Source: Tetrahymena thermophila SB210 (Eukaryota; Ciliophora; Oligohymenophorea; Hymenostomatida; Tetrahymenidae). Taken from it: a stretch of 64,000 bases of DNA. The stretch spans positions 868,001 to 932,000 of the forward strand of contig NW_002476413.1 of NCBI RefSeq assembly GCF_000189635.1, read 5' to 3'. Positions 1 to 64,000 of this stretch are shown piece after piece (positions within the stretch are counted from its first letter, which is position 1; each line of letters starts with the position of its first letter). The translations under genes and the position numbers were made by a program. Under the pieces are notes generated by a model. The model saw only the letters and a program-made list of their open reading frames with translations. It searched no databases and was not told where the DNA came from.

Positions 1-1456
1 TAGTTTTTTAAATCTAAATAAATGAAAAAAAATATTTTCAATGATAACATAAAACACATTCAAATATTATTTAGAATAATTCAGTCAAATAAATTAATTT
101 TAATTCTTAAAATGTAAAATTTATTTAAAGGAAATTATGTAAGACAGATTAATTAAATATTAAGTTTTAAAATAGATGCTTTCTTTGTAAATTTCCATAT
201 AAATTAAACTTAAAAAAATATAAACCAAAACAAGCAAGAACAATTTTTATGAAAAGGCATTAATATCTATTTATATTTAACCCTAAATATTAATAAGAAA
301 ATACATTCAAGAGCATAATTAAATTATAAATAAATAATCTATCTAAAATGAAAATTACTTTAAGAGAAATAACTGAAAAAATTATTAAATAAAATAATTA
401 TTTAATATAAAATAAAAATATTTATTATTTATTTGGAATAAAAAATTTAATTTAGAATATTATGTTTATATAATTAATGTTTCTATTTTTAAATTAAAGA
501 GTTTTAATAAACATAAATTAATTTTAAATTTTGCCATTTGAATCAGAATAAATAATTAGCAAACACTAAGAAGGATTTTATTAGAATTATACTAATAAGA
601 AATCTACTAAAAACAACAAAAACAAAATTATCTATAAAACATTAATAAGAAAATACACTCAAGAGCATAATTAAATTATAAATAAATAATCTATCTAAAA
701 TGAAAATTACTTTAAGAGAAATAACTGAAAAAATTATTAAATAAAATAATTATTTAATATAAAATAAAAATATTTTTTATTCATTTGTAATAAAAAATTA
801 ACTTTAGAATATTATGTTTATTTAATTAATGTTTCTATTTTTAAATTAAAGAGTTTTAATAAACATAAATTAATTTTAAAATTTGTAATTTGAATCAGAA
901 TAAATAATTAGCAAACACTAAGAAGGATTTTATTAGAATTATAATAATAAGAAATCTACTAAAAACAAATAACAAAAACAAAATTAATACAAAATTGCAT
1001 AATTAAAAAAATTTATAAAGGAATTAAGATAATTAAGTTAGAAAAATGACAAATTTGAGTTAAAATTGTTTGTACTAATCATAAGAGGTCAAGCAATTTT
1101 TTTATTAGAATGAAATCTTGCTGATATGCATTTATTCTCTATAAATGATTAATTGTGTTAATGATTATTAATTTAGATCATAATTTTAATAATTAGCTTT
1201 AGAAATTTTAGAGAAGATAAATAATTTACAACTCTGCGAGTCAGTCAATTAGTTATTTAGTTAGTTATTAAGTCAATTATTATATTTGTTTACTTTAAAT
1301 AAATATTATATAAAAGCATTTGTTTCTTCAATATATGTGTAAGTGAATACTTTAAATTTAATTTTATTCTTTTTTTGTATTCACAAACTACATTATAATT
1401 TTAAATTGTTTTTAGACTAAAATAGATTTTTTTGTTAATTTATCAAAAGTAATTTT
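1..1456. other. Intergenic AT-rich region, no gene seen
   Basis: No reading frame with protein-like composition was found on either strand. The stretch holds the 352-bp tandem duplication listed separately and otherwise consists of A/T runs. It is the 3' flank of the phosphodiesterase gene that ends at 1457. Confidence 0.6.
291..985. repeat. Tandem direct duplication, period 352 bp, two copies
   Basis: The segment beginning TAATAAGAAAATACA at 291 recurs at 643 and stays nearly identical for about 340 bp, including the shared stretches AGAGCATAATTAAATT and GCAAACACTAAGAAGG. A few substitutions and short indels separate the copies. No coding potential is visible in either copy. Confidence 0.9.
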
Positions 1457-4013
1457 TCAATTCTTGCTCAAATCGTCTTCAATTTATTTAATATTTTTAG
1501 CTAGTTACTCAGGGAGAACTTGAAGTTAGGGTATTAAATTTCCTAATTCCTTCCACAAAGGCATCAAAAGAGAGCTCGAGAAGAAAATCTACCCTTTTCT
1601 GAAAGCTTACTTTCCAGTATATTGCAAAAATGTTGTAACAGGAACTCCTTTTTATTCTTCTTTAATAGTCTATTTTAATATTTAAGAAATAAAATTGATT
1701 CATTTTTTTGAATATATTTGGTCGTTTTCTAATAAAGTGAATAAATATTTTGTTTTTACTTAGTCATGGAATTCCTAACTTAATAAGTAGCACCAGTTCA
1801 TATAATTATCAAATGAGTAACAGGGATTACCTATATCGCAAGCATGTATCATTATATTAGTTAAAAACTATTTATTATTATTTATTTGCTATTAATTATT
1901 TTAAATGTATTTTTTTAATTTTACTTCTCTATCCTATTCCGAATCCTTGTTGAAAGCTAAGTATTTATCTAAAGGATCAGCATTTTCTGGGTTTTATTTT
2001 ACATTCAAATATGCTTTTGTTTTTGTCTTTAAGTCAGTTATAAATTAACCATGTCTTCCCTATTTTATATTAATAATTAAATAAAAATTATATTCTAGAA
2101 GCTACTTGTTAATATCAAATTAAAATTTTCTATTTCTTTTTTAATTTAATTTTCCTAAATGCTATTTTAAAAAATTTAATTTAATATTAATTTTAGTTTG
2201 TTTTTTTCTAAGTTCTTTCTTAATTTTAAATATCGCTATCACTGAAAAATTAATTATTAATTTATATAGAAATTATATCAAATTAATTAGAATTAATAAG
2301 AAGCAAAATAGAGTGGCTATTAGATTTTTTTAATTCTTAAAATGAGTATTGCAAATTTAAATAAATTTTACCATATCTGTAGCAAGAATATTGGAAACTA
2401 AGAGCTTTTTAAATTTATTAAGCTTAGCCTATATTTTTTAATTTAAATTTAACATCCATTAATTGCTTAAATTGTCTAAAAACTTACTGCATCTTAAAAT
2501 TTGGATGCTATGTCAAACTATGGGTTACGAGAAATGATGTGGAAAAAAGTGGAGACATGCATATTTTCTAAAACAGCTTGCTCCATATATCTTAAACTGT
2601 TTTCTGCCTTTCTCTTGACTTTATATAAATTATTTACACCCTCTATTTATTTATTGATTTAATTTTAATTAGAATTTTTATTTCAAACTGAAAAATAAAT
2701 TGAAAGTTTTAATTACTGTGATTCATATCATGAGCAAGTCCTGAGAGTAATCCAACAAAAAATTCAAAGGAATCAATCAAGTCTTTAAAATCAGAGGTGA
2801 AATAAACTGTGAAAAACATCTATATATTTTTAGATTACATTAATGATATATGAAATTCATGCAAAATTGCTTAAATTGATTGGTTTACCTAACTAAGCTG
2901 GAAGGCATGGGTCCAATTGTGATAAGGAATGACATTATAATTCATGCACATTTCTTCTAATAAATCTTTGAGGAAACTATCATCTATATTGTACTTGGTA
3001 TGGATATTTGCATATTCAAACATTTAGAAGGCAATATCTACTAACTCCTTATTTGTGTAAAGATGCATGTTGAAATTGAAATCAAGAACCTTGCTGATAT
3101 CTAATAAGAATTAAAATTAAATATTTTATCTTTTAGAATTTAAAATTTGTATCAATATTATTTTGAATGATGGTAATATTTTTTTAAATGACGTTATCCT
3201 ATATCTAAACATAAGCTATTATATATAAGTGAATCAGATATGATTTAGCTTTAAATTATAACCTAAATACGTAAATAAATAAGTGAATAAATAAAAAAAC
3301 AAATACCAAATTTATTCATTCTGTCATTCATATTCAACTTGATATCATGAATCAGTGGGAGGAGAGTTTAACCAGTAGATTCGTACTTCTTTCTAAATGC
3401 ATCTATGTCTCTTTCTGGGTACTTTAATTAGTTTTCTTACCTCCTCTTGAAGGATTTTAATGTTTTTACAAACTAAGAATAGATGCTTGGAGCTAATTCC
3501 TCTTTGATTGCACCTGACTTTTATAATTTTTAAAAGGAATTTTTAAAAATATTATCTTCAAATATTCGGCTTTTATTTATCTAATTTTATTAAACTAGCT
3601 CCATTTCAATTAAAAAAAAACAGCTTATTATGAAGAAACTAGAACTTTTTTAAAATGAATGCTTCGAATTGCGCCAAATCTGCCAAAAACTCTTAAGCTA
3701 AAAATAATCTTACCTTTATTTAGAGGGCAATTGTTTCATATATTTTCTCAAAGTTGTTGAATTCTTCTTTCTTGTTTTGAGGAAGACGCGAATATAAGAA
3801 ACTCCTAATAAACACTATCTATAATTATTTTAATGATTGTAATTTAGCAACAAAAACAAACAAATAAACTATGTTAATGTTAAATTGATAGCAAGAAAGT
3901 TTAATTTTTTCTTGCAGAGGCATCATGCATGCCTTAGAAGGACTAATTTTAAGATATTAAATTACTTCGTTTTCTAGTTGCTTCAGGAATGAATTATGTT
4001 AATGTTGAGCCAT
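1457..4013 (-). CDS. 3',5'-cyclic nucleotide phosphodiesterase (class I PDE), multi-exon
   Basis: This gene would hydrolyse cAMP and/or cGMP and so terminate cyclic-nucleotide signalling. The translated exons carry the class I PDE catalytic landmarks in order: YHNWTHAFQ (near 2900), HDMNHKGVNN (across an intron near 2720-2640), SLRYMEQAVLENMHVS, SNILATDM (near 2380), MIHACDIGN (near 1845), WCYLLSQEFHDQ and the terminal PLWKEL. The metal-binding His/His-Asp/Asp set is therefore present. The start is the ATG at 4013 (MAQHQHNSF); the stop is TGA at 1459-1457. Introns supported by frame are 2820-2888, 2643-2716 and 2405-2487, with others between 2340 and 1680. The N-terminal ~200 residues are hydrophilic, with no GAF or other regulatory domain or membrane segment recognised. 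Family assignment is firm; exact exon edges and substrate preference are not. Many internal TAA/TAG codons read as Gln. Confidence 0.88.
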
Positions 4014-5410
4014 GGTAGCAGATACTCAGTCAGACAGAGAAACAGACAGACACAGGTGTTGTTTATTAATTTATTTATAATAATTGATTTTTATTTATTG
4101 ATTATTTGATAACTTGGCAATTAATTGATTTTACAACTCTATTTATTTATCTAACTTTTATTTCAGAATAACTTTTTTGTTTTTTTATTAATAACCTATG
4201 ATTTAATAAACAAATAAATACAAATTCTTTTTTAATACAAACTTTTAAAAAATCAATCATCAAATATTTAGTCAGCATTTTTCATTAATTCAATTTTAAA
4301 TGCCAAAAAATCTAAATTCTTTCATTTTTAAATAAAGCTAGTTTCATCTCTTCTTACTACATAAATCATTCACTTTATAGATAGATAAATATGTATTTAT
4401 TTATTATTTGTTTATCAAATGAGCCAATATTCAAAATTAATTAATTAATTTATTTACTATTTTATCAATCTTCAATAAAATTTATTTCTTTCATTCGTTT
4501 TGTACTTTTATTAGCAATCAATTATTTGATTTCAAAATTTTAACCATCATTTTTCATTCTTTTTCACATAATATTTAATTTTATTAGTATTTTTACTCCA
4601 ACCAAAATTTTATTTTCTATTTACTACTATTCTAATTGAAATCTTTTGATTTATCTACTCTTCCTGTTTATAATCAAATTAACCACTCAAAGCTGGCTAA
4701 AAGATTTCTTTATAAACTCAATTTACATAAATTAAGATATTTTTCATCATCTTTATTGATAGATTTGGCCTGATATTCTTCATCAGTAAAAATAGCCAAA
4801 TTTAGCTTAAATAAAAAAATATTAAAATACCATAAATAAAATTATTTTCAAACTTAATCCACCGTCATAACTTTAAAATCTGAATTTCGATCCAAGGACC
4901 AAAGCGTTTTACACTTTGGAATATTTTTAAATAAATGTATCTTATATTGTTAAGCAGACTATCAATAAAAATCTAATTTTAATGGACTTATTTTTAATTA
5001 CTTAAAAGTGTCACTAATCAACCCTCAAATATTTTTAGTGATTGATATTATCAAACTAATTGCAATCCATTCAAAAATTCTATTTTAAAAATTAATTTAT
5101 TCATATTTTTTAATTAAATCGGGATAAATTTAATTTATATCAAACAATCTTTTAATCATAAAATGAATATTTGTATTAATTAATGAGATAGTCATCATAA
5201 GCAATCACAGCTTTGATTAATTTGATGTACTTTTTAACTCTAATCTTTTGGTTGAGCTAGCTATTTTATATAATTGAAATTCAATTTTCTTTCTTACATT
5301 TTCTTAACAATTATGCAAAAAATAGATAAAATAAAAACATTAAAATTTTTAATTTAAACTCATTTCAAAGTTTTTTAAACTCATGTTTAAAAACAGAGAC
5401 AAACAAATAG
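4014..5410. other. Spacer with possible short coding fragments
   Basis: Between the phosphatase stop and the phosphodiesterase start the DNA is mostly A/T runs. On the minus strand two short open stretches look slightly protein-like: about 5230-5140 (KKYIKLIKAVIAYDDY, TGA at 5142) and about 4970-4674 (IPKCKTLWSLDRNSDF and then a spliced segment ending ASFEWLI, TGA at 4676). Neither has an ATG of its own. They could be alternative 3' exons of the phosphatase or chance open frames. A run of CAGACAGA-like units lies at about 4029-4060, just upstream of the phosphodiesterase start. Confidence 0.35.
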
Positions 5411-6523
5411 TCAAATTTTATTTTCTTCGTTTTACACTTGAATTTTTTCCTTCAAATTTTGTTCATACATTTACAATTATTTCATAAATCCTATTGATAA
5501 AGTTATTGTTTGTTATAAAAAATCCAAAAATAAATAAATAATCTTACCTGAATTCGGCTAAGCTATTTCTCTTGTTTATCTGACAAGATTCAAAGCCTCA
5601 TCTAGAGCTAATTTTTTATACTTCATCAAGTAGCTGTTAAAATAAAATTAATAAAATGTTTATGTCAATTAAAAAAAATAAAATTAAAATGTGCTAAAAA
5701 TTATTTTATTTATTGATTCACTCAACAAAGTAAATAAAATAATAATAATATTTCCTAAAGAAGTTTTCCAGAAAATATAATTATAAATAAATAAATTAAT
5801 TAATTACGCTAAAACTAACGTTGTTGATCTTGACTTACCAGCAAAGCTTTTAAAATATAAAAAATAAATATTTGAAAAGGCTTTTAATTTATTTACCAAT
5901 GAACCAAAATATTTTATTATGACTCTACTGCTTAGTTTATAAACTCGCTTGATTCATCGAAATATTTCTAAATATCAACATCCGGACTATCAAGTATAGG
6001 CAATTGTTTATAAGTACAAATGTCCTAAAACATTGGTTTTGATTTATCCATCGCACTTAAAATAAACTTAATATTTAACTTTTCAATAACATCTTTCTTA
6101 AGTGCAGCGCCAATACTACCTAAATATAAATAATCTATAATTTTAGCAGGCATATGATCAGTATTCATTTTTTTAAGAGCTACAATTGCTAATATACATT
6201 AGTGAAGCCTTTCGATCTTCTTTTTCTACTATTCTTAGGTTAACTCCTAAAATATATTATTTTAAACTAATATGAATTAAAATATATCCTTTGTAAACAA
6301 GGTACGTCTTTAATCTGTTTTGGATTCTGCTCTGAATCTTAATTATTTTCTTTTTATTCTTCTTGCGATTTTATTTCTTCCTATAATTATTCAATGTTTA
6401 TGAGCTTAATCTTTAAAAATCATCTAAGTTGGTTTGTTATTTTACATGTGGTTATAATTAAATTTAATCTATCTCTTTTTATAAAGCTTAGTCGTCTATA
6501 TTTTCTTATACTTATTGTTCCAT
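5411..6523 (-). CDS. Dual-specificity protein phosphatase (DUSP family), multi-exon
   Basis: The spliced product carries a complete DUSP catalytic domain: IDYLYLGSIGAA at its beginning (near 6130), then the PTP signature HCFAGKSRS split by an intron near 5890-5840 (catalytic Cys, Arg in the P-loop), then LAYLMKYKKLALDEAL, IAQPNSGFMKQLQMYE and a short tail. This family dephosphorylates phospho-Tyr and phospho-Ser/Thr on signalling proteins such as MAP kinases. The start is ATG at 6523 (MEQQVQENIDD), giving an acidic Gln/Glu-rich N-terminus of about 70 residues. Introns were placed by frame: one near 6440-6405, one near 6300-6245, one interrupting HC|FAGK, one of about 170 bp before YLMKYKK, and one before GFMKQL. 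The stop is TGA at 5413-5411. A longer C-terminus using exons further down cannot be excluded. Confidence 0.82.
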
Positions 6524-7071
6524 TTTGTGTAATTTGCTATTTCTATTTCTGATGAATAAAAATGAATATCAATTTAATATTTCACAAATTATTTAAAAAT
6601 TTTAATAATAATAAACATAAGATTTCATAAGAAAAATGTGAACAATTTATCTTAATAATCTCTTAAATTGATTGAGTTATTAGTATATACAATTTCATTA
6701 TCTAAAAAAAAACTGTCAAAGTAAACTTAATAATATTTTTATAAAATATATATTTTGAATGAATTTATATTATACTCCTATGTCAATATAATGTAAAAAA
6801 GCATATTTAAATTATATATTTATGTAGTATTAATATCTATTTATTAAAGATATGTATTTAGAATATTTAAATCAGTCAATATTTTGCAAAATAACAATAC
6901 AAATTTAATTTTTAATCTGATATTAGAATAATAATTTCTTAATTTATTTTTTTCATGAGTTTATAAAAATACATACAATAATTAGTAAATATAATTCAAA
7001 AAGAATTTTGATAATTATTTTTAATTTCTAAATTATTATTTTGGTTTTTATAGAAGTTTCATTTTACAAAC

Positions 7072-7114
<43 letters not shown>

Positions 7115-7312
7115 TTTTTTGGAGAAGATTGATTGCATTAATAAATATTAAATTATTTAATATATTTAAAATATTTTTTTTTTAATTTAACATGAAATAA
7201 ATGAAGAAATATATAAAAATGAATTAATTTAATTGATAGGAATACATTAAAATAATAAGATTTAAATAGTAGTAGTAAATAAATTTTCAAATAGAATTTT
7301 TCTCTCTAAAAT
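6524..7312. other. Intergenic spacer with TTTA microsatellite
   Basis: No coding sequence was recognised. This spacer separates the 5' end of the phosphatase from the 3' end of the tubulin ligase, and it contains a run of about eleven TTTA units at roughly 7072-7117. Confidence 0.6.
7072..7117. repeat. (TTTA)n microsatellite
   Basis: About eleven uninterrupted TTTA units lie in the 3' flank of the tubulin-ligase gene. Tetranucleotide runs of this kind are expected to vary in length. Confidence 0.9.
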
Positions 7313-10300
7313 TCATTTTTTGTAAGAAGCTAGTACTTTATTATTTTTTGTTTACTTCTCTCCTTTGTATATGAGCTTAAATCCACCTGTATCAACATTC
7401 TTTTTAGTTCCTTTTTTAGCCATAGAGTAATCTACTATTACTTTTGTAGTATCTTGCAAGACTCTCTGAACTAGTTCCTCAGTGATTGATGTACTATATT
7501 CCATTGAAGGTGAACTATTAATTTCAATGAGCCATGGCTGGTAGTTACTATCTATCATAAAATCATACCCTATGAACTCCATGGAGTTTTTTCTTGCTCC
7601 AACTTAATCTTAACAGCTCTTTAACGATTAAATGACCATTTATTTAAGCTTAGGTTAAATTTCTTCATAAAATACATCTCTACCTTCAGTTTCCTTTTTT
7701 TAATTTATAAAAGCTTTAAATAAAGCGATTTGATAGTTTAGTAATATACTTTAAGATATTAAGCAAATTATTCCTAGCTCATCATTAGATCATCTTTATC
7801 TGCATATGCATCTTTATTATATTTTTGAACTATATTGTTTGTCAAATGAACAAATCTATTTTTTATTTTTTTAAAAAAGGTTGCAACATTTTTTAGTTAA
7901 ATAAATTAAATTTTTAAACCTATTATTCAAATCATCTATATTGTGCTCAACAGAGCATAATCTAATATAGCATTCCTCAAAGAACCAAATTCTAGGAGGA
8001 CAGAAATCTTGTACAATAGCCCATTACCTCATATCGAATTTCTATAAGTTAATTTAAAAAGTGATTAGAACGAAAATATTCTAATTACTATGATCAAATA
8101 AATTTACTTTATTATTTATCAGTAGAGGATTTTCTATGTATTTCTGAACAACAAATTGAGTTTCTTTACCAACTACGTAATCCATAATTTTATCAAGGCT
8201 GTTAAAGCATTTTATCCCTCTTCCTCTAGATAAGACTATTTAAATATTAATTTTGTTTATTTATTTTAATCATTTAATAATTTACAATTAGGTTTAACTA
8301 TCCAAATATTTCTATAACCGTTTAAATGATGTTAGGGATCCTTTTCACTAGATTTTTTTAGTGTTTGATTACATAAGTCAAGGAGTTCTTATGACTTAGA
8401 GCTAAATCTCTGTAAGGAGTCTTACTTCAAGCTGGTACTGCTTTAAGCACTTTCTTCTTCTATAGGATCGTTATGATTATGATTAACAGATATTCTATGA
8501 GAATTTTTTCTTTTATTCATATGCTACTTTTATGATTAACTATTAGAATAATATAAATGTTTAAATGTTGGATGAGATCTCAGCCTTTCTAAGTAAAACT
8601 CTATTTTCTTATTATCTAATTAGAATTCATCTTTTGAAATTATTTCCCATTCTTCTGGACTTACACAAGGTAGAACGTCGTAGTTCTAAAAAAAAAAAAC
8701 AATAAAAACTTCGTACTAAAATTAAAATAATTTACGAAAATGAAATCAACAGTCTCATAAAAATCTATGAATTTTCTAGATGCAACCTCGTTGCATAAAC
8801 GAATTTTCAACTCTAACTTATCATCAATGCTTTCGATTCCATTTTTAAGCATATCTTTAAATCTATGAACTAGACTTTCTGCCTATTTTATTTTAATTTT
8901 ATACTATATATTCTAATTTATCATTTGTTTGAATTAAATACCTTTGCGACTTTGAAATTCTCAATGAAATCCTCAAATTCTTGAAGATCTCCAAGATCAA
9001 AACATCTTGGGAAAAATTTATACACATCAATATTTTCGGAATGAATTAATGTTCTAAGATTCCTAGCTAGCCCGTATTTACTGGTGAATGTTTGGTTGTT
9101 GTCAAAATGATTGACAACTTGATTTTCCTATAAGTTATCATAATCTATATCTTAAACCTGTTTAAATTTATTTATTTATTTATTTTTTCAGTTTTAAGAT
9201 AAAAATGTTGTAAATTATTTACTTTGCATGTCCATTTTAAGTCGAAGCAAGGAGAAAAGTAATCAGGATTTTCAACCCAGCCCCTTTCTTGTAAGGCTTT
9301 CCTGAGATCTCCGTAACCTCCTTTTATAATGAAAACCTTAGTTTTTGGATCTAATCTGTTGTACTTCTTCCATTTAGCCAAATCTGTTTGTTATACAGCA
9401 TTTTAGTTGTTGCTTTTTGATTTTACTGGGGTTTCGTCATCATCTGAAGATTCTTCTTCATCCTTTGATTTTGTATTACTTAACACTTTTTTATCTTAAA
9501 TCTAATTGAGTCTTTTACGGACATCGTAGTTTATTGATTTCAACTAAGCAGAGTGCAAAAAATTAAATCTGTTTTTTATTAATTTGATAATCAAATACTT
9601 GATATTTTTGAATTTAGAAAATCATAAAATTTTTAAAAATTTTCTAACGAATATTAATTAAAATTTATCTGATTATAATAATAAGTAAAAATACCTTTCT
9701 CTGTATTTGTATTTTCCTTTTGTAGCCACAATTTTTTTAACTTTATTTATAATATTTATAGTATTTTTGGAGAGCAGATTCATGTGCTTTTACTAATTGT
9801 TTTAAAAGTATTTTTTTCATTTTTAAAATTATTCAAAGAAAGTAAAAAAATTAATTTTAAAATTACTCCGAGTTGTTGAGTTATAGAAGCAAATGTTTTA
9901 ATGGGTTTCTTGCTATTTAAATTACTAAAATAAATTTCTTTTTTCCCTAATATATGAAGTAACTATCCCAAATTATATCGGAAATATCTTATGCACTTTA
10001 ATTTATCTTCTTCGTCATTTTCAGCAGACATTAAATTTTCATAAGCTTTCTTACTTGTCTGATTACTGTTACTTGCTAGTGTTACTTAGTTATTTTCTTT
10101 AGAGGCAGAATTTATATTTGTTAAACTATGTTCCTTGATCAACGTCTATGTCTTTGAAGTTGTTGGGATATTAACTTCTTGCTATCCTATATTTGATTTT
10201 TCAGTTACAGCACTGTAGCTGTGTCCTTTTAAAGTTTAAACCATATTTTCATTATTCTAAGTATTAACGCTCGTTGAGCCATTCTAATTTAATATTGTAT

Positions 10301-11462
10301 TAATAGAAGCTGCTAAATGAAATCTTGCTGACTTCTCGCGAGAGCTCGGGCGAATATCAGAAAAAGCTTATTGAGGTTTATTCTCTTTTTTAATTTTTGG
10401 CAGCTTAGAAGATTTGTAATACCTCTTTTCTTAGAGATAAGGGTTGTTAATGTGATGATTGTATGGATTGTTTGGATTTCCAACACATGAGTAAAGAATA
10501 TTTTTTTGCTGGAAATTCTCACTAGAGTTAAACATAGTTGGCTGTTAACCATTAAAAAGGCTGTTACTCTACTATGATGGCTAGTTAAAGTAATTTGCCA
10601 TTGAAATAACTGGCTGCTGAGATGAAATTGAAAGAGGAAGAGGAGATTAAGACTAAGGATTACTTGATTGAGAAGATTAGTTAGAATGTTGTTGAGATAG
10701 TGGTTATGGTTACTGTTAAACTAATGAATGTAGAAGCTGGTGAGTTTATTATATCTATTAAAATCTGAATTCGTTCTATTATTGAATAATATTCGAGTTA
10801 CGAAGAATATTTGCAGCGAACTGAGTGTTGCTACCATTGCCAGAAACAACTGACCCAGCAGCTGACTTAGGTGATTATTCAGAGTGGAAATTACCTCCAT
10901 TCTCTCTATTCGAATTATTGGTTTAGCCCTTATTGTTGCTTAAGTATTATTAAAGAAGAATGCTGTTTTAAGCACTGCCATTTGCAATCTAGTTAAATGG
11001 TGGAAATACTTCTTGGTTTCCCTAATATAATAATTGTTGCTGCATTTAGACATTTTGCATGTATTGGTGTTGTTAGAACATTTAATTTTGCTATTAGAGC
11101 TAAGGGTCTAACTAGTAAATTTAGTTATACTTCTATGCTTGTTGCTATCGAAGATATTCTAGCTTATTTTAATGACCGATTTTGAATTAATGATGCTACT
11201 AATGACTAAGAGGCGAATTATACTTTATTTATGACTATTTATGATTGCTTTATTGAATAACCGCTTGTTACTGTAAATTGCTTCCATTATTTAAATAGCT
11301 ATTGGAATTCCCATTTATAATCATATTAGGAAGTTGCTAATCTTTTTGAATTCCATTATTAGTACCCTATTATAACTGCTGTTACTATTATTGCATCTAC
11401 TTGATTTTCGATGTAGGATCACATAAGCTCATAGATTTGCCTTAAATATCGATGCTAAACAT
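7313..11462 (-). CDS. TTLL3-type tubulin--tyrosine ligase-like protein (probable tubulin glycylase)
   Basis: The C-terminal half is a TTL ATP-grasp domain. Segments seen are WKKYNRLDPKTKVFIIKGGY (near 9340), GIKCFNSLDKIMDYVVGKE with VVQKYIENPLLI (near 8150), FDMRQWAIVQDFCPPRIWFF (near 8010), VGARKNSMEFIGYDFMID and PWLIEINSSPSMEYSTS (near 7500). The RKNS-E-G-DF and PWLIEINSSP motifs match TTLL3/TTLL8 glycylases better than the tyrosine ligase or polyglutamylases; that subfamily adds glycine to tubulin side chains in cilia. The N-terminal third, from ATG 11462 (MFSIDIQGKSMSLCDP), is very rich in Gln and Asn, with many consecutive TAA/TAG/CAA codons. The domain is interrupted by short AT-rich introns. 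The frame passes TAA codons after YKGEK and ends at TGA 7315-7313. Glycylase activity is an inference from subfamily motifs. Confidence 0.85.
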
Positions 11463-11954
11463 TTTTTCAAATATAAAAGTAAAACTATATCTTTTTAACT
11501 AACTATTCCTATTTATTATAAGATGTCTTATGACTAATTTTTTTTAACTATTAAACTATAATTTATAATAAATGTTATTTATCACTTTATTTTGAATATT
11601 GCAAATTTTCAGATAGATTTAGATGATCTTCTAACCGCAACGTTTAAATATAAAATGATTTTAGCTAAAATTTATTCTTTTTATCAAACTAATCTACTAA
11701 TTATCCAGCTGCTTTCTTTTTGTAAAGTATGAGCTTTTGTAATAACCTAGTGTTTGTAGCTCAAATACGACTCTCTTATTTTTAAAAGAAGAAATAATAA
11801 GTATTGCTTTGTTACTGTCAAATTTGAACTATCAATCAATGATTATCTTTTTAGTTATTTTTTTTGTTTTGATTTGATTGTTTTTTCTTTGTTTATAAGG
11901 TCTTTTAATAACTATTAATTATTAATTGATTTAATTATTTTGATGATTGTTTGT

Positions 11955-11980
11955 TTGCTTGCTTGCTTGCTTGCTTGCTT
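11955..11980. repeat. (TTGC)n microsatellite
   Basis: Six to seven TTGC/GCTT units are the most GC-containing repeat of the spacer. Its complement recurs at 13337-13354. Confidence 0.85.
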
Positions 11981-13336
11981 TCAATCTTTTGTTTTGTTTA
12001 CTTTTTAAAATTTTGAGAGTTTGTTAAATGTTTTGGACTTGTTTTACAGATTTATTTGTTAAAAAATTTAATGTATTTATTTTGCCTTTAACTCATTCAT
12101 AATAAGTATTTGTTTGAAAAATTGAAAAATAAAAATCAATCATCTTCAATTATTAAAATTAGGATTTCGAGAATCTAAATAACATTTTTAATTAATATCC
12201 TTATTCACGTTAAAATATCAACTGATATTTTTTTTAGATGCATGACTAAGATTAAAAAAATCCTAAGTTTAATCTTTTAATGTAAAAATTACAAAAAAGA
12301 CAAACATTTAATTGCTTGTAAGCATGTTACTGATGATCTATTTTAAAAATATTGTAGTAAAAAATTATTTACAATTTTATAAAATTAAAATTTTAAATCA
12401 ACAAAAAGGTGATTTGTTAATAAATTTCATAGATATTTTTTATTAAATCGATTTTTTTCAAATATAAACACGACTGATTATTTTCTATATTTAAAATTTA
12501 AATAAACTCATAGAATTTAAATTAATTGTTCTTATAATTTAATGAATTGTTATTTTAAATAAAAAATTATTAATAATCTCAAATATTTTATATTAAAAAT
12601 AGTAAAATTAAATAGTCTTTTTGATTTCTATGTAGATTTATTTATATCTTTACTCGATTGGGTTTTTCTTTTAAAACAAATTATTGAAAAATAGGAAGAT
12701 TAATGTAAAATTTATATCAATATTTTATAAAAAATTTGATTTTATCAATTTTAAAATTGGAAAAATGTCTTAAAGTAAATTTTAAATCTAAGATAATTTG
12801 ACTAATTTAAGAGTGAATTAATTTATTAATTTTTATCAATCAACTTCACAAAATATCATTTTATCAAAAAAATTTCAACATAATTTAAAAAAATAGTTTA
12901 TTAAAACTATTTATAAAATATAGAAAATGAAATATTTGAATTTAAATTAAATCTTGACATCAACATAAATTTAAATAGTTTTATTTGATTAAAATAATTA
13001 ATTCGAACAATTTATTTTATGAATTTTATAAATATAAAATTAGCTTTGTATTATTGATAGACTTAAAATGCTAAATTCTATTATAAAAAATAAATTTATT
13101 ACAAGTAGAAATACAAAATTAATAGCTATCTAGCTTTATAAAAAAATGAATAACAAAAATTAGAATGTGTTTATTTATTTATTTTTTGAGTCACCTTAGA
13201 ATAAATTTCATGAAAAATCAATTTGTTTTTTTCACCATGAATTAAAATGAAAAATAAAATGAAGTTAATTAATTTAGTTTAAAATACTAAAATAAAAAAG
13301 ATTTATACCTTTTATTTATTTGCCTTTCAAGCTATA

Positions 13337-13354
13337 AAGCAAGCAAGCAAGCAA
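13337..13354. repeat. (AAGC)n microsatellite, inverted relative to 11955-11980
   Basis: About four AAGC units lie some 195 bp upstream of the carrier gene start. The motif is the reverse complement of the run at the other end of the same divergent spacer. Confidence 0.85.
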
Positions 13355-13547
13355 AACAAATAATATATCTTTAGGAGTTTCTTAGTGAAAACTATAAAAA
13401 GTTTAAATAATAAATTTAAGAATTTCTAATACTTTGATTGTTTAACAATTAAATAGGATAACAAGTAATTTCATTTGAAAAAATACAAATAGGTCTACAT
13501 TCAAAAGCAAAAGTTAAATTATAAATCTGAAACAAATATAAAAAGAA

Positions 13548-14507
13548 ATGAGCGATATTCAAGCATAATAAGTAGAATTAACTTAAGAATAAAATGGCAA
13601 AAAATTCTCATATAGTAATACATACCTGAAGGAATTCGGTGTTTTAGGATATTTAGCCCTTTAGGCTGTTCTTTATCCTATTGAGAGAATTAAAGTCCTC
13701 TAATAGGTAGATATTATTCCTGAAGTAACCGATGAAGCTGGCAAATACGATCTTCGTTAAAACTTCTAAAATTATTATAATCGTCATGCTGAATCTGAAA
13801 CTTTCGAGGCTTTTTATCGTGGTTTAGGTGCTAAAATTTGCAAATTAATCACAAAAGAACTTTCTATTTATTTTTTAGCTGATAGAATTAGAGACAGAAT
13901 TTAAGTATTTGATCCCAAAGAAGATCCTTTTAAGCATTTTGTATACAACTTCATTTCTGGTGTTACCAGTGGAACTTTGACTGAATTAATTGCATATCCC
14001 ATGGAAGTAGCTAAAACTAGAATTTTATGTGATGGTGCTCCATTCGAAGATCGTATCTATACAAATGCTTACGAAGCATTGTTTAAGGACAGCTCAGCCA
14101 GAATTTACCGTGGTGCCTTGTTCTCTTTGACAGGTGCAGCTTTATATAGAGGTACTCAAATTGGTTTGTATGAAACCCTTAACCAATTAGGTATGAAAGA
14201 TATGTCTGCTTGGGTCCATCTACCAGCTTCTATTTTGATTACAATTTATGCCCAAAAAATAACATATCCTTTTGATACTATTCGTAGATAAGTAATGCTA
14301 AGAGATACTCCTTTCGAAGTTACCTCTGCTGAAACAGATACTATCATTAAAAGACTTACTCATCCTGCTCGTAGATCAGACTTAATGAGAGGCTGGAACA
14401 TGTAACTTTATAAATCCGTCTCAGCTGGTATATTCTTATTTGGTTATAAAGCTTTGTCAGGAACATTCTAAGCAGCCCCAGATCTTATAACTAAATTCTC
14501 TCACTGA
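13548..14507 (+). CDS. Mitochondrial carrier (SLC25) family protein, ADP/ATP-carrier-like
   Basis: This single-exon gene encodes 319 residues, the usual length for the family, which exchanges metabolites or nucleotides across the inner mitochondrial membrane. Three tandem repeats are recognisable from their Px[DE]xx[KR] signatures: YPIERIKVL (P44), YPMEVAKTRI (P151) and YPFDTIRRQVM (P241). The third resembles the RRRMMM signature of ADP/ATP carriers but is altered to RRQVML. Other carrier-like segments are FYRGLGAKI, RIYRGALFSL and ARRSDLMRGW. The start is ATG 13548 (MSDIQAQQVELTQEQ), preceded by an A-rich leader; the stop is TGA 14505-14507. Several Gln residues are encoded by TAA/TAG. The substrate is not established; loss of the exact RRRMMM string argues against a canonical ADP/ATP carrier. 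Confidence 0.9.
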
Positions 14508-15864
14508 AAGATACATAGATTAATTATAAATATTAAATTTAAACTTCTATTATATTTAATTTAAAAGTAACACTATATGTAAAACAATCATGAAGTAAAA
14601 TCAATAAAAATATATTAATTATTAACTCACATAAATAATATCATCCTTGCTTACTTGCTTACTAAATTGCATGAATTCATACCTTTATATTAAAATATAC
14701 ATTCACAAATAATACATAAAGTAGTTAAAAACATATTATCTACTTATAAAATTCATTTTAACATAATGCAAGAAATTTAATATTTTATTATAACTAAGTT
14801 TAAAATCTTTCTTAATCATTAATCAGACACTTATATTAATAATAATTGCTAATTCATATAAAATATCATCCCTACTTGCTTATTAACATAAATTAGCACA
14901 TTTATATATTCATAGAAAATACATAAAGTAACACTCAGAAAATTAATTAACTCAAAAATATTTTTACATAAAACAAGAAATTGAATATTCTAAATTAGAA
15001 GTGTTATTAAGTTATTAAAAAACTTTACAAAAAACACTTATTTAAATATTAACTCTTAGTTCATAAAAAAGATTTCATACTTACTTGCTTGCATAAACTA
15101 ATTAAAATGTTTATTAATTAACAAATGATAGTCTAAAAAGAAAAATCAATGTAATTAACTTATTTAAAATTCTTTTTTACATAATTCAATCAATAAAAAT
15201 TCAAAATTATTTAAATATTAACTATGAATGTATAAAAAACATTTCATACTTACGTACTAAATTTAATACATTTATACAAAAATAAGTAATAATAAACAAA
15301 CAAAATATAAAACATATAATTAACTAATTTCAAATTCATTTTTATATAATTAAAGAAATACAAATCAAGCACTTATATGATTGTTAACGATTAATTCATT
15401 CAAATGATTTCATACTTAATTACTCACATAAATTAATACTTTTATTTATGCATTCATAAGAAATACATAAAGCATTATTCATAAAATCAACTTATTTAAA
15501 ATTCATTTTTACATGATGAAAGAAATTATTATGGAATTGAATATTTAACTAAGCTTTATTAAGTTATTTTTTTATAAAAAGTTTACAAATAACACATTTA
15601 TATTAAAATAGAATATCTAAAAATACTTATGAATTTGATTAGTTAAAAATTATATTTATCTCTTCCATTAGCCATTAAAATAAAACTTTAGAATTAATTA
15701 TTATTCTAGAAGTTTTTAAAGATTTTTTTTTACTTTTTTATGATTTGGTTTTTTGTATTTTACAAGAAAATTTAACTCTATTTCTTAATTGAAAAATGGA
15801 AGATAAACAGCCACTCTCTTAAAATTGAATTTATAGACTTTAAAGTTAAATGTTATTGTAAGAA
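14508..15864. repeat. Degenerate tandem repeat array, about 165-225 bp units
   Basis: A motif of the form TCATAC/TCATCC then TTACTTGCTTACTAAATT recurs near 14642, 14867, 15073, 15243 and 15409, each followed by related text containing AATACATAAAG and then TTTTTACATAA. Roughly five diverged copies fill the space between the convergent 3' ends of the carrier and the NIF-like gene. No coding sequence was recognised. Confidence 0.7.
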
Positions 15865-16560
15865 TCACCTATATTCTGTGTAATTAGTAGCAGTATTGTT
15901 TACACGCCCAATCATTGTGCTAAAGTGTTTGGCTTGCATCATAGGTCTGATATCTTCTATATTTTTTTTGGTGACAAATACTCTCATACCTCTTAAATAT
16001 TTTACAAGAGCCTACAAGCTAAAATCAACTGTAAATGAATTACCAATAATTAATGGATCAAATTTATTTAAGATGATATCATTAGAAGTATATTCATCTA
16101 CAAGATTTTTATAATTACTGACCATCATGATATTATTATGTTCAAAACCAGGGAATTTATCCTGAATTTAATGGAAATTACGCTTAATTTAAAGAGGCTC
16201 TACTGAAACCTATTTTAAATTACCTTCGTATTCTACCCTATTTGTTGCAATAACAAATGCTAAATTTCTATAATATCTGCCAAAGAAACTTTTAGCAAAA
16301 TGACCTGTAAAATCAGCATCTAAAGAACTCCAGACTCCAACTTAATATAAATCTGAGTTTTCCATAAATAAATAATTCAATAATTCAGGTCTGCCATTTC
16401 TAAAATATAAATTATATCCTTCAACTTAATCGCTTGGCTAAATATTTTCTAACAAACGCAAATCATTGAAATGCTACACTTTAGATTTCTTGTAAGCATA
16501 CAAGAGTGTTTTATTCAAATCAAAGGTTATTAATACTTTCTTAATAGTTCTTCCACTCAT
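15865..16560 (-). CDS. FCP1/NIF (NLI-interacting factor)-type HAD domain protein with altered active site
   Basis: One intronless frame of 231 residues. The N-terminus reads KVLITFDLNKTLLYAY, which aligns with the DxDxT motif of FCP1/SCP/TIM50 HAD phosphatases. Next come YFRNGRPELLNYL and VGVWSS, matching the conserved R.G..ELL / W[ST]SS region, then PGFEHNNIMMVSNYKN, matching the later motif with the conserved acidic/Asn residues. The first nucleophile Asp (D14) is kept but the second, the general acid, is Asn (DLNKT), so classical phosphatase activity is doubtful; TIM50-like and other non-catalytic NIF proteins show similar changes. No membrane segment or clear targeting peptide is seen, though the N-terminus MSGRTIKK is basic. 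The start is ATG 16560 and the stop TGA 15867-15865. Confidence 0.78.
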
Positions 16561-17761
16561 CTAAAACTAAATCTTCAATATTTTAATACAATATATATTT
16601 AATTAAAATCAATCCTTTTTTAAATATTGTTTGTTTTTGATTAAATATAACAACATATATTTTTACATATCCATGCTAACAAAAATAGATAAAAATATTA
16701 ACAAAAATTAAATAATTAATTTTTAGTTTTTAAAAATAATTCATTTTCTAATTTAATCACAAACTCTACTTCTTTAAAAATTAAATTAATAAAAGCAAAA
16801 GACTCAAAAGTATTCCTTTTTTAATATTTTCCTTTACAAGTTAACTAAAATTCATTGATTTTCTACAAAAAGGAAAAATCTTACTCTGAAAAAATGAATT
16901 ATAATCTTGATAACAAAAAATTAGAATAATTTCGTTTATATTTAAGATCTTCTATGTTATTATAAATACATCCAACACTTAGTATCTTTGTAAAACTTAA
17001 AAAGATAAATTAATTAGAAATTCATCTCATTTTAAATTTGAATTATTAACAAGAAAGCCATGAGTTATTAAAAAAAATAGACATATTTTTAATAAAATTA
17101 TTCAAGATTAATATTAATAATAAAATTAATTTAAACAGAATTTCTTCAAAAAAAAATAAAATTTTTGAAATTTATAAATTTAATTATCTTTATTTAAGAT
17201 ATAAAATAATTTTCTATATTTCTTTTTATTTTTTTGAGGCGATGAATGATTGATTAAAAGATGTAATGATATAACTAACTAGGGATATTTTTAACTTAAA
17301 TGATTCAGATTTTTACAATCATTTTAATTTTTTCTAAATAATTTAAAACTTAAATCTTTTTTATTAAATAACTTTTTATTAATTAACATAGCTTACTATT
17401 ATCAAAATCAATAAGTTTAACTACAAAAAAGAAAACAATAGAGCAATCAGCAATAATTTAATGATTTTAAATTTTAATATAAGAATATAGTAAATATTTA
17501 AAATAAATGAAAATGATAAATTCAAAGCTTTTTTTCTACTGATTTGTTTCTATTTCATTTAATAGAAAAAATTATTACTTAATCTGATTAAAACCTAAGT
17601 AACATTATTTATATATTAAACTTAAGAAGTATTTATAATTAGTTTGGGAAATTAATAATTGGGTAATCAAATTATTAATGAATATTATTGAAATCAAAAA
17701 TAATCTAAAAGCACTTCAATTCCTTTAAAATATACCTGCCTAGAATAATAAATAAGTTTAA
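16561..17761. other. Spacer upstream of the tandem membrane-protein genes
   Basis: No gene was recognised. From about 17112 the sequence belongs to the 2.64-kb duplicated unit, with matching DNA at 19753 onward. The frame of the first membrane-protein gene is already open from about 17588, with an in-frame ATG at 17678, but I prefer the later start. Confidence 0.5.
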
Positions 17762-19402
17762 ATGTATAATAATAGCATCGCATAATAAGATTAACATTCA
17801 GTTTAAGTACCTTTACTCAACTAAGAATATTAGGTTTAGAACCAATAAAATAACTATCTTTCTTACAACTAATTATAAGTCTAAAATGATTAGTAAAACC
17901 AAAACAATCGTTAGAATTAAATTATCAATTTCTCAAACGGATAAGAAATGATAGACCCAGACTTCCTCTATTGCAAATAAAGTATGATAAATAAAAGTTG
18001 TAATGATAAAAGAAGATAAGTTGAAAAATTATCTACTTTACTTTCACAAGTCCTATCTTAACTACCACTTAGTTTCACCTCTATATAACTAATTGGCAAA
18101 GCAAATATTTACTCGGGACTATACTGCGAAGAAAAAATAATCAAACCACTGATTGCTGAGAATACTCATGTAAATGAGTTTTTAATAAGAAATGGATATG
18201 TTGTGAACTGCTGCAATATACTATGTTCCACAATTAAGTCTTAATCTTTTATTGCTGTTGCTATTTTGCTTTCTACGCTTCTTTATTAATCTTTGCTCGA
18301 TTTCATTTATTTTAATAATACTTACTCTCATATTAATAGCATCGGTAAAATAAATATCATATATATTTCTTAAATTGCTATCACATCAATTCTGCTTATC
18401 TTGTTCTTATTTTCTACTATTTAATTCAACATTAAGATTCTTTACGTGTCTTACATTTTGAGTATAATTAACTAATTATTAGTCTCGGTTGAAGTATGCT
18501 GTAATTTCATAATAGGTTAAGACTACCGTGATGCTATCTTTGCTTATCTATCTATACATATCTTTTGGGCTATTAGGATTATTACTGATTTCTTGCATAT
18601 TTATCAAATTTATATAAATAAACTAAGTGAAATTATTAGTTTTACTCTAAAAAATGGAATAGAAGGAATTTTCAAATTTATGATAATTCAAATATAAAAT
18701 TTCAACTTTTACAAAACAATTATTTTTATTAGTGTGTAAAAAGGATGGAATTACGTGTATATGATACCTCAATAGATCATAAATACGCGATACAGTTTAA
18801 ATATAAAATTTCATATTCTCAAATAGGCTAAATTTAAAAGTTATTAATAAAAATTAAAATTATTAAAATATTTTTTATTTATTTCTATTATTGTTAATTT
18901 ATCAATCAATCATAAAATATTGATTTATCTAAATTAAAATATATTAAATTAAATTAAAAAATAGTTAAATTCTTCAATTCTTTACAACAAAATGTGATTG
19001 ATTCCATATCATTAAATTTGTGAAAATCATTTATTTGGCTAATAATAAATACTTAAAAAATAAAAATAATAACGAATAATTTAAAAATTCCATTCTTGTT
19101 AATATAATAAAATGATAAAAAGATTAAAATGAATTCATTTTTTAATCATTAAACTTTTATTTTAGATTTATTTGTAAAATATAAAGTTTTAGTTTTATTG
19201 ATTTGGTAAATTAAAATAAATTAAGAAAGATATTAAGATATTAACGAAACACTTATCAGTGTTATTCTAATACTGATCAAAGATCCTATTTAATAAATAA
19301 AAGAAATAGATAGAATTAGATTTTTTTTTTTTAAGTCTACAAATTAATTTATAAAAATTAAAACAAAAATATATTAGGACTGGTGTGTTGTTAAAATTAA
19401 GA
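17112..19402. repeat. 2.64-kb tandem duplication, copy 1
   Basis: The text from about 17112 (AATAAAATTAATTTAAA) to the stretch ending GTGTTGTTAAAATTAA at 19401 recurs from about 19753 to 22045, with an offset of 2,635-2,641 bp depending on position. It is highly similar but carries scattered substitutions and indels. It contains one complete membrane-protein gene and both its flanks. Confidence 0.9.
17762..18997 (+). CDS. Tandem membrane protein paralogue 1, frameshifted C-terminus
   Basis: I do not recognise the family. The N-terminal ~60 residues are Gln/Asn-rich (MYNNSIAQQDQHSVQ), followed by a conserved domain with PDFLYCKQSM, STLLSQVLSQLP, IKPLIAENTHVNEF and several Cys, then at least three hydrophobic helices (FIAVAILLSTLLY, IIYISQIAITSILLILFLF, YILSIINQLLVSVEVCC). 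Relative to paralogue 2 it has an extra 4 bp near 18548-18555 (TATCTATCTATAC versus TATCTATAC). From there the frame differs from paralogues 2 and 3, the shared C-terminus (LLLIS...KLLVLL) is lost, and translation runs about 150 codons through what is 3' flank in copy 2, to TGA 18995-18997. The start at MYNN follows paralogue 3, which has no upstream in-frame Met; an upstream in-frame ATG exists at 17678. It may be a degrading gene or one with a new C-terminus. Confidence 0.7.
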
Positions 19403-20400
19403 GGATGGAATTACATGCATATGATACTTCAATAGATTATAAATACGCGATACAGTTTAAAAATAAAATTTCATATTCTCAAATAGGCTAAGTTTAAAAG
19501 TTATTAATAAAAATTAAAATAAATGATTAAAATATTTTTTACTTATTTCTATTATTGTTTATTTATCAATCATAAAATATTGATTTATCTAAATTAAAAT
19601 ATTTTTTATTCAGTTAAAAAATAGTTGAATTCTTGAATTGTTTATAGCAAAATGATTCCTATCATTAAACTTTTGGAAAAACATTTATTTGGCTAAAAAT
19701 AAACACTTAAAAAATAAAAATAATAATGAATAATTTAAAAATTCCACATAAATATAAATAATAAAATTAATTTAAATAGAATTTCTTGAAAAATCAAATT
19801 TTTGAAATTTATAAATTTGAATTATCTTTATTTAAAAATATAGTCTTCTACATTTCTTTTATTTTTTTGAGGCGATGAATGATTGATTAAAAAATGTAAT
19901 GATATAACTAACTAGGGATATTTTTAACTTAAATGATTCAGATTTTTACAATCATTTTAATTTTTTCCTAAATAATTTAAAACTTAAATCTTTTTTATTA
20001 AATAACTTTTTATTAATTAACATAGCTTACTATTATCAAAATCAATAAGTTTAACTTCAATAAAAAAGAAAACAATAGAGTAATCAGCAATAATTTAATG
20101 ATTTTAAATTTTAATATAAGAATATAGTAAATATTTAAAATAAATGAAAATGATAAATTCATAGCTTTTTTTTCTACTGATTTGTTTTCTATTTCATTCA
20201 ATAGAAAAAATTATTACTTAATCTGATTAAAACCTAAGTAACATTATTTATATATTAAACTTAAGAAGTATTTATAATTAGTTTGGGAAATTAATAATTG
20301 GGTAATCAAATTATTAATGAATATTATTGAAATCAAAAATAATCTAAAAGCACTTCAATTCCTTTAAAATATACCTGCCTAGAATAATAAATAAGTTTAA
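18998..20400. other. Spacer between paralogues 1 and 2, made of duplicated DNA
   Basis: No independent gene is seen. The stretch contains the end of duplication copy 1, an additional partial copy of the 3' flank (19402-19752), and the beginning of duplication copy 2. Confidence 0.6.
19402..19752. repeat. Extra copy of the paralogue 3' flank
   Basis: AGGATGGAATTAC followed by GATACTTCAATAGATTATAA and AAATACGCGATACAG occurs at 18742, 19402 and 21377. The middle occurrence, about 350 bp, is not followed by its own gene and sits exactly between the two 2.64-kb units, so it is a third, solitary copy of the gene's 3' region. Confidence 0.88.
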
Positions 20401-22046
20401 ATGTATAATAATAGCATCGCATAATAAGATTAACATTCAGTTTAAGTACCTTTACTCTATTAAGAATATTAGGCTTAGAACCAATAAAATAACAATCTTT
20501 CTTACAACTAATTATAAGTTTAAAATGACTAGTAAAACCAAAACAATCATTAGAATTAAATTATCAATTTCTCAAATGGATAAGAAATGATAGAGCCAGA
20601 CTTTCTCTATTGCAAATAAAGTATGATAAATAAAAGTTGTAATGATAAAAGAAGATAAGTTGAAAAATTATCTACTTTACTTTCACAAGTCCTAACTTAA
20701 CTACCACTTAGATTCACTTCTATATAACTAATTGGTAAAACAAATATTTACTCAGGACTATACTGCGAAGAAAAAATAATCAAACCACTGATTGCTGAGA
20801 ATACTCATGTAAATGAGTTTTTAATAAGAAATGGATATGTAGTGAACTGCAGCAATATACTATGTTCCACAATTAAGTCTTAATCTTTCATTGTTGTAGC
20901 TATTTTGCTTTCTACACTTCTGTATTAATCTTTGCTGGATTTCATTTATTTTAATAATACTTACTCTCATATTAATAGCATCGGTAAAATAAATATCGTA
21001 TATATTTCTTAAATTGCTATCACAACAATTCTGCTTATCCTGTTCTTATTGTCTACTCTTTAATTCAATATTAAGATTTTTTACGTTTCTTATATATTGA
21101 GTATAATTAACTAATTGTTGGTCTCGATTGAAGTATGCTGTAATTTCATAATAGGTTAAGAATACAGAGATGCTATCTTTGCTTATCTATACATATCTTT
21201 TGGGCTATTAGGACTATTACTGATTTCTTGCATATTTATCAAATTTATATAAATAAATTAAGTGAAATTATTAGTTTTACTCTAAAAAATGGAATAGAAG
21301 GAATTTTCAAATTTATGATAATCCAAATATAAAATATCAACTTTTACAAAACAATTATTTTTATTAGTATGTAAAGAGGATGGAATTACGTGTATATGAT
21401 ACTTCAACAGATTATAAATACGCGATATAGTTTAAATATATAATTTCATATTCTCAAAAGGATAAATTTAAAGATATTAATAAAAAAATTAAAATGATTA
21501 AAATATTTTTTATTTATTTCTATTATTGTTAATTTATCAATCAATCATAAAATATTGATTTATCAAAATTAAAATATAAATTAAGTTAAAAAATAGTTAA
21601 ATTCTTGAATTCTTTCTTGCAAAATGTGATTACATATCATTAAATTTTAGAATGGCATTTATTTGGCTATAAATAAAACACTTAAAAAATAAAAATAATA
21701 ACAAATAATTTAAAAATTCCACATAAATATTTTCCATTCTTGTTAATAAAATAAAATGAAAAAAAGATTTAAATGAATTCATTTTTTAAACATTAAATTT
21801 TTATTTTAGATTTATTTGTAGAATAGAAAGTTTTAGTTTTATTGATTTGGTAAATCAAAATAAATTAAGAAAGATAATCAATCACCTATTAATGAAACAC
21901 TTATCAGTGCTATTCTAAGATTGATCAAAGACCCTATTTAATAAATAAAAGAAATAGATAAAATTAGATATTTTTTTTAGTTTACAAATTAATTAATCAA
22001 AAGTAAAACAAAAATATATTAGGACTAATGTGTTGTTAAAATTAAT
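19753..22046. repeat. 2.64-kb tandem duplication, copy 2
   Basis: This is the partner of 17112-19402 in direct orientation. It shares the GAGGCGATGAATGATTGATT stretch (17236 and about 19870) and all of the paralogue gene. Copy 2 keeps the uninterrupted reading frame. Confidence 0.9.
20401..21318 (+). CDS. Tandem membrane protein paralogue 2 (intact form)
   Basis: This 305-residue product is nearly identical to paralogue 1 up to the region after FAYL, then keeps the frame that ends YISFGLLGLLLISCIFIKF, QVKLLVLLQKMEQKEFSNL. That C-terminus aligns with the C-terminus of the more diverged paralogue 3, so this is the ancestral frame. Features are a Gln/Asn-rich N-terminus, a Cys-containing middle domain (PDFLYCKQSM; IKPLIAENTHVNEF; NGYVVNCSNILC) and four predicted membrane helices. 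The start MYNN at 20401 is chosen by alignment to paralogue 3; an in-frame ATG also exists at 20317. The stop is TGA 21316-21318. Function is unknown; the layout of a polar, Gln-rich cytosolic or lumenal N-terminus plus four helices suggests a small integral membrane protein. Confidence 0.8.
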
Positions 22047-22306
22047 TATTTATTTTTGATCAATTAAAACAATGTATAGATTAAATTGATTATGATTCTC
22101 ATTCATGTTTTTTGCAAAGTTAATAAATAATTCATATTTTATCAGCAAATTAATGTATAGAGTTTTTTTATTTACCTTTGTATTATTAATAATAGAAAGA
22201 ATTAAATACTTCTTGAGACCAAATTATTTATATTATTATTAAATTAAATAAATCTTTTTAAACATCAAAAAGTAAAGAAAAACAAATCTTGCAAAATAGT
22301 TACTAA
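21319..22306. other. Spacer between paralogues 2 and 3
   Basis: The first ~730 bp are the 3' part of duplication copy 2. The remainder is unique A/T-rich DNA leading to paralogue 3. No gene is seen. Confidence 0.55.
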
Positions 22307-23257
22307 ATGTATAACAATAACAACCCATTATACTAATAAAATTCCTCTGGCCAACAGCCTCTACTAAATCCATAGTATTAAGATTAAAATTAACAAGTAA
22401 ATTAATAATTTGCTTAACAGAATTATTAGCAGTATAATTAACTCTAAAATCAAAACTAAAATGCTTAATACAATCCACCAGCTCCTCAAAATTAAATAAT
22501 GTGCTTCCCTAATGGTTAATAAATATTAGATCCAGCTTTGCTATATTGCCAATAGAGCATAAGAAAACGTAATATCTGCGACGATAACAGTACAGCAGTA
22601 ACAAACCTAATGATCTTGCTTTAATTAATTTTAGCTTAATTACCTTTAAGATTTACCTTTTTATAAGTAGCTGGAAATTCAAATATATATTCTAGTTAAT
22701 TTTATGAAGAAAAAATAATCAGACCACTCATAACAGAAAATACTCATGTTAATGAATAAATTATAAGAAATAGTTATGTTGCTTATTGCAGTTAAATACT
22801 CAGCTAAGGAATGAAATCTTATTCTATTTTTGTTATAGCTACTTTGTTAGTTGCAATTGGTTATTTAGCTGGGATGAATTTAATGTATTTTAATAACAAA
22901 TACTCCTATATTAATAGTATTGGTAGCGTTAACATAATATACATTTGCCAAATTGTTTTTATCATAATAAATTTGATTCTTTTCATTTTTGCTACAGTAA
23001 AAAATATTCCTAGGTTAGTCTAATACTCTTATTATGTTAGTTAATTTAACTAATTCTTTATCGTAGCTGAAATCTGTTGCAGCTTTATAATTTCCTATGA
23101 TTACATGGATGCCTATTTAGCTAATTTATACATCTCCTTCGCACCTATTATTCTACTCTTAATTTCAACTCTTCTGATAAAATATATTCAAACAATCCAA
23201 ATGAAATTATTGGTTTTATTAGGTTAAGCAGACAAAAACGAATTCTCAAAAATATGA
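22307..23257 (+). CDS. Tandem membrane protein paralogue 3 (diverged)
   Basis: This 316-residue single-exon gene is of the same family as the two upstream genes but clearly older. The N-terminal ~80 residues are Gln/Asn/Pro-rich (MYNNNNPLYQQNSSGQQPLL). The family domain follows: NGQQILDPALLYCQQSI, AQLPLRFTFLQ, EEKIIRPLITENTHVNEQ, SYVAYCSQIL. Then come four hydrophobic helices (IFVIATLLVAIGYLAG, IIYICQIVFIIINLILFIF, QFFIVAEICCSFIIS, APIILLLISTLLIKYI) and the tail KLLVLLGQADKNEFSKI. The upstream in-frame TGA (22214) with no other ATG fixes the start at 22307, which in turn supports the MYNN start for the other two. The stop is TGA 23255-23257. Function is unknown. Confidence 0.82.
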
Positions 23258-23499
23258 AAAATGCTAATAATATAATTAATCAAACTTATAATAATCTTAT
23301 TCTTATCAGTTGTATTAAAAAACATTTTTATATAAATATTTTTTTAAAAATTTATAATTTTATAATTAATATTTTAAAATAGAAAAACAAAGGAAATAAA
23401 TAATTTTAAGTAAACTAATTTTAAAAAAGAAGTTTTGTTTTGTTGAAATTATTATAAGGATATAAAGTAATTTTATTTTTTGGTATTGTAGTGAAATTC

Positions 23500-24185
23500 A
23501 TGATAAATAAGTATAAAGATAAATTACCATTAATTCTGCAATAATTTTATCTCATTATTTCGAAAAATGTTAATAACATTATTTTATCTGAAAATAAAAA
23601 TTGTTTAAAAAACATTTTCATAATATAAAAATTTAATTATTTTAACTAATTAATTATAATAAACATTTTTTAAAGAATATGAAATAATTTTGTAATAAGT
23701 TATTTAAGTAAACTTTTATAATAAGTAAGAATAAAGATAAATTACTATTAATCCTCTAACCCAAAAAGCAAAAGTTTTTTCTCAATATTTCGAAAAATGT
23801 TAATAATATTATTTTATCTTAAAAATAAAAATTGTTTAAAAAGTATTTTCAAAGTATAAAAATTCAATTAATTAAACTAATTAATTATTATAAAAATTTA
23901 AAAACAATTTGAAATAATTTTGTAATATTTTATTTAAGTAAACTTTTATAATAAGTAAGAATAAAGATAAATTACTATTAATTCTCTAACCCAAAAAGCA
24001 AAAGTTTTTTCTCAATATTTCGAAAAATGTTTATAATATTAATTTATCTGAAAAATAAAAATTGTTTAAAAAGTATTTAATTATTTAAACTAATCAATTA
24101 TTATAAAAATTTAAAAACAATTTGAAATAATTTTGTAATATTTTATTTAAGTAAACTTTTATAATATGTAATAATTAAGATAAAA
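23500..24185. repeat. Tandem repeats of about 213-230 bp, three or more copies
   Basis: AACTTTTATAATAAGTAAGA recurs at 23711 and 23941 and, diverged, near 24154. Each is followed by AAAGATAAATTACTATTAAT, AACCCAAAAAGCAAAAG, then TTTCGAAAAATGTT, then AAAATTGTTTAAAAA. A more diverged copy begins near 23500. The array lies between the convergent ends of paralogue 3 and the next gene; nothing in it looks coding. Confidence 0.85.
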
Positions 24186-24296
24186 TACACAATTATCAAA
24201 TTAATTTTTTAAAAATAAAATAATTTATTAGAAATAATTTAAATTTAAACATGAGTGTTAATTATAACTTTGATTTAAAATGATTTGCAACATCTA

Positions 24297-27202
24297 TCAA
24301 TCAGTAGAAGTGAATTTTAATTTCAGTTGAATGACTTTTTGAAATAGAGCATAATATTGATTTAGCTTCTTTATTTGCATATCTAAGTAATGAAAAAATA
24401 TTAATTTTTAAAGAAAAAAACCAATTAATTTTTTACTTTGCTAAAATAATAATTAAATCTGCTTTTATAAACTTGATGTTTTGTTTTAATATGTTTGCAT
24501 TCTGCTCGTTCAATAACCTAGAATATAATATTATCAAATTAACTTATAGCTAGTCAATGATATATATTTATATTTAAAATTACCCTAGATCTAATATAAT
24601 ATAGTTTAATTTTTATGGGATCTAACTGAGCACTAACAAATATTCGTTTTTATTTTCACAGTCATAAATGTGATAATCTCTGAAAGTTTATTTAAATTAT
24701 TTAGTTAGTTTATATTAAAATAATCACTAAAATAATTATGTGAATCTACCTTAATTTAAGTTTCATCTAATAGGTAGAACTTGGAATTTTCTTTAGGAAG
24801 CTAGTAAATTCCTCAGGGAACAGATTTTACCTTTATAGAAATATTTTTAAATTTTAACAAATGTATTTTTAAACCTAAGAAATTACTAAATTGAAAGCTC
24901 GAATTTATCTAAATCAACATATTCTATTGAAAAACATTAATCGAAAATATCAGTATCGCAATCACTAATTTTTTTTTAGATTAAGATTTGTAAATAAAAT
25001 TTAAAAATACAATTTTAATTTAATCTTTACTTAAATTCAATTTTTAGAGACTGAGTTTAAATTGGTAGCTGAGTCATGATTGCACCAAAGTTTTGAGTTT
25101 AAATATTATTTAAGTTGTTACTTTTTTATAAAGTAAATAATATTAGTCAATTTATTATTTAGAATAATATATATAATTTGAGTGTTTACTGTATTGAGAT
25201 ACCTATATTCTAGATAGTTTTAGGGATATGACTAAAGCATATTGGGTCTAAAATAAGTTCATTATCATCCTAAACCCTTGTGTTTAATCATAATAAAATT
25301 AGCCAAAAGAACAGTTTTTAATCTAAAATTTACTATAAGTCTAAATGAAATTTGTTTAATTATTTAGGAAGACTTCCAAAGTTTTCTTAAAGTAGTGAAA
25401 ATTATTATGCACTAATTGGATTTGTAAAAGTTAATTTGTATGTATTTAACTTAGAATAGCAAACAGTAAAAAATTCATTAATAGGCACTTCAATTTTTCC
25501 TCTTTTTAGCATAAAAATTATTATGTAAATTTTCTATTTTTAATTTAAAATTTACCCTATGCTTAGTCTAAAATTAGTTATATCGATATATTACAATTAG
25601 TTGCAAAGCTTTTATTATTGTTAGTTTTCAAGTTGGCTTTTGATTAAAAAAAGATATTTATTGGCTTGAAAATTGAATGAATTTTAAAATAAAATTTTAC
25701 TGGAATTAAAGTGAAAGTTTTTTCAAGCTAGAAGGTATGTTACTCAATTTATCTATGAAATTATCGATATTTCTAGATGACTGAAATTCAAAATGGCATA
25801 TTTTTCTGTTTTTGAATCCTTCTTTATTCATAAAATAAGTCAAACTATCTAGAGCTTTAGCTTCAATGTCTCTTTTTTCAATATAGAATATTTTTATTTT
25901 ATTGCAATGTAATAGTATATATAAATTACGGCAAAGAAATATATATTTCCTTTAGAGCATAAAAATTCGATTGTATCAATTGAATGATATGGCTTACAAT
26001 TTCTTCATCTATTTCATCACAATCATTTTGTCTAAGTTTAAATTAAAATTATAAAATTTTTTGTAAATGTCTAAATAAACTACTAACTACCTTGACTCTT
26101 TAAAACTAAGCTTGTTAAAGTATACCTTATACAATTCTTTTTCCTTTATCCCTACTTCTTGCTACTTACCACTTTTATTTATAAGATAATACAATAACTT
26201 TCAATTAAAAATATCCATTTACATTAAATTGATTGTAATTGATGAGAGCCATTTCAAATTTTTAAGAATATTCAGTTGTTAAATGAGGTAATCTTTTTAA
26301 TTTTTCTTGTAGCTATATAAATTAATATTTAAATTCCATTAAAAAATAAAGAGCTAATCAATATCTTTTTACAAAAATGCTAAGTGACATTCATTTATTG
26401 ATCTATGCTTTATTGTTTCTTTTTCTAAAAAATGCTTTAAATCTGCTCTTTAGTCTGGGTTATCAATAAAATTCCTTTGTTTATAATCACAATAAATAAA
26501 CTCATATCATTAGATAAAATTTACTAATAATCAATTAATATGCAATTGAACACCTTCTTTTTCCATATTGATGTCTCCAAGTCTTTAGTAGACTCTATGA
26601 ATAAGCTAATTGCAAGGAAAAATAAATTAATTATAATCAATCAAAAACAAACTCAATAAAATCCAAAAAACAAACAAAAAAAGCTTTATTTTACTATTTT
26701 TTAGAATTTAACCACAACTACTTTTTTTGTTCCAGTCTCTTTTTAAAAAAGTAAAATTAATATGATTTGTAATTTTATTGTAGAATAAAAAAATTATTAC
26801 CTATTTATTCAATTTAATGCAATGATCTTTATTTCTTACGGGTTACTGCAGCAATTTATCATCAAAATGGCTCATGCTATATCCTTTATGTACACTTTTA
26901 TCTACTTTTTCATGTTTTTAGTTTCCAAATTCTGAAAAACTCTTTTGCTATTCAACCTTATAGACTTAAACTTCAATTTTCTATTTTTCATTATCTTAGT
27001 TGACATCTTTTCTTCTTTCTATATTTAAGTCCTCTTCAGCTTCTTGTATAATTCTTTGATGATAATTAATTTCATCAATTTAAATCATAGATTCGCCAAA
27101 GGCACTTACGTTAGTAGAATAAGCATCAAATTCAAATTTATTAGGATGATTTTCTGGCTCTTAATTTCCTTCTACTAAACTTTATAAACCCTAGTAATTC
27201 AT
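24297..27202 (-). CDS. Unrecognised multi-exon protein with leucine-rich-like segments
   Basis: I do not recognise this protein. The first exon (ATG 27202, MNYQGLQSLVEGNQEPE) is a hydrophilic, acidic ~150-residue segment ending near 26800. Following exons give YCDYKQRNFIDNPDQRADLK with HFLEKETIKHRSINECHLAF (near 26440-26380), LKRLPHLTTEYSQKFEMAL (near 26250), IEEKR-type segments (near 25880) and NFIDKLSNIPSSLKKLSLQF (near 25740), ENFGSLPKQLNKFHLDLQ (near 25370) and HIPKTIQNIGISIQQ (near 25210). The recurring IPxxLxxLxLxLQ pattern about every 130-150 codons is reminiscent of the irregular leucine-rich proteins common in ciliates. The last exon ends VIQLKLKFTSTD at TGA 24299-24297. Intron edges are approximate, and some parts of the span may be mis-framed; the span could hide two genes. 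Confidence 0.5.
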
Positions 27203-28889
27203 TTAAATTTATGTTTGAAAAATTCTAAAAGATAGTTTTTATTTTTATCTCTATTCCTACTTTCACTACTTTTAAAGTTTTTTTGTTTTAAGTCACTAGC
27301 TGAATTTGTTAAAATTTATTAAATAACTATTAATTAGAAATTAACTCTTTTTAAGGAAGCAAATAGTATGATAGGTCTAATAAATAGAGTAATCTAATTT
27401 TATAAACTTTAAAACAGGTAATTAAAACATTAGAAAGCTTAAAAATTAATAGATATAAATAATCATTTACTATCTATATCAAGTATTACTAGAATAAATA
27501 TAATTACATAACTAAATAAATAAGTTTAATGCAAAATAAAATTTTAGCTTTATTTTTAAAAAAATTAATTTAATTTTTATCTATTAATTATTTTTATTAT
27601 TTAAATTTTAATCATCTTAGTTTGAGTTAATAATCCTAATATAATTCTAATTTAAAACTATAAAAAGTGATTAGTAGAATACTAATTTATAAATCTGTAT
27701 AAATTAAATAAATTAATTACCAATATGGATCAAAATGAAAGTCTAAAAAATAATTATCATAAATCAATTAAAAAAATAAAAAATTTCCTACTTATTATTT
27801 TATGCTAAATTATTTAATTGAAAGAAGCAAATCTTTTTTCTTTAAATTAAATTTGTTTTTCATAATTTTTTACAAATTAAAAATAATTTAAAATAATTCT
27901 TTTTAAAGAATTTTCAATCAATAAGGAATTTTCATATGATAACATTGATTATATGCAATATAATAGGAAATAAAATTAAAAATTTGTATTTTGTTTTATA
28001 ATTTATTATAAGACATTTCGAAAGTAATTAAAATTATTTTTTAATGTAAGTTATATATAAAAATAGCAATAAGCAATTCTAAAAATATGTTAAAAATAAT
28101 TCATTTTTTTAATTTGTTTTATGGTAATCTTTTTACTTGTAACATAATTTCAAATAAAATACTATTTTTGGTAAAAATCGTATTTATAATTATAATTTTG
28201 ATTTTATTACTTATTTTAATTAATGCCATAAACTAACAAAAAATTCAGATTTCGTTACTTAAGAAATGAGCACATTTCAAAAAACATATTTTAATCTAAA
28301 TAATTTAAAAAATGAGTTAATGTGCCTTTTAATTATTTTACTGCTTAAAAATTGTTGAAAAAAATCAAAATTTTATCACAAAAATAAATATATAATTTTG
28401 TTAGGTTAAGCTTGCTCGAACATACTTAAATTCTATGGTCTTTGTAAAAATAATTTGTTTGATTACCTCATAAAATAAATATTTTGATAATTGGTAATAA
28501 GTAATCAATCATGTCTTTAAAATTTACATTCTAATATAAAATAAGCTGAAGGTATTTATGAAGGGTTTGTAAAGAGATCAAAAAATAAAGATAGGTTTAA
28601 AGTCGAAAAATAAAAAAAATATTAGAAAAGTTGAGTAGAGATGGAGGGAGTTATTAAGTGAATTGATAAATAGATAGATAGATAAATAAATAAACAAATG
28701 CTTTTTTACATTAATTTTCATTGTTCAAAGAATATTTCACTTTAAAGTAATTGAAGATAATATATTGAATTAAAAAACCGACGAAGCACTCTCTTAGTTT
28801 CAAAAAAGAAACTAAAAGTTTATTATAATTATCTGCGCAAAACAAATTGATCAAAATTAAAAGGAAAACTAATTACTAGCAAAAGAAAA
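27203..28889. other. Intergenic region between divergent genes
   Basis: No gene was recognised in this 1.7-kb spacer, which should contain promoters for the leftward and rightward neighbours. A short GATA-type microsatellite (ATAGATAGATAGATAAATAAATAAAC) lies near 28670-28696. Confidence 0.55.
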
Positions 28890-31800
28890 ATGAGCAACTA
28901 ATATAACGTTTATAGACACGACCAATAATAACAATAGCTTTAACAACCTTATTAAAACGGAGCAAGTTATGGTAATGGAAATAGTGATGTAAATGGAGTA
29001 GGTGGGTAATACGATAGTATCTAATACTCACAACAGCCTCAATAATAGCAAAACTAGCAGTATCCAGATTAATATGCATCTATATAAACAGATCCTGTTT
29101 AAGCTGGAGGATCTGTCGATTATCAATAGGGATTGTATAGAAACAACAATGAAACAGCTAAAACTTTCAATACTGAAATGAGGAGAAAGTATCCCGTAGA
29201 TAAACTCAATAAAAAGAGTGAATGGATAGGAGTAGAAAAGCATCTTTCAGAAGTCAATGAGGAAATACGTAAAAATGAAATCGAAATAAATCGTTTACGT
29301 TAAAAGGAGCTCTTGTAATTTTTATTATAATATTCTTTATTAAACTATGCATTCAATTTAAAATATATTATCTAGAGTTTTTATATTATTTTTATATTTG
29401 TCATTCGATTTTACAAGTAGAGAAATTGATTAATATCATATTAACTAAACAATATGTTAAAAAAAACTAATAGATCTGAGTTGGATAAGAAGATGATGTA
29501 GCAACTTTAATAGAAATAGTAAGAATTAAATTATAAGAAGAGAGAACATGAAGAAGTTTTAAGAAGAATGGCTGTCTATTAGGAGGTAAACCTTTTCTTC
29601 ATTTAAATCATCAAAAACAAGCAAAATCAAGCACATTCATATTGATTTACAAATACAAACACACTTTATTTTTAAGTATTGAAGTGATAATGTAAATAGT
29701 TGTTATATTTATATTTCAAAAGGAACTAGCTAGAAATAGAGATGATAGAAAAATTATGCAACAAAATATGGCTGAATATTATCAAAGATAGAGAGAGGAG
29801 TAATAAAGAAAAGATTAAGAATATAAGCTCTAGAAAAACGACTGGGAGAATAAGGTAAATTATATAAAACTAACAATCTATATATAGAAAAAAATGAAAA
29901 TCAATTGCAAACTTTAGTTGATTATTTTTTTGATTTTGTTTCAAACATTTGTGGGGTTTAATGCCTAAGAGGTGTTTTAAAAAAATTACAATTGCTTGAA
30001 TGCAAAAATTTAATAAATTATTCTGACGTAGACTTAAGTAAAACTTTCAATAGTCTTTATTAATTTCAGCTGTAATCGTGACTTAATTAATTTATGAATT
30101 TACTTCTTTTTTAATAAAAATTAATTTCACAGTTCAAGTTAAAATTTGATTTAAATAAACAAACAAACACGCTCCAATTATATTTTGTTAGTTAGTGAGA
30201 ATCAGATTTAATTCAATTAAAAAAAGCAAGCAATTGATTGCATTTGTTTCTTTTGGATAATAAAATCTAAAAATTTTTGTAACTGAAAATAAATAAAAAT
30301 AGCTTCTGGAATACAATTAACAAAGAATAACAGAAGAATAGCGCAGAAACAAAGAACATAAAGTAAACTATTATTTATAAGATGAAAATTAACAAAAACT
30401 TTTTTGTAGGAATTTCTCAAAAATGCTGTTTTAAATGATTACTAAAGAGCATAAGCAAGAAAGGCTGCTGAAAAGCAAAACGAAATGCAAAATAAAATGG
30501 AATATAACGATCTAATTTAGATGAACGCAGAAAGAGAATTGACTAAAGAAGAAAATTATAAGAATGTAACTAACTAAATTAATATGATTTATTTTATGTA
30601 AAATAATAAAAAAATTAAATTAGTTTTATAGGATGGCAGCAGAAAACCAATAAAAGCTTCATGAAAATCACTTCAATAATGTTTATATGCCACTAGTGAA
30701 GAAATAAAGAGAGTTAGAAGACTTAATTAGCAAAGGTGTAACTGAAGCTGAACGTCGTAGACTCCAAAGTGAAATTGATAAAATACAAAGATAAAGAAAT
30801 GTAAATAAAATTAAATCTAGACCATCAAATAAAATTATTTTTTTTAGTAACTTTTAGAAACTTCGGAGAAAAATTAATACCTAATGGGAGAAAAGAAATA
30901 CTAAAACGAACTAGAAAAAAATTTAAAAGAGCAACAAGTGAAAGAAAGACTATAAGATGTAACTAGCTAACTAACTAATAAAATAAATAAAATGAATTTT
31001 AAAATAAAATTTTAATATAAAAGTTGTAAAATTTGTAAGAGTACTAAACATTCAAGAAGTAAGAAGATGCAGATAATAAAAAAAAATACAAAGATTTCCT
31101 TGATTAACAAGTAAAATTGCAAGCAATTAATTAGCAATATTTAAATAAATTTAATGTTTTAAAAAATCAGTACAAAGAAAAATAAGACATTCTTATGAAT
31201 GAATAAAGAATGACAAGAAATGAAAAGGGATTAAATAGACTTGATCTTTAGGTAATTTATAATTAAATTAATTTTGTAATAATATAATTGATTTGTTAAA
31301 AATAATTAAGGCATACAAAATGTATGACAATGGTCTATACACTATGCTTCCTGGATGGGCTCCTTAAATAGGTTAATTACCACCTAGATAGAATAGAGAA
31401 GTCTTATAAGAACAAATCATGGATAAAATAAGAAAGTAAAACAACACAACTGATATTGACATTAACAATTCTGCTTCCTAATCTCCTTATAATGGAGGTA
31501 CTTCTCCTATTATTGGTGGACCAAGTAATTCATCCTTAAATTAAAAAATTTTTTACATGTATGATTCAATAATTTATTTATAAAGATCGTACCCTTGCAA
31601 AAGCTGCTCAGAATAGCTTGATCATGCAAAGTCACCCAAATCTTGGATAATATCAAAAAATTGGAGAACCTGATAGAAAATATGAGCATCCCGTAAATTA
31701 TGGTTAAAACTATGATGGCTCAATCTCATCAAAGAGTTAGCACTAACCAAAAAATCTCACTTATGGCCATAATCCAATTTATAACCCTATGCCTTTCAAC

Positions 31801-31932
31801 AACCAAAATCCTTATATCTCAAAAGAATTCCAAAAGGCTGTTATGAATCGTTAGATTTATAGACCCAGTGTTGACAATAGCATTGGTGGCAATAATTCAC
31901 AATTGGGAAGATATCCTGAACCTTTAAAATGA
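28890..31932 (+). CDS. Multi-exon coiled-coil protein, Gln-rich N-terminus and Pro/Asn-rich C-terminus
   Basis: I do not recognise the family. The first exon (ATG 28890, MSNQYNVYRHDQQQQQ) is Gln/Tyr/Gly-rich, then charged (EMRRKYPVDKLNKKSEW, HLSEVNEEIRKNEIEINRLR). At least eight further exons encode heptad-like, highly charged helices: SELDKKMMQQLQQKQQ, KIMQQNMAEYYQRQREEQQ, AVLNDYQRAQARKAAEKQN, LEDLISKGVTEAERRRLQ, QVKERLQD, QYKEKQDILMNEQRM. A non-helical end follows: MYDNGLYTMLPGWAPQ, TSPIIGGPSNSS, NLTYGHNPIYNPMPF, then SQLGRYPEPLK and TGA 31930-31932. Introns are short (about 60-150 bp, one near 30 kb longer), with ends such as GTAAACC/GTAAATT...TAG. A structural role, for example in the cytoskeleton or a ciliary structure, is plausible but only inferred from composition. 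Confidence 0.75.
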
Positions 31933-33013
31933 ATCAATGAAGTTTATAATAAAAAAATTTAAGTTGATTTAAAAAAATAATAAAATTATCATCACATCAA
32001 ATCGATCAGTCTTTATATTTTACTTATTTTGTTAATATTTTCATTTTATTTCCTTAAATAATTTTTAATTAGAATTTCATCTCTGTAAGTACAAAAATTT
32101 AATCAATGTAGAAGTATTTTACCAATAGCTAGCATTATTACAATATGTAAAAATATGGAATAGACTAGAATAAAATTAAACTAAAAATAAACTCTTAAAT
32201 TCCTCAATTTAAATTTTATCAAAAAAATAAAAGAATCACTGAAATTAAAAATAAAATCTAAAATTAAATTTAAAACAATTAAATTTTTTTTTTATATAAA
32301 AATTTTTTTAATGTGCTAAAAGAATGTTGGCAAAATAAATGGATATTTTTAGTTATATTAATTCTTTATCTTCAACTTAATTAATTTAAAATTGATTAAT
32401 TTAGAAAAAATTAAGAAATTTTATTTAAAGTTTATCAATAATTTACTTTCTTTTAAAAAAATTACAAAAATATTTTATTAATAAAATTAAAATGATAAAA
32501 AACATATTAAAAATAAAATTAAGATTTTAATTAAGTTAAAAATAATTCATTTTTAGAATTTAAAATAAAAAAATAAATTTCTTGAATTAAAAAAAGTTAT
32601 TTGAAAAAGTTTAATTTATAAGACTAGATGGATTTACAATTTTTTAAGATTAAGATTTAATTAATTGAAATAAATTTATTTTACAAAACAATTCATTTTT
32701 AGAATTTAAAATAAAAAAATAAATTTCTTGAATTAAAAAAATTTATTTGAAAAAGTTTAATTTATAAGACTAGATGGATTTACAATTTTTTAAGATTAAG
32801 ATTTAATTAATTGAAATAAATTTATTTTACAAATATATTATTCTTAGATGTTTTATCAATTAATTTATTTTAATAAATAAATTTATGGATCCATAAATTA
32901 TATTTTAATTTTAAAAATAAAAGTTAGAGATTTATTAAAAATAAATTAAATTATGATATAAAGAATTAAGAAGTAGGTTAAAATATAAAATTTTTATTTA
33001 GAAATTAATTTTG
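31933..33013. other. Spacer with 146-bp direct duplication
   Basis: No gene was recognised between the convergent ends of the coiled-coil gene and the finger/propeller gene. The notable content is the duplicated 146-bp unit at 32555-32846. Confidence 0.6.
32555..32846. repeat. Tandem direct duplication, period 146 bp, two copies
   Basis: AGAATTTAAAATAAAAAAAT at 32555 recurs at 32701. Both are followed by ATAAGACTAGATGGATTTAC and AAGATTAAGATTTAATTAAT. Copies are nearly identical, which implies recent duplication. Confidence 0.92.
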
Positions 33014-34177
33014 TCAAATTTACGAGTTAAAAGATGAAATTTAAACAGGTCTGTTGGTATAAATATAAAGATCTTTTCCAGAGGCAATTATTTAGTTATT
33101 TACTATTTTGAGTCCTGTTATTTAGTTTTCATTTGTGGGCAAGGTAATATTTTAAAGTAATTTAGATTTGACTAAGTTAAAGATGGTAATTTATTAGTTA
33201 AGATTATTTGTAAACGCAATAGTTTACTAGTTATACATATCAATAAAATCTATCATATTATATTTATTAGTAATAGTACTGATTTTATTCAGCTAAGCAT
33301 CTCTCAACACCATACTATAGCTTAGACTAATTGTGATTACTCTATTTAGATTTAGTGTTTTTATTTATTGTATTCCCATGCTTTGCTTGTTAAAAGATTA
33401 AATTAACTAACCATTTCTAATATCCCATTTGAGGATAGGAGTATATATATCAGAACAGGTAAATAAATGAATATCGTTTAGCTTTTCTATCTAATTAAAA
33501 TAGCATCCTCTTATAGGGCTTACGATTATCCTTATTATTTTAAGTTTTTCATTTAGCAAAACAACAGAATCTTCGCCATCATTTAGCATAGCAATTATTT
33601 TATACTTTTCAAAATAAACAATTTACTTGATATATTATTTCTATTAATACTAGTAAGTTTATTTCATATTTGATATATTGAAAAGCTTGATGCAACCAAA
33701 AACAGAACCTGCAAGTAAAGTTTTGTTATCAATAACAATCAACTGATTGAAGCATTTACCTTAATTTACCTGTCTTGTAATTTATCTTGTTTCCAAATCT
33801 AGCTCACATATTTTTTACTTGTGAGCAGTGAAAAATAATAGCATTGTCTTTTTAGTTTTATTATGAACATACGATACCACATTTGAGACACAGTATACAT
33901 TGTTTATACGGAAATCAAGTGCATAATTCATGTACTTTTCTTTTTACTTTAAGCCTATATCTTCGATATCATGGTCTGCATGAAACTTGTTTGAGCAAAT
34001 ATCGCAAAAATTTTCATCACACGAAAGGCACCTATATGTGAATTTAGATTTATGTTTCAAACAATAATAATTCAATGGATATTTCCACTTTTTCTTAATT
34101 TATCTAGGTTGCACTGTTTAGCTAAAAATATCACTAATACTCATTGGGTCATAATCTGAAAGATCATCAAATTCCAT
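33014..34177 (-). CDS. B-box-like finger plus beta-propeller-like protein, copy A
   Basis: One intronless frame of 387 residues. After an acidic start (MEFDDLSDYDPMSISD), residues ~35-75 contain a Cys/His cluster, YYCLKHKSKFTYRCLSCDEN followed by FCDICSNKFHADHD, with the C-x-x-H...C-x-x-C...C-x-x-C...H-x-x-H spacing of a B-box-type zinc finger. The remaining ~300 residues show short repeated beta-strand-like segments typical of a propeller (LLAGSVFGCIKLFNI, IHLFTCSDIYTPILKWDIRN, GLKIVNNQIIASGKDLYIYT), although no clean GH-WD repeats are seen. The start is ATG 34177 and the stop TGA 33016-33014. The next gene upstream (35432-36568) is a diverged paralogue in the same orientation. A role in protein-protein interaction or ubiquitin-related regulation is possible for such architectures but not shown. 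Confidence 0.75.
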
Positions 34178-35431
34178 CTTACTTGAAATAAAAAGAAATA
34201 AAAAATTCTTATAAAATAGACTCGCTTGGCTATTTCTAATTATTACTTTAGCTAATTTGATTTTTATATAATAATTTTCTTAATAAAAATTCTTTTTGGC
34301 TATTCTCTTTACTTATGGATATAATAATTCTTTCTTATCAAGTATTTAATTAAAATTGCAAATCTTTAGTCTAAGTAGAATTAAAAATAAATTTACAAGA
34401 AATTTATCTTATTTTTGAAAAAATAATTATTAATAAATAAATTTATTTTTTAATTTATTAATTTTAGTCTTTCTTAAACAAGATTTAGTTGAAATCTTTT
34501 TCTTTAAATTTATTCATTAATTTTGAATTGAAATTTAAATTTACAAATTTCTATTTTTAATAAAAAAATTGTAACAAGTTTTAAAACGAGGACAAATAAA
34601 GCAGCATCAAAATAGAGTCAATTTTGAAGTAAATAAAAAAAAATAATTATTTCATTTTCATGATCATATTTCAAACAAAAAATATTTATTTTTTAGAATA
34701 TTTGTTTACTTATTAAATTTTGATTTTTAAGATTAGAATATATAAACTAACAAATATCTTTAAATAGGTTTATAAGATTGATTCAATATTCTAATAAATT
34801 TACATCGAAATCATAAAAAAATACTGATACTAATAAGTCATAAACTAGTTAGAATGGAGATAACAACAACCAAAGCTACTAAATTGATATAAAATAAACT
34901 AAAGAATAAACTAAAACAACTGAAAAAATAGCAGAAAAGAATATTAAGTGTAAATTTTAAAGAAATTATAAATAGAAATTGAATGAAAAATTTTTGAAAT
35001 TATATAAAAGAGCAAATAAACTAACAAATATCTTTAAATAGGTTTATAAGAAATATTCTATAAATTTACATCGAAATCATAAAAATATACTGATATAAAT
35101 AAATAAATCATAACCTAGTTAGAATGGAGATAACAACAACCAAAGCTACTAAATTGATATAAAAAAAACTAAAAGATAAGCTAAAACAACTGACAAAATC
35201 TAGGCAGAAGGAATATTAAGTGTAAATTTTAAATAAAGAATAAATAGAAATTGAATGAAAAATGATAAATTATATATTAATAATATGAAGAACATTACTT
35301 GCTCGCTACATGTAAATTAAAGAATATTTTTATGAAAGTCTATTTTAATATTTTTAATGTTTTTTTATTATAATATTCAACTAATTTATTTGTATTTTTT
35401 TACAAATTTGTAAAGTTTATTTTTCTATTTT
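34178..35431. other. Spacer between paralogous genes, with 274-bp duplication
   Basis: No gene was recognised. About half the spacer is the two-copy repeat at 34733-35280; the rest is simple A/T-rich DNA. Confidence 0.6.
34733..35280. repeat. Tandem direct duplication, period 274 bp, two copies
   Basis: CTAACAAATATCTTTAAATA at 34747 recurs at 35021, and both are followed by TTTACATCGAAATCATAAAA and GGAGATAACAACAACCAAAG. Small indels separate the copies. Confidence 0.92.
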
Positions 35432-36568
35432 TCAATTTACTGAGACTTGATTTTGTACAAATTTTCTTTTGTAAATTAAAAAATCATTAGCAGGTATCAC
35501 AATATAGTCATTGGTGATGTATATGTAATAGTACATAACACTATTTTTAGGGAGTGATATTATTTGAACTACTTCTTCCTTTAATAAATCACAAATTATC
35601 AATCTTCTCATATGAAAATTGATAAGTATTATAAATTAGTTATCTACTAACTTAGAAATGTATGAGTTTCTATAATATGTGTTGACATAATCTAAGGCTT
35701 TTTCACCAATTCTTCTGTAATTCTTTTTGCAATCACGCATAGTAAGCAAAAAGTTTAATCTCTAACGATTTCTATGATCAGGTGTTTTTTTGAAAAGCTC
35801 GTCTGTTATGCCTGTAATAACATTTATTTTATGAATATAAATTATTTGTATTGTAGGCTATATTGTTGAACAAAGCAGGTGTTCTTGACTTAATTTGTCA
35901 ATTTCAAAAAAGAAAAGATGTTCACTATTTTTAATTTTTCTAACAATCCTGAGTTTCATGTTCATTAGATATACTCCTCCGCCTTCACTGGCAACAACCA
36001 AAATTTACCTATTCTCAAAATATTCGATATCATGAACAATAAATTCCAATTTTCCTATTTATCTTTAAGCCATAAAGTTAATATCAAACATGCGAATAGT
36101 ATAATTATGCCAAATCAGTAATTATACATTTTTTATCGTCTTCATACGATAAGAGTTTTCTACCATTAAAATCTACCTCTTAACACATTTAGCTTCCAAA
36201 TCAAAGTCATTTAAGAAATAGTTACTACAAAACAATAACATCAACCTCTTAGTCTGTTAATCTACATATGATACCACATTAGATTTGCAGTATTAATTAT
36301 TAAGCTCAAAATATTTCTCAAAGGTAAAGGTTGAATCTGTATCATTTCCACTAAAGATACCTTTAAATATATGATTATCTTCTATTCCTTTTTTTTCACA
36401 ACTGTTGCATATTTTTTTTTTGCATAAATAACACCTCAAAGTGAATTTTTAGTTGTGTTTTTTACAATAAAAGTTAATTTTGTACTTCCATATTTTTTTG
36501 AACTTTTTAACGAGTTTAGCTGGTTTATTTAACTAACTATTAGCTTCTTCTTATGATATTGTTTTCAT
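35432..36568 (-). CDS. B-box-like finger plus beta-propeller-like protein, copy B
   Basis: One intronless frame of 378 residues, paralogous to the gene at 33014-34177. Shared landmarks are KKIWKYKINFYCKKHNQKFT with RCYLCKKKICNSC, the counterpart of copy A's finger, and SNVVSYV followed by a KK/KR..MLLFF/C-type segment. The finger has lost part of the distal His pair (KKGIEDNHIF replaces KFHADHDIED), so zinc binding may be incomplete. The C-terminal part has strand-like repeats (QILVVASEGGGVYLMNMKL, DYIVIPANDFLIYKRK). The start is ATG 36568 (MKTISQEEANSQLN) and the stop TGA 35434-35432. The order finger then propeller is the same in both copies, so they arose by gene duplication followed by strong divergence. 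Confidence 0.72.
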
Positions 36569-37858
36569 TTTATCTCTTCTGATAATTTTTTACTAATATA
36601 AAAAGAAAAATAAATAAGTAAAGCTTAATGACATAAATATATACTAAAAATATAATTTATCATGCTATATGTAAAAATTTTTATCATTCCAAATAATTGT
36701 ATCAAGCCTTGCAGCATTAGGTCATTTTTTTTACAAATATAATTTAAAACTTTTAAATTTAATCACGGTACTTAAAATTTTTATGGTAATTAAAAAATAA
36801 TATCATTTAACCAGTTAAGCACAGTTAAGCGAACAAGAAGTACAAATTTTAGGATTGAAAAAAGACTTTGAAAAAAAAGGACCTAAAAACGAGACACAAA
36901 AAATTGAAAATATTATTATAAATAAATATTAAGATATATATAAAAGAAAATATATGTTTGTAACCATACATGTTACATGTTTGTAAAAGAAAATAAATAC
37001 AATAATATCATTTAACCAAATTCTAAAAAAATAAATATTTGATAAAGAATATTTTTAAATGAATACTATATAAGTGTTAGTTAATCACTAACTAATATTT
37101 TTAATATATATTTTTAAATATTTTTTAATAAATTATAAATCTTTAATTATATTTTTTCTAATTAGAAAGAAATGAGTTTATTTTTACAAAACACCTGATC
37201 AAAATAAATAAAGAAAATTAATTTTCATTCACTGACATTTACATTTTAAATAAAATTATATCTAAATAAGTAGAAGTAAATTAAAATATGGAGTAAATCA
37301 TAAAAAAAATTTGCAATATTTGTAAGTTTATTAAATATTTTGTTAAAATTTAAATTGCTAGTTCTTAGAATTAATATTGTTAAGCAAATAAGTATTATAT
37401 TTAGTATTTTTGTTAAAATAAAAAATTGAAATAATGATAAATAGCATTTGAAAAAGATAAGCCTTGATTTATAATTATAAAGAATAAAATTTGTGAGAAC
37501 TCTATGAATTTATATTAAAAAATAAATACATTTTTATAAAATAGTTAATTAGTTAGTAACACAAAAGATTGTACTCTTCAATATAATATTTAAAAATTAT
37601 ATATTTTTTGTTTTGTTGATTTATTGATTTATATTTATTTATATAAGTTGTTTGATTGATTGATTGATTATTTATTCTATAGAGGAAGTTAATGATATTT
37701 TATAGATCTAATTTATTTTTTTATTAGATTATTAATTTTTTTAACTTACTTTCTATAAATTGTTTGAATTACTTCAAATTAAAATTGATGTTTTATATTT
37801 AACAATTAAAATCGTTTTTTCCAGCATATTTTCTTTTCTGATTTATTAAATCTTTTTT
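36569..37858. other. Intergenic A/T-rich spacer
   Basis: No gene was recognised. The sequence is simple and A/T-rich with no obvious larger repeat. It separates the 5' end of the finger/propeller copy B from the 3' end of the kinesin gene. Confidence 0.6.
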
Positions 37859-40800
37859 TCAAAAATTTGCTTTTACTTTTTTATTTAAATCTATCTCACC
37901 TAAAATTGGTACCTCATTTTCTTTTACGCTCAATTTTCTTTTTCTGTTAAGAATTTTCTCACCCGTTTCAGAATTCTTCTTCTCGTATCTGAATTCAAGT
38001 TCCTCACACTTAGATCTATAATATTCATATGAGGCCTTCTTTTCTTTTAACTAATACATTTCTTGTTATACCTTTCTTTCTCTTTCCTATAAATGAATTA
38101 TTTTTAATATAAATTAGAAAACAAATTTTTTTACCTCAACACTCTTCAAAACACTTGAAAGAACCTCTTTTAGAGCAGTAGTATCTTCTTAAGATTAAAT
38201 TTTTTCAAGATATTCGTCTTTTTAAGTAGGATCAATTTATCCCTTCTTGCAATCTATAAGATAGTTTCTTACTAGAATATTTATCTCTAATATTCCCATG
38301 TTTTTTTCATTTATAATTTCACATTATTTCTATTAAATATAATAAAATATTTTTTAAAATATAAAAGAAGTTAATTAAACAATTAAGATCTTTATTTATT
38401 TTAAAAAAAATAGATTACTTCTAATTTCTTGGCTATCTCAGTCGAGTTAGAAATATCTTTGACTATGGTTGCAGTGGATATTCCTCTATTAAGCTTTTCA
38501 CATATTTCATTTATCTTTTTTTCTGATATTTGCTTGTATTTATTAAATTAATCCTTAATTTTATTGTTCTCTTCCTCTAATTTTTTAATTATGATGTTTT
38601 GATCATTAGCATTTCCATTAAATCTGTTAGCTTATTGTGATTAGACTTATCTTTCCAATATAAGAGCCTTGTATTTTTGTTTGATCTGAGAGCATTCTTC
38701 TCTTGATTTTTTCAAATCTCTTTACAAGCTATATAAAAACAAATTTAAAACTATGTTTTTTAAAATTAATAAATTACTCTTCTTATGTAAATTAGTTTTT
38801 CTCTCTATTGGATTGCATAATAAGAATCTAGTTAGTTAGTTTGTTATTTTCCAATTATTTTATAGTAAGTTTTTCCTATTTAATAAAATATTTTTAAAGA
38901 ATTTTAATAAAATCTAAAATATTACATTAAGTCTTTCCATAGCTTATTCAAGGGTATTGTATTTTTATTCGTAATTATCAAGCTCTTTACTTTTATTGAC
39001 ATATTTAGACTGATAAACATTCTTTTATTCTTCTATTTACTCGTGTAAGGTCTTGAATATTTCAAACTTGCATCCTATTTGTTCTTATTCTTCTTTGAAT
39101 TTTTAAATGAGGATATCTTTCTAATACATTTCTTATTAGATAGTTTGTCTTTCAGTTTCAAGCTTTTGTTTCTCTATTTCAAACTTTTATTTCTCTAATT
39201 AGAAGATCTCCATTTATCCCTTTTTATTACAAAAATGTATCATTAAATTTTCATTTTATTAAATTTATTATAAATAAATAAATACTCTATTATCTTCGAT
39301 TTGTTTTTTAATAGATTCATTTTCAGTTCTGGCTGCTTAAAATGATTGTTGAAGTTCAGATATATTACGCATTTGGTTTGAATATTTAGTTTAAATTTTA
39401 TCGAATTCTTCTTCATAGACTTATCTTTCTTAAATGAGTTCTTCTATCTTTTGATTTTTTTATGAGATCTGTTCCTCCTTTGATTTTTCACTTTGAAGGT
39501 AGAGCTCTTGCTTTTCTTATATTTCTTACTTTAAGACTTCCATGTCTTCTTCCATTTGAGAAGCCTTCTATTACATGTTTTATACCTCAAATTCATAGTT
39601 TTACACTTATTCATTAAGTTTGTTATTCTGCTCTTTGACAGATTTTAGCTCATGATCTTAAATCTACTAGTAATCCTCTGAAGACTTCTTTAGTTCATAG
39701 AAATCAGATTTAATTTACTCTATTTATGTTTCTTTTTCCTTGCACAATTACTCCAATTATTGTAAATTTTCCTTCAACTCAATTATGGTTTTTTCTTATT
39801 CTAAATTAGATTCAATCAACTAAGCTTCTTTTTAAATTAGGTCCTTCTTTTCTTCTGATAATAACACAATTTAATCTTAAAAGCCTGTATTCAAAGTAAT
39901 TTGTTCTCCTAACTAACTCTCTAATTCTGAAATCTTTTAAGTAAGCAATTCGTGAGTCATTTGAGATACTCTTATCTTCTATTCTGCATCTTCCAATTAT
40001 AAAATTTTTTCTAATATTTCTTACTCTTTCTAAAGCAATTATTCGCTTAGAATTTTATTTTATTTTTCATATTCTTAGACACCCATTTCTAGTTATTCAC
40101 CCATTTATAAAGCAGTTTCTAAGGCTTGATTTATTTCTTTAATTTTATCATCTTTAATTTAAATCTACTGAATCTATTATTCTGTTTCATTGCGGTAATA
40201 TTCTTTTTCGACTTCTAAACTGTTCAGGCGCTTTTCATTATTTTTAAGCTTTTCCTAAAGACCCAAAATATCATGCTCTAAATCAGTAATTTTATCCATC
40301 TTTTAGGTGATTTCTTGCTCAATTTCCTAAATCTATTTTTCAAAAATTTCATTTTGTTTAAGAGCTACGTTAAGCTAACTCTTTTCATTATGGTAAAGGT
40401 ATTTCAATTCATTTTCAAACTTTTCTCTTTAATTAAACTCTTGCTTGTATGTTTCTTATAATTAGATATTTACTTAGCATTTCTCTTCTAATTATTTATT
40501 CAAGAACTCTAATGTCTGACAAGCAATTTCTATATCCTAAATTATTTTTATTAAATTTTAATTTCATTTATGAAAATCAAAGACTATGTTTACTTCTTTT
40601 GATTTTGTAATTTGATCTTCCAAGCTTGCAATGTCATCCTTTTATTTATCAATAGTTGCTTGAAGACGAAGGTTTTCTTCTTCAATTCTACTGACAAGAT
40701 TATTTATTTAATGATCTTTTTCTTATATTATATTCTTTTAGGAATTTAGCTCATCTTCTAAAGTCATCATGTGTAGACGGTCTTAATTGTATAAATTCTC

Positions 40801-43800
40801 TGCCTCACTTAACTTAAACATTAAGTTTGTATTTTCCTCTCTTGAAATATTTAATTAAGATTAAATTGAGTCCTTCTAATTTTCTATTTCATTTTTAGTC
40901 TAAAGAAATTATTTTTAAAAAAATTAATATTCCATCAATAACCTGATTAAATAAATAATTACTTGTAATGTCTTCTGATAATTTTCATAGGCATTTTCCC
41001 ATTTCTATTTAATATCATCTTTAATTCTATTAAGATTCTCAATGTGAGACTTTAATTCATCAATTTCATCGGCTAATTCCATATTTTTAATCTTTATCTC
41101 AGATGAATTTTAGTCATACTCTGCTAATTTACTTTCAAAACCATTCTTAAACTGTTAAATTTTTTCTTCATGAGTTTAGACATTCTTGGCAATCTATTGC
41201 TAAAGAGATTAAATTTCACTGTTTAATCCTTGATTTACTTCTTTAAAATGATCTCTTTAATTAGAAATTTCCTCTAATTATTAATTAAACCTAATTATTA
41301 AAAAAAACAGTTATTCTCGTTATATCATTCTTATTTTCTTTACAGCTTATTCTAATGAGCCTGTTCATTTTAAAGTTCGATAATTCTTTTTTCTCTTTAA
41401 ATGATAGCTTCTTCAAGTTCTTTCTCTTTTTCAGGACATCCAAAGTTCATTAATCCTATTTTTTCTAACTTAGATGTAAAATCTTTTCTTCTTTCTTCAA
41501 ATTCTTCTAACTTAATGCATGTCTGTGTCATTTACTAAATGTCTTCTACAATCGTTTAATCTATTTCAGTTAATAAAGAACTAATTCCTTCCTCTTCCAT
41601 ACTATCATATTTTAATTATTATTTAATTGATATTTTATCAAAAAAATAAGCTTTATTTACTCTGATTTTTAAGTTAATGCTTTAATTATATCAACATCTT
41701 ATCCCATTTTCTTTTGGTCAACTATATCTTAGAAGACTCTTAAAACTCCCAATTTTTCATTTTTAAAGAATTCTTCGATTCTAGATCTAGAATCATTAAA
41801 ATCGCCTAAATAAAAATAAATTAGTTATCAAGTATTTATTTTGTTTAAATAAATAATTCATATTATAATTTTTTAAAATTTACTTAAAAGTTAATTGACT
41901 TCTTCAAGTTTGATATTAATTTCTTTAAAGTTTTTCTGTTAAAATTAAATAACTGCCTCATGGTTCATTGAAGTTGGAGTATATTTAGCAGGTGTTATAA
42001 TTCTAGTCATATTCTTTTAGTTTTCCTCCATTTCTTATAAAGCTTTCTTAGCATCTTACAACTCTTCTTTAAGCTTTTAAATTTCTTTTTTAAGCTGCTA
42101 AACATTTCCTTAACTTTCTTCGTTAACGGAAGCCTGTTTTTAAAATTTTAATATATTAATACAAATTTAGTTTTAGTATTTAACAAATAAAATACCTTAT
42201 TTTTAATCATCTTAGCTCTTTGAGCAAACTTAAGAGTAGAAAGGGTTTCTTAAAATTATGTGTTGGCTTCTGAGCATGCAGCAATCATAAATGTTCTTGA
42301 GTTACCTCCAAGTGAGTCTTTCAAAATGAAAGTCAATTTACTGTCTCTGTAAGGAATGTGTCTACTTTTACCATTAGCAGATTCGACTAAAGCATTAATA
42401 ACCAAACCTATTTAATAGTTTTTATTTTTAAAATATGTTTTTCTATAAATTCAGTTTAGTACCAAGAACGGTTAAAGATTTATTGATATTGGATGCTTCT
42501 TTGAGACGATCTCCAGCTGCTCCAGTAGATTTTTGTCTTTCAGAACCAGCCAAATCTACAAAATGCAACTTAGAATTTTTAACATGTATCATACCATTAG
42601 AAACAATTTTAGATTAGAAATTCAAAGAAAAAACAGAGTGAGATCTGCTTGAATCTGCATTCATTTTAGTAGCTCCAACGTGACGAGCTGAGGCACCTTT
42701 TATAATAAAATATAAAATAACATTTAAATTTCGATTTGTTATCTTATTAATAGGTAAAAATGGTTTATTTTTTCTAAAATTTCAAATTTATTTTTTTAAC
42801 TTCAAACAAGTTTTTTTTTAATGCTTTTAAAGCAAATTTAATAAAACTGAAGTGAAATATTTTATTTTTGATATTATTTCAGCTATAAATGATTGTAATA
42901 AATTGCTTTTCAATTGATGCATTAAGAAAATATTCTAGTTAGAATAATTCAAACTTGATTTATGAATATTTTCTACAAATATCAATAAATAAATAGATAA
43001 AAATGCAAATTTCACATTAAAATATTGAGGTAAAATTTGAAAATTTAAATTAAAATAAAAGAGTTGTTTGATGTAATTAACAAACCCCTTTTATCTTATT
43101 TTTTGAGAAATAAAAAAAATGCTCACTGTGGCTGATTTCGAAATTAAATTTCCTATTTATTGATTTTGTATATTCTTAAATAGATATTAATAGATAATAG
43201 TGTCATTTTTTACCTTTAATTAGTAAGTTGATAGCATCTTCTGATGAATTTGCAACTTCTTCACATAAATTTTCGACATAAACTCCTTTTTTCAAATCTT
43301 CTCTAACTGATAGTTAAACTGGTTTAGCATTAGCATCATGCTTTTGCTCAGCAAGCAAATCCATAATTTATTCATTATAAATTTCAAGGTAGTTGCATGT
43401 AATTAAATATTCATTTTCAGGGTTTTCCTTTTTTAAAGAGTTAATCAATCCAAATACATAGTCAAAAACTCTAGGCTAAAGACCTCTATTTGGAGATTCA
43501 GCTCCTTCTTCAATAAGCCCCTTACCTTGCATGGTGAAGGTTTTACCTGCACCAGTTTGACCATAAGCAAATATACAAGCATTATAACCTATTTTAACAT
43601 GGAGAAAAATAAAACAATGCTCTTTATTTATGTCAAATTTCATATATCTATTTTTGACATTATTCTACTAATGTTGTAGACAAGAAAAAATGTTTACCTT
43701 CCAACCAAGCTAGAGCAACAGGTTTACCAACTATATGAAAAATATCCTCTTGAGTAGTCTCAGAGCCAGTAATATAATCATAGTTATAGCTTTTACCATC

Positions 43801-44005
43801 AATAATTACTGTGGTAGGATTACTCTAATTTTTATTTTTAAGTAATGTTAATAAACAATATTAAAATGCAGTTTTAAGAAATAAAAAGTATGTATTTTAC
43901 CTTATCAACTTGCATACATGGAGTGGCTCCTTCAGCTTTTTCTCTAGAATTGAGAGGTCTGATACGAACCAAGACCTAAATATTTTCTTGATCAGTCTTA
44001 ATCAT
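37859..44005 (-). CDS. Kinesin-12/KIF15-like motor protein with long coiled-coil tail
   Basis: The N-terminal motor domain is complete: [13 protein letters not shown], the P-loop [15 protein letters not shown] (near 43550), [15 protein letters not shown], switch [12 protein letters not shown] (near 42650), switch [15 protein letters not shown] (near 42530), [20 protein letters not shown] and [19 protein letters not shown]. The neck sequence and the VNE continuation match kinesin-12 (KIF15) motors, which are plus-end-directed and act on spindle or cortical microtubules. The remaining ~4 kb encode an almost unbroken coiled coil of charged heptads (for example [20 protein letters not shown] near 41600), ending [20 protein letters not shown]. 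The start is ATG 44005 ([15 protein letters not shown]); the stop is TGA 37861-37859. Short AT-rich introns interrupt both motor (for example near 43680-43590 and 43210-42700) and tail. Mechanochemical residues appear intact; the subfamily call is moderately sure. Confidence 0.88.
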
Positions 44006-45862
44006 TAAAATTATATTTTGAGTTGTTGCTCAGTACTGTGTTTCTTTTGTTATTCTTTTTCTTATTTGCTAGTTAGTCCTTTTTAATTTGCTTTGTATGC
44101 TATCAGATTGAATGTCGAATAAGGATTTTTCGGTAAAAATTATTATTAAAATGAGTATCTCTTTTTTTATAATTTAATAAAGGAAATTTATGTATGATTT
44201 CTTTAGGATTATCTTTATTTTTCTCAGAATGTACAAGATATTAATAAATTCCGCAAAGATTACCTCCAGTTTAATTTTTTACGTTTTCGCGATATTTTGA
44301 TTTTAATTTCAAAAATTAAATAAGTCAATATTAATTAATTACTTAGTTAATTATCCTATTTATCTTTTAGCGAATAGATCTTTTTAAAAAATAACACGAC
44401 AAAACAATCATTATAAATATTTAATTTAATTTTTGAATTTTGAATTTTTTTAATTTCCCTCCAAACATTCTTTTTAATTTAAAATAAAGCAAATTAAGTC
44501 TTTCAATAACAAGTAAAATTTCAAATTAACAATTACTATTAAATAATAAAGACTCAATCCTTTTTTGAAATAATATTTTCTCAAAAAAAATAACATTATA
44601 GTTTTCCTTTTTGATATTTTTGCATTGTTTATTAAGAAATATCTATGCTAGTCTTGCTATTAAATATTAATATTTATTTTTCTTCATTTTTATATGATTC
44701 AAAGATAATAAATTAATTTTGTAATTAATAATAAATAAAATAATAATATTTTCTTTTCAAAATTGAGCTTAATAAAATATGTTTTTATCAACTTTGAATT
44801 TGAAATTTTACAAAAAATTTATCAAACTATCAATTTAAAAAAACATTCATTTTATTTTTATTTTGTTTATCTTATTTATTTATTAAAGGAAATTAATAAA
44901 ACCCTAAAAATTTTCTTTTGAAGTAAAATAATTTGAGCAAAATAATTTATTTTTATTGTTGAATTTTTGTTTTATTTTGCAATATAATATAAAAAATTTG
45001 GACTTACATTGATTAGACATAAAATATTCATTGACTATCAATACAAGCATAAATATTACGCTGTAGATTGTTTTTTTTCATTATTAATAACTTGAAATGC
45101 TAAATTGAAAAAAAAATCTTTATATTTTTACTTTTTATATTTTACAATAAAAAATTACTAAATAAATTTACACTAAATAATTAAGTTTAAAGCTACTAAA
45201 TTACGATTTTACCTCAGAAGATTGACTTATATTAAGATATTTATTAAATTTTAAGATTTTAAAAATAATATTTATAATAAAATAATTAAATATTTATTTT
45301 TAAAAAGCAAGAAATGCAAATAAATTTAAATTAAACAGAATTGATTTAAATATTTATAATTTGCTTTGTTTAATTAAACTATTTTGTACTATTCTATTTA
45401 GTAAAAAATTTTAGCATTCTCAAATATCACCATACATAATATTTTATTAAATAATATTAAATTTTAAGACAACGATTATTTTAAATTAATTAACTCTTTT
45501 ATTTCTTTTTAAAAGAAATGATAAGTCAAATGCTTAAAAATAATTTAAAGCTTATATGTTTTTTAGCACTTATTATAATATAAAAAAGTAAAAAATTTCA
45601 ACAAAAAGAACTATTATAATTAATTACAATTAAAACTTTTAAGTAAGTAAGTAAGTAACACTTATTTTACATTTAATCTTTTTAGTATATTAATTTTGTA
45701 TAATTGTTTATTTATTATTTACATTTTATTTTTTTCATTAACTCCAAAAAAACATTAATTAATTGAAATGGAATATTTAATTTTTCGGAAAATCTCTTAA
45801 AAATAAATAGAAGAATTTGCTAAAATTTGAAGGAATATTTTCTTTTTGAAAAATTTAATAAC
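44006..45862. other. Intergenic A/T-rich spacer
   Basis: No gene was recognised in this 1.86-kb spacer between the 5' end of the kinesin gene and the 3' end of the histidine-kinase-like gene. Long A/T runs predominate and a short AAGT run (AAGTAAGTAAGTAAGTAA) lies near 45640. Confidence 0.6.
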
Positions 45863-48800
45863 TCAATACGAAGATTCACTAAAGTAGTCTTAGTGTTTGC
45901 TGAATACAAGCGCTTCACTTCTTTCTATTACTTACTGCTTTTAGATGGCATAATTAATCTCGTTTTATTAGTAGTCTTGTTCATTTTCTTCACAAATTTA
46001 CTCAGATTTTTCACTTTAGCTAATAGTTTTATTTCTAACAAACAAGCTCTTTCTCTTTACATATCCACCATAATAGTTGTTATCTTTATTTTTAATCAAA
46101 CCATCGTAATCTTTGTATATTTAAAACCTAACCACATTTTTTTCAAACTATATTTTCTCATATGGTCCTAATTTTCCAATTATTTTCTAGCTAATTGGGA
46201 TACCAACTTTTAACTCTTTGACTTTCAAATTTCTTCCTAAAGTCATAACATTTAAATGTTATATAAGAATTTATTCACTTATGTTGTAATTATTGTCAAA
46301 GCCTGGTCCTGTATCAATAATAGAAATATCTATAAGCTAATTATCTAGAGGATTCAATTTAAAATGAACTGCCGTATAGCTAATTAAAATAAATAATTTT
46401 AATTATTATGTTGTGATAGATTAAACTAAAACCATTTAAAAAAATTTCAAAAATATTTTAGAAAAAAACTAATTAATTTAATAATTTTTTAGAATTGAAA
46501 ATAAAATTGATGCTTAAGTAAGTTGTATATTTTATAAATCTTAAATAAAAAATTAAATTCTGAAATAAACTATTAATTAATTAATTACCCTTTTTAGATC
46601 TTAGTAAGAGATTGGAGGGAATTATTTATAAGATTAATAAAGACTTATTTCAAATATTTTTCGTCAGTGTTAATGTATGAATCTTCTTCTGTAAGATCAT
46701 TAATAAAATATAATTCAAGACAGCGTGATTTATATTCAGATTGAAAAATAGTTTTTAGATCTTTTATAATCCTTTCTAAAGAGATATTAATTGGAGAAAT
46801 GATGATAGAATTCTTTGAGAATATTTTAAAAATGTCTTAATAGTTGAATAAGCTATTAAGAATATTGTAGTTATTATATTAAAGGTCTTAAGTATTTTAA
46901 AAAATCAAATCTTTTTATTGCTTATCTTATTTAATAATATCCTCTAAAAGTGAAGTTCCTTGCCTAGATGAATCGTTGTTCAAAGTTGATTAAACTATTG
47001 TATTTTATATTTAACTACTCTGCTTTCTTACAATTAAGTCTGAGGCTATCTCTCTTAGTCTAGATAGAGCATTTGTTTATTAATCGTTTTAGCTTAAAAT
47101 ACTATCGAGCCTAGAAAGATTTTGATTGATTGATTATTACTATTTTAAGATAATATTTTATTTTAGGTTATTAACTGCTTTTTTCATTTTATATAAGCTT
47201 TGAGCGATTGGAGCTCTAAGTTTTTTAAGCATTTATTCAAATAAATTCATATAATATTTATTGAGTTTCTGCAAATATTCTACTCTTCCTTAAAGTGTTT
47301 CATCTTCAAAAATAATCACCTATTTATTATTTAAATTAAACATTTATAAATTTAGTTTTTAATTGTATCTAATAATTTGTGGTAAAAACTTATTTAGCTT
47401 TTGGAGCTTTAAAATAGTAATTCAGCAAAAATATTAATTTATTTATGCGATTTCAATCAAAATTTCAATGGTTTTAATAAAAGCTAAGTAAAAATAAATA
47501 TCTTTTACAAAAACTCCACAAGCTTATGTGACTAAATTTTTGAAAAAAATATATTTTTCAATTGCGAATTTTCATAACAAATAGCAAATTATTTTTAACT
47601 TTGTCTTCTATCTCTTTTTAAAATTTTTAACATTTTATATTTTATATAAATAACTAACTAGTTAGGTGATCAAGGCTTATAGAAATTAGATTTTTACCAA
47701 TTATACTTTATTCAAAGAAAAGAGCAATAATTTAGTAATTTTGCTATAAATTTATTTATTCAACATATTATTATTCTATTATTCATATAAAAGCTATTTT
47801 AACTTAATTCGCATATTGAATACTTTTAAAAATGGAAGATAAACAAATTATGTTTAAATATTTTTTTATAAAAATTAATTTTTCAATCATTGATGTTTGA
47901 TAAATACTTATTTGGATTATATTTAGGATAAATTTATTTTGATATTTATCAAATTAGAAAATTTTTGAGCTGAGTCCTTTTAGAAGTATAAATAGATATG
48001 TGTGAATATAATTTTGGGTTACTTCTATTTTCGAACATTTAGTAAAACTGTAAGTACTCATATTGCAATAACTAGTAAAAAATAAATAAAAGAATAGATC
48101 AAAATTAGTAAGTTGGAAATATTTATTTATTTATTTACTTTAAATGTTAAATAAATAAAGAAAGCATTATTTTTTAAAATTTTCATATTTGATTGATTAA
48201 AAAATTAATTTTTTTCATATTGAAAAGAAAAATTTATAAAAGCCTACTTAGTAAATTTCTTCTAAGATATATGTGTAAATTTTGATGTTCAGGATCTTTT
48301 AATTTTCACCTTATAAAATGCCATAAAATACTTCTAGACGATCATAAATTTCATCTGCAATATTTTTAGCATTTACGTTAGCATTGTTATTTATTCCTTT
48401 TTTTTAATTGTATTCATTTATGTTGAGGTTATTAATTATATTATTAGAATTAGGATGATTGCTATTAGTGTTATATACATCTTTTATAGTTTATTCATAT
48501 TATCTATCTCCTATTTCAATTTCTAAATTATCAAATTATTTTTTAATAGTTTTTTTGTGTTCTTTTTTTCTAATTGATTTTATTATTTTTTGGGTCATTG
48601 AATCTGATTCTATCTTTTCCTAAATCCCAAATATGTTTCTGAGATTATGCTCAGTCATTCGATGGCTAATTAAGTCTCCAGATTATCTGCATGAAAGAGA
48701 ATTCGGCGATACCATGTCATCAACAGGTTAATTGAGTGCTGCTGCAGAGAATAAAGCCTGTTAATTTTGGTGCATATTTGGAATAGAGTTGTTATTTAAT

Positions 48801-49927
48801 ATTGATTACTTACGATCATTTTACAAATTATCTTGGTTATTGTTTACATTTATTGTATTCTTCTTTTTGTAATGCTTTTTACTGTAGGAAATTGCTTAGA
48901 AATGCATATGCTAAAATAAGCTTTTGTTATTATTACTCTCTAACTGCAGGCGTTAATATTCATCTAAAGCTTACAGCTCAACTTTTAATAAAAAATTTTT
49001 CATGCTATCATCATCTTTTATATGAAACTACTTTTATAGCTTTGTATTAGACATGTGGAAGTAAATACGTTCCTCTTTTTTATCGTATTTGGTAATGAGC
49101 ATACTGACTGGAAGCAAGCGCTTTACTAAAAAATTCATCTCATCCTCGCTTCTCTACACAAGAAAAAGATTCCTAAGACTAAGGTCTTCTTAAAATATTT
49201 TGTAAATTTAAAGAAAAATTGCTATTGAAACAGACAAAACATAATGTCGAATGGATGTTTGAAACCTGATAAAGAATACTTCATAAATGATTCCAATATT
49301 AATTGCAGTGATAAATTTCATAATAAAATTACTGCCTTGCAACAAATAAATATGCTTTAACACAATGTTTGAGCCATAATACAAATTATTTACATAATCA
49401 ATATCGTTAACATTCAACCAAAAACTTATCATGCAGCAATTTAGCATAGCTTGCCCAAGATTTTGGATGGCAATAAACAAATTAAAGTAGCTTGAGCATA
49501 TTTTAAGTACAACAAGCCTTTGCATTAAGCCTAACAAAAACTATGCTAGAGTTATGCATAATATTATAAGATCGTTATACTTCCTATTAATAGCATAATC
49601 TATTCCAATAACAATCATCTCAATGAGGAGAATCAAGAGATATCCCTTTGAGAAGTCTCTACCAGACTTAGTGCGATCCTTATTAAACTGCTTTTCAAAT
49701 TTATCTACTTTGAAACTTAATGATATTCCATTCATTAAAATCTACTACTATTTATCTTCTACCTATCTAAAATATAGATCTTTGGTAATAATTATATTTA
49801 TAAAAGCTTTGTTGAAAAAACTATGCAATTAAATAAGAAATATTATTAACTATTTTTAATTAATATTTTACTCAAAATCAATCAAATTCAAGTGAAAAAA
49901 AAAAAACTTTTAATAGTTTATCTGCAT
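45863..49927 (-). CDS. Membrane histidine-kinase-like protein, phosphoacceptor His apparently replaced
   Basis: The first exon (49927-48245) encodes five to six hydrophobic helices (LLILLIEMIVIGIDY, LIILCITLAQFLLGLM, FIMKFITAINIGIIYEVFFI, YVLSVSIAIFL) then an Asn/Gln-rich cytosolic stretch. Two phase-0 introns lead through a small exon (about 48014-47910; PKIIFTHIYLYFQKDSAQK) into VIIFEDETLQGRVEYLQKLN and MLKKLRAPIAQSLYKM (near 47230), which aligns with the HisKA H-box HELRTPLN but has Lys at the His position. The HATPase domain follows: N-box YINTDEKYLKQVFINLINNS (near 46640), intron 46380-46584, G1 IDTGPGFDNN and G2 LKVGIPISQKIIGKLGP. No receiver domain follows; the stop is TGA 45865-45863. 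The longest frame starts at ATG 49927; ATG 49735 (MNGISLSFKVDKFE) is the alternative. Joining the two halves as one gene rests on intron phase and family architecture. Confidence 0.75.
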
Positions 49928-52285
49928 TTATTTATTCATTTATTTATTCGCTGATATTAATATTCGATCATCTATTTTGTTAATTTATAGTGAATAAAAC
50001 TGTAAGTAAATTTAAGCTCTTAATAAATAAACTATAAGTTAACTCCCTTCTGTTATTATGATTTAAATATTAAATGCCAAGCCATTACTTTTTCACTGAA
50101 AAAAGAAACTAGTTAGAATAAAGTCAAACAAATATTCAGAAAATAACTCATTTATTGTAAAAAATTAAATTAATTAAAATTTTCTTTTCATAAATTAATT
50201 CAAGGATGTTATCAAACAAACTACAACGAAAACTCCTTTTTTAATTTACAACCATTACTTCCTATCTAAATAATTATTTAAATTATTTATGTTTTTTGGT
50301 ATAGACTTTTTTTGTTATAGTGAACGAAAATATTAAATCTCCTATCTAAGTAACTCTTTTTAATTAAAATCCAATAGATTTTTTATAAATAGAAACTCTA
50401 TCGACATAAAAAGGTTCCATTAATTATTATAATTTTTGATTGTTTTAAATCTTACTAAGATTTTATAAAATTGATGGTAATTGGTTTTTGTAAAATAATC
50501 CGTCAGTCATAGCAAGCCAATTTAAGTTTATTAAAAAAAATTATCAAATCAGTAAATTACACAATATTAACTTAACAAAATTAATATTTTAATTCCACCC
50601 TTAAATACTTTCTAGATCTTTAATTCCCTAAAATTTGTTAAGCTTTTTAAAAAGATAATTCAAATATATTGTTGATTTTAAAGTGTTTTTTATAAGCAAA
50701 ATCAGTAAATTACACAATATTAATTTAACAAAAAAAATATTAATATTTTAATTCCACCTTTAAATACTTTCTTGATCTTTAATTTTCTTATATTTATTAT
50801 GATTTTTAAAAAGATAATTGAAATATTTATTTGATTTTAAAAGGATATTTATGTTTCTCATCTTTCGAATATTAAAATATTTAAATTTTTAATAGTAATA
50901 GTAGCTTTTACTTTCTAATTCTTATGTCTGAGGTTTATATTAATTAAAATTAAAAATTCCAGAGTAGAGAAAAAGTAGAGATCTTATTATTTTAAGGCAA
51001 TTACTTAACAAATATTTCATTTATATATTAATATAAGAAAAATACTAAGTTAATTAAAAACTGTAAGTTTCCAACGATTTTATTTCAACTTTTTTTATTT
51101 TAATTGAAATTTTTAATGAATAAGAAATCAATTTCTCTCCTTTTAAAAATTCTATTTCGTTATTTAATAATTAATATTGATTGTTTCAATCGATTATTTT
51201 TAAAGAAATATTTTCATATTTTCTTCGAGAAAAAAATATTAAAACAAAAAATAATAATTTTTATTTAATTTAAACTTATTATCTTTTTTCATAAAAATCA
51301 TTAAATTTATCATATTTGAAAAGAAATTTTATAAGGTTTCTTAGATAATAAGTCAATATAGAATTACTTTAAAAAAACTAAATAATTCTCATGATTTTTA
51401 AAATAATTTTATATTGAATAATATTTTTATATCTATCATTTATTTTGGAAATGCTTTAAAATTTAAAAATATTTAATTAAATTTATAAAACAATTATTTA
51501 AATGCTATTATTTAAGTATATGATTTATTAATTGAAACAATAATTTATAAGTTTCTTAAAAATAGTTGTTTTTATTATAGTTTGAAAAGAAATTTATAAA
51601 TTCTTTCAAAATTTTAAGCTTTTTTACACTACTTTTAAAATAATAATAAAATATTGCAATAATAGATAAAAAAATTTTATTTTTTTGAAGGATTTAATAA
51701 AAATAAAATTATGCTAATTCAAAATAGTTTTTATTTTAATAGTTTACAAATAGTTTGATTTAATAACTAAAACAGAAAAAGCTTTTAATTGACTTTGTAT
51801 TGAACTTAAACTTACCCTTTCTCAATTTCAAAATAAAGTAAATAACTTAAAAATTAAAATTATAAAGCATTTTGATAAAATGAATTGAAGTTTCTTATTT
51901 TTATTACATTTTAATCAAAATAAGAAAATAATTCTAATAAATATTAATATTCTAATAGTTTTATGTATTAATAATTTGAAAATGAAAATAGATTTTTAAT
52001 TAACATTTCTTTTGATTTTTTAAATTAATTGAGATAATTTTACAGAGTATACAAATTGATTATATTATTTTTATTTGTTTGTTTTTGCTATTTTTTAAAT
52101 AGATTTTAGATCTTTTTTTAAATTTATATGAATATAGTTAAGACTAGTGGTAATTAAGAATAAAATGAATACACAAATTAAAAGCACACATTTATATGTT
52201 TAAATAGTTCTAGACAAGCTTTTTAATTCAAAGAATAATATCCACATTTATTTCTTTTTCGCTTTTAAGACTTATATTTTATAAC
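49928..52285. other. Intergenic region, 2.36 kb, with 153-bp duplication
   Basis: No gene was recognised. Apart from the 153-bp duplication near 50551 the sequence is A/T runs with little structure. It separates the 5' end of the histidine-kinase-like gene from the 3' end of the Mpv17 gene. Confidence 0.6.
50551..50855. repeat. Tandem direct duplication, period 153 bp, two copies
   Basis: AGTAAATTACACAATATTAA at 50551 recurs at 50704. Both continue with TAATATTTTAATTCCACC, then TAAATACTTTCT, then GATCTTTAATT and AAAAAGATAATT. The copies differ by a few substitutions and short indels. Confidence 0.88.
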
Positions 52286-52837
52286 TCAATGACGATGTTA
52301 AATCCAAGAAAGATAAATGTTCCAAATAAGTCCCACAAAGTTAGCAAAAAGTACTCTGTAAGGAATAGGTACAATAGAGAAATTAATCATTTGAGCTGCT
52401 GGCCATAATTTCCAATTTGCTATCATAGTCTCTAAACTCTTTTCTTTAATACTAGTGATTCCTTTTTCAATAGACTAATACTCTACATAATTAACAACCA
52501 TAAAGAAATAGCAAGTGAAGGAAAAGGCAAAAATAGTTTAGTCAAAAGCCATAGGAATAAGTGTTTTTGAAATCTAGCCCATCTTAGGATACTTATAAAA
52601 AATATTTCTCTCACAGAATCCTGGTAAAAATCCATACCATTTATGTAGAACGGGAGCTGCAAAAACAGATCCTACAAAAGCTATGTTTGCAGTTCTTCTA
52701 AAATTATATGCTTTGTTTTCTTCAAATACTAATTAACATATGGCATCTCCCAGACCAAACATAAAACCAGATGTCACGCATTTAGTACTTAAAGGGTATT
52801 TTGTTAATAAGTTGTTATATCCTTTGAATATATTCAT
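52286..52837 (-). CDS. Mpv17/PMP22 family membrane protein
   Basis: One intronless frame of 183 residues, typical of the family, which are four-helix proteins of the mitochondrial inner membrane or peroxisomal membrane, thought to form channels. The family signature is clear: YNNLLTKYPLSTKCVTSG at the N-terminus, GDAICQLVFE, GSVFAAPVLHKWYGFL, MAFDQTIFAF in the middle, and near the C-terminus NWKLWPAAQMINFSIVPIPY followed by RVLFANFVGLIWNIYLS. The start is ATG 52837 (MNIFKGYNN), and the stop TGA 52288-52286 follows HRH. The N-terminus has no long presequence, as usual in the family. Mitochondrial versus peroxisomal location cannot be decided from the sequence. Confidence 0.93.
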
Positions 52838-53822
52838 TTCTATTGTTTAAATCTAAAAAATATCAAAATTTTTATTTTTTTTGCAAAAATAAATAATAAA
52901 TAATGTTTATGATTTTGCTTAATCTAAAACGATTATCTTTGAGATATTTAAAAAGAAATAATCTAATTAGATAATCTTAAAAACATAAAAAAATAAAAAT
53001 TCATTTAAACAGTAAATCTATTACATTATTATACACTTAAATATTCTAAATTAATATTTCTTTTTAGAATATTACAAATAAATATCAAAATGAGTTAATT
53101 CTAAAATTAATCAATAATCTAATAATTGTGTTAATAAATTTTACAAGTCCATTTATTATAATTTATAATATTTTATTATAGTATTAACTGTTAAATATTA
53201 ACCAAATATTATTTTATTTCTAAATGAGTGTATCTTAATCGTTGTATTTTATTATTTAAAGTTGGTCATATTAACCTTGATTTTAATAATTATTAAAAAA
53301 GATATGCTTATACTCAAAATCTAATCAATAAAAATCAGCTAGTTTTAATTTTAAATTATTATTCTTTCAATTAGGGTAAAATATATATAAAAAATAATTT
53401 TTAAAATCATACAAAATATTTTGAATAAAAATCTTAGACAATATGAATGAATATACATAACTATTGCAAAAATTTAACACCAACCACCTAATTAATGTAA
53501 CGTTATAACATCACCTACCTATTTGAAATATGTAATATTGTTCAATATATTATGATTTATTACACCTAAATTAATTTTTATAACACCTTCTTAAATTTAT
53601 TTATATTTTACAAATATTTAATAATTAAATATTAAAATAATTATAATTTATTTATTGAAATAAACATCTTTTATGGATATATAATAAAGTCAGTCTTTTT
53701 GAATATATATGTCTGAATATTAAGCATTTATACTTTAATAGATAATAAAAATTTAATACGAGAATGAATAAATTATTGAATTTATAATTTAAATAAAGTT
53801 TAGTATAAAGTGAGTGATTATA
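52838..53822. other. Intergenic spacer
   Basis: Nothing beyond A/T-rich sequence is seen; no gene, repeat array or RNA was recognised. Confidence 0.55.
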
Positions 53823-54275
53823 TCAAAGATCAGTTTATTTAGTTGATTCTTATTGCTATTACTATTCTTGCTCAACTTTTGGTGCATCGTCAGCCAATTA
53901 AACATTTTCTAAAAATGAAGCCTATTTAAGAGCAAAATAGAAAATTTCATCATAATCAACTACACCGTTTGAGTCAGCGTCGGCTTCTTAGAAATGTTTG
54001 AGGATTGTTTCATCAGAAAAAGGTTTCTCCTCATCTTAATAAATAGTTATGAATTCATTAAAATCAAATCCACCACTGTTATCCTTGTCATACTTTGCGA
54101 AATAATCCTTCATAGCATTTCCTGAAATTTAACTTAAATCTAATTCTATATTTCCTAAATCTATATTAAGATCTCCTAAACCAAGATCCTTCAAACTATC
54201 GAAGCTCAGCTTAATATCAGCAGCCAATGCAGCTGCTAAAATAACTAAAAGAAAGGTTGCCTAATACTTATTCAT
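53823..54275 (-). CDS. Secreted or lumenal two-EF-hand calcium-binding protein
   Basis: One intronless frame of 150 residues. Residues 1-19 form a signal peptide (MNKYQATFLLVILAAALAA) with a likely cleavage after AA. An acidic and hydrophobic linker (LGDLNIDLGNIELDLSQIS) precedes two EF-hands: loop 1 DKDNSGGFDFNE (residues 63-74) and loop 2 DADSNGVVDYDE (99-110). Both have canonical residues at positions 1, 3, 5, 6, 8 and 12, so Ca2+ binding is expected. The C-terminus is an acidic/Gln-rich tail (VEQEQQQQQESTKQTDL) in which most Gln are TAA/TAG codons. The start is ATG 54275 and the stop TGA 53825-53823. The signal peptide places the protein in the secretory pathway; the partner is unknown. 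Confidence 0.9.
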
Positions 54276-55114
54276 TTTTTTGCTTTTTCTGATTTTCTTT
54301 ATTTGCTATGTTTTTAATAAATTAATTAATAAATATTGAAAAGATATTCTCTACTTGATTTTATATATTAATAATCTTAAAAATTGCGTACACAAAGAAA
54401 TCCTAATAGCTCTGTTACTAAATAAAGAAATCTTATGAGTCTTTTTTGTCACTACATCTATTACCACAAATCAATTGCAAGTTCAAAAATATTATTTTAA
54501 AACAAATTGATATAGACAAATAAATTTATACTTATTTCATCTACGTTTATGAATTATCCAATTCTGATATCTTTTTCCATTAACTAAGTATTTAATTAAC
54601 ACGTAATTATTTATCAAGTAAATCTTATTGACCTTACACATACCTCACTAAACAATGCTTTGATAATTTAACAAATGTGAAAATTTGTTTTAACTATAAA
54701 AATCATTTGTCAAATTACTTGTTTTAAAAAATAGATATTATCTATAAATAATAAATATTTAGATGCATAAAATAGGAAAACAAATAAGCTAAATTAAACA
54801 TAAAAATAAAATTCTTCATAGTAATAATAAATAGCCATAAAACTTTTTATTTTTTATAAATAGATATTTGGAATTGCTTAAAAAATCAATTAATAAAAAC
54901 CTAAAAATAGTTCACTAAATCATAATATTATTAAATTATTACTTAATAAATATGTTTAAAACATTAAAATTTAAATTCATTCTTTTTAAAAAAAGATATT
55001 CAAAAAATTAAAATTTATTTTATCTATTTTTTAGAATGATGTAAAATAAAATTTTTTATTAATCCAACATGCAAATATATGTTAAAAATCTACAATTTAA
55101 AAATCATCTTTTAT
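54276..55114. other. Intergenic spacer
   Basis: No gene or clear repeat was seen. This 0.84-kb A/T-rich stretch lies between the EF-hand gene's 5' end and the PICOT-like gene's 3' end. Confidence 0.55.
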
Positions 55115-56410
55115 TCATTTTTAGATATTATTTTATAATAAAATTTTAAGATCTTCATCATTAAAAAGTTTAGTTACAACATCTATTCCTCCTACTAATT
55201 CTCCTTCATTGTAAAGTTAAGGAATTTTGTCAAAGTTAGAAAGAATAGGAAGATACTAGTTAACATCTGCATCAGCATCAACATTGTAGAAATCGTATTT
55301 AACTTTGCATTCATTTAGGATTTTAATCATTTTAGCTGAATCTTCTGATTTTGTATCGTTGGGAGTTCCATGCATGAAGATAACTACTGGGCATGCCTTT
55401 AATAAATATTTAATTTTTTATTCTCCATCAAGTTTCCATTCACTTCCAGGAACTTTTTATAACAATTCTTATTTATTAAAGAGCTCAGCAACTACTACTA
55501 GGTTACCTACATACTGCTTTCCAGCAAAGAAGTAAGGACCAGTAGATTTATAGGTCTCTTTGAGATAATCTTTCAAATTTGCATCAATAAGCAAGTTAAA
55601 TATGCTAAAGCGAATACCAGCTTAAGCTAATAAATTTACGAATTTCTTGCTATTTTCTTATAAATTTTCATCATTAGGAGTTCCTTCCATGAAAAGGATA
55701 GATTTGTGTTCCTAAATAATTTACTAAAGACGCTCTTTGGGCTCAGATATTTTGCAAGATGCTGGAATTTCAAGAGTATTCTTAGCTATATGCTCCTTTA
55801 ATACATCTAAGCCTCCTAAAAGCTTTCCTTCAATAAATATTTGAGGATATGTTGGCCACTTATTGTAATGTCTCAACCAGTGACGCATATCAATGTCAGC
55901 AATAATGTCATAATATCTGAAGCGGATCTTAAGACTTTCGATAATTCCTAATAATTCACGTGTAAATTTGCATTCAGGTTCTTAAGGAGTACCCTTTATG
56001 AACATAAGAACTCCAGGCTAGCTTAAGAGTTCTTTTATTTTGGCATACATGCGCTCTTTTTCATTTTCAAATTGATTTTTAAATGTCTTGTTTGCCTCTT
56101 CAATTTATTCAAATAAAATTGCTGGAACTTCATTTTCGAATTTTTTAATTGTGGTCTTGCGGGTTTCAGTCAAAACAACAGTTGGGACCATAGATACTTA
56201 GAACTTATTAGCTACTTCAGGAACTTTTTCGGCATCACATTTGCAAAAAACAACATCTTAGATTTGCATAAGTTCCTACAAGTTAGCAATCTATTCTACA
56301 TAATTAACAGAATGGTCATACCAATCTGCGTAAAATGTAATTACTATCATTTTACCAAAATTGTTGAGGGTAATCCTGTTAAAATCTCTTTCTTAACTTA
56401 TCTCTTGCAT
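55115..56410 (-). CDS. PICOT-like protein: thioredoxin-like domain plus three glutaredoxin-like domains, cysteines mostly lost
   Basis: One intronless frame of 431 residues with the domain order of plant-type monothiol glutaredoxin Grx17/PICOT proteins, which carry Fe-S clusters in the cytosol and nucleus. Residues ~14-105 are thioredoxin-like (VITFYADWYDHS...MVPTVVLTE) but the CxxC site is replaced by YDHS. Glutaredoxin-like domain 1 (~125-215) reads FIKGTPQEPECKFT with CKFT at the CGFS position (C147) and keeps YPQIFIEGKLLGG. Domain 2 (~225-320) begins FMEGTPNDENLQENS and domain 3 (~330-425) begins FMHGTPNDTKSEDSAK, ending YNEGELVGGIDVV; both lack the active-site Cys. The start is ATG 56410 (MQEISQERDFN); the stop is TGA 55117-55115. 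With only one of four sites keeping a Cys, and not as CGFS, redox or cluster-binding activity is uncertain; a scaffold role is possible. Confidence 0.85.
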
Positions 56411-57150
56411 CCTATTTAAAGTATGTTGGCAACCTATATTTTCTCTTTCTTATCTAACTTAATTTATAATGAAATTATGAGCTAATAATTAATATATTTA
56501 AAAGTACTAAATTAATTTCAAAGATATATTTGCATAAAGGAATACAAATATTTATGCAATTAATTAATTAATTAATTAAATTTAGAACAATTTCTAGAAT
56601 TATTCATTTTAAGAAAATTTCTTAATAATTTTCCTAATATAAATTTATATTCTTAAGATAAAATCATAAGCAACAATCCGCTATTATATTAATTTTATAG
56701 TAAGTCTTTCACAGCTTATATTTTCTATATTTTAATTTTTAGTTAAAAATTAATATTTTATTTTTAAAAATATTACTCAAAAAAACTAATTTTAAATTTA
56801 GATTAATTATTCTTTTAACTTATAAATTACAAATTTTTTATAAAATCAAAGTTAATAATTTATATTTTAAATTTGATATTTGCTTTTTACTAAAAAAGTA
56901 ATATGTTATTTTAAAAATAAGTGCTCAAAACAACTAATTTAAAATTTACACTATTATTTTAACATTTATATAAAATCAAAACTAATAATTTATATTTTAG
57001 GTTTGATATTTGTTTGCTTTTTACTAAAAAATTGATATTTTATTTTTAAAATTGTAAAAAATATTAATTTAAGCTACAATAATATTTTATATGTAAAATT
57101 ACAAATTTTTAATAAAATAAAAATTAATAATTTTTATTAGCTTTGAATTT
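56411..57150. repeat. Spacer with short degenerate tandem repeats
   Basis: A unit of about 120-130 bp recurs in diverged form: AATAATTTATATTTTA followed by TTTGATATTTG and CTTTTTACTAAAAAA appears near 56850 and 56977, with a weaker relation near 57121. No gene was seen. Confidence 0.6.
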
Positions 57151-57822
57151 TCAAAATGTTGGGATAACAATAGGGTCATCATTGTTGCAAAGACTTTTAA
57201 GATTCTTGCTGCAAGGACATTTTAAAAGATTATTCAAATCTGAAGAAATGAACAAATCAATGACAGAGAGCATTTGAGTATCTTAGATGTAAACACACTT
57301 AATAAGAGCTGGACCACTGAATTCATGATGTAAAGCATTTTATATTTGAGTTAAGGTGTAAGTTTAGCTATCACTAGGGACGATATTGTGATTAGCTAAA
57401 GCCTTAATAGGATTGTATTGCTTGTGAATAGAAGTGACTGTTGAGAAAAATTGAGTTTAACTACCATTAAAGCATGTACCGTGCTTTTACCATTCATGAG
57501 TTCTAAAGGAATCAGAGTCATTATATAAGCCAACCCAGTAAGTATCAATGTAATCATTATCAGATTTATTGATTTAGGAGTAGTCCAAATCCTCATTTGA
57601 GCAATTGCTAGGATAGCTGCAAGGATTGCTTCTAGAACCTGAAGGCCAAAGTCCGTGAATATTGAAGTTTTAGTCATCAAAATTTCCAAGATATTAAGCA
57701 CTGCAACTTTTTTGTTTGCAGATAGTTCCAGGCCATTCCATCTCAAAGGCATAATAGGTATAAGCAGAAGTGTAGCAAAGCAATAAAGCAAAGAGTAAAA
57801 GTGATTATTTGTAAGAAGCCAT
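57151..57822 (-). CDS. Secreted ribonuclease T2 family enzyme
   Basis: One intronless frame of 223 residues. The first ~20 residues are a signal peptide (MASYKQSLLLFALLLCYTSA). Both T2 active-site blocks are present: CAS I as NFNIHGLWPS (catalytic His56) and CAS II as THEWQKHGTC (Glu110, His114, with Lys113). Cysteines that would form the conserved disulfides flank these blocks (C35/C40, C68/C74, C117). The C-terminus holds KCVYIQDTQMLSVIDLF and a Cys-rich KCPCSKNLKSLC. RNase T2 enzymes are acid endoribonucleases acting in the secretory or lysosomal system; in Tetrahymena, members of this family are known to cleave tRNAs during starvation. The start is ATG 57822, directly after a 13-A tract on the sense strand; the stop is TGA 57153-57151. 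The family call is firm. Confidence 0.95.
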
Positions 57823-60130
57823 TTTTTTTTTTTTTATTTTATTTTATTTTTCAATTTATTTTTATTTAGTTTGCAATTATAATATTTTCAAAGAGAGAAA
57901 GGAGAGTTTTTAAAGTACGGCTTTTCATAGATAATCGGTACATGTATGGTTTTATTAAGCATCAAAATTAATATTAAATATGTATAGAATCATAAAGATA
58001 TTTAAAAAGGGGGCTTTTATGTTAATAAAATGTGTAAAAGTTTGAAAATGTATAGTAAATATTACAATCAAATTAAAGTTAAATTTAATACCTAACTGAT
58101 TGATTACGTATTTTCTTATATCAAAGTATCTTCATTTAAAAAGCATTTCCTATATATACATGCATATTAATTTAAATTAGTAATACATCATGATTAAAAA
58201 TGATCAGCTTGATATGTCTATGAATGTAAAATACCTAATCAATAGATATTTTTTTTAATTTTTAAATATTTTGCTTTATTTTTTTCAAAATATTTGAAAA
58301 ATAGAATTTAGAAACAAAGTTATAAAAATAATTAAAATAATTCTAAAATAAAAGGATTTATATTACATAATGATTTCAATAATAGCATAAAATTAAATAA
58401 AAATAATTTTTAGTAAATATAGTTTTACTAAAATTAGATATATGTATTAGTTACTGCATTAAATTCATTTAAGTCAAATAAGATTAACTTAAGAAATGAC
58501 TACTAAAATACTAGTAGAATCAAAAGTATTTCAATTTTAAATTAATTAAAACCAAACCTATAAATTGGTAAAATATGATTTATTCATGAATTTAGCTAAT
58601 TGTTAATTAAAATTTTTCAACCACAGAATAAAACAAACAGATTTGATTGATTAAAACATCTGTTTAATATACCGAAACGCTTTGATAAAAATGTATCAAC
58701 AATAAATAAGTTAACCAAATAGTTTTCATGAGAACTTAAACTTTTATTTATTGCCTAAATAATTCTTGTTAAATAAGATTTGTTAATTTTAAGAATGAAA
58801 ATCTTTTTTTATTTTTAAATTAAAACTCAATGTTGGGAGTTAAGCATATTTACTTAATATAATTAATTTACTTTTGACTCATATTTCTTAGAATTAACTA
58901 GTTAAATAAGTGTATATATTAATTTAAAAAATTTTCTCATTAAACACTATAATATCAACATATATTTTTTTGAGCCATAAGCTTAATGGAAAAATAGCAA
59001 AATGAAATACTATTTACTTAAACCTTTAACTGGTTTTTTAAAAATTTAATTTTAAAATGCAATTTATAGGTTGTTCTACTTAATTTCTAGTAAGCTGAAC
59101 ATTTTAAAGTTAAACAAGCTTAACATACATTTTATTTTTGTAAATCCCCCTCCTTTTATGTAAAAAGAGCATCTTTTCCAGCTAATTAACTTTTTTTGCT
59201 TACAACTATTAACAATTATCTAATGACTTACACTACTTTACACATATAATTAATTATTTTTTAAAAAGTATTTGCCATAAATACAATGGCATTTTAAATT
59301 CTATTACCTTAACCAAATTTAATACAATAATTTGGGGGACAGACTCTACATTTTTTTTACATTTTTAAATATTAAATAAAGAAATTTGATAAGGTTTAAT
59401 ATTTGCAATAGCTAACATAATTAAATTGAAAAAACATAAAATTTTTGTAAAAAAGAAAATGATTAAATTAAAATCAACTGATTAGTAAAACTTGTCTAAT
59501 TATTTTTAAAAATAATGAATTTTTATGTATGAAATTAATTTATTTCAAAAAAAATAATAAATAAAAAGCATTTATCCTTAATTTAATTTTTATACCAATA
59601 CTGGAATTTTAATTTATTATTTTAAATTATTTTTCTAAATTTATTTTAAACATTAAAAAAAAATTCAAAAATGGTAATTTAAAAACATTTTAAAAATCTA
59701 AATAAACATATAGACATATCTAATAAAATTATCTAATTAATTTATGAAATTATTAACTTATTACACTTGAAAAAAATATTTTTTAAGTGATGAAAATTAT
59801 TTTCGAATTTATCTCCAATAATCTAGACAAAAAATTTTCAACAATAAATAATAATAATAATAATAATAATAACATAATACATGATAATAAAATAAAAATA
59901 AATTGGTTTATGATCAAGAATTATCAAAGATAAAGATATTAAAACTTTGTTATTGATTGATTATATTAGATAAAATTATATTATATTCAAACTATAATGC
60001 AATAAATTTTACTGTTTCATTTAGGTTGTCTATTGAAGTTATATATATTATTTTAATGTTTGAAATAATTAGTAATTCACTTTTTATTAAATCATTTTTA
60101 ACAATTTAAAAAACATTTTTACAATAAATA
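57823..60130. other. Intergenic region, 2.3 kb
   Basis: No gene was recognised. It begins with a poly-T tract (57822-57834) just upstream of the RNase T2 start and contains a TAA-unit microsatellite at 59846-59872. A small GC-containing patch near 59147 (CCCCCTCC) is too short to interpret. Confidence 0.6.
59846..59872. repeat. (TAA)n microsatellite
   Basis: About nine TAA/ATA units run in a row within otherwise unstructured spacer DNA. Confidence 0.85.
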
Positions 60131-61619
60131 TCAAACTTTAGAGATTTAATTACTCTATTTATTTTTGTAAAAGGCTCTCCAATCAAAATTAAAATCAATA
60201 TCCTTGAAATAAATAAGAGATAGTATTTAAATGACTGTAAAAATCAAAAACAGGTTTCCCCAACCTATATCTTGTTGCACTTATCTAACTAAAAAGAATT
60301 AAATCCAGCCAGCAATCGTAAAGCCAGTAAATGTTATTCCGTAAATTGTCGTTCCTACCTTTTTACCAAAAATTTTAGCAACAAGAGCTGGTAGCTTTGC
60401 ATACCATCCACCGTAGGAAAAATAAGCAAGTATAATATAAATAAAGAATAAAAAAGGTACATCTATGATTAAATCTAAGGTTGAACTTATAAATATTTAT
60501 ATTCCTAAATTGTAGAGAATTATTTATTTAAATGTAATTTTTTCCATTAAGTATCCCCAAAACAGTCTTGCCAATCCATTTACTATACTCCCTATAGTAG
60601 CAACAAATGTTAGAAAGCTGTCATTATAATTATGTTAGCTTGCATATGGCTTAAAATTAGCAATTATCATAATTCCATAACAGCAAAATAAAGTGGCCAT
60701 GGCTATAGTTAAATAAATTATTTTTGTATTCATCCCATCTTAAAATGTCTAACATTCGTTTGGTAAATTTTAACTTGTAATATTTTTATCTTCAGCTTTA
60801 GAGTAATCATTTTTGAGGAGTTACATTTCTTATTAAATATCATTTTGTTATATTTCTTATTCTACTTAATCTATCTCCTCTTAAGTAGGTCTTTCAATTA
60901 ATAAAGCACCAATTAATGAGATTATAAAATATAAAAAACCTAAAGTCAATAGGGTATCAGGTAGATTTTCTGAAACTTGTTTAGGAAAAAGAGAGTTAAT
61001 AGGACGGATATCATGAGGATTCATAAAGCTATATACAAGCCAAAGGAAGAGGGTAGCTCCAAATCCAAAACCAGCAGAAATTACACCACTTGCAAATCCT
61101 TTTCTATGTGGAAAATATCTAAAAATAAATAAAATGTTAATAGATTATTTAAAAATAAAAAACTTTTTATTTAAAGATTTACAGATAGCTTGTATTAAAT
61201 GGTATCATATAAACTAATCCTGTGGCGAACCCAAACATAAATCCATAAAAAAAGGAAAAGAGTATAAAATTATCAACAAAAAAAGAACTTAACACTACAG
61301 ATACTCCTAATATAAAAGAGCATACCACTGCTTAAAGTCTAAATCCTATTTTTTTAGCTAATATAACTCCAAAAGGATTGCAAATATTAATAGCAAGCAT
61401 CATGAAAGGGAATACTGCGTTAACATCTGCGTTTGTGTAGTTTTATCCATCGTTTCTTAAGTATGAAGTTACATAAGTATTCATAGTACTCCAAAGATAA
61501 AATGTTCCTAAAATTAAATGGATAAGAAAGCCTCCAAAAAGAGAAAGATAGCCTCTAGTTTAGAAGGGTAGTCGTGCTAAAGGGCTTTATATACTATTAA
61601 GCTTGTTTATGATCTGCAT
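60131..61619 (-). CDS. Major facilitator superfamily transporter (12-TM, oxalate/formate antiporter-like)
   Basis: The spliced product is about 470 residues with the MFS layout: six helices, a charged central loop, six helices. The first half has YLSLFGGFLIHLILGTFYLW, then FPFMMLAINICNPFGVILAK, FYGFMFGFATGLVYMIPFNT and YFPHRKGFASGVISAGFGFG. The last of these matches the W/YFP.RKG motif of the OFA/monocarboxylate branch. The central loop is acidic and Gln-rich (TQEEIDQVEQEIQQNDIQQE). The second half includes TKIIYLTIAMATLFCCYGIM, TIGSIVNGLARLFWGYLMEK and FSYGGWYAKLPALVAKIFGK. One intron, 61119-61192, is placed by frame. The start is ATG 61619 (MQIINKLNSIQSP); the stop is TGA 60133-60131. The substrate is unknown; the subfamily resemblance suggests a small organic anion. 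Confidence 0.85.
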
Positions 61620-63810
61620 TTATTTTTTATTTAAAAGCAGCTTTAAAATTTGCTTGACTTTTTCTAAAAACTAAATAAATTAAATGCTTTTTAGCGGCTA
61701 AGCAGCTTTTTTTGATGATATTTTACGTCAAATTTGTATGAAATATGTATTCATATATTTTTTTAAATAAATTTATTTTTTAGTTTATTAATTTGGCTAT
61801 TTGTCTTTCACCTTTTTAAAAAAGATATTTATAAATAAAATACATTTTTAATATAATTCAAGATAGATATTTGGTCTAAACTTCAAGTAAGAGTTTATTA
61901 CTTTTAAAATCATATCAATTCTTAATTCTATCTTTTTTAATGAAAATTTGATACAAAAAATTTCTGATGAATTATCAGAATGTTAAACAGTGTTTACAAC
62001 CAAGACAAAAGGATCTTTTACATTTTAAATAAATAAATGAATTAATTTTATTTTATTTAGAAATAAAAATATTTATTTATTTTTGAAGTTATTTGCTGAG
62101 GAAAAGATTATCATCTAGGTTTTTTTCATATCTCAGCTTTTTTTGCATATTTATCTTCAATATAATTTTTTATTTATTTTACAGGCTAAATTGATGAGTA
62201 TAAAACTAAATTAAATGCTTGTTTCTTTAAAATAAATATTTGGTTTTACAATTGAAATTGTTTCCTTTACTTAATTACCAATCTACTAAATAATATTCAT
62301 CTAGCTATTTATATTTCAAGTAAACTACTGAAGTATACTATCTGAAATAAAATTATTATTGTACATTTTTATTATATTAATTTAATTTTTTAACAATTTT
62401 TATTATTTATTATTTTTCAAACAAGAATTATTTTTTTTCTAAAAAATTATTTATAATTTGGCATGAATTGCTAGCATTTTTCTTTCTAGTACTTAAAAAA
62501 GAGCTAATAATTATTCATTGTGTTTCTTTTTATTAAGTTAATTATTTAACATATGAAAACTTAAAATAAATAAAAAAATAATTTTTTCTTTGAATTATTT
62601 TAAAATGAATCATTTGTTAATTTTACTTAAAATATATTTTTTAATTAATTTTGTAAGATTTTAAATATTAATCTTTTATAGATAATTTTATAAATTTTTT
62701 GATATTCCCTGATCAAGATAATTATCCTGGTCAGGGCCACCTAATCTAAACAAAAATTCTGATTTGTCAAAAAATAAAAAATCTATATCTATTAATATTA
62801 ATAGATTATGAAATTTTAAATGAGTAAATTTAAAAATAAGCAAAAACTTACGGGTAAGGGAATATGCGATGATTTTTAAGCGCAATTATAAATGATCTTT
62901 AGATAAAGCTAAATTTAACAAAAAATAAAAGAAGAAGAAACATTTTGCTTTCTGTTTTAATTAAAAAATTGTTAACTTTTTCAATCAACCATATAAGGTA
63001 GCTGAGCAGCCAATGCATTATTAAAAATAAATCAACATGTTTTAACCAGTTTTTGTACATAATTAATAGAAAAGTAAAATCAAATTAACCTTAGATCTTA
63101 TAAATGCAGTATGATTGTGTAATATCCAATATTAATAAGTTTGAAAAAAGGTTTTTAGGTCACTTTTTGAATTAATTATTTTGTATTCGTTGAATATGTT
63201 GATGATATTAGTATTTTTGGAATAGCTATGATAGACTATGTATATATTATTAAAACGTATTATATATGGCCAACAAATAAAAGATTTTATTCACATCAAC
63301 AAATATTTTGACATAAAACTTTATAAAATACTTAAATTAATAAGTATGAATGATAAATAATTTCATTTTAAGTATATTTGTTATTAACAAAATTTAACTA
63401 TAAAAGATAGAGTGAATAAAAATGAAAAAAAAAAATGATGGTTTTTCTTGGAAAGAGTAATAAATATTTATTTATTTAGAAGACGAAATATATATATATA
63501 TTGTAATATATTTATTTTAATTAATAATTTATTTTTTAATTTATAAGTATAATTAAGTATTTATTTATTTATTTTTATTTTTTTACAGTTTTATCTTCCT
63601 TCTTCAGTATTTTTAAGATCGATAAATCAATAATAAAATAGTTAACTATTGTTTTACACCTGCAAAATAGTTTATTTTGTGTTTTTATTTATTTATTTGT
63701 TTGTTATGATGTTGTTTGCTTAAATTTAAAATATCTTTTTTTTGTTAATTATCATTTACATTTAGTTTATTTGTTAAATTCATTCATAATTTAAATCATT
63801 CATCTTTTCA
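61620..63810. other. Intergenic region between divergent genes, 2.2 kb
   Basis: No gene was recognised. It should contain the promoters of the MFS transporter (leftward) and of the partial gene at 63811 (rightward). A short TA run lies near 63488-63501, and TTTA runs occur near 63560 and 63685. Confidence 0.55.
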
Positions 63811-64000
63811 ATGATTCACAGAAGTAGTGATGTAATTTTCTTCCATGTTCATATAACTGCCATTGGATTAGCGGTTGTCTTAGTTATTTAGGTTGTTATG
63901 GGTGTTATGGGTGTTCATACTACTAATTATATTGTTAAAAGAATTTCTTTCATCTATAATTTAGGAAGTATTTGTGAATCCATTGATGAAGAATTAATTA
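63811..64000 (+). CDS. N-terminal part of an unrecognised membrane protein, cut by window end
   Basis: Sixty-three codons are visible from ATG 63811 (MIHRSSDVIFFHVHITAIGL) without any TGA, and one TAG is read as Gln. A single strong hydrophobic segment lies at about residues 14-34 (ITAIGLAVVLVIQVVMGVMG), followed by HTTNYIVKRISFIYNLGSIC. It looks like a type II or signal-anchor membrane protein start. The family cannot be named from this fragment, and the gene continues beyond 64000. Confidence 0.6.

Follow-up and report, generated by a model that had tools for sequence, protein, structure and literature searches.

A tandem gene duplicate in Tetrahymena thermophila with an apparently recent frameshift, most likely a pseudogene in the making

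Results

Organisation of the array

We examined a window of 64,000 nucleotides from the Tetrahymena thermophila SB210 assembly (contig NW_002476413.1, positions 868,001 to 932,000 of the forward strand), and all coordinates given here are positions within it. A telomerase RNA-binding-domain locus of the same genome matches the Protein Data Bank telomerase entries 2r4g, 5c9h and 6d6v, which come from T. thermophila; with 2r4g it shares 101 of 102 aligned residues, and the single mismatch is at the first of them. The long frames of the window require that TAA and TAG be translated as glutamine, which fits a code with TGA as its sole stop (table 6), as an earlier sequence-only reading of this DNA had claimed. 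The window carries the two units of a tandem duplication, each with one gene copy (A and B), followed by a third paralogue (C):

17112..19400, plus strand: unit 1 of the tandem duplication (flank, copy A and 3' flank), placed by sequence comparison
17678..18997, plus strand: open reading frame of copy A, 439 amino acids, from translation with table 6
19399..19756, plus strand: F', an additional, incomplete copy of the 3' flank, noncoding, between the units; it matches 18739-19092 (F1) and 21374-21734 (F2)
19747..22046, plus strand: unit 2 of the tandem duplication; its first bases are common with the end of F'
20317..21318, plus strand: copy B, 333 amino acids, with the ancestral frame and C-terminal end; stop at 21316-21318
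22289..23257, plus strand: paralogue C, with the same end as B; first ATG at 22307, 322 amino acids if read from the TTG at 22289

Units 1 and 2 are adjoining direct copies that include both coding sequence and flank, the hallmark of a tandem gene duplication. They show 106 mismatches over 2262 aligned columns (95.3% identity) in a register of 2633-2648 bases, in agreement with the 2.64-kb duplication that the same reading had described. Divergence this large means that the units are not one sequence assembled twice, and on this identity and the private changes we rejected an assembly artefact as the source of the whole duplication.

Divergence between A and B is very uneven along the units. 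A low-divergence part has 9 mismatches in about 700 columns (17221-17921 without its final block of 100 columns), and much of the 3' half of the units has 5-13 mismatches per 100 columns. The longest identical run spans 258 columns around the start codon (17561-17818 versus 20200-20457), far above expectation at 4.7% divergence and matched by none of 5000 shuffles, which assume one even rate, so that unequal constraint could also contribute. This pattern suggests gene conversion between the 5' parts of the two copies.

With F' between the units, the array is more than a plain duplication of two units. At aligned sites F' is 90.8% identical to F1 and 86.6% identical to F2, and in the same alignment F1 and F2 are 88.9% identical to each other. 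The order flank, gene, flank piece, gene therefore requires more than one rearrangement step, and we infer that two joinings and a single loss are the likely path. Between two TTCCA repeats, unit 2 (21721-21736) has about 15 bases that unit 1 (19088-19092) lacks; F' retains the first part of them. Directly downstream of paralogue C, an AT-rich unit of 230 bases is repeated about 2.9 times (23538-24188).

A four-base difference and its effect on the reading frame

Near position 18548, copy A reads TTTGCTTATCTATCTATACATA where copy B reads TTTGCTTATCTATACATA, so that A has four bases more. The features that matter for the shift are as follows:

18545..18555, plus strand: period-4 tract TATCTATCTAT of copy A, one unit longer than its counterpart in B (21184-21190)
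18548..18683, plus strand: former coding sequence of copy A, read in the new frame (old stop column 18681-18683)
18684..18997, plus strand: former 3' flank within the open frame of copy A, ending in TGA at 18995-18997

The two copies share one frame up to codon 290, after which A continues for 149 codons in a new frame. About 45 of these fall in what was coding sequence and about 104 in what was 3' flank. Several claims of the sequence-only reading bear on this site. The 4-bp difference is real in the assembly, as just described. The accompanying view that it is a one-unit expansion of a TCTA repeat holds for the gain of one unit and fails for the prior existence of a microsatellite: since the period-4 tract of B is only about 1.75 units long, the four bases are a one-unit tandem copy rather than a microsatellite expansion. 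Likewise, the run of about 150 codons is open as stated, and only some 104 of its codons lie in the former 3' flank to which all of them had been assigned. Had the shift at this site led into the other wrong frame, that frame would have ended after 12 codons (TGA at 18586). In copy A an indel of a length not divisible by three falls in a frame that its relatives have kept, a recognised sign of a pseudogene.

The gene family and the direction of change

A family search with B and C covered the 101,022,631-base assembly in 445 contigs, and its counts are lower bounds. Besides copy A it returned at least ten family places: B, C, one on C64, four on C94, two on C140 and one on C86; these include L021, a weak relative (E 4e-4). 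In an alignment with A, nine of the ten have their ends a few residues at most from one common column, most of them in a stretch like LLVLLxQxDQxEF, and the tenth (L022), read without alignment, ends like the rest. Copy A is the only family member that departs from this common C-terminal end. As at least ten other family places end where B ends, A is the derived copy; the earlier reading had concluded the same from the third paralogue, and the wider family now extends the argument. On C94 the four further members lie at about 529-580 kb, three of them within about 6 kb.

By sequence, this is a small Tetrahymena family of predicted multi-pass membrane proteins. Pfam returned no match for copies A and B and two sub-threshold matches only for paralogue C, and a Protein Data Bank sequence search with copy B gave no match. 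PF19193, chosen as a guess at a Tetrahymena-specific family, had no match in the genome and none in the control genomes. AlphaFold models built on three-row alignments reached a mean pLDDT of 36.1 for copy B and 40.5 for copy A. The frameshift in A removes the last predicted membrane segment together with the common end of the family: the hydrophobic segment at residues 293-311 of B (mean Kyte-Doolittle hydropathy 2.43) is without a counterpart in A, whose extension gains a weaker hydrophobic segment at residues 400-418 (mean 1.69).

Constraint on the copies and age of the shift

Before the shift, the 867 nt compared between A and B contain 40 substitutions, of which 22 are silent and 18 change an amino acid (dS 0.129, dN 0.027, ratio 0.21). 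When the 17 amino-acid differences were polarised with paralogue C and the copy on C64, three fell in A and six in B, and eight stayed unpolarised. The low ratio and the small number of changes in A indicate that copy A was not decaying. We looked before the shift for the relaxed constraint that marks pseudogenes and saw none in A, which is expected if the shift is very young, and the label of pseudogene stays provisional.

Between the shift and the old stop the copies differ at only 2 of 135 sites; neither difference changes an amino acid in the old frame, and one does so in the new frame. This is fewer than in the neighbouring third of the gene (20/289; Fisher P 0.019), and it is not significantly fewer than in the whole pre-shift stretch (40/867; P 0.16). 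Local gene conversion could have produced the same low divergence as youth. From the old stop to 18997 we counted 19 mismatches over 306 aligned sites and 10 gap columns, a level like that of flank. The simplest reading of these patterns would be a recent shift and an extension that was noncoding until then. Selection on the extension was considered and rejected, given this flank-like divergence and the open frames in noncoding copies.

How unusual is a long open frame?

On the plus strand of the window TGA occurs once per 61.5 codons, and the three usual stops together once per 11.2. Local TGA frequency in three flanks puts the probability of a run of 149 open codons at 0.105, 0.126 and 0.069, and on this basis (0.07-0.13) we rejected the idea that the open run of A is unusually long. 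Copy B has 104 open codons in the homologous frame (21183 to the TGA at 21495) and the noncoding F' has 79, so this openness is background. The duplication and the shift exceed chance; the length of the open frame does not.

We introduced a shift of the same class in silico at each codon of seven open reading frames of the window, and also in nine family genes. Both samples include B and C and are not random samples of genes. In the seven frames, 293 of 2415 shifts (12%) run past the old stop, as do 244 of the 308 (79%) placed in the last 44 codons; frames open for at least 149 codons number 87 of 2415 overall and 70 of 308 among the late shifts. With three stops, 132 of 2415 shifts overall and 118 of 308 late ones pass the old stop, and in neither set does a frame stay open for 149 codons or more. 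For the last 45 codons of the nine family genes, 133 of 405 shifts (33%) pass the old stop and 9.4% reach 149 open codons or more; under three stops the number that pass is 127 of 405, by a median of 4 codons, and none reaches 149. As the two samples of late shifts disagree (79% versus 33%), both are given and no single rate is proposed.

Since only 293 of 2415 shifts pass the old stop, most frameshifts still truncate even under a one-stop code. An extension requires a late shift (79% versus 12% overall) in the right frame, the other one here stopping after a dozen codons. What the code does is to make long runs possible, as none of the 308 late shifts stays open for 149 codons with three stops. 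The proposal that this genetic code turns a frameshift into an extension rather than a truncation therefore holds for the length that an extension can reach and fails as a rule.

Transcript end and fate of the tail

The end of the new stop of A lies 314 nt downstream of the old one. An RNA-seq study put 83% of T. thermophila 3' UTRs below 300 bp, lengths that its authors caution are likely underestimates (PMC3274533). The new stop lies beyond most reported 3' UTRs of this species; it could still lie inside the mRNA of A, since the remaining 17% are 300 bp or longer and the lengths are underestimated. An AATAAA occurs at +163 in A and at +161 in B, a candidate signal only, as this motif is common by chance in such DNA.

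Two fates can be pictured by analogy with other ciliates. If the mRNA of A ends before 18995, ribosomes would meet no stop and the message would be cleared by nonstop decay; if it ends after 18997, the extended protein would be made and probably degraded. According to a study of tandem stops in ciliates, translation past a stop usually ends in nonstop decay or degradation, and extensions are generally degraded, the more so when longer (PMC6879139). A nonstop mRNA or an unstable tail seems likelier for A than a new protein, and judging by its sequence the extension is unlikely to exist as protein.

Discussion

We regard it as reasonably probable that the locus holds a tandem duplicate with recent slippage in A, the result being damage of an ordinary kind to a duplicate and not the birth of a new protein. 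A membrane-protein gene was duplicated in tandem, A and B would both then have been kept under protein constraint, and a recent slippage by one unit would have put four bases into copy A, where, with TGA as the sole stop, the new frame runs on for 149 codons. Copy A is most likely a young frameshifted tandem duplicate, a pseudogene in the making. One weak point of this account is the hydrophobic segment at 400-418, which may make a membrane-inserted product of A 'not absurd'.

Another explanation is that the four bases are absent from the real copy A, having entered through a sequence or assembly error, and that A is an intact gene. Such a gene would show what we see, namely no decay after the shift (the two differences there being silent in the old frame) and a constraint ratio of 0.21 before it, and near-identical neighbouring copies permit local misassembly. 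The difference is, on the other hand, exactly one period-4 unit, which is the mark of slippage and not a typical base-calling error, and A has private substitutions on both sides of the shift, which argues against a chimera of B reads; we hold an error to be rather unlikely. The bases could also be real and only somatic, a macronuclear variant that arose, for instance, when an internal eliminated sequence (IES) was excised imprecisely, or through slippage that has yet to assort. MDS junctions of T. thermophila are described as accumulating indels, with strains that differ by imprecise excision (PMC10868616), and the youth of the shift would fit. Against this, the account in PMC5182062 gives just six solid coding-region IESs, all with TTAA ends and precise excision, and the shift site GCTTATCTATCTATACATA is without TTAA, so that we give a somatic origin little credence.

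Two further explanations would leave copy A with a working product. It might make a stable extended membrane protein that has been kept, its new 149-residue C-terminus having a role; the frame is indeed open throughout, and the weak hydrophobic segment comes with a basic make-up (18 K/R versus 3 D/E). Yet the region varies like flank, noncoding copies are equally open, the common end of the family is lost, the 3' UTR is probably short and the structure model of A has too low a confidence to help (mean pLDDT 40.5), which together make a retained new protein very improbable. Alternatively, an intron or programmed frameshifting might restore the ancestral frame and let A still make the old protein, as the nearly intact old-frame sequence past the shift and the wide use of +1 frameshifting in Euplotes ciliates (PMC10235951, PMC4759687) would allow. 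B, C and other family members read through the region without an intron, however, and Euplotes-type frameshifting takes place at a stop codon in the starting frame, whereas A has no stop at the shift and its first TGA is at 18995. Of the explanations weighed here we consider restoration the least probable.

As a damaged duplicate, A has counterparts in other systems. It resembles the duplicated frameshifted pseudogenes of tandem arrays, in which one of two similar neighbours has a disabling indel and the other is intact, with the differences that the frame of A stays open, two of the three usual stops being sense codons, that the damage does not look like truncation and that constraint has not yet relaxed. 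In the plant MADS-box duplicates euAP3 and euAP1/euFUL a late frameshift has replaced the C-terminus, as in A, and the new ends are described there as conserved (PMC3794426); in A, by contrast, we saw no conservation, its extension region diverging from B like flank in the one genome with the shift that was compared, and the event looks very recent. Ciliates with reassigned UAA and UAG offer another parallel, since translation can enter the 3' UTR and the cost described, nonstop decay or a degraded extension, is the one proposed for A; the trigger in that work is readthrough of a normal stop, and in A it is a frameshift mutation (PMC6879139). With the coding-region IESs of T. thermophila, as reported in PMC5182062, A would have in common the idea of a germline-soma difference inside coding sequence, whereas those elements have TTAA ends and precise excision and the site in A lacks TTAA.

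The A/B pair is a clean, young example of damage to a duplicate, with little wider weight as things stand. It does carry a warning for Tetrahymena: with TGA the sole stop in AT-rich DNA, a frameshifted copy may look like a longer gene, so that an uninterrupted frame is weak support for calling a gene intact. Should the tail really be made, the pair would become a before-and-after test of the reassigned code in the birth of new C-termini. An extended A protein would be a datable, one-step C-terminus drawn from another frame and former 3' flank, it would mean that a one-stop code lowers the barrier to new C-termini, and the unshifted neighbour B would serve as its control.

Other features of the window include two recent two-copy tandem repeats, one of 352 bases with a 95% match (285-986) and one of 146 bases with a 98% match (32539-32833). 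On the minus strand, a B-box-like protein encoded at 33014-34177 scores above the Pfam B-box cut-off (26.1 versus 24.1 bits), and its B-box-like neighbour at 35432-36634 scores below it (20.6 versus 24.1 bits).
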